Below, piece by piece: positions 1-64,000 of a stretch of DNA of 64,000 bases; the stretch's first letter is position 1; the number at the start of each line of letters is the position of its first letter. The notes under the pieces are model-generated. The model saw only the letters and a program-made list of their open reading frames with translations. It made no database searches and was not told the origin of the DNA. This DNA comes from Planctomycetota bacterium (lineage in GTDB: Bacteria; Planctomycetota; Planctomycetia; Pirellulales; Pirellulaceae): positions 124,001 to 188,000 of the forward strand of contig JAPLNI010000027.1 in NCBI GenBank assembly GCA_026692865.1. Direction: 5' to 3'. The translations under genes were made by a program, and so were the position numbers.

Positions 1-1019
1 TTGTACAGCGTGCTGATGGTACATGCTTGTATCACTTGGCAAGTGTCGTCGATGATCATGATTTTGATATTACGCACGTTGTCCGAGCTGTAGAGCATCT
101 TCCCAATACGCCACGACAAATCTTTATTGCTCAAAGCCTAGGTTACAAGCTCCCTGCTTACGCGCACTTACCGTACGTCGCCGAGCCTGGTGGAACATCA
201 AAGTTAAGTAAACGGAAGCTCGATCAGTATCTCAAGCAAAAGGATTTTGCGTCGCTCAACGCTCATGGTGCTTCGATCGCCAAGAGCATGAATATCGAAA
301 CGACGAAGGAAGCGTTCAACCCAGTAGTGACCGATTTTTATCAGTCAATTGGCTTCATGCCAGAAGCAATCCTGAACTACCTACTGCTACTAGGTTGGTC
401 GTTCGATGACTCGAAAGAAGACTTCACCATGGAAGAAGCAATTTGCTTGTTCACGCTAGGTCGAGTTAACAAATCGCCAGCTTCGTTCGATCCTCAAAAG
501 CTGGTTTCGGTTCAGACGCGATGGATGAATGCCCTGGACATAAAGAAAAAAGTTGCGATGGTGCTTCCGTACCTTCAACGAGCCGGTTGGGTCAGCTCGC
601 CACCGAATTGCGAACTAGGTCCACGACTTCAACAAATTGTCACCGCTGCTGGCGATCGTATTAAGGTTGCCGGAGACATTCTACAATTTGACGAACTGTT
701 CTTAGCAGATGATCTGTTCCATTTTGATCAAGTTGTTTTTGATAAACGATTGAAGAATGATCCAGTGGCTTGCGGATTGATCAAGGAATTTCGAGAGGAA
801 CTGGTCACCGCAGAATCATTCAATGCGGGACCATTGGAAGAACTCTTGAAGGCGTTCCTTGAAAAGCGAGCTTTAAAGTTCGGTCAAATTGCGGCTGGCT
901 TGAGAACCGCTATTACTGGCAAGGCAACGGGTCTGCATTTGTTTGACTACTTCGAGATACTCGGCAAGGAATCTTCGCTTCGAAGGATCGATAGAGCGCT
1001 GAGGCTCTGTGATTCGTAA
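1..1019 (+). CDS. gltX: glutamyl-tRNA synthetase, C-terminal part (5' end outside window)
   Basis: Charges tRNA-Glu with glutamate in the cytoplasm. The frame is open from base 3, so the gene starts upstream of the window and only about 338 residues are visible. The first codons read QRADGTCLYHLASVVDDH, the class I synthetase stretch before the second ATP motif. The KMSKS-type loop is seen as SKLSKRK (bases 198-218). The conserved region AILNYLLLLGW follows, and then the helical anticodon-binding part. The stop is 3 bases before the convergent end of the ydcF-like gene. The absence of the N-terminal HIGH half is only a window-edge effect. A non-discriminating enzyme that also charges tRNA-Gln cannot be excluded. 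Confidence 0.95.
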   Translation, partial: VQRADGTCLYHLASVVDDHDFDITHVVRAVEHLPNTPRQIFIAQSLGYKLPAYAHLPYVAEPGGTSKLSKRKLDQYLKQKDFASLNAHGASIAKSMNIETTKEAFNPVVTDFYQSIGFMPEAILNYLLLLGWSFDDSKEDFTMEEAICLFTLGRVNKSPASFDPQKLVSVQTRWMNALDIKKKVAMVLPYLQRAGWVSSPPNCELGPRLQQIVTAAGDRIKVAGDILQFDELFLADDLFHFDQVVFDKRLKNDPVACGLIKEFREELVTAESFNAGPLEELLKAFLEKRALKFGQIAAGLRTAITGKATGLHLFDYFEILGKESSLRRIDRALRLCDS

Positions 1020-1022
1020 AGA

Positions 1023-4606
<3,584 letters not shown>

Positions 4607-4750
4607 ATTTTGTACTCCCTAGTTGCCATCGGAACATCTCCTGCTCATTATAGTGGGAAGTCGAATCCCCTTCGCGCCAGTTAATGGATTTTTCCGATCC
4701 TAACTGGTTCCCGCCCTTGCCAACTCTCTCCTTTTAGGAAGCTGACACCT

Positions 4751-6400
4751 ATGTACTTTACCGAGAAAAGCAGTTTTTGTATGCGTTCCATCGCTCCTGC
4801 CATTCCGAAAACTTTGAAAAACAACGCTTCGAGAATCTCAACGAATCAAGTCGGTTGGGCTGGTTTTGCTGCACGCGTTATCGCCAAGATGAGTGCTTGC
4901 GTTATGGTTGTGGCTTCTCTGAGCCTTGGTAGCCAAGTGTTTGCAGACCTTCGAGTCCCAAATATTTTCTCAGATCACATGGTCCTTCAACGAGGTCAAG
5001 AAAACCGAGTTTGGGGACGTGGAGAAGTCGGAGAAAAAGTGACCGCGACTATTGGTGGACAAAGCGTTTCAACGCAAGCCGGAGCCGACGGGGCCTGGAT
5101 GCTGATGCTCCCCAAGATGGAAGCCGGCGGACCTCACACGCTTTCGATTAAAGGAAGCACCCAAGAAATCACGCTCAAGGACATTCTTGTCGGCGAGGTA
5201 TGGGTTTGCTCGGGACAATCGAACATGCGATGGTCGGTCAAGCAAAGCAACGACGCGGACATTGAAAGTCTCACCGCAAATTACCCAAAGATTCGAATGA
5301 TTAACTTTCCAAACGTGGGAACTCAAGAAACGCTTTGGACTCACGATGTGCCTTGGAAAGTTTGTACTCCTGAAACAGTTGGCGATTTTTCTGCAGTCGG
5401 CTACTTCTTCGGAAGACAGTTGTATGAAACGATCGGCGTACCAATTGGATTGATCAACAACTCTTGGGGTGGCTCCGCTGCAGAAGCGTGGGTCGACGGT
5501 AAGGATCTCGCAGCCGACCCTGAATTCAAAAAACTGATGGTCGAGTGGGACGCTGCAGTTGTGAAGAGCGAAGAGCAACTGGCAACCGTTATCGATAAAA
5601 AAGATGACGCATCCAAGAAAAAGGTTGCGGACATTCGAAAGCAGCTTGGTGGAAATCAAAGACCAGGAAATATTTACAACGGTGTTTTGAAGTCGCACTT
5701 GGGATACGGCATCAAGGGAGCTATCTGGTATCAAGGTGAATCCAATGCCGCGCGCGCTTACAAGTATCGGAAGTTGTTTCCTCTCATGATCACCAAATGG
5801 CGAGAAGCTTGGGGGCAAGGTGATTTCCCTTTCTATTATGTCCAACTCGCAGACTATCTTGCTGAGAGTGATCAGCCGATGGACAGCAATTGGGCAGAGC
5901 TTCGTGAAGCCCAAACCATGACCATGGATTCAGTGCCTCGGACTGGCCAAGCTGTTACGATCGACATCGGAGAAGGCAAAGACATTCACCCGAAAAACAA
6001 GCTAGATGTTGCAAAACGTCTCGCTCGTTGGGCACTCGCCAATGAATACGGAATCAACGTTCCGTTTCGAAGCCCGCAGTATGAATCGATGCAACTCGTT
6101 GATAACAAAATTGAATTGAAGTTCGCTCATCTTCCAGATGGATGGCGACCGTTCGATGTGAAAGAGCCTCAAGGCTTTCAAATCGCTGGAGAAGATAAGA
6201 AATTTGTTTGGGCGACCGCCGTCATTCAACCAGGCAACACAATTCATGTCTCCGCTGCCGAAGTTCCAAACCCGGTCGCAGTTCGTTATGCATGGTCCAA
6301 TAATCCTCGTTGCAATATGTATGCAAATAGTGGATTGCCGCTGACTCCATTCCGAACCGATGATTGGCCTGGAATTACGGTAAGTGCGGATGGAAAATAA
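4751..6400 (+). CDS. sialate O-acetylesterase (SGNH/SASA family), secreted
   Basis: Predicted to remove O-acetyl groups from sialic acids or other acetylated glycans outside the cytoplasm. A long charged N-terminus precedes a hydrophobic export signal at about residues 47-65 (ending SQVFA). Next come a beta-sandwich with NIFSDHMVLQR, the catalytic serine S157 in CSGQSNM, the block WYQGESN, and the Asp/His pair D411/H413 in KDIHPK. The start at 4751 has AGGAAG about 10 bases upstream. An internal start at the Met of residue 47 would give a more typical signal peptide, so the exact N-terminus is uncertain. It stands alone, facing ndh convergently. Confidence 0.9.
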   Translation: MYFTEKSSFCMRSIAPAIPKTLKNNASRISTNQVGWAGFAARVIAKMSACVMVVASLSLGSQVFADLRVPNIFSDHMVLQRGQENRVWGRGEVGEKVTATIGGQSVSTQAGADGAWMLMLPKMEAGGPHTLSIKGSTQEITLKDILVGEVWVCSGQSNMRWSVKQSNDADIESLTANYPKIRMINFPNVGTQETLWTHDVPWKVCTPETVGDFSAVGYFFGRQLYETIGVPIGLINNSWGGSAAEAWVDGKDLAADPEFKKLMVEWDAAVVKSEEQLATVIDKKDDASKKKVADIRKQLGGNQRPGNIYNGVLKSHLGYGIKGAIWYQGESNAARAYKYRKLFPLMITKWREAWGQGDFPFYYVQLADYLAESDQPMDSNWAELREAQTMTMDSVPRTGQAVTIDIGEGKDIHPKNKLDVAKRLARWALANEYGINVPFRSPQYESMQLVDNKIELKFAHLPDGWRPFDVKEPQGFQIAGEDKKFVWATAVIQPGNTIHVSAAEVPNPVAVRYAWSNNPRCNMYANSGLPLTPFRTDDWPGITVSADGK

Positions 6401-6449
6401 GTCGTCGCTCACATACGACCGACTTGTGGTCTTTGATTGATTTAAAGAA

Positions 6450-7742
6450 TTACTTCACCTGACTCTCGACATTCGTGATTAAACGAGCGGCTCGATTGCG
6501 AGTGAGGTAGTTCCAGAACCACTGCATGAGCACCAGTACTCGGTTTTCAAAGCGAGCAAGATAAAGAATGTGGATGAATAGCCAGGCCAGCCAAGCGATT
6601 CCGCCGCTGAGTCGAATCTTGCCGCTCTCGACAATCGCATGCGACCTTCCAATAGTTGCCATGTTTCCTTTATCGAGATACTTAAACGATTTGGAGATGG
6701 CTTCGCCCTTTAAGATGCCTGCTATCAATTCACCAACATAACGCCCTTGTTGCATCGCGACAGGCGCGACTCCTGGAAGTAGTTTGCCATCTTCCGTGGT
6801 AAAGCTGGCGGCGTCTCCGAGGACGAAGATTTCTTGGTGATCTGGAATCGCACACGCCTTGTCTACCACGACACGCCCCGCGCGATCCATGGCGGCTGGT
6901 TCGCCGAGCCGCTCTACGATTTTCTTACCGAGCGGCGATGCTTTAACGCCTGCCGCCCAAACAACCGTATGGCTATCGATCCGCATTGATTTACTATCCT
7001 GACTAACGATGACGTGATCATCGTGAATCTCAGTTAGCCGCGTATCGTTCCATACTTCGGCCCCCATATTGATGAGTGATTTCTTAGCAATTGCGCTGAG
7101 CGACTCGTGAAAGTTATTCAAGATCCCGGGACTGTTCTCGATAAGAATCACGCGAGCCTGACGCGGATCGATTTCGCGGAAGTCATTTTTCAAAGTGTAT
7201 TTCGCAAGCTCGCAAATCGCACCCGCCATTTCCACTCCGGTCGGGCCTCCGCCAATAACAATAAAGGTAAGCAGGGCGGTTCGTGCGGGGGACGGATGGA
7301 GGAGTTCGGCCGCTTCGAAGGCGGATAAGATTTTACGACGAATCTCCGTTGCATCTTCAATCGTTTTGAGTCCGGGTGCTAACGGCTCCCACTTTTCATC
7401 TTGACCAAAATAGTGATGCGTCGATCCCGGAGCGATCACAAGATAATCGTAGGAAACGGAGCTTCCATCTACCAATTCCACTTTGCGATCGGTTGTATTG
7501 AAATCAGCAACCTCGGCAAGCAGGACTTGGCAGTTCTTTTGTCGTCGAAAAATGCTTCGAAGAGGTGCAGCGATGTTGGCGGGGGATAATGCTCCAGTTG
7601 CGACTTGGTAGAGCAGCGGTTGAAAGAGATGGAAATTGCGTCGATCCAGTAGCTTCACATCAGCGTTCGCTCTCGCAAGCCCCCGCGCGCATGCTAAGCC
7701 AGCGAAACCGCCGCCAATAATTACGACTTGTGGACGATTCAT
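6450..7742 (-). CDS. ndh: type II NADH:quinone oxidoreductase
   Basis: Transfers electrons from NADH to quinone without proton pumping, at the inner face of the cytoplasmic membrane. 430 residues with two Rossmann nucleotide-binding sites: FAD at residues 6-20 (VVIIGGGFAGLACAR) and NAD at about 161-175 (IVIGGGPTGVEMAGA). The middle block FVLGDAASF belongs to the second FAD contact. The C-terminal about 60 residues (WLAWLFIHILYLARF and onward) form the amphipathic membrane anchor typical of the family. It is a single-gene unit. Together with the sdhCAB operon further right it shows quinone-linked respiration. Confidence 0.93.
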   Translation of the reverse strand: MNRPQVVIIGGGFAGLACARGLARANADVKLLDRRNFHLFQPLLYQVATGALSPANIAAPLRSIFRRQKNCQVLLAEVADFNTTDRKVELVDGSSVSYDYLVIAPGSTHHYFGQDEKWEPLAPGLKTIEDATEIRRKILSAFEAAELLHPSPARTALLTFIVIGGGPTGVEMAGAICELAKYTLKNDFREIDPRQARVILIENSPGILNNFHESLSAIAKKSLINMGAEVWNDTRLTEIHDDHVIVSQDSKSMRIDSHTVVWAAGVKASPLGKKIVERLGEPAAMDRAGRVVVDKACAIPDHQEIFVLGDAASFTTEDGKLLPGVAPVAMQQGRYVGELIAGILKGEAISKSFKYLDKGNMATIGRSHAIVESGKIRLSGGIAWLAWLFIHILYLARFENRVLVLMQWFWNYLTRNRAARLITNVESQVK

Positions 7743-8153
7743 AAACGAATTCTCTTTCAGTAAAGCTTTCCCGCTCGGAAGCCAGAAGCTACCGGTAAAA
7801 GACGTGCGTGATCAACCACGAATGGTAACACAGGTTGCCCGCAGAATGCTGTTAACAGTTCGCTCAACGCTAATTGATTTAAACCGTAGGTTTCGAAGCT
7901 AACCAACGGCAAAATCGCAACAGCCGCCTAGCGTCGGCCAAATGGCACTCACTTTAGGGGCTTTAGAATAATGAACACCGAACAAGGAATGTCGAATTTC
8001 GAACGAAATCACGTAACACTTCGTTATTCGACATTCCTTGTTCGATATTCGATATTGGTTTTCTAATTGCGCAGGAACTTCCACTAACGCGGCTATCGCC
8101 AGCGGCTCAACTCCAAATGTATTGACCGTCTGTCCTGCGACACAGGAAAATCG
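7743..8153. other. 411-base intergenic region with one inverted repeat
   Basis: It lies upstream of ndh and downstream of nhaD, both on the minus strand. I see no convincing gene. The one distinct structure is the long inverted repeat at 7979-8044. The stretch next to ndh should hold its promoter, but I cannot point to clear -35/-10 boxes. Confidence 0.6.
7979..8044. repeat. inverted repeat with 19-base perfect arms
   Basis: Left arm 7979-7997 (CGAACAAGGAATGTCGAAT) is the exact reverse complement of 8026-8044, with 28 bases between them that also pair partly. It has no run of T and lies about 110 bases past the end of nhaD. It may be a MITE-like or REP-like palindrome. No second copy was seen in this window. 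Confidence 0.7.
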
Positions 8154-9524
8154 TTACGTAAAGAGCCTCGATACCACCGCGTCTTGAGCAAGATAGACCA
8201 CGATACCCGACACGTACCCCAAGAACGCCCAAGGTGCGATCGTTTTGAGGTACCACATGAAATCGATTTTCTCTAAGCCCATGGCAGCAACCCCCGCAGC
8301 CGAGCCAATGATCAAGCAACTACCGCCAGTCCCCGCGCAAAAGGAAAGGAGCAACCAGAATGAGTGGTTCTCGGGAAACGTATACATTTCAATACCCGCT
8401 GCTACCAAAGGGACGTTATCGACAACTGCGGAGACTAATCCAATCACGATTGCGATAATAGTTTCATTCCCGATAGACTTATCAAGCCATCCGGCGAGCG
8501 CTTGCAATGTACCAGTCGCCGCTAGCGATCCTACGGCCAAAAGTATTCCAAGGAAAAACAAAATACTCGACATATCGATCCTTTTCAGGGCGGCCAAAAC
8601 GCCTGTCGATGATCTTGTCTCCTCGTCCATGGTATGGCTCACCAATTCTGACACGAACCACAGAACTGCCAGAGCCATAAGGATTCCCATGAACGGTGGC
8701 AGGTGAGTGAGAGCTTTAAAGATAGGTACGCTGACTAATCCACCGCAACCCAAGATAAAGAATAGAGTTCGGTGCCACTGTTTAATACTTTTGTCGACCC
8801 CTTCCTCCTGTTCGCTTTCAGAAGCGACCTCGAGTTCACCAGTCATCTTGCGGGAAATCAATAGCAGCGGCACAGTCAAGCAAGCGACACTTGCCAGGAA
8901 TAGCCCAGTCGCGGTCTCGACAGTTCCGATCTTATGCTTCACCCAAAGCATGGTAGTTGTCACGTCACCGATCACAGACCAAGCCCCACCAGCATTCGCC
9001 GCGATGATCACGATCCCCGCAAAAAATCTTCTTGTCTGAGTATCATGCACGAGCTTTCGAAGGAGCGAAATCATCACGATGGTGGTGGTCAAGTTATCTA
9101 ATACGGATGAGAGGAAAAATGTAATCCAAGCGACGATCCATAGAAGGGTTACTTTCTTTCGCGCCTTGATCAAATTCGTGATGATCGAAAAACCTTCGTG
9201 AGCGTCAACAAGCTCGACGATAGTCATGGCGCCCATTAAGAAGAAAAGAATCTGTGCAATCTCCGAAACGAACTCGGCGAGTTGCCCGTCGATCAAAAAC
9301 TCACGATTGGGAAACTCCGGATGCTCGTGCTCGGCGGCAAGTTTATTGGAGAACCACTCGGGGACACTTTCCACAGGTAGCATTCGATCAAAATCGAGTG
9401 CGTAAAGCGTCCAGCACAGAACTCCAATAAACAGCGCCGTTGCGGCCTTGTTAATGTGCAGAGTGTGCTCAAGAGCGATCACGATGTAGCCAATCACGAA
9501 AATCGCGATGATTGCAGTAAGCAT
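8154..9524 (-). CDS. nhaD: NhaD-type Na+/H+ antiporter
   Basis: Exchanges sodium for protons across the cytoplasmic membrane. 456 residues with about 12 hydrophobic segments. The N-terminal block IALEHTLHINKAATALF and the central conserved stretch SSVLDNLTTTIVM with a second NVPLVAAG half-site fit the NhaD branch of the ion-transporter superfamily. An acidic loop (EHEHPEF) follows the second membrane segment. Relatives include arsenite and citrate carriers, but the N-terminal signature favours NhaD. It fits a marine or brackish lifestyle. No partner gene is adjacent. Confidence 0.88.
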   Translation of the reverse strand: MLTAIIAIFVIGYIVIALEHTLHINKAATALFIGVLCWTLYALDFDRMLPVESVPEWFSNKLAAEHEHPEFPNREFLIDGQLAEFVSEIAQILFFLMGAMTIVELVDAHEGFSIITNLIKARKKVTLLWIVAWITFFLSSVLDNLTTTIVMISLLRKLVHDTQTRRFFAGIVIIAANAGGAWSVIGDVTTTMLWVKHKIGTVETATGLFLASVACLTVPLLLISRKMTGELEVASESEQEEGVDKSIKQWHRTLFFILGCGGLVSVPIFKALTHLPPFMGILMALAVLWFVSELVSHTMDEETRSSTGVLAALKRIDMSSILFFLGILLAVGSLAATGTLQALAGWLDKSIGNETIIAIVIGLVSAVVDNVPLVAAGIEMYTFPENHSFWLLLSFCAGTGGSCLIIGSAAGVAAMGLEKIDFMWYLKTIAPWAFLGYVSGIVVYLAQDAVVSRLFT

Positions 9525-9751
9525 TGCTCTCGATATCTCCTAAATGCTGGTCAATTTCGACTGAAAGTCGTAAATCTCAAGGGTGAACAGTCCAGCGGCA
9601 AGCCTAATCAAAGCCGTGTTGGTTGGCTAGTAGTCGGATGAATCGGCAAATTCTCATATTGTCTCGCCTGAAACAACATTGAATGGAGCCCAGATAGGCA
9701 TCAGAATTCGCAATTCTCATTGCATCTTGATTCAGTCGATACAATGCTCTT

Positions 9752-12700
9752 ATGCAACTTGTAAAACTCCCAATCGTGGTCCGTGGGGCTCGCGAACATA
9801 ATCTCCAAAATGTATCGGTCGAGCTCCCGAGGAACCGATTAATCTGCTTCAGCGGCGTTTCGGGAAGCGGGAAGAGCTCGCTGGCCTTCGATACGATTTT
9901 TGCCGAAGGTCAGCGTCGGTATCTGGAAAGCCTCTCGACTTACGCGCGACAATTCATCGGGCAACTTCCCAAGCCGGACGTCGATTTTCTTTCAGGACTG
10001 AGCCCGTCGATTTCCATCTCGCAAAAATCGACCGGTCATAACCCTCGCAGCACCGTCGGTACGATGACGGAGATCAATGACTTTCTACGAGTTCTTTTCG
10101 CTCGAGTTGGAACGGGCTTTTGTCCAACTTGCGATTGTCCTATTACAGCCCAAACACGCGATCAAATTGTCGAACGAATTTTGCTCCTTCCACAAGGGCT
10201 AATGTATTTGTTAATGGCACCGATCGTGAGAAATCAAAAGGGGGAGTATAAGGACCTCTTCGAAGATCTTCGCAAGCAAGGTTTCAACCGCGCACGTGTC
10301 GATGGTCAGGTCGTGCTCCTGTCGGACCCGCCTCAACTGACCAAGCAGCTCAAGCATACGATTGAAGTCGTTGTCGATCGTCTGGACCTCGCAACAAGTG
10401 GACGCTCGCGAATCGCTGAAGCAGTCGATACCGCCATTCGCTTGGGTGAAGGAACCTTGCTTGTTGTTGCAATGAACGGTTCGAACACTTCATCTCAACA
10501 CGCACAACAAAAACGTTCAGACGAATCGAGCCCCGAAACGAAGTCCACCAAGATTCGCTCTTTAAAAAAGAAAACATCCGTGTCGCTTGCAAGTTCGACA
10601 CCAGATACGACCGATCAGGCTTCGACTGCTGAGGCGTTGAATCGTGAACGAGTTCAAGAAGGCGTCCAAGAAATTGTTTTCTCCGCTCACTACGCGTGTC
10701 CTTCATGCGGGGTTTCTTATCAAGCACCCAGTCCGCAGTTGCTTTCGTTCAACTCACCCCAAGGCATGTGTAAGGAGTGCAATGGTCTGGGTGAAATTTA
10801 TACGTTTGATATCTCGTTGTTAATTGCCGAGCCAACCAAATCGATTCGTGGTGGGGCGATCGCACTGTTTGGAAAATGGACGCGCCTTTCTCGCTGGACA
10901 CGTCAGCAATTCGAAGGAGTCGCCAGAGCGATCGAATCGGTGTTGGAACTGAAAGAGAAGTCGTTCCTGAAAACGCCTTGGAAGAATCTTCCCGTCGAAG
11001 CTCAGCAGCTTTTTCTTTACGGGACCGGAGACCGGACTATCGCGGTGACGCTACGAGGCGGAAAAAATCCTCGTCGAGTCAACTTGTCATTCTCTGGAGT
11101 GGTTGCTCAATTGCGATCTGCATGGAACGGTTTCAAAAACCCTCTGATGCGTAAGCAATATGAGAAGTACATGCATCAGTTGCCTTGTACAGGTTGTTCT
11201 GGTCAACGGTTAAATCGTCAAGCAAGATTTGTTCGGATTCAAGCGACTGTCGCAGAGCCAATATCAAAATCGCCTACCAAGCAAGTAATCCAACGCAAGA
11301 GTCGAAGTCAGACACGCGCGAAGTCGCTCGACAAATCCAGCGTAGCTATCAATGCGATCGAGCCCAGCAGATTCTTGTCGCTTCCTGATGTTGGCCGATT
11401 GCAATTGGCTGAGGCACTTGATTTCTTTTCCAACATTTCATTGACTGAAATACAACGTCAGATAGCTACTGAAGCATTGAAAGAAATTTGCACGCGGCTG
11501 GAATTTCTTCTGGAGGTAGGACTGGGGTATCTGTCGCTCGATCGTCCAGCACCATCACTTTCGGGAGGCGAATCGCAGCGGATTCGATTGGCTTCTCAAA
11601 TCGGCAGCGGGCTTGTTGGAGTGACCTACGTACTCGACGAACCTTCGATCGGTCTGCATCCTCGCGATAACGATCGATTGCTTAATGCGCTGAAACGTTT
11701 GCGAGATCTGGGTAATACCGTCTTAGTCGTGGAGCACGACGAGGACACGATGCATGCGGCAGACACAATCGTTGACTTTGGCCCTGGCCCTGGCGTTCGC
11801 GGAGGAAGGCTGATCGCTCAAGGCGACGCGGCAACGATCGCAGCGAACGAAGAAAGCGTCACTGGCGGCTACATCAGCGGTCGTTTGGTAGTTCCGCAAC
11901 CTACTACACGGCGTGTCGGGAATCGTAAAACGCTTCGAGTAACCGGCGCTACGCATCACAACCTGAAGAACATTTCAGTCGATTTTCCACTTGGTTGTTT
12001 CATCTGCGTTACAGGAGTTAGCGGTAGCGGCAAAAGTTCGCTTGTGACCGATATCGTAACACCGCTTCTACGTCGCGATCTCAATGGAGCCGAAGATACA
12101 CCCGGCGCGCATCTAGAATGCTCTGGTATCGAACACTTAGACAAGATAATCGATATTGATCAAAGCCCCATCGGAAGAACTCCACGAAGTAACCCTGCGA
12201 CCTACGTGAAAGTCTTCGATGAGATTCGAGATCTTTATTCCAAGTTGACGGAATCCAAGAAGCGTGGTTACCTACCAGGAAGATTTAGCTTCAACACAGA
12301 AGGTGGTCGATGCGGGGCATGTGAAGGTAACGGAGCAACGCGACTTGACATGGAGATGCTGGCTGATCTTTGGGTCACTTGTCCTGTGTGTAATGGACGG
12401 CGTTATGATCACGAGACTCTCCAAGTCTTATTCAAAGGCAAATCGATTGCCGACTGTTTGGAAATGGACATTCAGGAAGCATTACTCCACTTCGAAAGTA
12501 TCCCCAAAATTGCCGAGAAGCTTCAAACGCTTCACGAAGTAGGACTCGACTATCTCAAGCTTGGACAAAGTTCACCAACGCTCTCTGGCGGTGAAGCTCA
12601 ACGAATCAAGTTGGCGAAAGAATTGTCACGGCGATCTACTGGGAAGACGCTTTATGTCCTGGACGAACCGACTACGGGTTTGCATTTTCACGACATTGCA

Positions 12701-15700
12701 ATGTTGCTGAAAGTGCTTCAGAGTTTGGTTGATCGCGGCAATACGGTGATCGTCGTCGAGCATAACTTGGACTTGATTCAAGCTGCCGACTGGATCATCG
12801 ATCTCGGTCCAGAGGGAGGCGGTGGCGGTGGTGAGATCCTGGCCGAAGGTACTCCTGAAGAGATTGCGTGTTGTAAACAATCGCACACGGGACGGTCGCT
12901 TGCGAAGTACTTTGCGGATCAGAAGAGTAAGCAGACTGCTTTGGCTGCGCAATTGAAATTAGCCAAATCCGCGAAAGTCAAAAAGCTGAAGGCGTCTGAG
13001 AAACTCAATGCGAAACTGAACGCAGATCAGCAGGCGAACATGCTTGCAAAGTTGTCTGTGCAAGAGTCGCTGCCGTTGGTGGTCGAAGGTGCTGGGCTCC
13101 ACAACTTGCAAGATGTGAATTTGTCGCTCGAGCAAGGGAAGATGACTGTCTTCTGCGGGCAGAGTGGAAGCGGAAAAACGTCGATGGCGTTCGATACGAT
13201 TTACGCCGAAGGTCAACGACGCTTTGTTGAAAGCCTGAGTTCATATGCTCGGCAGTTTGTGGGTCAGATGCCCAAGCCGATTGTTAAAAAAATATCCGGA
13301 CTGTCACCCGCAGTTGCTTTGGAGCAGCGTGCTCTTGGGCACACGCCTCGTTCCACAGTTGGTACGGTCACGGAGATTTATGACTATCTACGAGTCTTGA
13401 TGGCAAGACTTGCAACGATGCACTGCCCCGTGTGTAAATCGGTCGTCGGTACGCAAACCATCGATCAGATCGTCGATCACGTAATGTCGCTACCAGCCAA
13501 GACGCGTATCGCCGTTCTCGCACCGCTTCAAAAATCGGGAACCACCGCGGGAAGAATGGTCGATGATATCTATTTAGATTACCTGCAAGGACAAGGATTC
13601 GTACGAGTTCGAATCGATGGAGTCACCATTCCCATCGCCGACCGATCGCCTCTGGTCGATAAAGGGAACCATGAAATCGAAATCGTTGTTGACCGTTTAG
13701 AGATTCAATCTAAGGACCGTTCTCGTATTGCCGAAAGCATCGAATCGGGACTTGATTTGGGTAAGGGAACAGTCCGGATCGCGATCTTTAGCGATACTCG
13801 TCCCGAGCCGCAGTGGGAGATTCATACGCATTCTCTTTCCTTATCCTGTAGCTCATGTGGATTGTCTTATAGCCAACTCTCACCACATAGCTTTTCCTTC
13901 AACACGCAACTGGGTTGGTGCGAAGATTGCGATGGGCTTGGAGTTCGACTGGGAACCAATCCAGCAGCGTTCTTCGATGCTTCGCGATCTTTAGATGAAG
14001 GTGGCATGTTGCTTTGGCCGGAGCTTACCAAAGGAGTTGCCGCAGAGACGAGCAAACGAATGCTCAAGGCGATTTGCGAAACGACAGGCATTCGTTCTGA
14101 TGTTCCGATCGGATCGATGTCATTGAAAGAGAAAAACGTTCTGCTCTTTGGTACACAAGACCAGTCTCACCATGTCGATGGCTTCTCGTTTCGATTTCGC
14201 GGTATCTACCCAGCGATGGATATTGCAGCCAGGTCGAGCCCCACTTTGCGAGTGAGATTGGAATCCTACACAGCGGAAGTCGAATGTCGAACTTGTAATG
14301 GCTCGCGCGTTCGTCCGGAAGCTGCACATGCAAAGTTCCGCGATCAAACGATTGCGGATTTTGTGGCGATGCCACTGATTAATCTTCTCAGCTTTGTTAA
14401 CGACTGCAAACTCGATGAACGTGAGCGTAAGATCGCGGGCGAGCTGATCCGTGAAGTCCAGCAGCGGTTATCCTTCCTCGTCGAAGTAGGACTCGATTAC
14501 CTCTCGCTTGGTCGTGCTGCCAACTCGCTCAGTGGCGGCGAGTCGCAGCGAATTCGACTCGCAGCTCAGCTCGGTAGTGGGCTTTGTGGCGTATTGTATA
14601 TACTTGACGAGCCGACCATTGGACTCCATCCGCGAGATAATCATCGACTTGTTACCGCACTTCATCGACTGCGTGATTTGGGAAACACGCTTATCGTCGT
14701 CGAGCACGATCGCGATGTGATTTCTGGTAGCGATTACCTATGCGATTTTGGTCCTGGAGCGGGCTATCTAGGTGGTCGTATTGTTTCCAGCGGCACACCC
14801 AAGGTCGTGGGAGCAGATCCAGCGAGTGTGACCGGACCATTCATTAGTGACCGTAAGTCGATTCCGATTCCATCGAATCGCCGCGAAGTTCCGATGGCTG
14901 CGGGCGAGCTCTTTGACGATGCGAGTTACAACGTTCAGTATCCAATGCGAATCGGCATTCGAGGTGCACGAGCCAATACGCTCCGAAGTGTCGACCTGGA
15001 TATTCCACTGGGCGTTTTGGTTGCAGTGACTGGGCCAAGCGGTTCAGGAAAAAGTAGTTTGATTAATGACCAACTCTATCCGCTGCTTGCACGTGCCTAT
15101 CATCGCGCCCATTTTAGCTCAAGGGGTAATGAATCAATCAAGGGGCTGCCTGGGCTTTCAAAAGTCATACGAGTCGATCAATCACCGATCGGGTCTACGC
15201 CTTCATCCAATCCGGCCACTTACACCGGAGTCTTCGATACGATTCGTGATTTATTTGGCAAACTACCGGATGCAAAAGCGCGAGGGTTTACTTCTCGACA
15301 ATTCAGTTTCAATGTTCCTGGAGGTCGATGTGAAAAATGTGAAGGCGTTGGTAAGTGCAAGATCGAGATGCATTTTTTACCAGACGTTTGGGTTGAATGT
15401 GATGCGTGTCATGGAAAGCGGTATACATCGGAAACGCTCAGCATTCGCTATCGTGGCAAGTCCATTTACGACGTTCTGCAAATGACCATTGACCATGCCT
15501 ATGAGCTCTTCATCAATCTGCCGCAAACGCGTCGAATTCTTTCGACGCTTCGCGATGTGGGCCTTGGCTATGTTTCGCTAGGCCAGCCAGCACCAACGCT
15601 CTCCGGTGGCGAAACGCAACGCGTAAAGCTCGCCTCTGAACTTGCGCGGCCATCGACAGGCGATACGATGTACTTGCTCGACGAACCGACAACCGGGTTG

Positions 15701-16597
15701 CACTTCGAAGACATCGCAAAGCTCCTTAAAGTCATGCACAGTCTGGTTGACTTGGGAAACACCGTCGTCGTGATCGAGCATAACTTGGACGTCATCAAGT
15801 CTGCTGATTGGGTGATCGACATGGGACCCGAAGCGGGATGGGGAGGTGGCCAAGTCGTTTATACAGGGACCCCGGAAGAATTGGTCGCTTATGCTGGTAT
15901 GGAACGCCAAAGTGTTGAGAAGCCAATCAAAAAGCGACGTTCCGCAAAAGCAGAAACATCGCAGAACAAACCCATGCTCCGAAGTTACACGGGAGAAGCT
16001 CTCGCGGAAGTTTTGAGTAAAGGCACCTACGAAAAGCGAGAGTTCTTTAATCCACTTGCCGAGAACTTACCAAGGCAAGGGGATATCACCATATCGCAAC
16101 TTGCCAAAGAGTCGCTTTCACCTTGGGAAATCGATGGTCGTAAGTGGCACCTCGAAACCAGCTTGACTCGCTCCGGTGCAACTCCGCGTTGGGATAGAAT
16201 GATGCTGAGAATGTTGACCGACCGGATCGAGGCTTCGGAGAAGCTGGGTGAGATCGTTTGGAACTCTAACAGCATGATCGAAGTCCCGGCACAAAAGAAA
16301 GGTCGCGGTTGGTTCTTACATGCCTTTACCGTCGAGGAGAATTGGCTGAAGCTCAAGTTTCGCATTCCTCGTAGTAGCTTTACCAAACAAAAGTTATTGG
16401 AAATATTTCAGCTCCCGCCGTTGTCGTCGCTTCCCGGTCTAAATTTGGTAAATAGAGATGCGAGAGTTACAGTGAGTGTCGGAGACGACTGGTTGGAATT
16501 AGAACTGAGACCTTATCTTCGTCACGAAATCGACAACGAAACCTTTTGGAATTGGTTAGACAAAGCAATACATCATTTTGCAGATGCGAGTTTTTAA
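9752..16597 (+). CDS. uvrA: double-length UvrA (two fused UvrA units plus novel C-terminal domain)
   Basis: UvrA is the damage-recognition ATPase of nucleotide excision repair. Standard UvrA is about 940-970 residues; this is 2281. Unit 1 has Walker A motifs at about residues 35 and 754 (GVSGSGKSS) and ABC signatures at about 603 and 944 (LSGGE-QRI-LA). Unit 2 repeats this at about 1136 (GQSGSGKT) and 1760 (GPSGSGKSS), with signatures at about 1593 and 1950. Each unit keeps its Cys4 zinc modules (for example CGACEG/CPVCNG and CEKCEG/CDACHG). Unit 1 carries two Lys/Ser-rich insertions (about 245-300 and 505-540). A charged linker (about 1045-1100) joins the units. Residues from about 2050 onward form a Lys-rich linker and a globular region of about 200 residues that I do not recognise. 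It may be an authentic repair protein or a transport/resistance-type UvrA paralogue. Confidence 0.93.
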   Translation: MQLVKLPIVVRGAREHNLQNVSVELPRNRLICFSGVSGSGKSSLAFDTIFAEGQRRYLESLSTYARQFIGQLPKPDVDFLSGLSPSISISQKSTGHNPRSTVGTMTEINDFLRVLFARVGTGFCPTCDCPITAQTRDQIVERILLLPQGLMYLLMAPIVRNQKGEYKDLFEDLRKQGFNRARVDGQVVLLSDPPQLTKQLKHTIEVVVDRLDLATSGRSRIAEAVDTAIRLGEGTLLVVAMNGSNTSSQHAQQKRSDESSPETKSTKIRSLKKKTSVSLASSTPDTTDQASTAEALNRERVQEGVQEIVFSAHYACPSCGVSYQAPSPQLLSFNSPQGMCKECNGLGEIYTFDISLLIAEPTKSIRGGAIALFGKWTRLSRWTRQQFEGVARAIESVLELKEKSFLKTPWKNLPVEAQQLFLYGTGDRTIAVTLRGGKNPRRVNLSFSGVVAQLRSAWNGFKNPLMRKQYEKYMHQLPCTGCSGQRLNRQARFVRIQATVAEPISKSPTKQVIQRKSRSQTRAKSLDKSSVAINAIEPSRFLSLPDVGRLQLAEALDFFSNISLTEIQRQIATEALKEICTRLEFLLEVGLGYLSLDRPAPSLSGGESQRIRLASQIGSGLVGVTYVLDEPSIGLHPRDNDRLLNALKRLRDLGNTVLVVEHDEDTMHAADTIVDFGPGPGVRGGRLIAQGDAATIAANEESVTGGYISGRLVVPQPTTRRVGNRKTLRVTGATHHNLKNISVDFPLGCFICVTGVSGSGKSSLVTDIVTPLLRRDLNGAEDTPGAHLECSGIEHLDKIIDIDQSPIGRTPRSNPATYVKVFDEIRDLYSKLTESKKRGYLPGRFSFNTEGGRCGACEGNGATRLDMEMLADLWVTCPVCNGRRYDHETLQVLFKGKSIADCLEMDIQEALLHFESIPKIAEKLQTLHEVGLDYLKLGQSSPTLSGGEAQRIKLAKELSRRSTGKTLYVLDEPTTGLHFHDIAMLLKVLQSLVDRGNTVIVVEHNLDLIQAADWIIDLGPEGGGGGGEILAEGTPEEIACCKQSHTGRSLAKYFADQKSKQTALAAQLKLAKSAKVKKLKASEKLNAKLNADQQANMLAKLSVQESLPLVVEGAGLHNLQDVNLSLEQGKMTVFCGQSGSGKTSMAFDTIYAEGQRRFVESLSSYARQFVGQMPKPIVKKISGLSPAVALEQRALGHTPRSTVGTVTEIYDYLRVLMARLATMHCPVCKSVVGTQTIDQIVDHVMSLPAKTRIAVLAPLQKSGTTAGRMVDDIYLDYLQGQGFVRVRIDGVTIPIADRSPLVDKGNHEIEIVVDRLEIQSKDRSRIAESIESGLDLGKGTVRIAIFSDTRPEPQWEIHTHSLSLSCSSCGLSYSQLSPHSFSFNTQLGWCEDCDGLGVRLGTNPAAFFDASRSLDEGGMLLWPELTKGVAAETSKRMLKAICETTGIRSDVPIGSMSLKEKNVLLFGTQDQSHHVDGFSFRFRGIYPAMDIAARSSPTLRVRLESYTAEVECRTCNGSRVRPEAAHAKFRDQTIADFVAMPLINLLSFVNDCKLDERERKIAGELIREVQQRLSFLVEVGLDYLSLGRAANSLSGGESQRIRLAAQLGSGLCGVLYILDEPTIGLHPRDNHRLVTALHRLRDLGNTLIVVEHDRDVISGSDYLCDFGPGAGYLGGRIVSSGTPKVVGADPASVTGPFISDRKSIPIPSNRREVPMAAGELFDDASYNVQYPMRIGIRGARANTLRSVDLDIPLGVLVAVTGPSGSGKSSLINDQLYPLLARAYHRAHFSSRGNESIKGLPGLSKVIRVDQSPIGSTPSSNPATYTGVFDTIRDLFGKLPDAKARGFTSRQFSFNVPGGRCEKCEGVGKCKIEMHFLPDVWVECDACHGKRYTSETLSIRYRGKSIYDVLQMTIDHAYELFINLPQTRRILSTLRDVGLGYVSLGQPAPTLSGGETQRVKLASELARPSTGDTMYLLDEPTTGLHFEDIAKLLKVMHSLVDLGNTVVVIEHNLDVIKSADWVIDMGPEAGWGGGQVVYTGTPEELVAYAGMERQSVEKPIKKRRSAKAETSQNKPMLRSYTGEALAEVLSKGTYEKREFFNPLAENLPRQGDITISQLAKESLSPWEIDGRKWHLETSLTRSGATPRWDRMMLRMLTDRIEASEKLGEIVWNSNSMIEVPAQKKGRGWFLHAFTVEENWLKLKFRIPRSSFTKQKLLEIFQLPPLSSLPGLNLVNRDARVTVSVGDDWLELELRPYLRHEIDNETFWNWLDKAIHHFADASF

Positions 16598-16699
16598 TGG
16601 CAGACGAAAGGCGTAAATGCCCTAACAAACCTTCAACCTGAATCTTCTATTGAACCGGCGAGTCGAGTAGACTAAATGAAAGCAAGTAGGAGCTAGTTT

Positions 16700-16921
16700 A
16701 TGACACAAAAAGAAAAATTAGTTTCAACGTTTCGCGATTTACCCGAGAACGAGCAATTGGATGTTACTATGGCTTTTTTAAAGGAACTCGCTAAGTCTAA
16801 GATTCCGTTGCTAGATGAATCGGAGCGTGCCTTTCTGGACGAGCGAATTCAAGCCGCTGACAAGTATCCGGAACAACTGATACCAGCCGAGGAAGTTTTC
16901 CGTGGGCTCTTGGAAGATTAA
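16700..16921 (+). CDS. addiction-module antitoxin-like protein (Unstab_antitox type)
   Basis: 73 residues. The acidic helical sequence and the C-terminal pattern ERIQAAD...LIPAEEVFRGLLED match the putative addiction module component family, the short antitoxins paired with ParE/RelE-like toxins. AGGAG lies 7 bases before the ATG. The stop shares its last base with the start of the following toxin frame (TAATG), the usual coupled layout. Its toxin partner is interrupted, so this copy may now act only as an orphan antitoxin or against a related toxin elsewhere (inference). Confidence 0.8.
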   Translation: MTQKEKLVSTFRDLPENEQLDVTMAFLKELAKSKIPLLDESERAFLDERIQAADKYPEQLIPAEEVFRGLLED

Positions 16922-17223
16922 TGATTTGGAAAGTTGTTTTTACACCTGACGCTAGGCATGATGTAAAGTCTGGCCGTGATGAACTGCGAGAATCAAGCGT
17001 GCTTCTCGCTGAACGATTTTTCGAAGACGCATAGGCAACGATTGATAAAATTTCGAGGCATCCCGATCACTATGCCGTTGTTTATAACAATGTTCGCCAA
17101 TGTAGACTCAAGGTTTTTCCTCATGTCGTTTCGTACCGAATCGTGGATGATACGGTTCAAGTGCTTGCGGTATTACATGGTCGGCGTGATTCAACGATTT
17201 GGAAGCGGCGTATCGGAAATTGA
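16921..17223 (+). pseudogene. ParE/RelE-like toxin interrupted by an in-frame TAG
   Basis: Reading from the ATG at 16921 gives MIWKVVFTPDARHDVK and continues to ERFFEDA, where codon 38 (17032-17034) is TAG. The same frame then continues without another stop to TGA at 17221: ATIDKISRHPDHYAVVYNN, CRLKVFPHVVSYRIVDD, VQVLAVLHGRRDSTIW. Together these are a full-length toxin of about 100 residues of the ParE/RelE fold, including the typical FP-x-V-x-YR and VLAVLHGRR segments. A single C-to-T change in a CAG glutamine codon would explain the stop. The gene would be inactive unless the amber codon is read through. A sequencing error is the alternative. Confidence 0.85.
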
Positions 17224-17280
17224 TGTTGGCTACTGACTCTCAAAAAGCTTTTTCGGCTTAGTAGTTCCGAGTTGTTAAAG

Positions 17281-17763
17281 ATGAAAACGGATCAGATTCT
17301 GATTACGCATGCGATGGCGACGTTTGTCATGGTGGGTGTGATATGGCTTGTGCAGTTGGTTCACTATCCGTTGATGAGCTTTGTGGACGAATCGCGGTTC
17401 TCTGACTTCGAGCAAATGCACCGGGCGAAGATCTTTTGGATTGTTGCACCGGCAATGTTGGTCGAAGGCATCACGGGATTGTGGCTTGCTATGTCGTTGC
17501 CACGTAATGGAAGACGCGTGTGGATACGCTTTGGCTTATTCCTACTTGCAGTGATTTGGCTTAGTACTGCTTTTATTCAAATCCCGCTTCATGAGGCACT
17601 TCAAACAAAGTTTCTTCAGTCGGACTTAGATCGTCTAGTTGCCACCAATTGGTTGCGTACGATAGCATGGAGCATTCGCGGTGCGGTATGTTTTTTTCTA
17701 TTGACGACGATCGATGATCACGTGGGGCTATGGGAACTGAAGAGGAACGCAAACAAAAGCTGA
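17281..17763 (+). CDS. small polytopic membrane protein, function unknown
   Basis: 160 residues with four hydrophobic segments (about 8-30, 53-75, 85-105, 135-155). Conserved-looking features are VQLVHYPLM in the first segment, LVEGITGLWLA in the second, and QIPLHEALQTKF followed by LVATNWLRTIAWSIR. I recognise this as a widespread uncharacterised membrane family but know no function. I chose the ATG at 17281 over the TTG three codons earlier. Its 3' end overlaps the start of radC by 34 bases, so the two are probably co-transcribed. Confidence 0.7.
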   Translation: MKTDQILITHAMATFVMVGVIWLVQLVHYPLMSFVDESRFSDFEQMHRAKIFWIVAPAMLVEGITGLWLAMSLPRNGRRVWIRFGLFLLAVIWLSTAFIQIPLHEALQTKFLQSDLDRLVATNWLRTIAWSIRGAVCFFLLTTIDDHVGLWELKRNANKS

Positions 17764-18683
17764 CTGCGATTCTTTACGCGATTCGGCCTCTGCCCGAATT
17801 TTCGAGCGATGATGCCAAGGACTTGTGTAAGGATATTGCGCCAGCATACGTAACGAAAACCCTAAAGTTGTTGGTAAAGGAAGGGCATCTCGGCGAAGTC
17901 GAACGTGACAAATCGAAAGTGTGGGTTTGGACACAGAAGAAGCTCGATGTGGACTTTGATCAGTGGATCAACCGTCAAGTTTACGGAGAACAGATTAAGC
18001 AGACTCCGGAAGAAGATCGTCCCCGTGAGCGATTGCTGCGTGATGGACCGGAGAGCTTGACCGATGCAGATTTGATCGCAATTTTGATCCGTGTTGGTGT
18101 TGTTGGCGAATCGGCGGTTCAAGCAGGTCGAATACTTGCAAATCGATTCTCTGGCAGGATCGCTGCACTTGCCGATTCTAGTTTGCAAGAGTTGCGCGGG
18201 ATTAGTAAAGCCGTAAGACGCGACAGCTATAGTCAAATCATGGCAGGTATTGAATTAGGTCGTCGTATTGCTGCGGTCCACGACTTAGAGAAGCAGGCAC
18301 CGATTCGGATACGTGGCTCGGATGATGCAATTCAGTATTGCGCGAGAACTTTTGCGAGGCTGGCCGTCGATGGGAAGCAAGAGCAGTTCCACATCGTGAC
18401 CTTGGATACTCAGTACGGCCCGATAGCAAATCACTTGATAACCATCGGAACGCTGGATGCGAGCTTAGTGCATCCGAGAGAAGTTTTTCGGCCCGCGATT
18501 CGAGATGCCGCGAGTGCGATCATCTTGGTTCACAACCATCCTTCCGGTGATCCAACACCCAGTCGCGAAGACCACGCGGTGACAAAGCGACTCGAGCAAG
18601 TGGGAGACACAATCGGCATTAAGGTGCTCGATCACATTGTCGTGGCGAAGGAAAGGTGCGTCAGCATTCTTTCTGTGAGATGA
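17730..18683 (+). CDS. radC: RadC/JAMM-domain protein with extra N-terminal domain
   Basis: 317 residues against about 225 for a typical RadC. The RadC part starts at about residue 95 with PRERLLRDGPESLTDADLIAIL, a helix-hairpin-helix region, then the JAMM metalloprotease-like domain. The metal ligands are H268, H270 and D281 in HNHPSGDPTPSRED, all intact. The first about 85 residues look like a winged-helix domain (KLTAILYAIRP, YVTKTLKLLVKEGHLGEV), which the family does not usually have. The biochemical role of RadC is unsettled; older links to DNA repair are weak. It ends shortly before a terminator-like hairpin. Confidence 0.9.
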   Translation: MGTEEERKQKLTAILYAIRPLPEFSSDDAKDLCKDIAPAYVTKTLKLLVKEGHLGEVERDKSKVWVWTQKKLDVDFDQWINRQVYGEQIKQTPEEDRPRERLLRDGPESLTDADLIAILIRVGVVGESAVQAGRILANRFSGRIAALADSSLQELRGISKAVRRDSYSQIMAGIELGRRIAAVHDLEKQAPIRIRGSDDAIQYCARTFARLAVDGKQEQFHIVTLDTQYGPIANHLITIGTLDASLVHPREVFRPAIRDAASAIILVHNHPSGDPTPSREDHAVTKRLEQVGDTIGIKVLDHIVVAKERCVSILSVR

Positions 18684-18708
18684 TCTCCCAAGCAAACGTA
18701 TATCCAAT

Positions 18709-18745
18709 AAAAAAGAGCACTCGTTATTAGGCGAGTACTCTTTCA
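18709..18745 (+). terminator. probable rho-independent terminator after radC
   Basis: The arms AAGAGCACTCG (18713-18723) and CGAGTACTCTT (18732-18742) pair with one mismatch across an 8-base loop. They are preceded by A residues and followed by a short T run. The element starts 26 bases after the radC stop. Confidence 0.7.
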
Positions 18746-18883
18746 ATGTTTTATCGTGACGATTGACGCTTTTCACAATGTTCAGCATCGCAAGTGAACT
18801 TGGTGCTTGTGTATCGGGACCGTCAAGTCACTGTCACAAAATTGTTTAGCGGCCAACAACATTTCTATTAGGCCATATTTCTA

Positions 18884-19213
18884 CTAAGCCATGTCTTTGA
18901 GCTTCTTCAAAGGACGGCATCGAACGGTCTTCGAAGCTGGCTTTGGTTCGGCCCATTGCATTTCGCCGGTGGCTGGGTTTCGAACTTGACGCTTTGGAAG
19001 AGCCTTCTTGTCAACGCGGACAACTTTGCAGATATCAGGAATCGTGAACAGTCCTGGCCCCTTCTTGCCAACTGCTTTGCCGATCTCTTCCTTGAGTGAT
19101 TCAAAAACGTCAACAACTTGTTTCTTGGTGAGACCAGTGGTCTCTGCAATGTTCGCAAACAACTGCGTCTTTGTCAGCGGCTTTTCTTTGCTAGCTGCGG
19201 CGGCTTTTGCCAT
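18884..19213 (-). CDS. HU-family DNA-binding protein
   Basis: 109 residues, a small basic histone-like protein that bends and compacts DNA. The HU fold is visible from residue 13 (LTKTQLFANIAETTGLTKKQVVDVFESLKEEI) through the beta-arm region RQVRNPATGE to the basic C-terminus RCRPLKKLKDMA. The body of the domain departs from canonical HU (LFTIPDICKVVRV replaces the usual GFG-type turn) and there is an Ala/Lys N-terminal extension. It is monocistronic, with about 340 bases on its 5' side. Confidence 0.88.
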   Translation of the reverse strand: MAKAAAASKEKPLTKTQLFANIAETTGLTKKQVVDVFESLKEEIGKAVGKKGPGLFTIPDICKVVRVDKKALPKRQVRNPATGEMQWAEPKPASKTVRCRPLKKLKDMA

Positions 19214-19553
19214 CGGATAAATCCCTTTCGATAACTGAAACTTGAGTTCAACAACGTTGGAAGACTGAACACAACGCCTGAGGGCACGATTAAAAGCCTT
19301 CGTCTATAAATTGCAACTAGGAAAGGGGCTGTTTTCCGACAAAAAACACTGAAATTCCTCAGAAAACCCATTTTTTAGTGAGTTTTCTTTGGCTTATCAG
19401 GCCTAAACGGCTCTCAAGGGTTCTTCACCGCCTCGTCGAGCAGATGGATCAAACTGAAAACAAAAACGGCTTTGTGGTTCACACAAAGCCGTTTTCGAGA
19501 AGATCCATTTTGAATATTTCGACTGATTCGTATCGATGAACTCGTCTGTTTTC
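19214..19553. other. 340-base intergenic region
   Basis: Contains the 5' region of the HU gene and, near its right end, the terminator hairpin at 19463-19495 belonging to the BBP7 gene. No further gene is supported. Confidence 0.6.
19463..19495 (-). terminator. rho-independent terminator of the BBP7 gene
   Basis: Perfect 14-base arms AAAACGGCTTTGTG (19463-19476) and 19482-19495 with a 5-base loop. On the minus strand it ends in a run of T and lies about 60 bases past the BBP7 stop. Confidence 0.85.
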
Positions 19554-21029
19554 TTAGAACGAGAATGAGAGTCCTAGGTCGATTCCGTGGAGGTAGAAGC
19601 TATCGTTAGCGAATCGTTGTTGTGGTGCCGTTGGTGCAGCAATAGGAGTGATATCTATGTTCGGGTCGATCAAGCCGCTGGACATAGCTACATCTGGGAA
19701 GAACAAGAAGCTATAGCCAACATTAAGCATCATCTTCTCTGTGACTTGGTAGCGAAGCTTTGCACCAGCCTCCGGCAAGAACGTGAAGACATCTCGAGTT
19801 TGCGTTCCAATGTTTCGAGCGTAGAAACCTTGATTGTTTTGGAGATTGTTTCCCGAGCCAGCGACTGTACCGACCTGACGCATGTTTCCGATGGAAACTT
19901 TGCTCAGAGTCGAAAAGGTCCAGCAGCCTCGCGTGATATCGGTCGTGAATCCGATGTGACCACCGTGGAAAGTGTTTTGTGTGCTGAACTGATCATTGAA
20001 TGTTTCAACAGTTCCATCTGGCGCACCACCAGAGATACCATCGACTGTCCGAGATAAAATTCCGAGCGAGTCGTCCAATCGAGCAAACGTGTAACCGCCG
20101 AGCAAATCAGCCCGAGCCGTTTGGGCTCGTGCTAAAAGAAATCGACCGTAAGCTTCAGCTTGAAGGAAAGATGTTTGATTATTTACAGTGACCGATCCGG
20201 TGTCCGCGCCGTTAGCGCCCGCGTCTAAAGCGACGAGGAAGACGTCTGGTGCTCCGCTGGAGACATTAAAAAACGGGAGTCCCAGTGAAGTCGGATTCGG
20301 ACCGTTGCTGACGAATGACTGGGATGTTTCGCCTGTGAGTAACGTTGTAAACCGACCACCAACACCCGTCGTTTCACAATCGTCTAACCAAATGCCCAGG
20401 TTTGCACGAATCCCCGGAAGGAGTCCACCACCTAGAGGTGCTTGGGCACCGCCGGCGAGCACATTGTTCGGAGTCAAGCTCCCGACTGGTCCAGAAACGA
20501 CTAAAGGCGGAGTGGTGCTGTTAGGACCCCACCAAAGTAACGCATCGACTTCGGCCCAGCCAAGTTTTGCAAGCTTCGTTCCGCAGGCATTCGTACCACA
20601 ACCTGATGTGCAGGGCATAGAAGCAGAACTGCCAACAACCGAGTCGTAGATGCTTCCGTTGCTGCAGGAAGCGGGAGCCGATGGGGTCTGATGGCTTGCA
20701 GCGCCCGGCGATTGCAGATGGCTTGCTGTGTAGAAGTCACCTTGCTGTGAATCAAGCAGTTCGGGATTGCCACTGAAGTCGGATGCTGTTCCGGTATTCT
20801 TTAGGAAGGCCTCAGGTCGCGTGTCACTATTCAAGGTTGGCGACTGATTGTCGGTGCTTTCCGCCACGGAGTCCGTATCATCCCCAATGCGGCCGACGCT
20901 GCTTTGCGGACGGGCCATTTCTTGCCCTGCGGCATCCTCGAGAACATTCGCGAGTCCTAGCGGAGCGATCATCCCACCGAGGGCTAATGAAAGGGCCTTA
21001 CGATTCTTATTCATGTTTGAGTCTCGCAT
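19554..21029 (-). CDS. BBP7-family outer-membrane beta-barrel protein
   Basis: 491 residues. A hydrophobic N-terminal signal (ALSLALGGMIAPLGLANV) is followed by a disordered Ser/Asp-rich region to about residue 150. The barrel part then opens with WAEVDALLWWGPNSTTPPLVV, which I recognise as the planctomycete BBP7 (putative beta-barrel porin 7) start. Alternating aromatic strands and the C-terminal SFYLHGIDLGLSFSF with a terminal Phe suit an outer-membrane barrel. Probable role is a porin or structural barrel. Start could be Met1 or Met6; neither has a strong ribosome site. It diverges from the SecA-like gene. Confidence 0.8.
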   Translation of the reverse strand: MRDSNMNKNRKALSLALGGMIAPLGLANVLEDAAGQEMARPQSSVGRIGDDTDSVAESTDNQSPTLNSDTRPEAFLKNTGTASDFSGNPELLDSQQGDFYTASHLQSPGAASHQTPSAPASCSNGSIYDSVVGSSASMPCTSGCGTNACGTKLAKLGWAEVDALLWWGPNSTTPPLVVSGPVGSLTPNNVLAGGAQAPLGGGLLPGIRANLGIWLDDCETTGVGGRFTTLLTGETSQSFVSNGPNPTSLGLPFFNVSSGAPDVFLVALDAGANGADTGSVTVNNQTSFLQAEAYGRFLLARAQTARADLLGGYTFARLDDSLGILSRTVDGISGGAPDGTVETFNDQFSTQNTFHGGHIGFTTDITRGCWTFSTLSKVSIGNMRQVGTVAGSGNNLQNNQGFYARNIGTQTRDVFTFLPEAGAKLRYQVTEKMMLNVGYSFLFFPDVAMSSGLIDPNIDITPIAAPTAPQQRFANDSFYLHGIDLGLSFSF

Positions 21030-21261
21030 TTCGGTATTATTCCTACAACCTGTCCTTAAGAATCGACCGTTGCTGGCGATACCTGAGGAAAAATCGCTTC
21101 CAGCAGAACATACCCCCTAGGTTAACTATTCGCCTCAAGCCACCTCTCTTGGTGTCGATAGTGACTTTAGACGTGCAGATTTAAAACGCAACCGCGAGCA
21201 ATTCGGTTAAACTAGTATTCAAAGCATTCCTGCTAGGAAATTTCCTTATCGACGACCACTT

Positions 21262-23295
21262 ATGAGCGATTCGACACCCTCTTCTTCTGATAGCAGCTCC
21301 CAAGTTGCGCCGATCGCAGCGCCGATCACTGCACCAGTCGACTACAAGATTCCTTCACGCCCTCGAGTCTCAGCCGGTTGGCGGATGCCGGGTGTGGCTC
21401 GGTACAAAATCAACCAGTGGATTCAACAACTCTCGGCAGTCAACGCGCTCGAGGAATCTCGCAAGTCGCTTACCGATCCACAGCTTCGCAAGGAAACCCG
21501 ATCGCTCCAGTACCGCGCAAAAAGCGGCGAACCCGCCGAATCGCTTTTGGCTGAGACCTATTCGCTGGTTCGTGAAGCCGGTCGCCGAGCCCTCAACATG
21601 CGGCACTACGATGTGCAAATTCTTGGTGGGACGGCTCTCTTTCACGGCTGTATTGCAGAGATGCAAACAGGCGAAGGTAAAACGCTCACCGCAACCCTTC
21701 CGCTCATTCTTCACAGCGTGATTGGCAAGGGAGCTCACCTCGCAACGGTGAACGACTACCTTGCTCAGCGTGACGCCGAATGGATGAAGCCGATCTATGA
21801 TACACTCGGGCTAAGCATTGGTATTGTGCTAACCGAAAGCCAACCCGATGAACGGCGTCGTGCCTACAACGCCGATGTTACTTATGGAACGGCAAAAGAG
21901 TTTGGCTTCGATTTTCTTCGTGACCGATTGCTTATGCGAGCTTCGGGACGATCGTTAAACGATTTTCTCGGGGCTGGTAGCCAAGACCGATGGGCTTCCT
22001 CAGGCGATCAACCCGTTCAAAGGGGAATGCATTTTTCGCTTGTCGATGAAGCCGACAGTATTCTCATTGACGAAGCTCGCACGCCTTTGATCATCGGATC
22101 GTTAGGAGATCAAGCGCGCGAGATTGTCATCGCAACATATCGATGGGCCGCTCAACATGCTCCGAAGTTTGTCCTCAAAGAACATTACACCATTGAAGAA
22201 GAATCTCGCCGCATTGAATTGAACTCCAAGGGACGAGGATTCACGCGATCGCTGCCTCGCGAAGAGGACGTTCGATTGGCTTCGCTCTTAGACCTTTACG
22301 AATACATTGAACGAGCCATCCGTGTCCACTTGGACTACCACCTCGATCGTCAGTACGTCGTCCGCGATGGCGAAATCGTAATCGTCGATGAGTTCACAGG
22401 TCGATTAGCTGAAGGTCGAAAATGGCGCGATGGTATTCACCAAGCGGTCGAAGCCAAAGAACAAATCGAAGTCTCCGTTCCGACCGGCCAAGCGGCACGA
22501 ATTACCGTGCAAGATTTGTTTCTTCGGTATAAGTACCTAGGCGGTATGACTGGTACTGCAGCAAGCAGTGCAGGCGAGCTGTATAAGATTTATAAAACAC
22601 CCGTTATCCAAGTTCCAACCAATCGACCTCCGCGCCGCGAGCGACTGGAAGACCGAGTCTATGGAACCATGCTTGATAAGTTTGCCGCGATTGTCGACGA
22701 GGTGAAGTCGATTCATGATCAAGGCCGGCCCGTGCTGATCGGAACGCGTTCAATCGACAAATCGAATATCCTCGCCGACCTTCTACGCAAAGCGGGCATG
22801 AGTGTTCAAGTCCTGAACGCGAACGAGATTGAAAGAGAAGCGGAGATTGTTGCCGAGGCGGGTAAGCACGGACAAATTACCGTTGCAACCAACATGGCCG
22901 GACGAGGTACGGATATCAAACTTCAGCAAAGCATTCGCGACATCGGTGGTATGTTCGTCATCTGTACCGAACTTCACGACGCAGCACGAATCGATAGGCA
23001 GCTGATCGGGCGCTGCGGTCGCCAAGGAGACCCTGGAACCTATCGCCAGTATCTATCACTGGACGATGATATCCTTCGAAATGGTTTGGGGACAAAAACT
23101 TCAGATCGCTTGAAAGCAATCGGCAAGGCCAGTCCAGGCCCATTCAACCGATACGCCCAGCTATTTGGAAAAGCTCAGCGTCGAGTCGAGCGTAAATACT
23201 TCCGACAGCGAATGGCACTTCTTTATCACGAAAAAGAACGCACGAAGATCCAACGCGAGATGGGCCAAGATCCGTATTTGGATACGGCTGAGTAA
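21262..23295 (+). CDS. short SecA paralogue (SecA2-like translocase ATPase)
   Basis: 677 residues, against about 840-900 or more for housekeeping SecA. The motor is complete: Walker A TGEGKT at 136-141, the Walker B DEAD box 262-265 (VDEADSILIDEARTPLIIGS), and motifs TVNDYLAQRDAEW, NMAGRGTDIKL and IGRCGRQGDPG. The PPXD and helical scaffold regions look shortened. The C-terminal linker and the zinc-binding CPCGSGKK end are absent; the protein stops at REMGQDPYLDTAE. This resembles accessory SecA proteins that export a limited set of substrates. A full-length secA should exist elsewhere. It starts 232 bases from the divergent BBP7 gene. Confidence 0.85.
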   Translation: MSDSTPSSSDSSSQVAPIAAPITAPVDYKIPSRPRVSAGWRMPGVARYKINQWIQQLSAVNALEESRKSLTDPQLRKETRSLQYRAKSGEPAESLLAETYSLVREAGRRALNMRHYDVQILGGTALFHGCIAEMQTGEGKTLTATLPLILHSVIGKGAHLATVNDYLAQRDAEWMKPIYDTLGLSIGIVLTESQPDERRRAYNADVTYGTAKEFGFDFLRDRLLMRASGRSLNDFLGAGSQDRWASSGDQPVQRGMHFSLVDEADSILIDEARTPLIIGSLGDQAREIVIATYRWAAQHAPKFVLKEHYTIEEESRRIELNSKGRGFTRSLPREEDVRLASLLDLYEYIERAIRVHLDYHLDRQYVVRDGEIVIVDEFTGRLAEGRKWRDGIHQAVEAKEQIEVSVPTGQAARITVQDLFLRYKYLGGMTGTAASSAGELYKIYKTPVIQVPTNRPPRRERLEDRVYGTMLDKFAAIVDEVKSIHDQGRPVLIGTRSIDKSNILADLLRKAGMSVQVLNANEIEREAEIVAEAGKHGQITVATNMAGRGTDIKLQQSIRDIGGMFVICTELHDAARIDRQLIGRCGRQGDPGTYRQYLSLDDDILRNGLGTKTSDRLKAIGKASPGPFNRYAQLFGKAQRRVERKYFRQRMALLYHEKERTKIQREMGQDPYLDTAE

Positions 23296-23624
23296 GGAGG
23301 CAGTTGGCAGTGGGCAGATAGGTGTGGTGTTTGTTTCAGGGGCAATAAGGGGCTTGCCAGGTGTGGCCTGATGAAGACTGAGCCGTGAGCGCTAGCTCCG
23401 GGTTCCCCCCGCCCATTTCTCTATCCAAAACAAAAATTAATCGCTGCGTGTCACCCGTGGCTAGCGCCATCGGCTCAGGGGAAAGAAGAGACAAACAATT
23501 TTTCTTGGTCGTGACCGAAGGTGTCAAAGGCGGAAACGATGATTACTTTTGTCAGGCAGCGATTTTGCTTTCCTGACGAGTGTTTTGAATGGTTTCCGTT
23601 CCGTTCGATCAAGGAAGAATCGCG
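23296..23624. other. 329-base intergenic region holding one repeat copy
   Basis: Between the SecA-like gene and the next small gene. Apart from the 101-base repeat copy at 23378-23478 nothing recognisable is seen. The open frames crossing it come from the repeat. Confidence 0.6.
23378..23478 (-). repeat. 101-base dispersed repeat, copy A (inverted orientation)
   Basis: Its reverse complement begins CTGAGCCGATGGCGCTAGCC and ends GGAGCTAGCGCTCACGGCTC-AG, identical at both ends to copies B and C at 24 kb. The middle about 35 bases differ. The ends are imperfect inverted repeats of each other around a GCTAGC core. Confidence 0.85.
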
Positions 23625-23936
23625 ATGTCGAAATTTTATGTTACTTGTGGCTCTAAGAGTCTTGTTGTAAGTGCCGACAGCGCCGAGACGGCCGCGATGC
23701 GATTGATGGACGCGACCTTGGCTGAGCATACGTGGATTTACAGTGATACAGAACTTCGCGAGCAAGATCGACGAGACCATATCGCACTGGAAGCCCTGTT
23801 GAATCTTGGAACAACCGTTTTGGTGAGCGAACGTGGAATTGGACGAAGTGAAGCTCTTAAAATGGGAGTTCCCGAGTTGTTAGAGCAGTGGCACCAACTG
23901 ATGACTGCTTTAAGCAGGTTGTTTGCAAAAATTTAA
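23625..23936 (+). CDS. conserved planctomycete-type small protein, function unknown
   Basis: 103 residues. I chose the ATG at 23625 because AAGGAAG lies about 8 bases upstream; the longer frame adds 12 residues without a ribosome site. It opens with a short beta-hairpin-like segment (KFYVTCGSKSLVVSADS) followed by helices (AETAAMRLMDATLAEH, ALEALLNLGTTVLVSERG). No signal peptide or membrane segment. It looks like a small conserved family, but I know no function. Two repeat copies follow it directly. Confidence 0.65.
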   Translation: MSKFYVTCGSKSLVVSADSAETAAMRLMDATLAEHTWIYSDTELREQDRRDHIALEALLNLGTTVLVSERGIGRSEALKMGVPELLEQWHQLMTALSRLFAKI

Positions 23937-24008
23937 GACGGCTAGAAGTCTTCAGTCGCGTTAAATTGCGAAAGACCATTACATTGCCGAGCCGATAGCA
24001 ACGTAATC

Positions 24009-24109
24009 CTGAGCCGATGGCGCTAGCCACGGGTGACGCGCGGCGATTAATGGTCCGTCGGGATGGAGACATTTACGGGGGGAATCCGGAGCTAGCGCTC
24101 ACGGCTCAG
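24009..24109 (+). repeat. 101-base dispersed repeat, copy B
   Basis: Begins CTGAGCCGATGGCGCTAGCC and ends with the matching inverted arm GCTAGCGCTCACGGCTCAG. It is identical to copy C except for one base (T versus C in GGAAYCCGG). Confidence 0.95.
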
Positions 24110-24114
24110 GGGTA

Positions 24115-24215
24115 CTGAGCCGATGGCGCTAGCCACGGGTGACGCGCGGCGATTAATGGTCCGTCGGGATGGAGACATTTACGGGGGGAACCCGGAGCTA
24201 GCGCTCACGGCTCAG
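24115..24215 (+). repeat. 101-base dispersed repeat, copy C (tandem with B)
   Basis: Directly repeated after copy B with a 5-base spacer (period 106 bases). One mismatch in 101 bases suggests a recent duplication. Confidence 0.95.
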
Positions 24216-24234
24216 TGCGTTGCACTCCAATAAG

Positions 24235-24271
24235 AAAAGCCGCGTAGGTCACTTGGACGTACGCGGCTTTT
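24235..24271 (-). terminator. rho-independent terminator of the DUF1559 gene
   Basis: Perfect 12-base arms AAAAGCCGCGTA (24235-24246) and 24260-24271, with A/T runs on both outer sides, 19 bases past the DUF1559 stop. It could also act on plus-strand transcripts. Confidence 0.85.
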
Positions 24272-24289
24272 ATTTATTACTAATCAGTC

Positions 24290-25522
24290 TTATTCAAAAG
24301 CTGATCCGTCGATCGTTTCGCCGAAATCACGAGTTTGCAATTGGAACAAGGTTCGTCTTGTGGCATTTTCGGCCACGAATCGTGTGCTACCGTCGCCGAA
24401 GCAAGCGTTTGCACCACCAGTGTGGAAGCTGAACCATTCGTTGTTTGGACCGCAGTCGTGGTAAACCCATGGGCAACCACCGGCTGAAACTGCACCGGGA
24501 GGGCCTCCCTTTGGAGTCTTGTTGTTGTTCATTTCTTTCGAAGCGCCCGAAGACGAATCAGGCTCGGCCCAACGCCAGTGACGACGACCTTGAAGGTCAA
24601 CTGGATCTAGGTATGAATTTGGGTTTTGCGTACCCGCTGCAGCCGCGTACCCAGGGTCAGCGGTGTGCATGATTTCGCTTCTTCCAGCGTCTTCATAAAA
24701 CATGATCGAATTCGAAAGCCCGTCCGATGTAGCGGCAAGCTTCGCACCACCTTGACCAACTTCAAATCCAGAGTTAGCGCCAACAGGAAAAAGCAAACTG
24801 GAAGGATTTAACTGGAATGCCTTGTTACTGGTGGTAGTAGTGGTAAGAACATCAGCCGCTGCGCCAGAATATTGCTGGTAGAATCTGGTTTCATATGGCT
24901 CGGGAGTCAACATGGTTTTGTAAATTCGCGCGGTGTACTGAGGTGTTGTTCCCGCGATGTTTAACACCGGAAGATCGGCAGCGGCTGCCGTAGCGTACGG
25001 TAGTGGAGCATAGTCGAGTACCCCGTAACCAAAACTATCCCGATTGTTTTGTCGGTAGGCAGTTACCGAGGGGCAAATGTATGATGGAATCACAGCCCCA
25101 GGTCCTTCGCCCCGAGAAGCACTAGCTGCATTTCCGACTGTTGTGGATCCAACCACGTTTTCGTTGTGTCGAAGCTTCAAGTTGAACGACTGATAAACGT
25201 TGTCTTGCTCCATGTAGGGGAGAATCATGGTTGTCAACGCTTGGAAGCACTGAGCTCTTTGAGTGAGGCCAGTTGAATTGACGGCAATGTGCTCGCCGGA
25301 TCGCGGTAAGCGGCGGTAGGCGCTTTCAAAGTTCAAGGTTGCCAATGCCAATTGACGCATGTTGCTTCCGCAGCTCATACGACGGGCGGCTTCCCGAGCT
25401 TGCTGGATTGCTGGCAAGAGCAAACCGGCCAAAACTCCGATGATCGCGATAACGACCAGCAGTTCGACCAGCGTAAAGCCAACGCGGGCTCGTGCTGATC
25501 TCGAAACAAATATCTTCGACAT
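24290..25522 (-). CDS. DUF1559 family protein with type IV prepilin-like N-terminus
   Basis: 410 residues. The N-terminus has the prepilin methylation motif (G15 then [23 protein letters not shown]), so it should be cut before F16 by a prepilin peptidase and inserted through a single N-terminal helix. The next block [22 protein letters not shown] is typical of DUF1559. The C-terminal mark [18 protein letters not shown] is the H-x9-DG signature of the family. Function is unknown; the genes are greatly expanded in planctomycetes and are thought to encode pilin-like surface structures. GGAG lies 8 bases before the start. Confidence 0.93.
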
Positions 25523-25861
25523 TTTTAAAACTCCACTAAATAAACTTCTCTATGACGACGATACCTGTTTATCGCGCCCACTAACGAGGACGAATATTAG
25601 ACGCAGATTGTAAAGAAACAAGTTGCTTTGTGTTAAGAAAAGGTTAAGAAGTCGTGCGGTTTTCCCGCATTCAGACCCTGCGAAACGCCCTAGCTGCGGG
25701 GGCTGACCGAAGTCCGCTAGTGCTTTTTTCTAGTTGAAAAACATTGGGTTTATGCTCGTAACAGATGTCGTAAGACATCTGAAACCATCGGCTTTTGCGA
25801 TTGTTTTCATCGACAGCCGAATTCTTACGAATTCAATTACCCCAAATTTTGAGTTGAATAA
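25523..25861. other. 339-base intergenic region
   Basis: Upstream of the DUF1559 gene and downstream of the polytopic membrane gene, both on the minus strand. A small hairpin (8-base arms 25762-25769 and 25774-25781) could mark the 3' end of the upstream transcript. It lacks a T run. Otherwise nothing is seen. Confidence 0.5.
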
Positions 25862-27508
25862 TCAAGATAACCAAGTGAATACTAACGGAGATTGCCAAGG
25901 ATTCTCCCAAGGAATCGTCGCCCAAAACACGCTTATTATCAAGGCGATGATAACCAACACTTTGCCTATCGATGATCGCGAGGCGCTCTCTAAGCCCTTG
26001 GGCAGAAAATAAAACCAGGCTGGTATCAACCAAAACATCCAACGAAAACCGCTTGCCACGCCTCCGTAGTTCCTATCGATTAGAGGACGTGATATGTAAA
26101 AGGCCAGGCACACAGCCGTAACAATAGCAATGGCGAGAGCGATCAAAAAGCTACTGCGATCGCTAGGGTGTTTGAGAATGACCGCGAGTCCTATGAGACT
26201 CAAAAACCAAAACGGAGTAAGAGACAAAACTCCGTGGTGACCAATCAACACATGGAATGCATAGCGAGCAATACTCGGCTCACCCAAGTCGACACCGCGT
26301 TTGTTTTTTGGCAGCCAATACGACTTAGGATAGTCATACCAATCGTTCCATTGATGAATGGCCCAGTTCTCGCCATCGCGCACCACAGCAAACCGTTTGG
26401 ATAAATCGGATTCCGTTTTAAAGCTTGCCTCCCAAGTGCCTTCTCTTCGCGCGGGTTGAATAGAAATGGAATCCAGTACTCGTTCGTTCGCTCCTTGCAA
26501 TGCTTTTCCGATCGCATCGAGATCTTGCGTGGTCGGCTCTTGAGTGCCCTGATCAGAATTCGCAACCGACAAAGGTACTGTGGCAATCTTAGGTCCTAGC
26601 TCTTCGCGATGCGCGTATGGTGGCTTCAAATCGCCGTAGGCTATCCAATTCGTCGCGGCAAACGCAATTGCGACGGGCATCATTCCGAAAACCATCCATG
26701 CAGTTCGACTAATCGATCGCGTTAGAAGAAAAACTAAAGGGATCAGTATTGCTGCCCAAGCAAGGGCCGGCAGATCGCAAGCTGCAGTGAAGCTGGCGAT
26801 GAGACCGAGCAAAATGCAATCGCAAATCGAACGCCACGGAGTAGATGGCTTCGCACTTGGATCAGCCACCATCCGCAAAAGGACAAGGCTTGCAGCCATC
26901 GATATGGCAGCCGGCAAATGATTGTTAAGCGTGTTCGTAAAAGTCGTTAAAAAGGTTCCAAACAATACGAAGCTCAGAAGAATCATTTGCTGCCAAGAGT
27001 CATTGACGCTTCGAAGAATCCAGATCCAACATCCAATCCAAAATAGAGTCATTGGCAACCACTGCGTTACCACCAAAAGCGTTCGTCCCACTTCCAGCGG
27101 TGCATCTGAAAGCCGTCGATTCCAGAGGCTCGCAATTGGCGAACAGACCGCAGCATACATCACAGACAGTAGTGGTGGCTTGCTGGAGTAGTAGCGTTCC
27201 GAACCATCCGATTCGGTCTTGCGAACCATATCAATCGAATACCAAGTCCTAAACTTGTTGCTGGAATCGCGCAGGTCTAAGAATCGATCAATTACGAAAG
27301 ATCTGTCTTCAGTCAGCGACGCAATAGTGCACCATCGACTGCGATCATTGGCGCTCAGAAAAGGTGTTTCGCCATGCGGCGCAGCAGCCACCGTAAAGAT
27401 TCGAACCAATTGAATCACAGCAGCGACCACCACCAGTACCAGCAGCGGATCGAACAGCGAATAGGTCTTAGATTGCAAAGCGGGCTCAGCCATCGACGGA
27501 ACTTTCAT
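25862..27508 (-). CDS. large polytopic membrane protein, possible GT-C glycosyltransferase
   Basis: 548 residues with about 11-12 hydrophobic segments. A long hydrophilic loop at about 60-105 contains YYSSKPPLLSVMYA, reminiscent of the loop before the catalytic helices of GT-C enzymes such as the PMT/ArnT group. A second extracytoplasmic loop (about 295-400) carries no known motif. Its start codon overlaps the stop of the GT2 gene (ATGA, 27505-27508), so it is translationally coupled to a polyprenyl-phosphate sugar transferase. A GT-C enzyme using that lipid-linked sugar is therefore a reasonable guess. I cannot confirm a catalytic Asp/Glu pair. Confidence 0.6.
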   Translation of the reverse strand: MKVPSMAEPALQSKTYSLFDPLLVLVVVAAVIQLVRIFTVAAAPHGETPFLSANDRSRWCTIASLTEDRSFVIDRFLDLRDSSNKFRTWYSIDMVRKTESDGSERYYSSKPPLLSVMYAAVCSPIASLWNRRLSDAPLEVGRTLLVVTQWLPMTLFWIGCWIWILRSVNDSWQQMILLSFVLFGTFLTTFTNTLNNHLPAAISMAASLVLLRMVADPSAKPSTPWRSICDCILLGLIASFTAACDLPALAWAAILIPLVFLLTRSISRTAWMVFGMMPVAIAFAATNWIAYGDLKPPYAHREELGPKIATVPLSVANSDQGTQEPTTQDLDAIGKALQGANERVLDSISIQPARREGTWEASFKTESDLSKRFAVVRDGENWAIHQWNDWYDYPKSYWLPKNKRGVDLGEPSIARYAFHVLIGHHGVLSLTPFWFLSLIGLAVILKHPSDRSSFLIALAIAIVTAVCLAFYISRPLIDRNYGGVASGFRWMFWLIPAWFYFLPKGLESASRSSIGKVLVIIALIISVFWATIPWENPWQSPLVFTWLS

Positions 27509-28614
27509 TGATTGGCTTTCCCTGAGCCGTAGGCGCTAGCCTCGGGTGACGCCTGATTAGATGTAGCTGGATTAGATGTAGCAGGACATTTACCCGTGGC
27601 TAGCGCCATCGGTTCAGTATTTATCAACCCACCGTTAGATTTGTGAGAGGCTTTTTCGCTGATTGCGTAAGGTGCGGACGCTGTTCGCTGAGTTGCAATA
27701 ATGAGCTCGGCTAAGATTCCCATAACAACTAGTTGGACACCAACAATGATTGCGGCCATGGCATAGTAGAAGATCGCACGTTGATGCAAATGGATCGGAG
27801 CATCACCCGAAATCGTTCGACTTAAAAACCACCACAGTGTCAACCAACTCAACGACAGCCCGCCGAACAAGAGACTGGTTAAACCGATCGAACCCAACAG
27901 GTGAGATGGACGCTGTCGATATCCGGTCAGCAAACTAACAGTCATCAGATCCAAGAAGCCCTTCGGTAGACGCGTCCATCCATATTTGGAAACGCCATGT
28001 TGGCGTGGCGAATGATGTACAGCCAACTCCGTCACACGAAATCCACGTGCTGCGACCAGAGCCGGTATGAATCGATGCATTTCGCCGTACAGCTGTATCT
28101 CGTCCAGGGCCTCACGTCGATAGGCTTTCAAACCACAGTTGTGATCGTGAAGTTTCAGCCCGGTGATCCAATTCACGAGTGCATTAAATCCGAGTGACGG
28201 CCATCGTTTGTGCCAAGGATCTTGTCGCTCTTTCTTCCATCCACTCACACAATCAAATCCCTCTTTCAACTTTGCTACGAGCTTGGGAAGCTCTTGCGGT
28301 TCGTCTTGGAGATCAGCGTCCATCGTGATGATGATTGGAGCCGAGCATTGCTGCAGTCCCGCCGAAAGAGCGGCTGCTTTTCCGAAATTTCTTCGAAATC
28401 GAATCCCGTATATATAGTCGCGGTTTGCGGCGAGTCCTTGGATCACATCCCAAGATCCGTCGGTTGATCCGTCGTCTACTAAAACAATTTCAATCTGCTT
28501 GTCATTCGCTTTGGCGACAGAAGCTAGCTGATTGCAAAGCGGTTCGAGTGTCGCTTGCTCGTTGAGCAGCGGTATCAGTATGGACCAATCTGGCTTCCGT
28601 GTAAGGCTAGTCAT
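27505..28614 (-). CDS. GT2 polyprenyl-phosphate glycosyltransferase (DPM/GtrB-like)
   Basis: 369 residues. Predicted to transfer a sugar from a nucleotide donor to a polyprenyl phosphate at the cytoplasmic face. The GT-A domain opens with WSILIPLLNEQATLEPL, has VDDGSTDGSWDVI (about 46-58) and the metal-binding D99-A-D101 in DADLQDEP, then YRREALDEI. Two C-terminal membrane helices (about 240-265 and 285-310) are as in GtrB. The last about 37 residues (from INTEPMALATG to the end) are translated from an inserted repeat (27522-27617), so the native C-terminus has been replaced. Confidence 0.88.
   Translation of the reverse strand: MTSLTRKPDWSILIPLLNEQATLEPLCNQLASVAKANDKQIEIVLVDDGSTDGSWDVIQGLAANRDYIYGIRFRRNFGKAAALSAGLQQCSAPIIITMDADLQDEPQELPKLVAKLKEGFDCVSGWKKERQDPWHKRWPSLGFNALVNWITGLKLHDHNCGLKAYRREALDEIQLYGEMHRFIPALVAARGFRVTELAVHHSPRQHGVSKYGWTRLPKGFLDLMTVSLLTGYRQRPSHLLGSIGLTSLLFGGLSLSWLTLWWFLSRTISGDAPIHLHQRAIFYYAMAAIIVGVQLVVMGILAELIIATQRTASAPYAISEKASHKSNGGLINTEPMALATGKCPATSNPATSNQASPEASAYGSGKANQ
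27522..27617 (-). repeat. dispersed repeat, copy D, inside the 3' end of the GT2 gene
   Basis: 96 bases; the arms CTGAGCCGTAGGCGCTAGCC and GGCTAGCGCCATCGGTTCAG flank a core with a direct repeat (ATTAGATGTAGC twice). On the minus strand it is open and in frame with the gene, adding its codons before the ATGA overlap. Confidence 0.85.
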
Positions 28615-28694
28615 AGAGTTGATAATCAGTGAGCGTGGGAAACAACATGCTTATCTTAATCGAGATCATGGACTCGGGGTTGGGCTGATGAAGC

Positions 28695-28795
28695 CTGAGC
28701 CGCTGGCGCAAGCCACGGGTGACGCGCGGCGATTGAATGTTTGTGTTGTTGGAAAGTTTACCGGGGGGAACCCGGAGCTAGCGTTCACGGCTCAG
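28695..28795 (+). repeat. 101-base dispersed repeat, copy E
   Basis: Same length and ends as copies A-C (CTGAGCCGCTGGCGCAAGCC at the start, a GCTAGCGTTCACGGCTCAG end), with a diverged middle. Its right end supplies the stop codon of the flippase-like gene. Confidence 0.9.
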
Positions 28796-30088
28796 GGGCG
28801 CTGAGGCGCTAGCCACGGGTAAACTGGTTATACCTGCCATTGCGAGCTCGCTGGTAAGATTTGTGAGTCGGTACAAAACGGCAGCAGCAAGGGCGGGAGC
28901 GTATCCGACTATCGGTGCCAGCAACAACGTCACAATCAGTTCGCGAACTCCAGCTCCACCCGGTAGCATCGATAGAAATCCGATTACAAAAGCTAATGAA
29001 GCCGTTGCGATACATAGGAGCCAAAGCTGGAAACTCATCGCGATGTCACCCGAGTACACACCAGCGAGAAATTCGGGGTAAGCATTTCGCAGGACTTGCG
29101 GCGAAACAGTTGCTACGGCGGCGAATAGGCTTGTTCCCATCAGTATCCAACCAACTGCGGCTAAGAACCAACACCTACAAACGAGCGACCAACCAATCGC
29201 GTGTGATTTTCCCGAATTGTTATTCTCAATACCGCCGTTCTCAACTTTCACAAGGCGTTTCCGTTTGGCGACTTGTCTCAGCATCCAATTAAAAATCGGG
29301 GGAATCGTAGGCACTATCGACAGGAGTGCGGCTGCGATTGAAACTTGAAAAAGCCAACGCGGCGGATGCGATGCGCAAAGGGTAATCGCTCCCAACGTTC
29401 CCGCTGCCGACAAAGAAAGAAGCGTTTCGACGATGACTCCGAGAATGCTTACCGAAACCGGAACACCCCACTTACGCATCGAGGCTGACCGCATAATGGG
29501 GACCATCGCTTTGCCGGGGACATACTTTCCAAGGCTTCCAACCGCATAAGCGGCTTGGGTTGGAAGAAATGGCGGGTCCGCATGAAAGCTACGAAGCACG
29601 ACCCACCAAAGTATTCCCGGCATGAGTATCGAAAAAAAGCCAAGAAGGCACGATATAGGAATCCAAACAGCGCGAAGGCTTTTCCAGTCCATGCGACTGC
29701 TCAGAAGGTCCCGTTTTTCCTTCTCGAAAGTTTGACGCTGCTGCGGATCGGCGGACAAGGCGATTTGACTGTTAATCTCGGCGATCCGTTTGTCGACCTT
29801 GGATTGGGTGTTTTGCAGATCATTCCAAGCCAAGTGCAATGATCGACCAATCCCGGCGATGACCAAGATCGTGACTGCAAAATGGACTGCCAGTCGAATC
29901 CCTCGCGATGTACCCTTACGAGTCGCGGTTTTCTCCGAGGAGTTCATGAATGTAGAATTCCCGTTAAGATCCACCTTAGAATCCACAGTAGAATCCGATG
30001 TGGGATGCGGTATAGAATCCGGTGAGAAATTGCTTGAAAGATCGTCTGGATTTTCCACTGGCCGCCAATTTTCGTCTCGAACCAACAT
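28778..30088 (-). CDS. LPG_synthase_TM / UPF0104 flippase-like membrane protein
   Basis: About 436 residues with roughly 8 membrane helices. The family signatures are YAVGSLGKYVPGKAMVPIMR and MLPGGAGVRELIVTLLLAP, followed by a last helix pair. Relatives include the membrane half of lysyl-phosphatidylglycerol synthase, YbhN and AglD-like proteins, thought to move lipids or lipid-linked sugars. The longest frame (to 30106) would leave no room between it and the divergent transporter, so a start at 30088 or at the Met coded at 29947 is more likely. The last about 14 residues (LPVASASAPLSRER) and the stop derive from repeat copies E/F. It precedes the GT2 gene. Confidence 0.75.
   Translation of the reverse strand: MLVRDENWRPVENPDDLSSNFSPDSIPHPTSDSTVDSKVDLNGNSTFMNSSEKTATRKGTSRGIRLAVHFAVTILVIAGIGRSLHLAWNDLQNTQSKVDKRIAEINSQIALSADPQQRQTFEKEKRDLLSSRMDWKSLRAVWIPISCLLGFFSILMPGILWWVVLRSFHADPPFLPTQAAYAVGSLGKYVPGKAMVPIMRSASMRKWGVPVSVSILGVIVETLLSLSAAGTLGAITLCASHPPRWLFQVSIAAALLSIVPTIPPIFNWMLRQVAKRKRLVKVENGGIENNNSGKSHAIGWSLVCRCWFLAAVGWILMGTSLFAAVATVSPQVLRNAYPEFLAGVYSGDIAMSFQLWLLCIATASLAFVIGFLSMLPGGAGVRELIVTLLLAPIVGYAPALAAAVLYRLTNLTSELAMAGITSLPVASASAPLSRER
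28801..28823 (+). repeat. truncated repeat, copy F
   Basis: CTGAG followed by GCGCTAGCCACGGGTAAA, a half element with 6 bases missing near its outer end, 5 bases after copy E and within the coding region of the flippase-like gene. Confidence 0.7.
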
Positions 30089-30109
30089 CAAGAAAAGGGA
30101 ATGCAACGG

Positions 30110-31894
30110 ATGAGTCGCTTTGTTTCGCTGATCGTCCTGTTAGCATCTATCGTGGTCATTGGGGCCTTGTTCTACAAGGTCATGATCGGATTCTTCGTGC
30201 CTGTATTTTTGGCCGCGGTGTTTGTAATCGTGTTCCGTCCGATGCATCGCTGGGTTCTTGAAAAGGTCGGAAAACGGGAGCATGTTGCCGCCGGAATTAC
30301 GACTTCGCTGATTATCTTCAGCGTTCTTATCCCAGCCGCGTTGCTTCTGGCCTTGGGGGCTATTCAGGGGACAAAGCTGATCGGAGGCATTACGCCTTCG
30401 ACCATCAGTTTGGGCCTAAATAATGCCAGGAAAAGCTTGGGACTTGATTCGCCAGCCCATGCAATCATCCAAGCCATTCAAAAAGATATCGACGACATAC
30501 AAACGACCATCGGAACAATGTCGACTTCGCAAGTACAAGATCCCAAAGGTGCATTTCGCGGGTTAGATCGAAAGGTCCAAAAAGAACTCGACGAGCTTTT
30601 GCCGACCCTCGCAACGCACCACGTGAACGAGGTCAAAGTCAAGGTGCGGCAGGCTCGTGAAGACGCCCCTGTCCCCGACGAATTTGATACTGCAACGATC
30701 GAAGCCCAGCTCCAAGAAATCGCGGACAACGAGTACAAGGACACAGCAGCCGTATGGGTTCCGACGATTCAAAAAGTGAAAGAAGCACTTACAAAACTGG
30801 AATCAAGCGATATCCCAGACGTTATCGAACTTCGAAGTATTGCACTTCAACTTGGAACGACATGGCAGTCCGCCAAAGAGACACTCCTGGGTGGCAGAAG
30901 CAAATGGTTTGGAAACAGCGTGTGGGCTACGTTTACAGAGTTAGCAAACCCATCGGATGATCAGATTGCAACGTTCACCAAGTCTGCCATTGGCTACTTG
31001 CAGCCAACGCTCATCTCCGCCACCAGTGCGACAGCTGAGTTCATGGTGAAGTTAATCATCGGCGTGGTGATCATGATCGTGTCTATGTATTTCTTTATCG
31101 TCGATGGGCCAGGAATGGTTGAATCTGTGATGAAGCTCAGTCCGTTGGATGATCGCTACGAGATGGAATTATTGACGGAGTTTGATCGGATTTCTCGAGC
31201 CATTGTCTTGGCGATGATCTTGTCGGCGATTGTGCAAGGACTTACCGCTGGAGTTGGATATTACTTTGCTGGAGTGTCATCGTTGCTTCTGTTGACACTG
31301 CTTTCGGTTTTAGCTGGACTGATACCGTTCGTCGGCCCGGGCGTTGTTTGGATACCGGTATGTATTTATTTGTCTGTCTATCTTGGTGAACCCACCAAGG
31401 CGGTGATGCTGGCACTTTGGGGCGTGCTAGCGGTCGGTTCGGTCGATAACGTGGTGAAGGCTTATGTGCTCCACGGTCAAAGCCAACTTCATCCGCTGTT
31501 GGCTTTATTGAGTGTGCTTGGTGGGGTGGCTTCTCTCGGGCCGATAGGGATCGTTGTTGGTCCAATTGTCGTAGTGCTTCTACAGACATTACTCGTGATT
31601 CTGCGACGCGAACTAGTCCACTTGGACTCAACAGAGGGCCTGTCAACTGCTGGAGCTCCGGTCAGCGTATCGCCTTCTACTGAGGGTATTTTTGAATCTT
31701 CGCAGGTGCCTCTTCCAATTGCAGTACCGTTGCCAAGATCTGCTTCGGAGTCTCTGTTACCAACGACGGAAATCCCATCGCACGACGCATCGAAACCCTC
31801 CAGTGACGAAGCCGCCAAACCACAAAATGCAACCATTTCGTCCTCGACATCGGCTAGCTCGGTGGCCAACAAGCTGTCTTCGCGACAAGGTTGA
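30110..31894 (+). CDS. AI-2E family (PerM-like) membrane protein with large insertion
   Basis: About 594 residues. Two helices at the N-terminus (LIVLLASIVVIGALF, MIGFFVPVFLAAVFVIVF) and a third at about 60-80 precede a hydrophilic stretch of roughly 200 residues. The C-terminal half has the family features (MYFFIVDGPGMVE, LAGLIPFVGPGVVWIP, LGGVASLGPIGIVVGPIVVVLLQ). The last about 90 residues are a Ser/Pro-rich tail. Start 30110 is preferred over 30101 because AGGGA then sits 9 bases upstream. The family covers exporters and antiporters of small molecules or ions; the AI-2 link is historical for one member. Divergent from the flippase-like gene. Confidence 0.85.
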   Translation: MSRFVSLIVLLASIVVIGALFYKVMIGFFVPVFLAAVFVIVFRPMHRWVLEKVGKREHVAAGITTSLIIFSVLIPAALLLALGAIQGTKLIGGITPSTISLGLNNARKSLGLDSPAHAIIQAIQKDIDDIQTTIGTMSTSQVQDPKGAFRGLDRKVQKELDELLPTLATHHVNEVKVKVRQAREDAPVPDEFDTATIEAQLQEIADNEYKDTAAVWVPTIQKVKEALTKLESSDIPDVIELRSIALQLGTTWQSAKETLLGGRSKWFGNSVWATFTELANPSDDQIATFTKSAIGYLQPTLISATSATAEFMVKLIIGVVIMIVSMYFFIVDGPGMVESVMKLSPLDDRYEMELLTEFDRISRAIVLAMILSAIVQGLTAGVGYYFAGVSSLLLLTLLSVLAGLIPFVGPGVVWIPVCIYLSVYLGEPTKAVMLALWGVLAVGSVDNVVKAYVLHGQSQLHPLLALLSVLGGVASLGPIGIVVGPIVVVLLQTLLVILRRELVHLDSTEGLSTAGAPVSVSPSTEGIFESSQVPLPIAVPLPRSASESLLPTTEIPSHDASKPSSDEAAKPQNATISSSTSASSVANKLSSRQG

Positions 31895-32264
31895 AAGCGT
31901 TTTTAGGAACGTCAAAGCGAACTTTGTGGGGGAACTTTGCGGGTTTCCGGCTCATCTGACGCGTATGTAGCTAGCCAATTTCCAGCACAGAAAAGTGTGT
32001 TTCGGCCAGAGGAACGTCCAGAGGAGCGGCCTGTAGTCAGGTCCGCCAACGAGCCTGCTGCGGTTTGGATTGGGCAAAATGTATGGATAATTCCATTCGT
32101 ATTTGCCGACACAAACCAAGGTGAGGCTGGAATACGCTGAAATGTCGAATCTAGTCGTCGGCCCTTGAACTAGGCTGGAGGTTTAGGCGAAATAGGAGGT
32201 TGGAGCTGGCTTTTGATGGCCACCGAACCAATAATTTGCAGCACTCTCTCGAAATAGTTGTGAT
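31895..32264. other. 370-base intergenic region
   Basis: Between the AI-2E-type gene and the giant surface-protein gene. I see no gene, hairpin terminator or repeat copy worth reporting. It presumably carries the promoter of the surface protein. Confidence 0.5.
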
Positions 32265-35200
32265 ATGTCAGGTGGAAACACAGTGAGTCAGAAAATGACC
32301 AAGCCATTACGTGGTGTTAGTAGCCTATTATTTGGGCGTTATTGGGTTAACGTTTGTTCGGGAAAATTCGGGTTCGCCAAATCCACCGAGTCCGAGGTTT
32401 CGAGCAACCGAGCGATCGCCTTCGAACCGCTTGAAATGCGACAGTTGATGGCTGCCGATTTCTTCGACAGCGCCGCCATGGCGGCCGAAGCTAACGGGCT
32501 GAATAACTACCTGTCCACTGCGGGTAGCGAAGTCGCAGCATCTTCACAATCCATCACAACGCAAACCAACGCGGAAGGCGAAGCTGCCCAAGACCTCGTT
32601 GCTTTTGCCAAGTCACTGCGCGATGCAGGTGTTATTTTCTTTGGTGCTGATTGGTGTCCGAACTGTGCGCAGCAGAAGCGACTCTTCGAAGATGGTGCGC
32701 AGTTCCTAAATGTTGTAGAAGTCACCAACCCCGATCGAACCGCTAACGCCCGAGGAATTGCGGAAAACGTGACGGTCTATCCGACTTGGCAGTTCCAAAA
32801 TGGATCGCGTGAAGCGCGTGTTTTAACTCTCGCGCAACTTTCAACCGCTTCGGGAATCGCCATTCCCACTTCCAGCACTCCATCGATTGCCCCGATCGCT
32901 GCTACGACTGTCTTGCGAGGATCGCCGCTTCACATTCCCGTCGACGCATATGACCCAAACGGTAATCCATTGACGATCACGGTAACCAGTAGCAATCCAT
33001 CGGCTGTGAGTGCCGAGGTTCTCGCCGGAAACCAAAGTGCAATTGTTCGAACAGCAAACTTTGGCGATATGGTTTTCGAGCTCTTCAGTTCCGATGCGCC
33101 CCGTCCTGTGAACCAATTTTCGACGCTTGCCAATCAGGGCTTCTACGATACGGTCGGCACTAACCGAATGATTTTCCATCGCGTGATCCAAAACTTCGTC
33201 ATTCAAGGCGGCGATCCAACTGGGACCGGCACAGGCGGTTCACCGCTCCCGAATTTCGATGATCAATTCAATCTGAATCTCCAGCACAATCGATCTGGCA
33301 TTTTGTCGTATGCGAAAAGCTCGGATGACACTAATGATTCGCAGTTCTTCGTCACTGCTGGGCCCACCAGGAATCTCGACTTTAACCACTCCATATTCGG
33401 TCAATTAGTCGAAGGCGATTCAACACGTCAAGGAATTGCGAGAACATCAGTCAACTCCAGCGACAAACCAATCAATGATGTGGTTATTGAGTCCATCGAT
33501 ATCTTTAACGATACCGAGAATGGTTTGGTAAGGCTGCGAGCTATTGGTGCTGCCGGCGCCACGTCAACAATCACCGTAACTGCGACAGACACCGAAGGGA
33601 ATCAAACATCTCAAACGTTTGTCGTAACCGTAGCGAACGATTCCAGCAACGGTTCGCCATTTCTCAATGACATTCCAGCGATCAACGCGACCGCCGGCCA
33701 AACAACCACCTACCAATTGGCAGCTCAAGATAAAGAAGGCGATACTCGTATCTTCTCCGCCGTGCTTGCAAATGGTGTTACCGCTCCGTTTACATCCAAC
33801 AGCGTCTCCGTCAACTCGGCAACTGGTCTGCTTTCGATCACTCCTCCAGCTAGCTTTACCGGTAGCTTTCAAGTACGAGCCTCTGTTCGCCAAAGTGCAG
33901 ACGCAAACGCCAACGATCAATTTGATACGCAACTGATCACCGTGAACGTTGCCTCTACCGCACCGGCAGCACCAACCAGTATCGATCTTGATACGGCCAG
34001 CGATTCCGGAGCAAGCACTTCCGACAATGTGACTCGAAATGGGACACTTTCATTTACAGTGAGCGGAACAGTAATTGGTGCAACGGTGACCCTGAAGAGC
34101 GGTACCAACACTTTAGGAAGTGCAACTGCGACCGGAACTACCACGACAATCACAACGGCGAACCTTGCCGCTCTTGGTGATGGAACGAGAGTTATCACTG
34201 CCACCCAAACGGTCAATTCGGTTGAAAGCATTGCATCGCCAGCGTTGTCCGTAACGTTCGATGCGACTCAACCAGTATCGTTAGGTACAAATCTATTCCC
34301 AGCATCCATTCCGTCTGAGCAGGCCTTCAGCGTAAATCTTTTTCATCCTGAAGAAGGTGCAGGATTGGTCTACAGCTTAACCAATGCACCCTCGGGGATG
34401 ACCATCAATGCATCCACTGGTGTAGTTGCTTGGACTCCCACCGCGGGACAAATTGGCAATAACACGTTTACAGTGAATTTGACTGATATAGCAGGAAACG
34501 TTCGTAGCGAAAGCTTCTCGATGAATGTCGCGGCTGCCGCTCTTGGTGCAATCACGATCCGATTAGTTGATTTGAATAACGCACCCATTACTTCGGTTAC
34601 GATCGGGCAAGTTTTCAAAGTACAGCTTGTCGCAAGAGATCTTCGAACGTCTGGTAACGACGGAGTTTTTGCCGCTTACGCAGATTTCAACTACAACAGC
34701 GCGGTAGTGGCTTTAGAAGGCTCCTCACCCATTACTCGCCTTAACGGTTTCGACGTGTCGCCTGATGGCAATACCTCGACCCTAGGTTTGATCAACGAGT
34801 TAGGAGGAGCAAGATCCAGCTCCACCCCTTCCGGTGCAGCAGGAATCGTATTCGCAGAAGTTCAATTCCGAGCGACCGCCGCAGGCCAAGCGAACTTCAC
34901 AACCGACGCTGCTGAGACTCAGGGACGGGACTTCCTAGTTTACGGTGCGCAAGTCGCCGTCGATAAAGAACGGATAAGCTTCGGAAGTAACTCGCTAGCT
35001 GTTGGTCGCAATTTTACGCTTGTCGATGACCTCTTTAATTTCAATGAAGACTCCTCTAATAATAATGTAGATGTCTTGGCCAACGATACGATCGTTCCGG
35101 CAACCAACACGGTCATCTCGATTGTTTCTGTAGGCACTCCAAGTGCCGGCGGTTTGCTCACCATCGCATCCGACAACCGATCCTTACGCTACACGCCAGT

Positions 35201-37067
35201 CACGAATTACAACGGGGGAGAAGTTTTTACTTATACTGTTCGAGATAACACGGGCGCTGAAGCAACGGGAACCGTAACCATACAAGTTCAACCCGTAAAC
35301 GATCCTCCTGTTGCGACAGCGGACTCTTACACGTTTATCGAAGGTAGTTCAGATAACTTCCTAGAAGTACTAGTAAACGATTCATCCGGTGTCGATCAGG
35401 GTGAAACGCTGACAGTTTCGCAAGTCGGCACGCCCAGCCAGGGCGGAGCCGCTCGTATCAACGGTGGATCGAACGCAATTCTTTATACACCGCGAACTGG
35501 ATTCGTCGGTACGGAAACGCTGACCTATACGGTCCGCGACAATAACGGCGGAACCGCTTCGACAACTGTTACCATTTTGGTCAACCCTCGCGTTCCGCCT
35601 CCGGTGGCGGGCAACGATAGCTTCACCGTTGTGGAAGACGCGGCAATCGCCGAGTTCAATGTGCTTACAAACGATACTCCGAATGTGACGGGACGTGCGC
35701 TCAGCGTTGTCTCACCGAGGGCCACTCAGGGGGGAACCGTTTCGGTTACGACCGATGGACTTCGGCTTCGATATGCTCCGAGAGCAAACTTTAGCGGAAC
35801 GGAGATCGTGACGTACACGCTTCAAGAAACGGGTGGAAGTACTGCAACCGGTACTGTTACATTTGCGGTCACCGCAGTGAATGATGCTCCAATAGCAGTT
35901 GACGACAATCTAACTGTATTGTCGCAGCCAAATCAGATTCTGAATGTCTTGGCGAACGACACAGATGTCGATTCAGGAGACGTGCTGACGATTACGGCAA
36001 TTACCCAGCCATCGACAGGCCAAGGAACAGTCGCGATTCAAAATAATCGAATCGTGTACTCGGCTCCTAACACCGATTTCACTGGGACAGTGACGTTCAC
36101 GTATACGGCGTCCGATGCGGCCGGTCTGACAGATACAGCTACCGTTCAGTTAACCGTCCAGAATTTCACTCCACGAACGATCAGTGGACAGCTTAATTCT
36201 GGTGCGACTGGTTCCGGATCGACAGGTACAGTGCCACAAGGCAACATCGCAGCGATCTCCGGCTTAGGTCTCAACTTTACTGGCACTTCGTTTGATGGGT
36301 CACTTGTCAATCAAAGAATCACAGCAGATGTTGACGGCGACTTTGCAGTTCCAAATCTCGCGCCTGGCAACTACAGCTTCTCGCTTCCGACCCTACCATT
36401 CGCGACCAATCCTGCGAGTTCGATATCAGTCCAATCGGCTTTCGCAGACGGCAATATGTCGGGGGTAAGTCTTCCTGTGGGTAACGTTCAAGCCAGATAC
36501 ATCGACATCCGTGATTTTACATCGGCAAGATTTAATCGCGGATTTATGGTAGCGATCACTCCAGGTGAAACAGCTCAGCATTGGGTCGCTGCGTATGGCG
36601 CATGGCGTGACTATAGCAGTCTTACCATGACCTTGAACACAGCCGGAACTACGTTAACGCTTCGTGCAACAAATGCTGCTGGACAAGCCTTCACTAGTAC
36701 AATTGCTGTCTCAGGCAACAATGCGTCGACACGAGCAACCGAAGGAAATGCTCGCTTGATTCGTGTACTGTCTACACCAAGTCAAGTGACACTTACACCA
36801 GTGACTTCGGGTTCCAGCGCTTCATCAGTATCGAACAATTCAGTCTTGCCTCGTTCGATTTCAACCAACGCTTCAACGGCTGAAGGAGAAAGTTCGCCAT
36901 CTGTTGCGAAAAGAACAGATGCGGCCATGTCGCAAGTCAACCCGACGATCGAGGTCTCCTCTAGCTTGGCATCGTCGCTTGCAAACAGTAACCAATCGCA
37001 AATGACATCTAACTACGACAGCGTTTACGCAGAAGATCTTGATGAGCTTCTGAAACGAAAAGGTTAG
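32265..37067 (+). CDS. giant surface protein: LEPR-XLL-like, thioredoxin-like, cyclophilin, Ig/cadherin-like repeats
   Basis: 1600 residues. The N-terminus has FEPLEMRQLMAADFF (about 53-67), matching the LEPR-XLL-type motif of planctomycete secreted giants. Residues about 105-205 resemble thioredoxin with a WCPNC active site (C131, C134). Residues about 258-412 are a cyclophilin-type peptidyl-prolyl isomerase (MIFHRVIQNFVIQGGDP, FDDQF, GILSYAKS, SQFFVTAG). Then come Ig/cadherin-like modules, a cohesin-like segment (FAAYADFNYNSAVVAL) and about four cadherin-like repeats (about 915-1305) marked by ND-x8-V and YTP-x-YNG-x-E-x-FTYTVRD. The C-terminal about 300 residues are unassigned. ATG 32265 has no clear ribosome site; GTG 32283 has AGGTGG 7 bases upstream and may be the real start. 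Likely exported and cell-surface located. Confidence 0.88.
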   Translation: MSGGNTVSQKMTKPLRGVSSLLFGRYWVNVCSGKFGFAKSTESEVSSNRAIAFEPLEMRQLMAADFFDSAAMAAEANGLNNYLSTAGSEVAASSQSITTQTNAEGEAAQDLVAFAKSLRDAGVIFFGADWCPNCAQQKRLFEDGAQFLNVVEVTNPDRTANARGIAENVTVYPTWQFQNGSREARVLTLAQLSTASGIAIPTSSTPSIAPIAATTVLRGSPLHIPVDAYDPNGNPLTITVTSSNPSAVSAEVLAGNQSAIVRTANFGDMVFELFSSDAPRPVNQFSTLANQGFYDTVGTNRMIFHRVIQNFVIQGGDPTGTGTGGSPLPNFDDQFNLNLQHNRSGILSYAKSSDDTNDSQFFVTAGPTRNLDFNHSIFGQLVEGDSTRQGIARTSVNSSDKPINDVVIESIDIFNDTENGLVRLRAIGAAGATSTITVTATDTEGNQTSQTFVVTVANDSSNGSPFLNDIPAINATAGQTTTYQLAAQDKEGDTRIFSAVLANGVTAPFTSNSVSVNSATGLLSITPPASFTGSFQVRASVRQSADANANDQFDTQLITVNVASTAPAAPTSIDLDTASDSGASTSDNVTRNGTLSFTVSGTVIGATVTLKSGTNTLGSATATGTTTTITTANLAALGDGTRVITATQTVNSVESIASPALSVTFDATQPVSLGTNLFPASIPSEQAFSVNLFHPEEGAGLVYSLTNAPSGMTINASTGVVAWTPTAGQIGNNTFTVNLTDIAGNVRSESFSMNVAAAALGAITIRLVDLNNAPITSVTIGQVFKVQLVARDLRTSGNDGVFAAYADFNYNSAVVALEGSSPITRLNGFDVSPDGNTSTLGLINELGGARSSSTPSGAAGIVFAEVQFRATAAGQANFTTDAAETQGRDFLVYGAQVAVDKERISFGSNSLAVGRNFTLVDDLFNFNEDSSNNNVDVLANDTIVPATNTVISIVSVGTPSAGGLLTIASDNRSLRYTPVTNYNGGEVFTYTVRDNTGAEATGTVTIQVQPVNDPPVATADSYTFIEGSSDNFLEVLVNDSSGVDQGETLTVSQVGTPSQGGAARINGGSNAILYTPRTGFVGTETLTYTVRDNNGGTASTTVTILVNPRVPPPVAGNDSFTVVEDAAIAEFNVLTNDTPNVTGRALSVVSPRATQGGTVSVTTDGLRLRYAPRANFSGTEIVTYTLQETGGSTATGTVTFAVTAVNDAPIAVDDNLTVLSQPNQILNVLANDTDVDSGDVLTITAITQPSTGQGTVAIQNNRIVYSAPNTDFTGTVTFTYTASDAAGLTDTATVQLTVQNFTPRTISGQLNSGATGSGSTGTVPQGNIAAISGLGLNFTGTSFDGSLVNQRITADVDGDFAVPNLAPGNYSFSLPTLPFATNPASSISVQSAFADGNMSGVSLPVGNVQARYIDIRDFTSARFNRGFMVAITPGETAQHWVAAYGAWRDYSSLTMTLNTAGTTLTLRATNAAGQAFTSTIAVSGNNASTRATEGNARLIRVLSTPSQVTLTPVTSGSSASSVSNNSVLPRSISTNASTAEGESSPSVAKRTDAAMSQVNPTIEVSSSLASSLANSNQSQMTSNYDSVYAEDLDELLKRKG

Positions 37068-37107
37068 TGCTTGGTCAAATCGTGAAACGTGGGTTCTTGA
37101 CCCAGAA

Positions 37108-37154
37108 GCGCTAGCCGATCTTCTTGATTACCATTCCGGGGGATCGGCTAGCGC
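37108..37154. repeat. inverted repeat with GCTAGC core downstream of the surface-protein gene
   Basis: Perfect 13-base arms GCGCTAGCCGATC (37108-37120) and 37142-37154. It shares the GCGCTAGCC core with the 101-base repeats but is shorter, so it may be a degenerate relative or a terminator without a T run. Confidence 0.6.
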
Positions 37155-37274
37155 CTCAGGCTCAATTCAAGGTAGGCCCCATCCCCTTTTTAGCTATTTG
37201 ACTTAGCACTCGTGCTTTGTCCGATTGGGATTTTTCGGAAGCTGAAACTGGGTGCAACGGCCAAATCTTTTCGA

Positions 37275-37601
37275 TTACCAATTCGCCAGGTTCGCCTTGT
37301 CAGTGATCATGACTGAGGCGTGAGTGGCTGTTTGCTGAATCGAGTTCTGGAGGCTGGCAGCGGGTTCCTGAACAAGTTTGCCTTTGTTTGCGCGAAGGCT
37401 AGCAATGGCGAGCTCATGATTCTTTTGCCAATCGGCTGGGGTAAATTTTCGAACGTCTACGTAAGGATTCGTCAATTTCGGAGCCACTCTGGCAACCATA
37501 TGAATACCATCCGAACTATGGACCACGTGATAATGCATTGCTCCGTATAGCCCGACAGACCCAACGATAATACCTAGCAAAAAAGTTGACACTTGATTCA
37601 T
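37275..37601 (-). CDS. small conserved membrane-anchored protein, function unknown
   Basis: 108 residues from the ATG at 37601, which has AAGGA 7 bases upstream; the longer frame lacks a site. One N-terminal membrane helix (FLLGIIVGSVGLYGAM) is followed by YHVVHSSDGIHMVARVAPKL and YVDVRKFTPADWQKNHELA. The pattern of a short anchor, a HVV-x(n)-DG-x-H strand and DVR-x-FTP-x-DW fits a small planctomycete-type hypothetical family. The soluble part should face the periplasm. No function can be given. Confidence 0.65.
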   Translation of the reverse strand: MNQVSTFLLGIIVGSVGLYGAMHYHVVHSSDGIHMVARVAPKLTNPYVDVRKFTPADWQKNHELAIASLRANKGKLVQEPAASLQNSIQQTATHASVMITDKANLANW

Positions 37602-37767
37602 GAAATTATCCTTGATTGATGCAAAATACCTGGTCGTGCGACGCCGCTCGGATTCGTGTACCATTCAACAGTTTGGTTAACACAGTGGTCAGCAGAGTGG
37701 TCGCCATTGCCTTCCCGCCAGTACACCTCGGTTATTAGCAAAAATTGTAAGTCTAAGGATATAGATC

Positions 37768-39372
37768 TTGAGTAACAGCACTCCCCTCCTCACCGAACAA
37801 CTAATCGTCGAGTGCCGTCGCCGCGGCACGGGTTTGAAAGCTGCCGACACAACAGGTGCAAAAGTATCAGGAAATGACCTTCTTCTGCGTACGATTATTT
37901 TAAAGCGGCTTCTCCAACGGCTTGTTTGGAAATCGGCAAAAGACGAACAAAACGTGGCGATCTTATTGCCCCCTACCGTCCCTGCTGTGATCGCCAATTT
38001 TGCACTCGCGTTCGCTGGGAAAACCAGTATCAACCTTAACTACACTGCCAGCGAAGCGATTCTAAATCAGTGCATAAAACTCGCTGGGATAAAACATGTT
38101 CTAACAAGTCGGAAGGTGACAGAAAAACTCGGTTTGAACCTTGACGCAGAACTTGTCTATTTGGAAGACTTCAAATCGCAGGTAACACTAATAGATAAAA
38201 TAGCCGGATTTTTTAGCAGCCGAATTTTACCTGTTGGGATGCTTTGCAAGCAGCTTGGTATTCGCGATCGCAAGCCGAGTGATCCACTAACGATTGTTTT
38301 CACTTCCGGTTCGACTGGAACACCCAAGGGCGTCGTTTTGAGCTATGAAAACATCAACGCCAACGTTCAATCGGTAAACCAAGCGTTGAACCTAAGAAGC
38401 GATGACGTTCTCGTTGGTATACTTCCTTTCTTTCATTCGTTTGGCTACACCGTCACACTGTGGGCAGCTCAAGCACTCTCGATGGCTGGCGTTTATCACT
38501 TTAGCCCGCTCGAAGCGCGACCGATTGGAAAGTTGGTCGCCGATTACAAAGCTACTATCCTTCTAGGAACACCGACCTTTCTTCGGACGTTCTTGCGACG
38601 CGTTGAACCCGAGCAATTTAAGTCGCTCGAACTTGTTGTCGTTGGCGCCGAAAAGCAACCACAATCCTTGAGCGACGCCTTTGAAAAGCAATTTGGAGTC
38701 CGCCCCATTGAAGGTTATGGGTTGACGGAGATGAGCCCCTTGGTCTCGGTCAATTTGCCTCCTTCACGAACGAAAGCGACCGATGCAACGAAAGGTCTTT
38801 GCGAAGGTTCGGTTGGACGCCCTCTGCCTGGTGTCGAAGCTCGGATTGTCGATTTGGAGACACGTGCCGTATTGCCTCGTGATCAAACCGGTATGCTAGA
38901 AGTTCGTGGCCCAAGTCTGATGCAAGGATACCTCCATCGCGAAGACTTGACCGCCAAAGCAATTGTCGACGGTTGGTACATCACTGGCGATGTTGCGAAG
39001 ATCGATAGCAACGGATACATCCACATTACCGGACGTCAAAGTCGATTCTCCAAGATCGCAGGCGAGATGGTTCCTCATATTCAAATCGAAGAAACGATCC
39101 AAGGAATTCTTGGAGCAGACTCCGAAGGCATTCTCGCGGCTGTTGTCACGGCAATCCCCGACGAGAAACGTGGTGAGCGGATAATCGTGCTCCATACCGA
39201 ACTGTCGATGAGCCCATCGGAAATACTAAAAAAGATGTCCGAAGCCGGTCTGCCTAATCTTTACCTTCCCAGCGAAGATAGCTTTATTCTTATCGATGCG
39301 ATCCCAGTTCTCGGAACAGGCAAGCTGGACCTCAAGGGAATGCAGCAAATGGCCCTAGAGAAGACTGCGTAG
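37768..39372 (+). CDS. AMP-forming acyl-activating enzyme (Aas ligase-domain type)
   Basis: 534 residues. Activates a carboxylic, probably fatty, acid with ATP and loads it onto ACP or CoA. Core motifs: P-loop TSGSTGTPKG (residues 179-188), GYGLTEMSP, YITGDVAKIDSNGYIHITGR, and the C-terminal lysine in LGTGKLDLKG. The closest pattern I recognise is the acyl-ACP synthetase half of bifunctional Aas. The PlsC acyltransferase and MFS flippase parts are absent here. The start is a TTG with AAGGAT 7 bases upstream. Recycling of fatty acids into phospholipids is the likely role (inference). Confidence 0.85.
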   Translation: MSNSTPLLTEQLIVECRRRGTGLKAADTTGAKVSGNDLLLRTIILKRLLQRLVWKSAKDEQNVAILLPPTVPAVIANFALAFAGKTSINLNYTASEAILNQCIKLAGIKHVLTSRKVTEKLGLNLDAELVYLEDFKSQVTLIDKIAGFFSSRILPVGMLCKQLGIRDRKPSDPLTIVFTSGSTGTPKGVVLSYENINANVQSVNQALNLRSDDVLVGILPFFHSFGYTVTLWAAQALSMAGVYHFSPLEARPIGKLVADYKATILLGTPTFLRTFLRRVEPEQFKSLELVVVGAEKQPQSLSDAFEKQFGVRPIEGYGLTEMSPLVSVNLPPSRTKATDATKGLCEGSVGRPLPGVEARIVDLETRAVLPRDQTGMLEVRGPSLMQGYLHREDLTAKAIVDGWYITGDVAKIDSNGYIHITGRQSRFSKIAGEMVPHIQIEETIQGILGADSEGILAAVVTAIPDEKRGERIIVLHTELSMSPSEILKKMSEAGLPNLYLPSEDSFILIDAIPVLGTGKLDLKGMQQMALEKTA

Positions 39373-39450
39373 CCCGAAGGATAGATGCAATGTTTTTACA
39401 CTCATCAATAATCGCCACCATTCGACCAGAGCTTTTATTCGTAATCCATG

Positions 39451-39548
39451 CCTTTTCGTACTCGTACTCAGCCATCGTCGGTACTCGTACTCGATTCGAA
39501 TCACTCGATCGAGTACGAATACCATTTCATTGAGTATGAGTACGAATG
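39451..39548 (+). repeat. GTACTCGTACTCG-type nested palindromic repeat, copy 1
   Basis: Outer arms TTCGTACTCGTACTCA (39455-39470) and 39531-39546 pair with one mismatch. Inner arms built from TACTCGTACTCGA and TCGAGTACGAATA pair inside them. A second copy in the opposite orientation is at 52768-52857. Confidence 0.85.
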
Positions 39549-39616
39549 AATCCATCACTCGGTGGCGTTCGTCGAGAAGGGTCAATCATTCCGCCCTTTA
39601 AATAAGCCATAACAAA

Positions 39617-40063
39617 ATGCTGAACCATCACGAATTCATGCGAGCAGCATACGAACAAGCAATGCTCGGCCTCTCGGTAGGCGGGCTGCCTATCGGTTCG
39701 GTCATGGCAATCGATGGTGAAATAATCGCAAAAGGGCACAATCAAAGGATTCAACGCGGAAGCTCCATTCTCCATGCGGAGATGGATTGCCTGGAAAAAG
39801 CCGGACGCCTTACCAGTCGTGACTACCAACGAGCTGTCCTCTATTCGACCCTTTCACCTTGCGACATGTGCAGCGGAGCAATTCTTCTGTACAAAATCCC
39901 CACGGTAATTGTCGGCGAAAACAGAAATTTCCAAGGCCCGGAAAGCTACGTTCGCTCCCGGGGTGTCGACGTCCAAATCCTGAACGACCCTGACTGCATC
40001 GCCATGATGGAAGATTTTATCCGACGCCATCCCACTCTTTGGAACGAAGATATCGGTATTTGA
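39617..40063 (+). CDS. cytosine deaminase, yeast Fcy1-type
   Basis: 148 residues of the cytidine-deaminase fold, a zinc enzyme converting cytosine to uracil (salvage). Zinc ligands are H53 in HAEMD (E55 as proton shuttle) and C82/C85 in SPCDMCSGA. Several blocks recall the fungal cytosine deaminase rather than bacterial CodA: HAEMDCLEKAGR, YSTLSPCDMCSGAILLY, IVGENRNF and the C-terminal WNEDIG. The substrate could still be another nucleobase such as guanine. No purine or pyrimidine gene is adjacent. The gene begins 68 bases after a palindromic repeat. Confidence 0.85.
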   Translation: MLNHHEFMRAAYEQAMLGLSVGGLPIGSVMAIDGEIIAKGHNQRIQRGSSILHAEMDCLEKAGRLTSRDYQRAVLYSTLSPCDMCSGAILLYKIPTVIVGENRNFQGPESYVRSRGVDVQILNDPDCIAMMEDFIRRHPTLWNEDIGI

Positions 40064-40168
40064 AAAGCTCTAGTGTGAACTTCAGTCGAGGGATGCTAGA
40101 ATTTTTAGACATGTTCCCACCGTTCGCAATCCTTGCGCGAACTAATTTCAATCTTGGAGGAGGCAATC

Positions 40169-40582
40169 ATGAAGACATTTGTAGTTGGTTTGTGTCTAGT
40201 TGGTCTCTTTAGTCTCTCTGGCTCGGCACGTGCTCAATGCGGATGTTCGGGGCCTGCTCACATTTCGTATGCGCCTGCGGTTCATGCTCCTGTTGCCGTG
40301 GCGCCTCGTCCTGTCGCGCCAGCACCCGCATCCGCCGCAAACATCTCATACGTCAATCGTCTTACAGAACCGATTGTCCGACCGAACTACACACTTCTCT
40401 ACGCGGTTCACCTGACCGATGGACGAGTCCTCCTGACGGAAGTAGTTCCTCGCGGACACAACGTGAGTGGTACCGAGTTTCGATCGACCGGTCGAAAGGT
40501 AAACGCCGCTGACATTGGTAACGGACAAGTACGAGTGACTGATCCTACGACCAACCAAATGATCGCTACCTTCGGTCGATAG
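40169..40582 (+). CDS. small secreted protein, function unknown
   Basis: 137 residues from the ATG at 40169, which has GGAGGAGG 5 bases upstream; the longer frame lacks such a site. The signal peptide (MKTFVVGLCLVGLFSLSGSARA) is followed by a Cys pair (QCGCSG), an Ala/Pro/Val-rich linker to about residue 55, and a compact domain (YTLLYAVHLTDGRVLLTEVVPRG). It looks exported to the periplasm or surface. I do not recognise the domain. Confidence 0.7.
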   Translation: MKTFVVGLCLVGLFSLSGSARAQCGCSGPAHISYAPAVHAPVAVAPRPVAPAPASAANISYVNRLTEPIVRPNYTLLYAVHLTDGRVLLTEVVPRGHNVSGTEFRSTGRKVNAADIGNGQVRVTDPTTNQMIATFGR

Positions 40583-40789
40583 CGTAGCGTTGGTGCGTGA
40601 ACAAAGAGAGTCAGTGCACAGCACATTCCACGGCGTATCGATTCCTACTTCACACGGTATAACGTACCGCGTGGAAATACATCTAAGCGAATAGGCCGTT
40701 GATATGCTCCGACTCGTCGGGGCCATTATACCCATCGATATTGCTTCGGTGAGGGGCTGTGGAGTTGTGTGACTGATGCTGCAGGTTTG

Positions 40790-42334
40790 CTACTTGCTGA
40801 GCATTGCAACGATCGTGCGAACCATCGTGGCGGTTCCACCTGCGTCGCACCAAGACTTTGGCGAGTCTAAGAAGGCGGGGCCGGCAATATCCAAGTGAAC
40901 CCACGGCTTCTCGTCTACGAATTGCTCGAGAAATTTTGCAGCCGTGATTGCTCCTCCCCAGCGACCCTCGCCGACATTCTTGATGTCAGCAACTTTTCCA
41001 GCAATCTGCTCTGAGAAGTAAGGAAACATCGGGAGCGGCCACGCGTATTCGCCGACGTTACTGGCCGTGTCGAGCAACCCCTTCTGAAGATCATTGCTGT
41101 TGCTCATCACCCCGACAATGTCATTGCCCAATGCAACGCAACATGCACCGGTGAGTGTTGCAAAATCTATTATCTTCGATGGGGAATAGTCGAGTGCTAC
41201 ATTCAACACATCGGCTAAGACCAAACGGCCTTCAGCATCCGTGTTGTGGACTTCGATCGTCTTACCACTGCGCGCAGTCAGAACATCGCCCAGCTTCATC
41301 GCGTTGCCTGCGACCATGTTTTCGACCAGGCCAACCAGCCCGATGATAGGCTGACGAATTTTCAGCAGCGTTGCAGCCCGCAGAATGCCAAGCACGGTTG
41401 CCGCACCAGCCATGTCGCACTTCATCGACAACATGCCATCGGTGGGCTTCAACGAGTAGCCACCCGAATCAAAGGTGACCCCTTTACCAACCAGAGCGAT
41501 AGGAGCGGTTTCGGTTCCTTGGTTATTCGAGTCGCTTGAGTTACTTGGATTGCCTGCGTAGCGAAAGATGCACAGTCGTGGAGGCCGTGTCGAACCTTTT
41601 GATACGGCAAGCAGCGAGTTACAGTTCTCGGCAATCAACTTGGCTTCGTCCCAAACTTCGACTTGGAAGCCAGCTTCAGCTCCGACGGCGACCGCTTCCT
41701 TAACGAATGATTCGGGATAAAGATAATTCGGAGGTAGGTTCACAAGTCGCTTTACGAGACTCATGCTTTCGCCAACGGCTTTTCCCTCTTGGAGTATCTC
41801 TTCGGACACGTCGTACCAAAAAATCGTTTCGGCTGGAGCGGTCGCGGATTCGGCCTTGAAAAGATCTTGGCCAATGCCGCCGGTGACACTTCCGGCGACG
41901 GCACTTTGCATCGCTAAGGGTTCCTGTCCAAGGCAATCGCCGAATCCTGCAAAAGCGATTGTCTTCCGCGTTTTGGCTTGGGATGCGATTTTCGCTCCAC
42001 TGGCAGCCGCGCGAAAAGCGACCCCAGCCACACTGTCGATGTCAGAGGCTGTGCCGTCAAAAGTTTTCCCTAGCCCAGTTTTTCCGATCCCTGGTTTGCC
42101 TAGCCCGATAAGAATCAGTGTTTTCGCTTGTAAACCAACTGGCGACAGGACAATCGTCGTCTTCATTGGTTTGGTAAGAACTTCGCCATCTCGGATCCAT
42201 TTCGAGAGGCGGCCCGACATTCGGCTGTCCAAGTCGGTTATTGTTGGCGAATTTTCCCAGTCTGCCCCTAATGCCAAGATGAGTGCGTCGGCGTTACATT
42301 CGTGGATCGGAAGTGTGGCGGATTGAACGATCAT
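40790..42334 (-). CDS. pepA: leucyl aminopeptidase (M17 family, PepA)
   Basis: About 514 residues; removes N-terminal residues from peptides in the cytoplasm with two metal ions. The conserved core is present: VGKGVTFDSGGYSLKP (about residues 281-296), the signature NTDAEGRLVLAD (about 362-373), and the metal-binding Asp/Glu set around MKCDMAGAA. The less conserved N-terminal macro-like domain is also visible. I start it at the ATG at 42334 rather than 42385, because the longer form would overlap the divergent UbiD gene and adds an unlikely N-terminus. Only 49 bases then separate the two divergent starts. Confidence 0.93.
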   Translation of the reverse strand: MIVQSATLPIHECNADALILALGADWENSPTITDLDSRMSGRLSKWIRDGEVLTKPMKTTIVLSPVGLQAKTLILIGLGKPGIGKTGLGKTFDGTASDIDSVAGVAFRAAASGAKIASQAKTRKTIAFAGFGDCLGQEPLAMQSAVAGSVTGGIGQDLFKAESATAPAETIFWYDVSEEILQEGKAVGESMSLVKRLVNLPPNYLYPESFVKEAVAVGAEAGFQVEVWDEAKLIAENCNSLLAVSKGSTRPPRLCIFRYAGNPSNSSDSNNQGTETAPIALVGKGVTFDSGGYSLKPTDGMLSMKCDMAGAATVLGILRAATLLKIRQPIIGLVGLVENMVAGNAMKLGDVLTARSGKTIEVHNTDAEGRLVLADVLNVALDYSPSKIIDFATLTGACCVALGNDIVGVMSNSNDLQKGLLDTASNVGEYAWPLPMFPYFSEQIAGKVADIKNVGEGRWGGAITAAKFLEQFVDEKPWVHLDIAGPAFLDSPKSWCDAGGTATMVRTIVAMLSK

Positions 42335-42383
42335 AAATGTGTAAAATCGATAGGTATGATGAATCAAAACGAAGAGAACGTGC

Positions 42384-44276
42384 ATGAATTATAGGAGCAC
42401 TCGCGAAGCCGTGGAGGACCTCCGCAAGAATGGGAGGTTAATTGTTGTCGACGAACCCCTCTCGCCGCATCTGGAGATTGCTGAAGTTCAACGCCGAGTC
42501 TATTTGCGCAACGGTCCAGCAGTTCTGTTCACGCATCCGAAAGATTCCGCCTTCCCAATGGTCAGTAACCTTTTTGGGTCGCTTGACCAAGCCCGTTTCC
42601 TGTTCCGTCAAACGATTGATCGCGTGCGGCGCGCCATCGAGCTAAAGATTGATCCTACCGAGGCACTGAAGCGACCCTGGAGATACTGGTCGGCTCCTTG
42701 GATTGGGTTGACGATGTTGCCCAAGAAAGTTCGAACCGGGCCGGTGATGAAGCACTCGATCCGGCTCAGCCAACTGCCAAAGTTAGTATCGTGGCCTGAC
42801 GACGGTGGTGCTTTTATTACACTGCCACAAGTTCTAAGTCAGTCGCATTCGAATTCGTTGATGGAATGCAATCTTGGAATGTACCGCATTCAAAATTCAG
42901 GGAACGATTATGCGAGTGATCAAGAAGTTGGACTCCACTATCAACTACACCGCGGCATTGGGCTGCATCATCAAGCGGCCTTGTTAGAAAACCGCCCTTT
43001 CAACGTGAGTATTACCGTCGGCGGATCGCCTGCCATGAGTGTTGCCGCCGTGATGCCGCTACCGGAAGGACTTAGCGAGTTGACCTTCGCCGGTGCTCTC
43101 GCTGGCCATCGAATCCCGATGATCACTTCCGCAAATCATGCACCGATTTATGCCGATGCCGACTTTGTTATTCATGGCCAAATAGATCCTCATTCGATGA
43201 AGCGTGAAGGCCCCTTCGGCGATCACTTAGGCTATTATGCCAAGGAGCATCCGTTTCCTTGGATGAGAGTCAACGGTGTGTCTCATCGCCCCGGTGCGAT
43301 TTGGCCATTTACGGTGGTTGGACGGCCGCCTCAAGAGGATACGACTTTCGGAGAATTGATTCACGAGATAACCGGCCCCATCATTCCCACTGTCTTGCCC
43401 GGCGTCAGTGGTGTTCACGCGGTGGATGCTTCGGGCGTCCATCCACTCCTGCTCGCAATCGGCAGCGAACGATACACTCCATATCGAAAACCAGGACGAC
43501 CGCAGGAGTTGCTCACTCAAGCAAATGCGATACTCGGTCAAGGTCAAATGTCGTTGGCAAAGTACCTGATGATCGTGAACAAAACCGATGCACCGGAGTT
43601 GGATATCGAAGATATCGAGGCCTTCTTCCAGCATTTGCTCCAACGCGTCGATTGGTCTCGCGATTTGCATTTCCAAACGCGTACCACGATAGACACATTG
43701 GATTACAGTGGCGATGGATTCAACCAAGGATCGAAAGTCGTCATCGCGGCCAGCGGTCCGGTGCGGAGAGACCTTGCGCATGAACTGCCAAGCGATTTTA
43801 TGCTCTCAAGAGATTTCCATTCACCGCGATGGTGCATGCCGGGCGTTCTTGCAATCCAAGGTCCTTCGATATTGTCGAATGATTCCGCAGACGTCTCCAT
43901 CAACGCCGACCGAGTTGTGACTTTAGATGATTTGATTCGAAACTTTGATTATCAAGCAACCAGTCGCGATGGCATTCAAGAAGAGAAAAGCTTCTGGAAT
44001 TCCACCCCGATGGTAATCATCGTTGACGATAGCGAATTTACGTCACGCAATCTCAATAACTTTCTTTGGGTTACTTTCACACGAAGTAACCCTGCGAATG
44101 ATATCTTTGGAGTTTTAGCGTTTACAGACAACAAGCATTGGGGATGTCGCGGTCCGATCGTAATCGACGCAAGAAAAAAACCACATCACGCACCGCCTCT
44201 CGTTGAAGACCCAAACGTGACCGCAAAGATCGACGCGTTAGCCGCTCGCGGTGGAGCACTAGCAAAGTATCTGTAG
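42384..44276 (+). CDS. UbiD-family prenylated-FMN decarboxylase
   Basis: 630 residues. The UbiD family catalyses reversible decarboxylation of aromatic or unsaturated acids using prenylated FMN made by UbiX. Recognised features are the N-terminal FREDLR-like start (STREAVEDLRKNGRLIVVDEP), NLGMYRIQ, and the catalytic EGPFGDHLGYY (E275 onward) with HPFPWMRV after it. 630 residues is longer than E. coli UbiD (about 497) and closer to the large members found in menaquinone (MqnP/futalosine-linked) or aromatic-acid pathways. The substrate is unknown. It is divergent from pepA. Confidence 0.88.
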   Translation: MNYRSTREAVEDLRKNGRLIVVDEPLSPHLEIAEVQRRVYLRNGPAVLFTHPKDSAFPMVSNLFGSLDQARFLFRQTIDRVRRAIELKIDPTEALKRPWRYWSAPWIGLTMLPKKVRTGPVMKHSIRLSQLPKLVSWPDDGGAFITLPQVLSQSHSNSLMECNLGMYRIQNSGNDYASDQEVGLHYQLHRGIGLHHQAALLENRPFNVSITVGGSPAMSVAAVMPLPEGLSELTFAGALAGHRIPMITSANHAPIYADADFVIHGQIDPHSMKREGPFGDHLGYYAKEHPFPWMRVNGVSHRPGAIWPFTVVGRPPQEDTTFGELIHEITGPIIPTVLPGVSGVHAVDASGVHPLLLAIGSERYTPYRKPGRPQELLTQANAILGQGQMSLAKYLMIVNKTDAPELDIEDIEAFFQHLLQRVDWSRDLHFQTRTTIDTLDYSGDGFNQGSKVVIAASGPVRRDLAHELPSDFMLSRDFHSPRWCMPGVLAIQGPSILSNDSADVSINADRVVTLDDLIRNFDYQATSRDGIQEEKSFWNSTPMVIIVDDSEFTSRNLNNFLWVTFTRSNPANDIFGVLAFTDNKHWGCRGPIVIDARKKPHHAPPLVEDPNVTAKIDALAARGGALAKYL

Positions 44277-44299
44277 TAAGTCAAATTCACGCGTTATTG

Positions 44300-46300
44300 T
44301 TAAGCAGTTTGAAAGATGGATTCGTAGGATTGTAATTGCTCAGATGGGAGACTTTTTACGATCACTTCGAATTCCTTTTCAGCTTGATGTCCCATCGGTG
44401 TGGCCATTGGCGGCGACTTTGTAATCACCACCGATGTTACTGTTAACGCGTTTCGGCAAGCTCGTAAAACTCGCGAGATTTTATTGTCCAACTCGGGCCT
44501 GTTGTCCTCAACGCAGTTCATGCTTTCAAGCTCGATCACAAGAAAGTCGGCTCGTGGTACTGGTATTCCAAGCGTCAAAATGCACTCAATGCTGCATTCG
44601 ACAACCATTTTTGTCATCAACGGATGCATCAGCAGTGAGCAGACCGTACTCATTTGGATCGCGTCAAAAGATTCGATCGGACCGATAAATTGACCACCAC
44701 ACCGTATCGAATGATGATCGACAACTCCAACATACTCGCCTTGGTCCGCCCAGTACTGTTCAATCTCTCGCGAAGTCATTGAGTTTTCATCTCGCGTCAC
44801 AACGAGCGTGATTGGGATCTTTCCGCATTTTGAAAGCTTATCGAATCTGACGTCGGCGTCATCCAGATCATGTTGAAAAAGCAAATTGAGAATGGCGTCA
44901 CCAACGGGTTGTGGCTTTCCGATAAGCGGCTCTACATGATGGGCAAGGCTTGGACCGGCGTTCACTTCGATAATGCAACCACGTTGATCGGAAAGTGGTT
45001 GTGATATATCTCGCGCGACAAGATCCATACCTGCCACATCCAGGCCAACTACTTTGGCCGCGAGAACCGCGATTGCAGCCGTTGTCGGATGGACTCGATC
45101 AGTGACATCTTCGATCAAATCACCAACATGCCGCACAAGTATTTGCCGGCCGCTTTTTAAAATAGTCTCCGGTGTAACATTTTGTTTTTTAAGCTCAATC
45201 AGAGCAGCCGGATCAAGCTTGAGAACGCCGAGTTGGTCCGTGTAGTTTTCGCCGCGTCGTGGGTCACGGTTAACTTCGGCGACCAATTCTTCGATCGTAT
45301 CGTGATCATTTCCGATCACAAATTCTCGTTGGCCTTTTGCGGCTGCGACCATTTGGTCACCGACTACTAATAATCGATGGTGCTCGCCTTCGATGTACTG
45401 TTCGACCATCACTTCCTCGGTCTCGCCATCGACTTTTGCCCAGTCATAAGCATTGTAAATGGAGGTCCTGTCGCGTAGGTCTAGCGAGATTCCGCGGGCA
45501 TGATTTGCATCGCGAGGCTTTACGACAACAGGTAGCCCGATTTCTTGAGCAGCATTCCAAGCGTCGATCGGGTCCGTTACGAGACGACCCTTCGCAACTG
45601 GAACCCCCGCCGAAGCGAGTAGTGTTCGCGTGAATTGCTTGTCCTTGGCAATCGATTCAGCAATAGCCGAAGTCGCATCCGTCTCAGCGGTCCAAATGCG
45701 TCGTTGATATACTCCTTCTCCCAACTGAACAAGTGAGCCGCAATTCATCCGATAATATGGCACGTCGCGCTGCGATGCGGCACGGAGGATTGCGCGAGAG
45801 CTAGGGCCCAGTCGAACATCGTCAGCCAATTCGACCAATCGTCTTTTTTCAACGGCCCAATCGACGCTTTGACCGTCCATAACGAGTGCTGCAATCCGCA
45901 TCGCGCATGCAACGCACTCGCGAGCCAATGCTTCCTCTTCGAATTCGATTGCAATGACTGAGGTGCACTGGCCGTCATCAAATCTGCTGGCGAGTGTTGG
46001 AAATGGCAAGTCTGAAGCTTGACCTTCGCAGCTCAATACCGCTGAAGTAACACCCGCCGTTTGCTGGAGCGCTCGAGCCAGATATGCGACTCGGTCTATT
46101 AAGTATCGAAAGCCCGACTTACCATCCGGCTCCTCAAGCGATTCCAGGTTTTGCAGTAAGCCGAACTCCCGGTGGATTTGTTCATCCAGCCGCGAGTAAT
46201 CGTGGTTGAGATCCGAAGCGTAGTTTATGTGGGTTTCCAAAACGCGACGGCTCGACCAATGGCTAGGTCCGGAAAAAGCAATCGAAAAGAGGATATCCAT
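44300..46300 (-). CDS. CphA2-like cyanophycin synthetase homologue with degenerate Mur-ligase domain
   Basis: 666 residues. The N-terminal domain aligns with cyanophycin synthetase from its first residue (MDILFSIAFSGPSHWS). The ATP-grasp core spans about 218-475, with KPRDANHARG (261-270) and IIEVNAGPSL (443-452). After this, CphA1 has a Mur-ligase domain starting GRIPI-x-AVTGTNGKTTT. Here it starts GKIPITLVVTRDENSMTS (493-510), so the ATP-binding P-loop is lost. The rest of that domain is cut to about 150 residues. This layout and size resemble CphA2, which joins beta-Asp-Arg dipeptides. A different peptide or amino-acid ligase role is possible. No cphB-type hydrolase or second cphA is nearby. 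Confidence 0.75.
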   Translation of the reverse strand: MDILFSIAFSGPSHWSSRRVLETHINYASDLNHDYSRLDEQIHREFGLLQNLESLEEPDGKSGFRYLIDRVAYLARALQQTAGVTSAVLSCEGQASDLPFPTLASRFDDGQCTSVIAIEFEEEALARECVACAMRIAALVMDGQSVDWAVEKRRLVELADDVRLGPSSRAILRAASQRDVPYYRMNCGSLVQLGEGVYQRRIWTAETDATSAIAESIAKDKQFTRTLLASAGVPVAKGRLVTDPIDAWNAAQEIGLPVVVKPRDANHARGISLDLRDRTSIYNAYDWAKVDGETEEVMVEQYIEGEHHRLLVVGDQMVAAAKGQREFVIGNDHDTIEELVAEVNRDPRRGENYTDQLGVLKLDPAALIELKKQNVTPETILKSGRQILVRHVGDLIEDVTDRVHPTTAAIAVLAAKVVGLDVAGMDLVARDISQPLSDQRGCIIEVNAGPSLAHHVEPLIGKPQPVGDAILNLLFQHDLDDADVRFDKLSKCGKIPITLVVTRDENSMTSREIEQYWADQGEYVGVVDHHSIRCGGQFIGPIESFDAIQMSTVCSLLMHPLMTKMVVECSIECILTLGIPVPRADFLVIELESMNCVEDNRPELDNKISRVLRACRNALTVTSVVITKSPPMATPMGHQAEKEFEVIVKSLPSEQLQSYESIFQTA

Positions 46301-46677
46301 AGGAGGAAGGCCTTTGGAGGGGCCACTCGGGTAGGCCGTTGGAATGGTGGGGCCGGGAAGGCTTTGGGTGTAGGAGAGGGGTTTGGCGACTCATCGTTGC
46401 AGGGCGACAGTCGAATTCTGCTGTTGCGAGTATAGTCAAAACGCTTCTTCAAGGAATAGAGATCATGGGTTTTGGAAATTCAAGCGGTTGAAGGATATCG
46501 CTTACTTTTTTTGAGAATAAGTGACTCTGGCTTGGTCTTTGAGGCACGATGGGGTATCCTCTAAAATTGTTACGACGGATCCGGCTAGTCGGCGTGAAAT
46601 AAAGCGGTTTTTCTCGGTTTCTTTCGTAGACTCGATGTTGAATTTCGTTTGAAGCAAAAGAAAATCTCAGGACCAAC
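46301..46677. other. 377-base divergent intergenic region
   Basis: Between the CphA2-like gene (minus) and sdhC (plus). It should hold both promoters. I see no clear boxes, hairpin or repeat copy, and no supported gene. Confidence 0.5.
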
Positions 46678-47547
46678 ATGACCTCCGCTCAGCCATCTTC
46701 TTCGATAGGCTCTTTTTTACATCGCAACGATTTTCTAGTACGCCGCCTCCACTCGCTTAGCGGACTCGTTCCGGTTGGCGCGTACATGACGGTCCACCTG
46801 TTAGTAAACGCCAGCATTCTTAACGGGGCCGCTGCTTTTCAGAAGAATGTGAACGCTATTCATGATTTGGGTGCGATTCTACCGGTGGTGGAATGGACGT
46901 TCATTTTCTTGCCAATTATTTTCCACGCAGTCGTGGGAATTTGGATCGCTTCGAGCGGGAAATCGAACACGGCTCAATATTCCTTCACAGGAAACCGTCG
47001 CTACTCGATGCAGCGGCTGACCGGTTACTTGGCGTTTATCTTCATTTTTGTCCACGTTTTCCACCTTCACGGTTGGTTTCACGCTCAGTGGTGGTTGTCG
47101 AACGTTGCAGAGCCGCTCGGTATGGCTCAGTTTCGTCCCTATAGTGCGGCTAGTACGCTTGCTGCTGCGATGACCGGGTTCGTTTGGCCGATTTTTTATG
47201 CCGCTGGGATTATTGCCTGCTGCTATCACTTGGCAAACGGAATCTGGACCGCCGGGATTACTTGGGGGGTTTGGCTTACTCCAGCCGCTCAAAAACGAGC
47301 GACCGTTGCCTGCACCGTGTTCGGCGTGGCATTGACTGTCGTTGGATTGAGTGCACTCGGGGGTGTAAAAACGACTAATATTAAAGAGGCTGAAGCAGTC
47401 GAAACGGCGATTTACGAGTCACGAGTTCAGACTGGAGAGATCAAGCCGAACGAACATAAGCGAGCAGGCGATCATCACGAGCCAAAGCTCCCCGTTCCTG
47501 AGATCGGTCAAGTTATCGAAGCGGCTCCAATCTCGGGAAATAACTAG
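46678..47547 (+). CDS. sdhC: succinate dehydrogenase cytochrome b558 subunit
   Basis: 289 residues, the membrane anchor that binds haem b and quinone, of the five-helix Bacillus/epsilon-proteobacterial type. Helices are at about 30-50, 66-90, 112-132, 156-180 and 208-228. Candidate haem histidines are in YMTVHLLVN, FHAVVGIW, FVHVFHLHGW and CCYHLANG. A hydrophilic C-terminal tail of about 60 residues (ending EIGQVIEAAPISGNN) is longer than usual. AGGA sits 7 bases before the ATG. First gene of sdhCAB; the 92-base gap to sdhA is free of hairpins. Confidence 0.93.
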   Translation: MTSAQPSSSIGSFLHRNDFLVRRLHSLSGLVPVGAYMTVHLLVNASILNGAAAFQKNVNAIHDLGAILPVVEWTFIFLPIIFHAVVGIWIASSGKSNTAQYSFTGNRRYSMQRLTGYLAFIFIFVHVFHLHGWFHAQWWLSNVAEPLGMAQFRPYSAASTLAAAMTGFVWPIFYAAGIIACCYHLANGIWTAGITWGVWLTPAAQKRATVACTVFGVALTVVGLSALGGVKTTNIKEAEAVETAIYESRVQTGEIKPNEHKRAGDHHEPKLPVPEIGQVIEAAPISGNN

Positions 47548-47639
47548 GGAGATGGTTTGTTTTCGAGTCGGAATCACTTACTAGCGTAAAACAATACAAT
47601 TCGCTTGCGGATCTTTTAGGAATCTAGCGGGATATTTAT

Positions 47640-49631
47640 ATGGCTAATCGAGTAGTAGTTATCGGTGGTGGACTTGCCGGTTTAGCGGCGACCATGAAGC
47701 TAGCCGAACTGGGGGCTCCGGTCGACATGATCAGTTTGACGCCAGTGAAGCGTTCTCACAGCGTTTGCGCTCAGGGCGGGATTAACAGTGTCAGCGATTT
47801 GACTCGCCAAGAGGGCGACAATGAATGGACGCACTTCGATGACACAATCTACGGCGGTGACTTTCTTCAGCACCAACCGCCAGTCAAAGAAATGTCATTT
47901 TGGGCTCCGAAAGTCATCGATTTGATGGACCGATTGGGCGTTACTTTCAATCGAACTCCAGAGGGCTTTATCGATCGGCGTCGATTCGGTGGAACACTTT
48001 ATCGACGAACAGCCTTCGCTGGAGCAACGACTGGTCAGCAATTGCTTTACGCGCTCGATGAGCAAGTCCGACGTCGCGAATCCGAAGGCTTAGTCAAAAA
48101 GTACGAGTTTTGGGACTTTCTGGGTCCGATGCTCGATGATAACGGGCGTTGCGTCGGAGCGGTTGCCCAGGACATGGTCTCGATGGAAATTCGTAGCTTC
48201 CCAGCAGACGCGGTAGTTGTTGCCACCGGAGGTTGTGGGCTTGTCTACGGACGATCGACTATGTCTGTCTTCTGTACGGGAAGTGCTGCGAGCCGCTGCT
48301 TCCAGGCCGGTGGTAAGTACGGAAACGCCGAGTTCATTCAAGTTCACCCGACAGCGATCCCCGGTGCGGATAAGCTACGGCTGATGAGCGAATCGGCTCG
48401 TGGCGAAGGCGGACGAGTTTGGGTACCACGCCGACCGAATGACTCGCGATATCCAAAGGACATTCCGGAGTCGGAACGCTACTACTTCCTCGAAGAGCGT
48501 TTTCCAAAGTACGGGAACCTCGTTCCGCGAGATATTGCAACTCGTCAGATTTTCAATGTCTGCGTTAACGAAGGGCTCTCAGTCGATCCAACTCGGCTTT
48601 GCGTTTATCTGGACCTGACTCACATTCCAAGAGCTGAGCTTGATCGAAAGCTTGGAGGCATCCTTGAGATTTACGAAAAATTCCAAGGTGTTGATCCCCG
48701 CGAAGAGCCAATGAAAATTTTCCCAGCCGTTCACTACAGCATGGGCGGTCTTTGGGTCGACTACGAAAAGTCCGCAGATGGTGGTCTTCTGCCGGGTTCG
48801 CCAAAGAATCAAATGACAAACATTCCAGGACTCTATGCAATCGGCGAATGTGACTATCAGTATCACGGTGCAAATCGTTTGGGTGCCAACTCGTTATTGA
48901 GCTGTATCTTCAGTGGGCTCTTCAGTGCACCGGGCATTATTAATTGGATGAAGTCAAACAAGTCTGTGGCAAGCATGTCATCGACGATTTTCGAACGAGC
49001 CGTTGCCAAACAACAAGATCGTCACAAGGCACTTCTGTCCGGTAATGGCGGCTCGGAGAATCCTTACTTGATTCACCAAGAACTCGGTGACATCATGACG
49101 CGTTCGGCTACCGTGGTTCGAGAGAATACTCAACTCACTGAAGCTTATGCAAAAGTTCTTGAGCTACAAGAACGATCCAAGCGATGTGCTCTAAGTGACA
49201 CTGGCAATTGGTCCAATCAGAACGTGATTTTCACTAAGTCCGTCCAAGATATGATCCCCGTTGCGTTGACCATTTTGAAGGGTGCGTTGCAACGCGATGA
49301 GTGTCGTGGTGCCCACTTCAAGGAAGCGTTCGCTCAAAACAGTTTGACTGCTGAAGATCCAATCGAACGACGCAGACAAGCCGAAGAATGGTGTGATGAT
49401 TTCGAAAAGAATAACAAGCAATTTTTAAAGTCTTCAGTCGCTACGTTCGATGGAACTGAACCAGATGTTCAATATGAAGACGTCGATACTTCGCTCATTC
49501 CGCCTCGTCCGCGACTTTATGGTTTGGTCGGTGCTGAAGTAATCGAAGAAGTGTGGAAGGAACGCAGCGTTGCAAAATCGCTGGATCAGCCCAAGGCATC
49601 GACTTCGGAAAAGCAACTAGTAAGCGTCTAG
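47640..49631 (+). CDS. sdhA: succinate dehydrogenase/fumarate reductase flavoprotein subunit
   Basis: 663 residues; oxidises succinate to fumarate with FAD at the cytoplasmic face of the membrane. The N-terminal FAD fold is RVVVIGGGLAGLAATMKLAE, followed by SHSVCAQGGIN, where the histidine covalently binding FAD is expected. The substrate-site block is AVHYSMGGLWVD, and the flavin-site end is GANRLGANSLLSCIFSG. Sequence features fit the B. subtilis-type enzyme paired with the five-helix SdhC. Members with this anchor can reduce fumarate as well, so direction is not fixed by sequence. Confidence 0.96.
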   Translation: MANRVVVIGGGLAGLAATMKLAELGAPVDMISLTPVKRSHSVCAQGGINSVSDLTRQEGDNEWTHFDDTIYGGDFLQHQPPVKEMSFWAPKVIDLMDRLGVTFNRTPEGFIDRRRFGGTLYRRTAFAGATTGQQLLYALDEQVRRRESEGLVKKYEFWDFLGPMLDDNGRCVGAVAQDMVSMEIRSFPADAVVVATGGCGLVYGRSTMSVFCTGSAASRCFQAGGKYGNAEFIQVHPTAIPGADKLRLMSESARGEGGRVWVPRRPNDSRYPKDIPESERYYFLEERFPKYGNLVPRDIATRQIFNVCVNEGLSVDPTRLCVYLDLTHIPRAELDRKLGGILEIYEKFQGVDPREEPMKIFPAVHYSMGGLWVDYEKSADGGLLPGSPKNQMTNIPGLYAIGECDYQYHGANRLGANSLLSCIFSGLFSAPGIINWMKSNKSVASMSSTIFERAVAKQQDRHKALLSGNGGSENPYLIHQELGDIMTRSATVVRENTQLTEAYAKVLELQERSKRCALSDTGNWSNQNVIFTKSVQDMIPVALTILKGALQRDECRGAHFKEAFAQNSLTAEDPIERRRQAEEWCDDFEKNNKQFLKSSVATFDGTEPDVQYEDVDTSLIPPRPRLYGLVGAEVIEEVWKERSVAKSLDQPKASTSEKQLVSV

Positions 49632-49749
49632 TAGCAACGTATGGATATAATTTAGTTGATCGCATTTTCGCTTTAATATTCGCACCGCCTCCCGTTTGAC
49701 GGCAGGCATTTTAGTACTGCAACAATACAAATTCCGGGTTTAAAATAAG

Positions 49750-50613
49750 ATGATCGCTGCAACACCAGAAGTCGCCAAGGAGCGACGCAAGCCTCAAAAG
49801 ATCAACGTTCGAATCTTACGACAAGACGCTCCGGGTAAGCCTCAGTATTGGGAGCGGCACCAAGTAGATTATGAACCGGACATGAACGTGATCAGCGTCC
49901 TCCAAAAGGTAGCTGCTCAGAGCAAGACAAGCGATGGGAGTGCTGTAGCACCGGTTAGCTGGGATTGCGGTTGCTTGGAAGAAGTTTGTGGATCTTGCAC
50001 GATGGTCATTAATGGTCGTGTTCGCCAAAGTTGCTCGGCCCTAGTCGACCGACTTCTGGAGCAAGCTCCTGAAGAGATTGAACTGCGTCCGATGAATAAG
50101 TTCCCGGTTGTTCGCGACCTTATGGTCGATCGATCGAGACTCTTTCGGGCTCTTCAACGGGTCAAGGCGTGGGTTCCTGTCGATGGATACTACGACATGG
50201 GAGCCGGTCCAAAGATTTCTCGCGACGATCAAGAACGCGACTACCCGTTGAGTCAGTGCATGAGCTGTGGCTGCTGTTTGGATGCGTGCCCGCAGTTCAC
50301 CAAGATTGAACTGCAACGTCAGCCTAATGAATCCGAAGATGATCTTAAGAAGCGTCGCAACGAAGCCTACGACGAAGGGTTTGTTGGCCCACACGCTATC
50401 TCGCAAGCGATGCTCTTCAATTCCAATCCAGTCGGAAAGAATATGGCTGATGAGAGGTTAGAAGCGTTGATGGCGCCAGGCGGAATTCAAGCATGCGGTA
50501 ATGCTCAAAACTGCGTATCGGTTTGCCCTAAGCAGATTCCGCTTACAACGTCCATTGCCCGAGCAGGTCGAGCAGTGACTGTTTACGCGTTGAAGAAGAT
50601 ATTCGATCGGTAA
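49750..50613 (+). CDS. sdhB: succinate dehydrogenase iron-sulfur subunit
   Basis: 287 residues; carries electrons from FAD to quinone through three Fe-S centres. The plant-type ferredoxin domain holds CGCLEEVCGSC plus a later Cys (2Fe-2S). The C-terminal domain has CMSCGCCLDACP and CGNAQNCVSVCPKQIP for the 4Fe-4S and 3Fe-4S clusters. The spacing GCCLDACP is typical. Last sdh gene; the next open frame (flippase-like) begins 6 bases after its stop and may be co-transcribed. Confidence 0.96.
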   Translation: MIAATPEVAKERRKPQKINVRILRQDAPGKPQYWERHQVDYEPDMNVISVLQKVAAQSKTSDGSAVAPVSWDCGCLEEVCGSCTMVINGRVRQSCSALVDRLLEQAPEEIELRPMNKFPVVRDLMVDRSRLFRALQRVKAWVPVDGYYDMGAGPKISRDDQERDYPLSQCMSCGCCLDACPQFTKIELQRQPNESEDDLKKRRNEAYDEGFVGPHAISQAMLFNSNPVGKNMADERLEALMAPGGIQACGNAQNCVSVCPKQIPLTTSIARAGRAVTVYALKKIFDR

Positions 50614-50619
50614 AATGCC

Positions 50620-51627
50620 TTGGATGTTCCGGCCTCCAGTGCGTTGAGGCGACCGTCATCGAAGTGGTGGTTGATCGCCTTGAAATTTGCAATCTTGATT
50701 GCCGTTCTATGCTGGGTTGGATCGACATTCAAGCGTGCCGATTGGGAAGCTCTTGTCGAAGCTGACAAGCATTGGTCTCTCCTTGGATTAGCATTCTTGG
50801 TTGTACTCGCCGGACACATTGTTAGCTTCGCACGTTGGTATGTTTTCGTTCGGGCTTTGTGTGGGCCTTCTGCGTTCGGTTTGTGGGAAGCGATTCGACT
50901 TGGCTTTCTTGGGAATTTGTTCAATTTTGTTTCCCTCGGTGCGGTCGGAGGCGATCTCTTTAAGGCTGTCGCAGCATCGCGACAGACGCCGGGGAAACGG
51001 ACCGAAGTGGCCGCATCGGTCCTTGTTGATCGAGCGATCGGACTGCTCGGACTGCTGATAGTCGCCGCCATTGGGCTTCAGGCTCACTTTTCAGCTTTGT
51101 CTCCAAATTTGAAGTACATTCTTTACGGTGGGTGGTTCTTTTCGTGTGTCGGAGTGGTTGCTCTTGCGGTGATCACCGTGTTGGGGGATCGGTTGTTGCC
51201 CACCTGGGTGATTCGTTTGCCGGTTGTTGGTAGGACGATTCACAGGTCTGCTACGGCTGGGCTGCTGTTTTATAAAAAGCCCGCTCTAGTTATGGCATTG
51301 GTCATGATGAGTTGCTTGGTCCATACGTTGTTGACGCTTGGCATGTACTGTGTTTCGCGTTCGTTGTACTTCGAAAGCTCGCCTAATCTTGGTCAGCATT
51401 TTATGGTTGTTCCACCTGCATTTGCTGCGGCCGCGTTGCCGCTGACCCCAGGCGGGATCGGTGTTCAGGAAGTCGCAGTTGCGAGATTGTTTGAGGAGCT
51501 GGCTGGAGAATACTCGCCATTTTCAGGATTGTTGGTCGCCACACTTTATCGAGTGCTTCTGATTTTGGTCGCGGCAATCGGCGGGTTGATCTACCTGGGA
51601 CAACCCAAGAGGCCTGTTGGTTTGTAG
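50620..51627 (+). CDS. UPF0104/LPG_synthase_TM flippase-like membrane protein
   Basis: About 335 residues and roughly 8 membrane helices. Signature parts are FARWYVFVRALC, RLGFLGNLFNFVSLGAVGGDLFKA, SVLVDRAIGLLGLL and ALPLTPGGIGVQEVAVARLFEELAG. This family transports or flips lipids or lipid-linked sugars in studied members; here the substrate is unknown. It is a second family member in the window, only distantly like the one at 28.8 kb. The start is uncertain: TTG at 50620 directly follows sdhB and no better ATG is in frame. Confidence 0.8.
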   Translation: MDVPASSALRRPSSKWWLIALKFAILIAVLCWVGSTFKRADWEALVEADKHWSLLGLAFLVVLAGHIVSFARWYVFVRALCGPSAFGLWEAIRLGFLGNLFNFVSLGAVGGDLFKAVAASRQTPGKRTEVAASVLVDRAIGLLGLLIVAAIGLQAHFSALSPNLKYILYGGWFFSCVGVVALAVITVLGDRLLPTWVIRLPVVGRTIHRSATAGLLFYKKPALVMALVMMSCLVHTLLTLGMYCVSRSLYFESSPNLGQHFMVVPPAFAAAALPLTPGGIGVQEVAVARLFEELAGEYSPFSGLLVATLYRVLLILVAAIGGLIYLGQPKRPVGL

Positions 51628-51743
51628 CTTGGGCAGGAAAGCTCGTCACACGTTGTCGACTTCCATAAAGACTGATATTCTTTTCTGATTGGTTTTCGGG
51701 GCTTTCCCGCTTTCATTTACCGTAGTTTGGAGTTCCTCTCAGC

Positions 51744-52745
51744 ATGGCACGACCTGTCACTTTGTTTACTGGCCAGTGGGCCGATTTGAAGATTGCCAAG
51801 ATGGCCGAAATGGTAAAGGATTTTGGCTATGATGGGATTGAACTTGCCTGCTGGGGCGATCACTTCGAAGTCGACAAAGCAATCGCCGACAGTAAGTACT
51901 GCGATGCACATCGAGCGTTACTCGATTCACACGGTCTGCAATGCCATGCCATTAGTGCTCACCTTGTTGGCCAAGCTGTTTGCGATAACATCGACGCGCG
52001 TCACAAGTCGATCTTGCCTCCCTACGTTTGGGGCGATGGAAAGCCAGATGGGGTGAACCAACGAGCAATCGAAGAAATGAAGAACACCGCTCGTGCAGCG
52101 AAGAAGTTCGGTGTCGGCGTTGTCAACGGTTTTACTGGTTCTAGCATTTGGCATTTGAATTACTCGTTCCCTCCCGTACCGCAATCGATGATCGATGAGG
52201 GTTTCAAGCAATTTGCCGATCGTTGGAATCCGATCTTGGATGTCTTTGGCGAGTGCGGGGTAAAGTTTGCATTAGAAGTCCACCCAACGGAAATCGCATT
52301 CGACATCTATACAGCTCAAATGGCACTCGACGCTATCGGACATCGCGAAGAGTTTGGTTTCAATTTCGATCCAAGCCACTTGCTATGGCAAGGCGTTGAT
52401 CCAGTCGAATTCATACGAACTTTTCCGGATCGAATCTATCACGCTCACGTGAAGGACGCGACGACCAAGCTCAATGGTCGTTCGGGCATTCTTGCAAGCC
52501 ATCTCAACTTTGGCGATCCGCGTCGTGGTTGGGACTTCCGATCGCCAGGCCGTGGAAACGTGAACTTCGAAGAGATCATTCGCGCGTTAAATGACGTTGG
52601 TTATCAAGGTCCACTGAGTGTCGAATGGGAAGACTGCGGAATGGATCGCGAGTTTGGGGCTCGTGAGGCAGCACAGTTCGTCAAGCGTATGGACTTTGCA
52701 CCAAGCGGCCGCGCATTTGACTCTGCATTCGAGAAAGCTACATAG
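51744..52745 (+). CDS. sugar phosphate isomerase/epimerase (xylose-isomerase-like TIM barrel)
   Basis: 333 residues, AP_endonuc_2/xylose isomerase-like fold with a divalent metal site. Probable ligands are E178 (EVHPTE), D209 (NFDPSH), the histidine in YHAHVKD and the glutamate in SVEWED. The N-terminal [15 protein letters not shown] is the typical strand-loop. These proteins convert keto-sugars, inosose derivatives or related polyols; the substrate cannot be told. Many planctomycete relatives sit with Gfo/Idh/MocA oxidoreductases, as in the group at 54-57 kb. A single gene followed by a palindromic repeat. Confidence 0.85.
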
Positions 52746-53063
52746 ATCGGACTCCCCGAATAGCTAGTACTCAATGAAATGGCACTCGTACTCGATTGGA
52801 CTCCAAACCAGTCGAGTACGAGTACCGGCTTACGCCTGAGTACGAGTACGAAAAGGGGGAAAGGCTGAAATGCCAAATGTCACCGGGGGACGCTCTCAAG
52901 AGCAACCGGTTTGCGATAGAAGAGAACCAAACTTTTAGCGATCTTTCCTTGAAGCCAACACAACCTAACGGCGGTACAATAAACCCAAGGACGATAGACT
53001 TATTTTAAAACCGCGATCCTTTCGAATTAGCTCCAAATAAACTTAGTGAGTTCGCCCCGTTTC
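52746..53063. other. 318-base intergenic region with one palindromic repeat
   Basis: Between the TIM-barrel gene and thiS. It contains repeat copy 2 (52768-52857). I looked for a TPP riboswitch upstream of thiS and did not find the CUGAGA/GAUAAU-type core. No gene is supported. Confidence 0.6.
52768..52857 (-). repeat. GTACTCGTACTCG-type nested palindromic repeat, copy 2
   Basis: Reverse complement of the 39.5 kb copy in overall order. Inner arms ACTCGTACTCGA/TCGAGTACGAGT are perfect. The right outer arm TGAGTACGAGTACGAA (52837-52852) is complete, while the left outer arm is reduced to TACTCA next to AATGAAATGG, which also occurs (inverted) in copy 1. Confidence 0.85.
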
Positions 53064-53267
53064 ATGCTTACCATTCAATTCAATGGCCAACCGACCAGTG
53101 TTCCAGAGGGGACAACGATTGAAGAATTGATTCAATCAGCGGGTATTCCTTCGCGGTTCTGTGCGGTGGAACGCAATTTGGAAATCGTACCCAAGAATCG
53201 GTATGCAATAACAACGGTTGAAGAGAATGATTCGATTGAAGTTGTCACGTTAGTAGGTGGCGGGTGA
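53064..53267 (+). CDS. thiS: ThiS sulfur-carrier protein
   Basis: 67 residues, ubiquitin-like. ThiS is activated at its C-terminal glycine as a thiocarboxylate and donates sulfur for the thiazole ring of thiamine. The fold is visible from [23 protein letters not shown] to the end VVTLVGGG. The final GG pair is present, with one extra Gly. I prefer the ATG at 53064 to the upstream GTG at 53046. Its stop overlaps the GTG start of thiG by 4 bases, so the two are coupled. No thiF or thiH is in the window. Confidence 0.92.
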
Positions 53268-54154
53268 GCAGTCACAACACAAATGAGAGTTCGATGGTTG
53301 CTTCGAGCGAACCGGTTCCTGATAAGCTTCTTAAGATCGGTACACATACGCTTGATAGCCGGTTGATTGTCGGTACGGGTAAGTATGAGACGCTCGACGG
53401 GATGCGGGCTTCACTCTTGGCCTCTCACTCGCGATGCGTAACGGTAGCGATTCGCAGGGAGCGACTCTACGATGGTCAGGGCAAAAACCTGCTCGACTTT
53501 ATTGATTTGGATCGCTACACACTCCTTCCTAATACCGCGGGTTGCTACAATGCGATTGACGCAGTTCGAGTAGCGAGACTTGGTCGTGAGATTTTAAAGA
53601 CGCTCGAAAACCCTGGTTTCGATTGGGTGAAGCTGGAGGTCCTTGGCGATAGCAAGACTCTCTTGCCAGATCCCTTGGCGACTTTGGAAGCATGCAGTCG
53701 TTTGGTTGACGACGGGTTTCAGGTTCTTTGTTACACCAGTGACGACCCTATTATGGCTGTTCGATTGAAGGCTGCGGGTGCTACTGCGGTGATGCCCGCA
53801 GGTTCGCCAATCGGTTCTGGACAAGGCATTCTTAACCCGAACAACTTGCGAATCATCTTAGAGTATCTCAAGTCAGACGATCCCGATTATCCGGTTATCG
53901 TGGATGCTGGTGTTGGCTCCGCAAGCGACGTCTCGATTGCCTTTGAGCTTGGTGCCGATGGCGTACTGCTGAACACTGCGATTGCTCATGCAAGAGACCC
54001 CGTCATGATGGCTTCGGCAATGCACCATGCCACGCTAGCTGGTCGCCAATCATTCTTGGCCGGTCGCATTCCCAAACGACTTTACGCTCAAGCCAGCAGC
54101 CCCGAAGAAGGCCTCATCACTTCTCGCCCCCATCCGTCAGCTGGATCTGACTGA
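53264..54154 (+). CDS. thiG: thiazole synthase
   Basis: 296 residues (family about 255-260, with an N-terminal extension of about 20 before [20 protein letters not shown]). Condenses deoxyxylulose 5-phosphate, dehydroglycine and ThiS-thiocarboxylate into the thiazole phosphate of thiamine. The Schiff-base lysine is in VKLEVLGD. Other marks are [28 protein letters not shown] and the phosphate-binding [13 protein letters not shown] start overlapping thiS. Confidence 0.95.
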
Positions 54155-54262
54155 CGAAATACACAGTAATTCCTTGCTTAGAAAAAGGCGATTGAGTTTC
54201 CGTGTCGCTGCGGTTGGAGTCGTTAGTGGAGGGAGACTGACGTTGCCGGGGCCTTTGCTTTG

Positions 54263-54295
54263 GGAAAGCTGTGACTAGTCACAGCACTCCAAAGG
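54263..54295 (-). terminator. hairpin element, GGAGTGC-stem-GCTTT family, copy 1
   Basis: On the minus strand it reads CCTTTGGAGTGCTGTGAC then a 2-base loop and GTCACAGCTTTCCC. The 18-base palindromic stem is 54268-54285. It lies directly after the stop of the oxidoreductase gene, in its transcription direction, so it may act as a terminator. Two related copies are at 61.1-61.3 kb. Confidence 0.75.
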
Positions 54296-55432
54296 TTAGA
54301 TGTGCTTCCATGTGCCGTCTTTTGCGCTTGCGAGAATTGCATCGCAGACCTTTTGTGTCTCAAGCGAATCGCGGAACGTCGGTCCAGCTGGTGTACCGGT
54401 TTCGAGCCCCTTCAAGAAATCTGCGACTTGATGGATGAAGGTGTGTTCGTAACCGATTTGTAATCCAGGAACCCACCAAGCCTTCATGTATGGATGGTCT
54501 CCGTCTGATACGTGGATACTCTTCCATCCTCGCAGTGGGCCTTCATCGCGATAGTCGTAAAACTTGAGTCGATGCAAGTCATGAAGATCCCAGGCTATCG
54601 AAGCGTTTTCGCCGTTGATTTCAAAGGTGTAGAGAGCCTTATGACCGCGCGCGTAGCGAGTCGACTCAAACAGAGCTAACGAACCATTGCTGAAGCGTCC
54701 CATGACGGCCGCAGCGTCGTCGATTGAAACTGCTTGCTTCTGCCCTGTTAGAGCATGAGTACGTTCCTTGACAAACGTTTCTGTCATCGCCGAAACGCTG
54801 TCGATTTTTCCATTCAACCAGATAGCCGTATCTATGCAGTGAGCCAGCAAGTCTCCCGTCACACCGCTTCCAGCTGCTTCGGCGTCGAGTCGCCATGTTG
54901 CGGCACCGCCCTGAGGAACATCGGCGTTGATGGTCCAGTCTTGGAGGAACTGAGCACGATAGTGGAAGATCTTGCCGAGCAGGCCTCTTTCGATCAGTTG
55001 CTTGGCCATCGTTACCGCGGGGGCTCGTCGGTAGTTGTACCAAACGATGTTAGCGACACCCGCTTTTTCAACGGCGGCGCACATCTCTTCTCCCTCGGCG
55101 GTATTCATCGCGAGTGGCTTTTCGCAGAGGATCATCTTCCCTGCATTGGCGGCGGCGATGGCGATCTCTTTGTGAATGTTGTTAGGAGTACAAATATCGA
55201 TCGCATCGATATCGTCTCGAGCGATCATCTTTTTCCAATCGGTCTCGATAGATTCGTAGCCCCATTGATCAGCAAAGGCTTGGACCTTCTCCGCATTTCG
55301 CGCACATATGGCCTTCAACACGGGCTTGTATTCGAGATCAAAAAAATGGTTGACTTGCGAGTAGGCATTCGAATGGGTTCGTCCCATGAATCCATAGCCA
55401 ATCATTCCAATGCGAAGAGGTTTTTTTGCTGC
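54296..55432 (-). CDS. Gfo/Idh/MocA family NAD(P)-dependent oxidoreductase
   Basis: About 378 residues. N-terminal Rossmann fold with [17 protein letters not shown], the conserved [14 protein letters not shown] (EKP lysine) and a C-terminal GFO_IDH beta-sheet domain. Acts on sugars, inositols or their keto forms; substrate unknown. I start at the ATG at 55432 because the longer frame begins with TTG. Gap of 86 bases from the isomerase upstream on the same strand, itself preceded by the cupin gene. The three are probably an operon for sugar or polyol oxidation. Confidence 0.87.
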
Positions 55433-55518
55433 CATCAGTAGAGTTTCCAATCAAATAAATTCGTGAAAGTGTATTGAGGATATCGCCAGCCACTCTAGTT
55501 TCATAATACTTTGACTTT

Positions 55519-56595
55519 TTAAACTGCGGCAAGGCTGTCGTTGACTTCGATCATTTTTGCGAGGATTGTGTTCCAAGTTTTGGGGTTGGACAATGTGTCG
55601 TTGCTAAACATACAGCCATCCCAACAAATGTGTTGAATGCCACGTTGCGAGGCATCCTTCAACCAGTACTGCGAGCATTTTACGATGTCCAGTTTGCCAT
55701 TTGGATCGTCTGCCGGACAGTGCTTGCCAGTCTTATCGTGGTCGCCGGCACCGTGGACTTCACCATCGTTTTGAGCGACGTGGAAATCAATGGTCCAGGG
55801 TCGCAGCTTATCGGTCATCGTCTTATAAGCTGCATAGAATTCGTCCTCGGAGTAGCCTTCATGGAGAAGCGCGTGCTCGGGAGCGTTGTAGCCCATCAAG
55901 TACAGATAGGTATGAGCCAAATCCGCTTGGAAACCAAACGACTTAGGCATTCCGACTCCTTCGAGAATGTCTAGCATGTCTTTCCATGAGTGCATTCCAG
56001 CCCAACAAATTTCTCCTTCAGCAGCGAGTCGTTCGCCATGATCTGCGGCAATTTTTGCTGCAAGCTTGAACGTTTCGACGATTCGCGCGGTGTTGGCTTT
56101 TGGATTTTCAGCCCACTTAGCAAGTCCGAATTCCGCCGAGTCCACTCTGATCGCTCCGTACTTTCGCACGCCATGTTCGTTGAAGACTTTCGCAATACGA
56201 CATGCGACTTTAACGGCCGAGAGGAACTTCTCACGAGCCGCATCATCACCCATCGCAGTGTCGCCAACAGTACCACCCCAAACGGGCGCTACGACTGAAC
56301 CGACGTTGAAGCCGAAGCTTGCGATCATGTCTGCAATCTTTCGTAACTCATCATCGCTTGATTGCGGATCTGTGTGCGGCAAGAACAAAAAGTAATCGAT
56401 ACCATCAAACTTGCGCCCGTTGACACTCGCGTCGGCTGTCCACTTGAGCATCTGCTCCAACGAGATCGCAGGCTCTTGTCCAGGTCCGTCGCCTTTCCCA
56501 ACCAATCCAGGCCACATTGCGTTATGTAGCTTTAGCGGTGAAGGATTGCTTGAAGAACTAGATTGCGACGACGATGCAGTAGCGTTTGAGGTCAT
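55519..56595 (-). CDS. sugar phosphate isomerase/epimerase-like TIM-barrel protein
   Basis: 358 residues. After a Ser-rich N-terminus (residues 3-18) comes an AP_endonuc_2-type barrel: [78 protein letters not shown] and HICWDGCM. Metal ligands are probably the Glu of EGEI, Asp/His of DLAH, and His of DFHVAQ. The His/Asp-rich loop after the last one is unusual. A ketose or polyol epimerase role is inferred from fold and neighbours. Confidence 0.8.
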
Positions 56596-56654
56596 GGTAG
56601 GAACAGCGTTAGGAGAGTGGAGCGGAGTCGTAAAAAGCTTAGGATTGCAGCAAA

Positions 56655-57899
56655 CTACTTGGTTGGCATGTTTGCGTGCACGGCAGGTCCAAAGTAGCGA
56701 AGTCCCACGAGAGGTTCACTTCCGGTGTTCGTTATGGTGACACCGCGAGTTGCTGCTTCGTGGCTAATAAATACTTCGTCTTCAGTATTTTGGCCGAATC
56801 GAATCATGGCAGGTGTTTGAAGAGCCAACTTACCGATGGTTCCCTTGCCTTGAACGGTGATCCAACCGCTAGCACCTGGGTCTTTGAGAACGCACTTCTT
56901 ACCAGGATCAACGGTGAGTTCTTTCGCTGTGAAAAGCTGCTCACCATCGATATGGCCGTAGACGATCCATTTGTCGGTGTAGCCGTCACCGCTTGCGCTC
57001 GTGTCGACGATCGGTTCTAAGTAGTTGCTGTCCTTGAAGTGGGTATCAACGTTCTTTTCCCAATCCAATTGTCCGATGATGAAGTCTAGGTCCTGATGCT
57101 TCTCTTCAGGCATATCTTTCACGAGAAGTGACCAAGGAACGTAGCGACCTTCAACGATCGATTGATACATTCCAAAAACATCGCTTCCCCATTGTGGTTC
57201 GTAGGTGCACAGCGAACCTGGTGCGTGGAGAACGCCCGGTGGAATCAACCAACCTGTACCTCGCTTGAGTCGGTAGGCTCGCGATAGATCGAGGATACCG
57301 TTATCTCCCTTGTTCCAGTTTTCGAGACACTTACGCAGGTCGTCTTTCGTGGTGCCAGGCTCTAGGCCCATGAAGGTATACGCAAAGTTGTTGTCGACGT
57401 TGTTGTATTGTGGCGGGAAGTAATAGCTCTCGGGCTTTCCTTCGCGACCAACCAACTCAGCATCCTTTTGCGATTGATGCATGTGATGAGGGATCGGCCC
57501 CATGTTATCGAAGAACTTCGAGTAAACGGGCCATCGTTGATATTTGTCAAAGATGGGGCTCCCGATCAATCGCTTACCAGCTTCGGTAACGGCATCCTTG
57601 AGCAAGAATTTTTTTCCTTCGAACAAACAGAAGCTCAAACCTTCGTGCCAAACACGCCCTTCGTTTGCTGCTTCAGTCGTGCTGGAGAACCAACGCTCGT
57701 CGATGCCACCGCGATCAGCCCCGAAAGCATACAAGTCGCCAGGGAAAAGTTTGATGCGTCTTCCCGGATGCAAGAAGCTTCGCGGAACCCATGTCGGAGT
57801 GAGCCGAAGGAGGCCTTCGCCGGCATCGAGCGCACGATCCAAAATTGCGGAAACACTGTCTTTATTTACTAAGTCTTCATCCAGTTTCACAATACTCAT
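56655..57899 (-). CDS. phosphomannose-isomerase-like cupin protein
   Basis: About 414 residues. The metal-binding cupin core resembles class I mannose-6-phosphate isomerase: [15 protein letters not shown] (His/His/Glu) and [13 protein letters not shown] (His). A second cupin-like half (residues about 315-410, from [13 protein letters not shown]) follows. The start is the ATG at 57899; the TTG 5 codons earlier is less likely. First gene of the presumed three-gene unit with the TIM barrel and oxidoreductase, divergent from the DUF4432 gene. A sugar isomerase is inferred; the usual phosphate-binding residues cannot be confirmed. Confidence 0.78.
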
Positions 57900-58095
57900 G
57901 GAGTTGGCAACCAAGCTTTCTAAGGGATATAACTCGCGTTTTAATGACGGATCAACGGCTCAGCGATCGACAAACAGACCGACTTGCGTAAGTATTGTCT
58001 TGTTGTATTCACACTAGCTACCACTTACAAGGGTAGACTATTCGGGAAAGATATTGATCATAGAAACCGGACAAAACGCCTCAGGAAGCCAAACT

Positions 58096-59277
58096 ATGAA
58101 ATGGGAACTCATTAAAAAGCCATCGCATTCGGAGCGGGACTTGCCCACAACCGAAATGCCGAAAGAAGTTGCGGTCGAAGGTGGCCGCTTTCAGATGAGA
58201 TTCCACCGTCTGGTTGGAGGGAAATCCGATGGTGTCGATGTTCTCGAGGTCAACACCGGAGCGCTTCGGGTTCTTATTCTTCCAACTCGGGGAATGGGCC
58301 TTTGGAAAGCCTTTGCAATTCAGGACGAAAGCCAAGATTTCGGCCAAGAAATAAGTTGGACCAGCCCAGTCCAGGGGCCCGTTCATCCTTCGTTGGTACC
58401 CGTTCAGGATGCCTCGGGAATTGGATGGCTGGAGGGCTTTGACGAGTTGCTTGCGCGTTGCGGGCTAGAAAGCAACGGGGCCCCCGAATTCAACTCGAAC
58501 GGAACGGTCAGGTATCCCCTTCACGGGCGAATCGCAAACCTCCCTGCCTCCGAGCTTTCGGTCTCGATTGATCCCAAGTCAGGCGTCCTGGAAGTCACAG
58601 GGACCGTCTACGAAACTCGATTTTTGGTGCAGTCGCTCGAGCTCCGCGTGACTTACCGCTTCGAAGTAAACAGCCGAAAATTCGGGATCACCGACGTTGT
58701 CACCAATCGATCCAGCAACCCAGCCACGATGCAGCTCTTGTATCATATTAATATTGGGCAACGCATTCTCGAAGCCGGAAGCAAATGCGTTGCCGCGTTG
58801 TCCGAGCTGGTTCCGCGAAACGAACATTCTGCCAACGCCGTTGATCGTTGGGACGAATACGATGGCCCCGTATCCGGTTTTCAGGAGCAGGTCTACTTTG
58901 CCAAGCCTCAATCCACCGATCGCGGATGGACCACGGTCATGCTGCACGATTCAACCAAAAGTAGCGGAATCGCCGTACGCTATGACACACGAACTCTTCC
59001 GTGCTTTTCTCTGTGGAAGAACACGGCGGCAGTCGAGGATGGCTACGTGACAGGGTTAGAGCCCGGGACAGGCTTCCCCAACACCAAGTCCTTCGAATCT
59101 CAAGCCTCTCGAGTTATCAAGCTGACAGCCGGTGAGTCGCGGAGTTTTTCTCTGCAAATGGAACCCCTGATTCAGTCAGGCGACATTGCTCGAGTAAATG
59201 AAGAGATCCATGCCATTCGATCTGCGAAGTGTTGCATGCACCATCAGCCAGTAGCTGGCTGGTGCGAAGGCGTTTAA
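58096..59277 (+). CDS. DUF4432 family protein (aldose 1-epimerase-like)
   Basis: About 393 residues of galactose-mutarotase fold. Family parts seen are VLEVNTGALRVLILPTRGMGLWKA, WLEGFDELLARCGLESNGAPE, YPLHGRIANLPA, QLLYHINIG and the C-terminal TGLEPGTGFPN. The set of Asp/His/Glu residues in these blocks suggests a sugar-binding epimerase site. I chose the ATG at 58096, which has AGGAAG 8 bases upstream, over a TTG at 58054. It faces away from the cupin-led sugar operon and may share regulation with it through the 196-base divergent region. Confidence 0.85.
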   Translation: MKWELIKKPSHSERDLPTTEMPKEVAVEGGRFQMRFHRLVGGKSDGVDVLEVNTGALRVLILPTRGMGLWKAFAIQDESQDFGQEISWTSPVQGPVHPSLVPVQDASGIGWLEGFDELLARCGLESNGAPEFNSNGTVRYPLHGRIANLPASELSVSIDPKSGVLEVTGTVYETRFLVQSLELRVTYRFEVNSRKFGITDVVTNRSSNPATMQLLYHINIGQRILEAGSKCVAALSELVPRNEHSANAVDRWDEYDGPVSGFQEQVYFAKPQSTDRGWTTVMLHDSTKSSGIAVRYDTRTLPCFSLWKNTAAVEDGYVTGLEPGTGFPNTKSFESQASRVIKLTAGESRSFSLQMEPLIQSGDIARVNEEIHAIRSAKCCMHHQPVAGWCEGV

Positions 59278-59379
59278 GCAGTGAACGCATAGGGCGGCTG
59301 GTGAACTATCCGCAATGAAGTATCCTAACAACATTCTCGCTGCTACCCGCTCAAGTCCGACACAGAGTCGAATTCAAAT

Positions 59380-60135
59380 ATGTCTTTTCTCAAAGATCTG
59401 AAGATCCTGTACCACCTTGCCTTGAGACCGGTTCGCGGCGCTGATCACGCCCAACGAATGGAAAGCTTCTACTCGGGCCAGGCCGAAGGCTATGACGACT
59501 TTCGCAAGCGACTCCTGCTCGGCCGCGAAGAGGTCTATAAAAAGCTTGGCGAAGACCACCCCGGCGAACCATCCCCTGAGAGTTCTCCCAGTGTTTGGGT
59601 CGACTTCGGAGGCGGAACCGGATCGAATTTGGAAGGCATCGGTCCTAACATAAGCAAGTTCCAAAGCGTATATGTCGTCGATCTCGCATCGTCACTTTTG
59701 AAAATAGTCGATAAGCGAGCTGAAAAAAATGGTTGGTCCAATGTTAAAGCAGTAACGGCCGACGCGACCACCTGGACACCGCCGGAGGGCTACGCAGATG
59801 TGGTTACCTTTTCGTACTCGTTAACCATGATTCCGGATTGGTTCGGAGCGATTGAAAACGCAAAACGAATCCTTAAACCCGGTGGAAAGATTGGCGTCAT
59901 TGATTTTTACGTTTCTAGAAAGCACCCGGCAGAAAACCTCGCAAAACACGCTTGGTCAACCCGTAGCTTTTGGCCAGTCTGGTTTTCAAGCGATAACGTT
60001 TTCCCCTCGCCTGACCATGTCCCGTTTCTTCAACGCCATTTTCAAACCATATTATTAGACGAACGAAGGTCGAAGGTTCCATACCTGCCTTTGATTCGAA
60101 CGCCGTATTATCAGTTCATCGGAACAAAAATTTAA
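59380..60135 (+). CDS. BtaB-like SAM-dependent methyltransferase (betaine lipid type)
   Basis: 251 residues. The features agree with BtaB, the N-methyltransferase that completes diacylglyceryl-trimethylhomoserine: RMESFYSGQAEGYDDFRKRLL at the N-terminus, SAM motif VWVDFGGGTGSNLE, VYVVDLASSLL, DVVTFSYSLTMIPDW and IDFYVSRKHP. Betaine lipids replace phospholipids under phosphate limitation. The partner BtaA, usually adjacent or fused, is not in the window, so another lipid or small-molecule substrate is possible. Confidence 0.75.
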   Translation: MSFLKDLKILYHLALRPVRGADHAQRMESFYSGQAEGYDDFRKRLLLGREEVYKKLGEDHPGEPSPESSPSVWVDFGGGTGSNLEGIGPNISKFQSVYVVDLASSLLKIVDKRAEKNGWSNVKAVTADATTWTPPEGYADVVTFSYSLTMIPDWFGAIENAKRILKPGGKIGVIDFYVSRKHPAENLAKHAWSTRSFWPVWFSSDNVFPSPDHVPFLQRHFQTILLDERRSKVPYLPLIRTPYYQFIGTKI

Positions 60136-60260
60136 AGTTGAATTTACATAGTTACGAACCCGTACGAGTACGACTTAAACCGACAATAATAGTTGATCGA
60201 ATCCACACCCAAGAATTAGACTTACGAACAAAAAACTCTCTCGTAAAGAAAACACCAAAT

Positions 60261-61106
60261 ATGAAATACGGAATGAATTTGCTTTTGTGGTCCGGAGAAA
60301 TCACCGATGCACAAGCTCCACTACTCGAGTCGCTCAAGAAAATGGGCTACGACGGAGTTGAGATTCCAACGTTTAACTTGGATCTCAACTATGCTGCCCT
60401 TGGAAAACTTCTTGATAGTATTGGTCTTGAACGGACGGCTGTTACAGTTCGCAACGAAGGCGACAATCCCATTAGCCCCGATGCGAGTGTTCGCAAGAAG
60501 GGTATCGAGCTCAATAAGAAAACACTCGACTGCTGTGCAGCGGCTGGCGTTCAAACCTTAGTCGGACCGTACCACTCGGCCCTTGGCTTTTTTCCTGGAC
60601 ACAGCCGAACTTCTGACGAGTGGAAGTGGGGCGTGGAGAGCATGCGAGCCACCGCCGAACACGCGGGCAAAGTAAATGTGATGCTGGGCGTCGAACCGCT
60701 CAATCGTTTTGAAGTTTACTTCCTCAACGCTCATGCGGACGCAGCGCAGTTCTGCCGCGAAGTCGATCACCCGAACTGCCGAATGATGTATGACACATTC
60801 CATAGCAACATCGAAGAGAAGACTATTCCCGGCGCGTTCCATGCGATCAAGGACATGCTCTGTCACATCCACATCAGCGAAAACGACCGCAGCACACCCG
60901 GCTTTGGTAATGTGCGATGGAAGGAAAACTTCGATGCGATTCGCGACATCGGTTACGACGGATGGCTCGTCATCGAAGCCTTCGGAATGGCGCTTCCAGA
61001 ACTAGCCGCCGCGACCCGAATTTGGCGACGCATGTTCGAGAACGAATTGAAACTCGCCGAAGATGGACTCGCATTCATGAAGCAACAAGTCGCAATGCGG
61101 TCGTAA
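60261..61106 (+). CDS. D-tagatose 3-epimerase-like TIM-barrel isomerase
   Basis: 281 residues from the ATG at 60261 (MKYGMNLLLWSGE), where family homology begins; the longer frame adds 41 residues read from non-conserved sequence. It has the ketose 3-epimerase layout: MGYDGVEIPTFNLD, VGPYHSALG, GVEPLNRFEVYFLN (Glu ligand), MYDTFHSNIEE (Asp), HIHISENDRSTPG (His) and LVIEAFG (Glu). These enzymes swap the C3 configuration of free keto-hexoses or act on related sugars. Third TIM-barrel sugar enzyme in about 9 kb. It ends in front of a hairpin element. Confidence 0.86.
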   Translation: MKYGMNLLLWSGEITDAQAPLLESLKKMGYDGVEIPTFNLDLNYAALGKLLDSIGLERTAVTVRNEGDNPISPDASVRKKGIELNKKTLDCCAAAGVQTLVGPYHSALGFFPGHSRTSDEWKWGVESMRATAEHAGKVNVMLGVEPLNRFEVYFLNAHADAAQFCREVDHPNCRMMYDTFHSNIEEKTIPGAFHAIKDMLCHIHISENDRSTPGFGNVRWKENFDAIRDIGYDGWLVIEAFGMALPELAAATRIWRRMFENELKLAEDGLAFMKQQVAMRS

Positions 61107-61118
61107 CTCCTCTAATTT

Positions 61119-61151
61119 GGAGTGCTGTGACTTGTCACAGCTTTCGGGGAG
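61119..61151 (+). terminator. hairpin element, GGAGTGC-stem-GCTTT family, copy 2
   Basis: TTGGAGTGCTGTGAC, TT loop, GTCACAGCTTTC (stem 61125-61142), 13 bases after the epimerase stop and in its orientation. Same flanks and near-identical stem as the 54 kb copy. Confidence 0.75.
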
Positions 61152-61238
61152 ACGGTCCGAGTCAAAAAGGACTCACGGTTAACCAAGTTCGTTAACCCAG
61201 TTCGCTAACACAAAAAACTCATTGAGTTCAACATCCCT

Positions 61239-61270
61239 AAAAGCGGCAACAAGTTGCCGCACTCCAAAGG
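61239..61270 (-). terminator. hairpin element, GGAGTGC-stem-GCTTT family, copy 3 (changed stem)
   Basis: On the minus strand, CCTTTGGAGTGCGGCAAC, 2-base loop, GTTGCCGCTTTT (stem 61243-61260), 8 bases after the transketolase stop and in its orientation. The stem differs from copies 1 and 2 at three positions on each arm, all compensated. Confidence 0.78.
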
Positions 61271-61278
61271 AAACGCAA

Positions 61279-63330
61279 TCAGCCTTGGATGGCAAGCTTT
61301 GCGTGAGCTGCGACTTGGTCTGGGGTGATCTTGAAGTGTTCGTAGAGTTGAGGCGCGGGTGCAGACGCTCCGAAGCTACTCATCCCAACAAAGTGACCGT
61401 CAAGCCCGATGTACTTGTCCCAGCAGAGTCGAATTCCGGCTTCACATGCGACGCGAGCCGTCACCGCCTTGGGCAATACGCTCTCGCGGTAGGATGGGTC
61501 TTGGTCCTCGAAGAGTTCCATACAAGGCATGCTGACGACACGCACTTTCACACCATCGGCGGAAAGTTTCTTGGCGGCTTCCATAATGATTGGAACTTCC
61601 GTTCCGGTTCCCATGAGGATCACTTGCGGTGTTCCGGAACAATCGCTGAGAACATAACCACCTTTTTCGGCTCCGGCAGCGGCACCGAGATTGGTTCGAT
61701 CTAACGTCGGAACGTTTTGTCGCGAAAGAACCATTACTGAAGGATGGTTGTCCATCTTGATGGCAGCGATATAGCAATGAATGACTTCGTTCGCGTCACC
61801 AGGTCGGAAGACGTAGACGCCAGGAATCGCTCTGCAAGCAGCCAAATGCTCCACTGGTTGGTGGGTCGGTCCGTCTTCGCCTAGACCGATCGAATCGTGT
61901 GTCATCACATACAAAACAGGTTGGTGCATGATGCTGCTGAGTCGCAACGATGGCCGCAGATAATCGGTGAAGACAAAAAATGTTGCACCGTAGGGCCGTA
62001 AACCGCTGAGAGACATTCCATTCAAAGCAGCAGCCATTCCATGTTCACGAATGCCGAAGTGCATGTTTCGACCAGCGTAGTTGGCTGGCGAAAAACCTTT
62101 CTCGGCATCAATTAGAGTCATCGTCGACGGAGCCAAGTCGGCTGCACCTCCCATGAGGGCTGGAAGGTTCTGCGAGATCATGTTCAGGACTTTGCCCGAG
62201 CTGACACGAGTTGCGAGCCCCTTTGGATCGGCAGGGAAAGGTTTGATTGCTGCGTCCCAACCTGTTGGGAGCTTGCGATCGATGATCGATTCGACTTCGG
62301 CGGCTTCCTTGGGGAACTTCGTTTTATAGTCAGCGAACTTCTTATTCCAATCTGCATTCGCGGCGGATCCCTTTGCACCCATCGTCTTGGCGAAGTAAGC
62401 GGGAACCTCAGACGGAACAAGGAACTTTGCATCAACCGGCCAACCATAAGCAGCCTTGGTCAACTTGATTTCTTCATCGCCAAGCGGTGCACCGTGAGCT
62501 CCGTGCGTGTTGGCTTTGTTCGGCGAACCGTAACCGATCACGCTACGAACCACGATCAAAGTCGGCCTGTCCTTGGTTGCCTTGAATTCCGCGAAGGCCG
62601 CTTGAAGTGCGACCAAGTCGTTCGCGTCCTCGACGACAACAGTGTTCCAGCCAAGACCTCGGAACCGCATCGGAACATCTTCCGAAAAAGCCAAATCCGT
62701 GTGGCCTTCGATGGTGATCCCGTTATCGTCGTAAATCCAACAAAGATTCGACAGTCGCATATGACCAGCGATCGACGCCGCCTCGCAAGCGACACCTTCC
62801 ATCACGTCCCCGTCACCACAAAGAGCGTAAACGTCATAGTCAAAAAGCTCGAAACCTGGCTTGTTGTATTTGGCACCTAGATGTTTCGAAGCGATCGCCA
62901 TTCCGACTGCGTTCGCAATCCCCTGGCCCAGCGGTCCTGTGGTGGTTTCAATGCCGGCTGCGTAGCCATACTCTGGGTGCCCAGCACACGGGCTGTTTAA
63001 TTGTCGAAAACTCTTGAGGTCTTCAATTTTTAGGGAAGGTTCGCTGGTTCCTTTGCCTGCTTTATCGATTGCTTTGATTCCGGAAACGTGAATCAAAGAG
63101 TAGATCAACATCGATGCGTGCCCGCAAGAAAGGACGAATCGATCGCGATTAGGCCAAAGCGGTTCTTGCGGATTGTAGTTGAGGTTCTCAGTCCACAGCT
63201 GGAAAGCTACCGGTGCCAGGGCCATCGGTGTTCCGGGATGCCCGCTATTGGCAGCTTGAACACCGTCCATGCTGAGAGTCCGAATAGTGTCGACGGCCAA
63301 CTTCTGGATACTGCTGCTCTGAACGCTCAT
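61279..63330 (-). CDS. tkt: transketolase
   Basis: 683 residues; thiamine-diphosphate enzyme of the pentose phosphate pathway moving two-carbon units between sugar phosphates in the cytoplasm. Marks are AANSGHPGTPMALAPVAF near the N-terminus, the TPP-binding CGDGDVMEGVACEA to NGITIEGHTDL, the substrate-site HGAHGAPLG, and the pyrimidine domain with FFVFTDYLRPSLRLSSI and HDSIGLGEDGPTHQPVEHLA. Normal length. It is convergent with the tagatose-epimerase-like gene, with two hairpins between them. Confidence 0.96.
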   Translation of the reverse strand: MSVQSSSIQKLAVDTIRTLSMDGVQAANSGHPGTPMALAPVAFQLWTENLNYNPQEPLWPNRDRFVLSCGHASMLIYSLIHVSGIKAIDKAGKGTSEPSLKIEDLKSFRQLNSPCAGHPEYGYAAGIETTTGPLGQGIANAVGMAIASKHLGAKYNKPGFELFDYDVYALCGDGDVMEGVACEAASIAGHMRLSNLCWIYDDNGITIEGHTDLAFSEDVPMRFRGLGWNTVVVEDANDLVALQAAFAEFKATKDRPTLIVVRSVIGYGSPNKANTHGAHGAPLGDEEIKLTKAAYGWPVDAKFLVPSEVPAYFAKTMGAKGSAANADWNKKFADYKTKFPKEAAEVESIIDRKLPTGWDAAIKPFPADPKGLATRVSSGKVLNMISQNLPALMGGAADLAPSTMTLIDAEKGFSPANYAGRNMHFGIREHGMAAALNGMSLSGLRPYGATFFVFTDYLRPSLRLSSIMHQPVLYVMTHDSIGLGEDGPTHQPVEHLAACRAIPGVYVFRPGDANEVIHCYIAAIKMDNHPSVMVLSRQNVPTLDRTNLGAAAGAEKGGYVLSDCSGTPQVILMGTGTEVPIIMEAAKKLSADGVKVRVVSMPCMELFEDQDPSYRESVLPKAVTARVACEAGIRLCWDKYIGLDGHFVGMSSFGASAPAPQLYEHFKITPDQVAAHAKLAIQG

Positions 63331-63911
63331 ATTGAATAGTTTCTAAGGTACGAATCGGACGGAACTATAAAGGAAACTCCCTGTATTTCACGTCTGACCA
63401 AGATAACGGGGCAGAAAACGCTTGGCAATCGGTTACTCACCTCATTGCCCTACCCGATAGACCAAGTTTTCTTTCGCGCTCGCAAGTTAATCGAAGACCC
63501 GATAAACACCCAGGGACAAGCGTAATCGTCCTTCAGATACGAAAACCTAATCAAAGGAGCTCACCAAGCGTGCCGATCAGCTGAGGACAGCTGATCTACA
63601 TTGTTTTCCAACAATAGTGCCGACGCGCACGCCTAAACTTCTAGGACAAGAGGTCACGAAGGACGCTTGCAAAACTGGGATCGCGAGCATAGTCATCTTG
63701 AAAAAGAAGGTTTTATGGGGGCTCCTTTGCTTTGAGTACATCGCTATCGTGAAACTCGCTCATTAGCATATAATCAAGGACGATCCTTTGATTCCCGCCG
63801 ATGCGATTTCCTGCCACCAACGAAGTACGATCGCGATTGTTTTCCTGTAGCCGTTCGCTTGTCGACTCCATCCAATCCACGAAGAAACGCCCCAAAGAAA
63901 CGCTGCTCACT
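63331..63911. other. 581-base divergent intergenic region
   Basis: Upstream of both transketolase (minus) and the lipoprotein at the right edge (plus). It holds one strong short hairpin (63575-63596) and no gene I can support. Open frames on the minus strand here have no recognisable content. Confidence 0.5.
63575..63596. repeat. short perfect hairpin
   Basis: Arms GATCAGCTG and CAGCTGATC with a 4-base loop, flanked by CGTGCC and TACATTG. Not followed by a T run. It could be another small palindromic element or an operator; only one copy is seen. Confidence 0.55.
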
Positions 63912-64000
63912 ATGGCACAAGTTGTGTCGAAATCTAAATTTTTATGTGGCCTTTTGCTTGCCACTGCCGCGCTAGTGATCTCCCCGGGTTGCGATCGCAA
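63912..64000 (+). CDS. probable lipoprotein, N-terminal fragment cut by window edge
   Basis: Open frame running off the right end: MAQVVSKSKFLCGLLLATAA then LVISPGCDR. It has a short basic start, a hydrophobic core and a Cys at residue 27 preceded by ISPG, which suits a lipoprotein signal. Only 29 residues are visible, so the mature function is unknown. No strong ribosome site; the start is tentative. Confidence 0.55.
   Translation, partial: MAQVVSKSKFLCGLLLATAALVISPGCDR

Follow-up and report, generated by a model that had tools for sequence, protein, structure and literature searches.

Why should two domains of the foldase type sit in one giant chain that probably belongs to the cell surface? 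Folding catalysts are normally small proteins, soluble or membrane-bound. The window, that is the whole stretch of DNA that was analysed (64,000 nucleotides of a Pirellulaceae genome, contig JAPLNI010000027.1, positions 124,001 to 188,000), holds a gene for a 1600 aa protein (32265..37067, + strand, as are all features of the gene given below) which carries a thioredoxin domain and a cyclophilin, and of the 68 Pirellulaceae genera sampled, 38 have this combination in a giant chain that is probably exposed at the surface, many of the carriers being bacteria of ponds and of the sea. The answer that we favour, with a probability of roughly 45%, is a secreted scaffold whose foldase-type domains are predicted to handle other envelope proteins. 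The main rival to this is a structural or binding role.

The gene is a stand-alone, single continuous open reading frame which runs from ATG to stop over 1600 codons with no internal stop, in agreement with an earlier note on this DNA that had described one 1600-residue protein. Orthologues measure 1540–1690 aa and have their parts in identical order: leader with LEPR-XLL-like motif, EGE tripeptide, thioredoxin domain, half of an Ig domain, cyclophilin, the other Ig half, three Ig-like domains, cohesin-fold domain, four tandem-95 repeats, C-terminal beta domains and finally a low-confidence tail. A gene-joining or fusion artefact, raised earlier for the N-terminal part, was ruled out, since this order is identical across many Pirellulaceae genera including Rhodopirellula baltica. 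We found no conservation of the neighbourhood with the window that would point to an operon or a partner, neighbours being clade-local only, and a description of the protein was not found in literature searches. Elsewhere in the window, a 2281-aa ORF (9752-16594, + strand) matches ABC ATPases several times, has two UvrA interaction domains and looks like a tandem (doubled) UvrA. On sequence and model together, the anatomy of the 1600-residue protein is secure.

The leader is basic and carries a cysteine, C31. The motif FEPLEMRQLMA (aa 53-63, 32421..32453), which we take as a planctomycete export motif, contains LEMRQLM at aa 56 and so matches LExR-x-L(L/M) near the N-terminus. The LEPR-XLL-like motif claimed for this protein was recovered by regular expression in 99 of 139 relatives, compared to 0.5% of shuffled sequences, though PF07595 (LEPR-XLL) scores only 17.6 bits here, under the Pfam cut-off of 25.5 (27.2 bits in the orthologue L059). 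Between leader and thioredoxin domain lies an EGE tripeptide (aa 104-106, 32574..32582), and a second one is found inside the tail, near the C-terminus (aa 1540, 36882-36890). EGE is enriched about 9-fold in relatives (367 occurrences for 41 expected), at sites right after the leader and near the C-terminus, and could serve as a signal for sorting or processing. The tripeptide also occurs 40-125 residues from the C-terminus in six large ORFs of the same genome (L214, L215, L216, L220, L225 and L226), mostly LEPR-XLL giants.

The thioredoxin-fold domain (aa 110-204, 32592..32876) carries the active-site-like motif WCPNC (aa 130-134, 32652..32666) and a cis-proline loop YPTW with P173 as the cis-Pro. 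Its Pfam thioredoxin score is sub-threshold (21.9 bits, cut-off 23.5). Comparison by phmmer with 3kp8, the thioredoxin domain of a Synechococcus VKOR, gave 1e-9, and a profile of 26 relatives matched 3kp8 at 1.6e-18, the next best being ordinary thioredoxins at 1.5e-4. An AF2 model of aa 96-470 reached a mean pLDDT of 91 and a pTM of 0.89, with pLDDT >90 nearly throughout the thioredoxin domain. A structure search with this head model gave a list filled by cyclophilins, and hence no independent placement of the thioredoxin and Ig parts. The thioredoxin-like region with WCPNC that had been proposed is thus confirmed by the 3kp8 profile, WCPNC and P173, and the fold of the 105-205 region, on which the proposal had been made to stand or fall, is supported by both profile and model. 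As judged from the phmmer and profile matches to 3kp8, the domain is of the VKOR-linked type.

C131 and C134 are, apart from C31, the only cysteines of the 1600-residue chain. Nearly all CXXC-bearing relatives are likewise cysteine-free beyond the leader except for the CXXC, with one clear exception (L048). It follows that the motif cannot make disulfides in its own repeats or stalk, and that any disulfide client is another molecule. Disulfide folding of its own repeats was therefore rejected as a function, and with it the disulfide half of the earlier suggestion that the protein may help fold its own repeats.

Among 45 thioredoxin domains, hand-picked for diversity with paralogues included, both CXXC cysteines are present in 34, neither in 11 and exactly one in none; loci L105-L184, which came from a scan that demanded WC..C, were for that reason left out. 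On a tree of the Ig-cyclophilin part, made by a quick method with cysteine columns excluded and leaving many open forks, presence and loss of the CXXC need about seven changes, at least four of which are forced by well supported (starred) branches. Paired retention or loss is expected if both cysteines work as a pair, and the pattern is read here as the repeated loss of a working pair. In the genus g163 (L075-L078), WDADT replaces WCxxC (DxxT for CXXC) in 4/4 members examined, and two of the four have also lost cyclophilin R55/Q63, giving double pseudoenzymes on a kept architecture.

The cyclophilin domain (aa 257-416, 33033..33512) is matched by PF00160 over aa 261-411 with an E-value of 2.5e-35, covering profile positions 4-157 of 159, and comparison of the AF2 model with PDB entries gave Z ~25 and an rmsd of 1.4-1.7 A for the best matches. 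The full cyclophilin-type prolyl isomerase claimed before is in this way upheld as a domain. Inspection of the active sites found, in human CypA numbering with the residue of this protein in brackets, H54/R55 (H305/R306), F60 (F311), Q63 (Q314), Q111 (Q360), F113 (F362), L122 (L371) and H126 (H375), as well as C131/C134 in the thioredoxin domain; the substituted positions are M61 to V, N102 to K and W121 to N. Of 61 aligned modules from several families, 58-60 retain R55, F60, Q63, Q111, F113 and H126, and two members have lost catalytic residues. In L066 (5791-10827) and L087 (5893-13701), an insertion of ~110 residues, alike in both, lies between the Q111/F113 strand and the L122 loop.

The cyclophilin is flanked by two halves of one Ig domain. 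The first, strands A-D (aa 206-256, 32880..33032), matches Big_9 profile positions 3-45 and the second, strands E-G (aa 417-462, 33513..33650), He_PIG positions 70-96. Each half alone is under cut-off. Once spliced they match a single Big_9 domain over positions 3-89 of 89 with 27.4 bits (cut-off 23.6), and the reversed order gave 20.5 bits in two pieces. Joined flanks from four relatives, two of them without thioredoxin domain, scored 35.0, 30.3, 25.4 and 25.1 bits. Strand order in the AF2 model is consistent with nesting. Profiles and model agree that the cyclophilin is nested inside the Ig domain, and the two Ig halves would be in contact across it. A single protein of L085 (1892-6376) contains two Ig-cyclophilin modules, of which the first comes with a thioredoxin domain devoid of cysteines.

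A cyclophilin set within an Ig domain in a stalk of repeats is also what could be expected if the thioredoxin and cyclophilin folds served an adhesin or matrix protein as rigid blocks, for construction or for binding, and not as enzymes, the cyclophilin binding proline-containing peptides without turnover and the thioredoxin acting as a spacer. The thioredoxin fold, with its cis-Pro and W, does outlive the cysteines in 11 of the 45 domains, including a paralogue in the same genome and 4/4 sampled g163, and two g163 members keep the cyclophilin domain despite loss of the R55/Q63 positions. In the other modules, however, the cyclophilin active-site residues are near-invariant, even though identity over the remainder of the module falls to ~45-60%, and the cysteines are kept or lost only together, which plain spacers would not need. 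We hold this alternative to be possible, if somewhat doubtful.

Three further Ig-like domains (Big_9-like, Big_13 and He_PIG by Pfam; aa ~466-756, 33660..34532) lead to a cohesin-fold domain (aa 757-916, 34533..35012). The complete nine-stranded fold superimposes on 2vo8 with Z 15.5 and 2.1 A over 133 of 135 residues. By sequence, PF00963 gives 16.5 bits, under the cut-off of 24.1, and among orthologues reaches E<0.1 in 14/30 (best 1.6e-5); a profile of the domain run against PDB sequences retrieved no cohesin, fold comparison alone making the match. The cohesin-like stretch of the earlier description is accordingly a cohesin fold, for which Pfam alone is weak. The host genome has 20 dockerin matches in ~16 ORFs, and a cohesin-like domain in only three ORFs. 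It also encodes, on contig C56, a 742-aa paralogue with WTSET for WCPNC and a dockerin at its end. Such a second, shorter copy ending in a dockerin exists in five genera, this one included; four of the five lack the cohesin-like domain, and L082 has both cohesin-like domain and dockerin. In the tree, the C56 copy and the 1600-aa gene are sisters (support 99), as are L082 and L052 (100), which implies at least two separate duplications. In L061 (2060 aa), three cohesin-like domains surround a thioredoxin-cyclophilin module that is redox-dead.

For freshwater planctomycetes, a complex of cohesin and dockerin proteins, the ‘planctosome’, has been put forward as a hypothesis (PMC6461901). The cohesin fold, the ~16 dockerin ORFs and the dockerin-ended paralogues of five genera would, with this model as precedent, agree with a protein that is mainly the cohesin scaffold of a ‘planctosome’-like assembly, its head modules being accessories of lineage-specific use. 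We find this very improbable: two other cohesin-like proteins are present in the host genome, dockerin binding is only putative, and in most orthologues the cyclophilin part is better conserved (~47-67% identity) than the cohesin (27-44%).

Beyond the cohesin fold lie four cadherin-like tandem-95 repeats (aa ~918-1300, 35016..36164; PF17963 1.5e-64, NF012211 2e-56), so that the Ig/cadherin-like modules noted before are recovered as Big_9, Big_13, He_PIG and tandem-95 domains. They are followed by two or three fast-evolving beta domains (aa ~1301-1510, 36165..36794), confidently modelled, with a mean column identity of 36% and weak CarboxypepD_reg/SdrD_B matches in some orthologues. The tail (36795..37064) is mostly of low confidence in AF2 (pLDDT 30-40 for aa ~1516-1590), and no family match in it points to a known surface anchor. 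What had been called a long unassigned C-terminus is therefore mostly resolved, into the four Big_9/tandem-95 repeats and the beta domains, and the description holds for the tail.

The question of how widely the thioredoxin-cyclophilin pair occurs in planctomycete giants was answered by searching genus representatives: the pair recurs, the module being found at E<1e-50 in the 38 genera out of 68, with G057 and G065 matching only from the Ig domain onward. In the rest of the order, most relatives lack the thioredoxin part, their match beginning only at the Ig domain. In a sample of the phylum, matches outside the order came only from nine genomes, all of genus g163. Among the best 80 GTDB loci whose titles name a taxon, all are planctomycetes, Rhodopirellula baltica included; the scan was highly specific, asking for WC..C, and distant pairs in other phyla could escape it. 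In proteins of family f7, which have ~1150 aa, the module lies at aa ~650-750, and in L065 (2644 aa) it lies at aa 1013. A position at the head of a surface fibre, as first described, thus applies to the 1600-residue protein and not in general. Taken together, the protein is probably a conserved, exported Pirellulaceae scaffold.

Planctomycete walls are, by long-standing descriptions, rich in protein and contain cysteine-rich YTV proteins. We detected YTV proteins in 148 of 149 Pirellulaceae genomes, two examples having 69-77 cysteines (10-13% Cys); passages on cell-wall preparations in PMC8567305 cite YTV-type cysteine-rich proteins from this material. YTV proteins are inferred candidate clients of the thioredoxin domain. 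They are present with or without the module and so do not depend on it. Their median count is 14 with the module and 10 without (p 0.0004; per Mb p 0.07; relatedness uncorrected), and as a correlate of the module this count was set aside, since genome size and relatedness confound it. In the host genome, the other LEPR-XLL giants and the dockerin proteins have 0-4 cysteines; cysteine-free giants are L214 (2304-19409, 5702 aa), L215 (692-18064, 5791 aa) and L220 (1026-16898, 5291 aa). Neither VKOR nor DsbB was detected in the host genome, which has one DsbD-type reductase. VKOR occurs in 57 of 149 Pirellulaceae genomes and shows no association with the module among genera (13/38 vs 12/30, Fisher p 0.8). 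Undetected in this genome and unassociated with the module, it was discarded as the redox partner here.

A CXXC forming the sole cysteines past the leader, a very cysteine-rich wall protein family ubiquitous in Pirellulaceae and a host genome in which a known oxidase partner was not found could also be accommodated by a redox switch or covalent clip, where a mixed disulfide would fix the scaffold to the YTV layer under oxidising conditions and the cyclophilin would be a separate binder. One cysteine would suffice for this, yet single-cysteine forms number 0/45. Moreover, thioredoxin CXXC motifs resolve mixed disulfides quickly. We regard such a clip as quite unlikely.

In the preferred reading, the handling of other envelope proteins, the scaffold would be located at the cell surface or in the outer envelope, with its head acting on other proteins of the envelope. 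The cyclophilin would speed proline isomerisation, perhaps in Ig/cadherin giants too, its own chain among them. The CXXC would exchange thiols and disulfides in cysteine-bearing clients, for which the YTV wall proteins are one candidate. Proteins with a dockerin, among them the scaffold's own paralogue that ends in one, may be drawn to the scaffold by the cohesin-fold domain. The thioredoxin part can be dispensed with and was switched off repeatedly, and the Ig-nested cyclophilin is the kept core. This reading is supported by the near-invariant cyclophilin residues, the paired CXXC, the chain devoid of other cysteines past the leader, the ubiquity of YTV proteins, the cohesin fold found together with dockerin ORFs, and the dockerin-ended short copies. 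It is weakened by VKOR and DsbB going undetected in the genome, by VKOR not tracking the module, by the independence of YTV proteins from it, by the few cysteines of other giants and dockerin proteins, and by the two members that have lost cyclophilin catalytic residues. A more elaborate form, which we think unlikely, would be a surface folding station in which the cohesin scaffold presents thioredoxin and Ig-nested cyclophilin on the outside of the cell, recruits partners that end in a dockerin, its duplicated and redox-dead copy among them, and, with neither VKOR nor DsbB, keeps up or reshapes a protein wall rich in disulfides. The protein is a concrete candidate for managing the disulfides of the YTV-rich planctomycete wall, and two patterns lend themselves to bench tests: the CXXC pair lost several times from thioredoxin folds that persist, and the recurrent combination of a long copy bearing a cohesin with a short copy ending in a dockerin.

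How does this protein compare with known systems? With the bacterial VKOR thioredoxin (Synechococcus VKORC1/Trx, 3kp8/3kp9/4nv2) it shares the sequence profile, WCPxC and the PTW cis-proline loop. In contrast to it, the VKOR membrane domain is absent from the protein, no VKOR is detectable in the genome, and the CXXC is often lost in relatives. Fold and catalytic residues are those of cyclophilin-type PPIases (PPIL1/spliceosomal-like, bacterial PpiA/PpiB; PF00160), whereas here the domain is nested between Ig strands D and E, and N102 is K and W121 is N/H/F/S, from which weak cyclosporin binding is predicted. The cohesin fold is as complete as in known cohesin modules (2vo8 and 2jh2 of Clostridium perfringens; cellulosomal type I/II), but sequence identity is ~16%, Pfam is sub-threshold, the domain is not part of a cellulosome and dockerin binding is putative. 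Like the ‘planctosome’ (PMC6461901), the system is planctomycete and non-cellulosomal, its cohesins and dockerins belonging to large secreted chains; unlike that model, which handles peptidases, the scaffold bears a thioredoxin domain and a cyclophilin. Finally, with the LEPR-XLL-leader tandem-95/cadherin-like giants it has in common the leader motif, the repeat stalk and a cysteine-poor chain, and to their repeat array it adds foldase-type domains and a cohesin.
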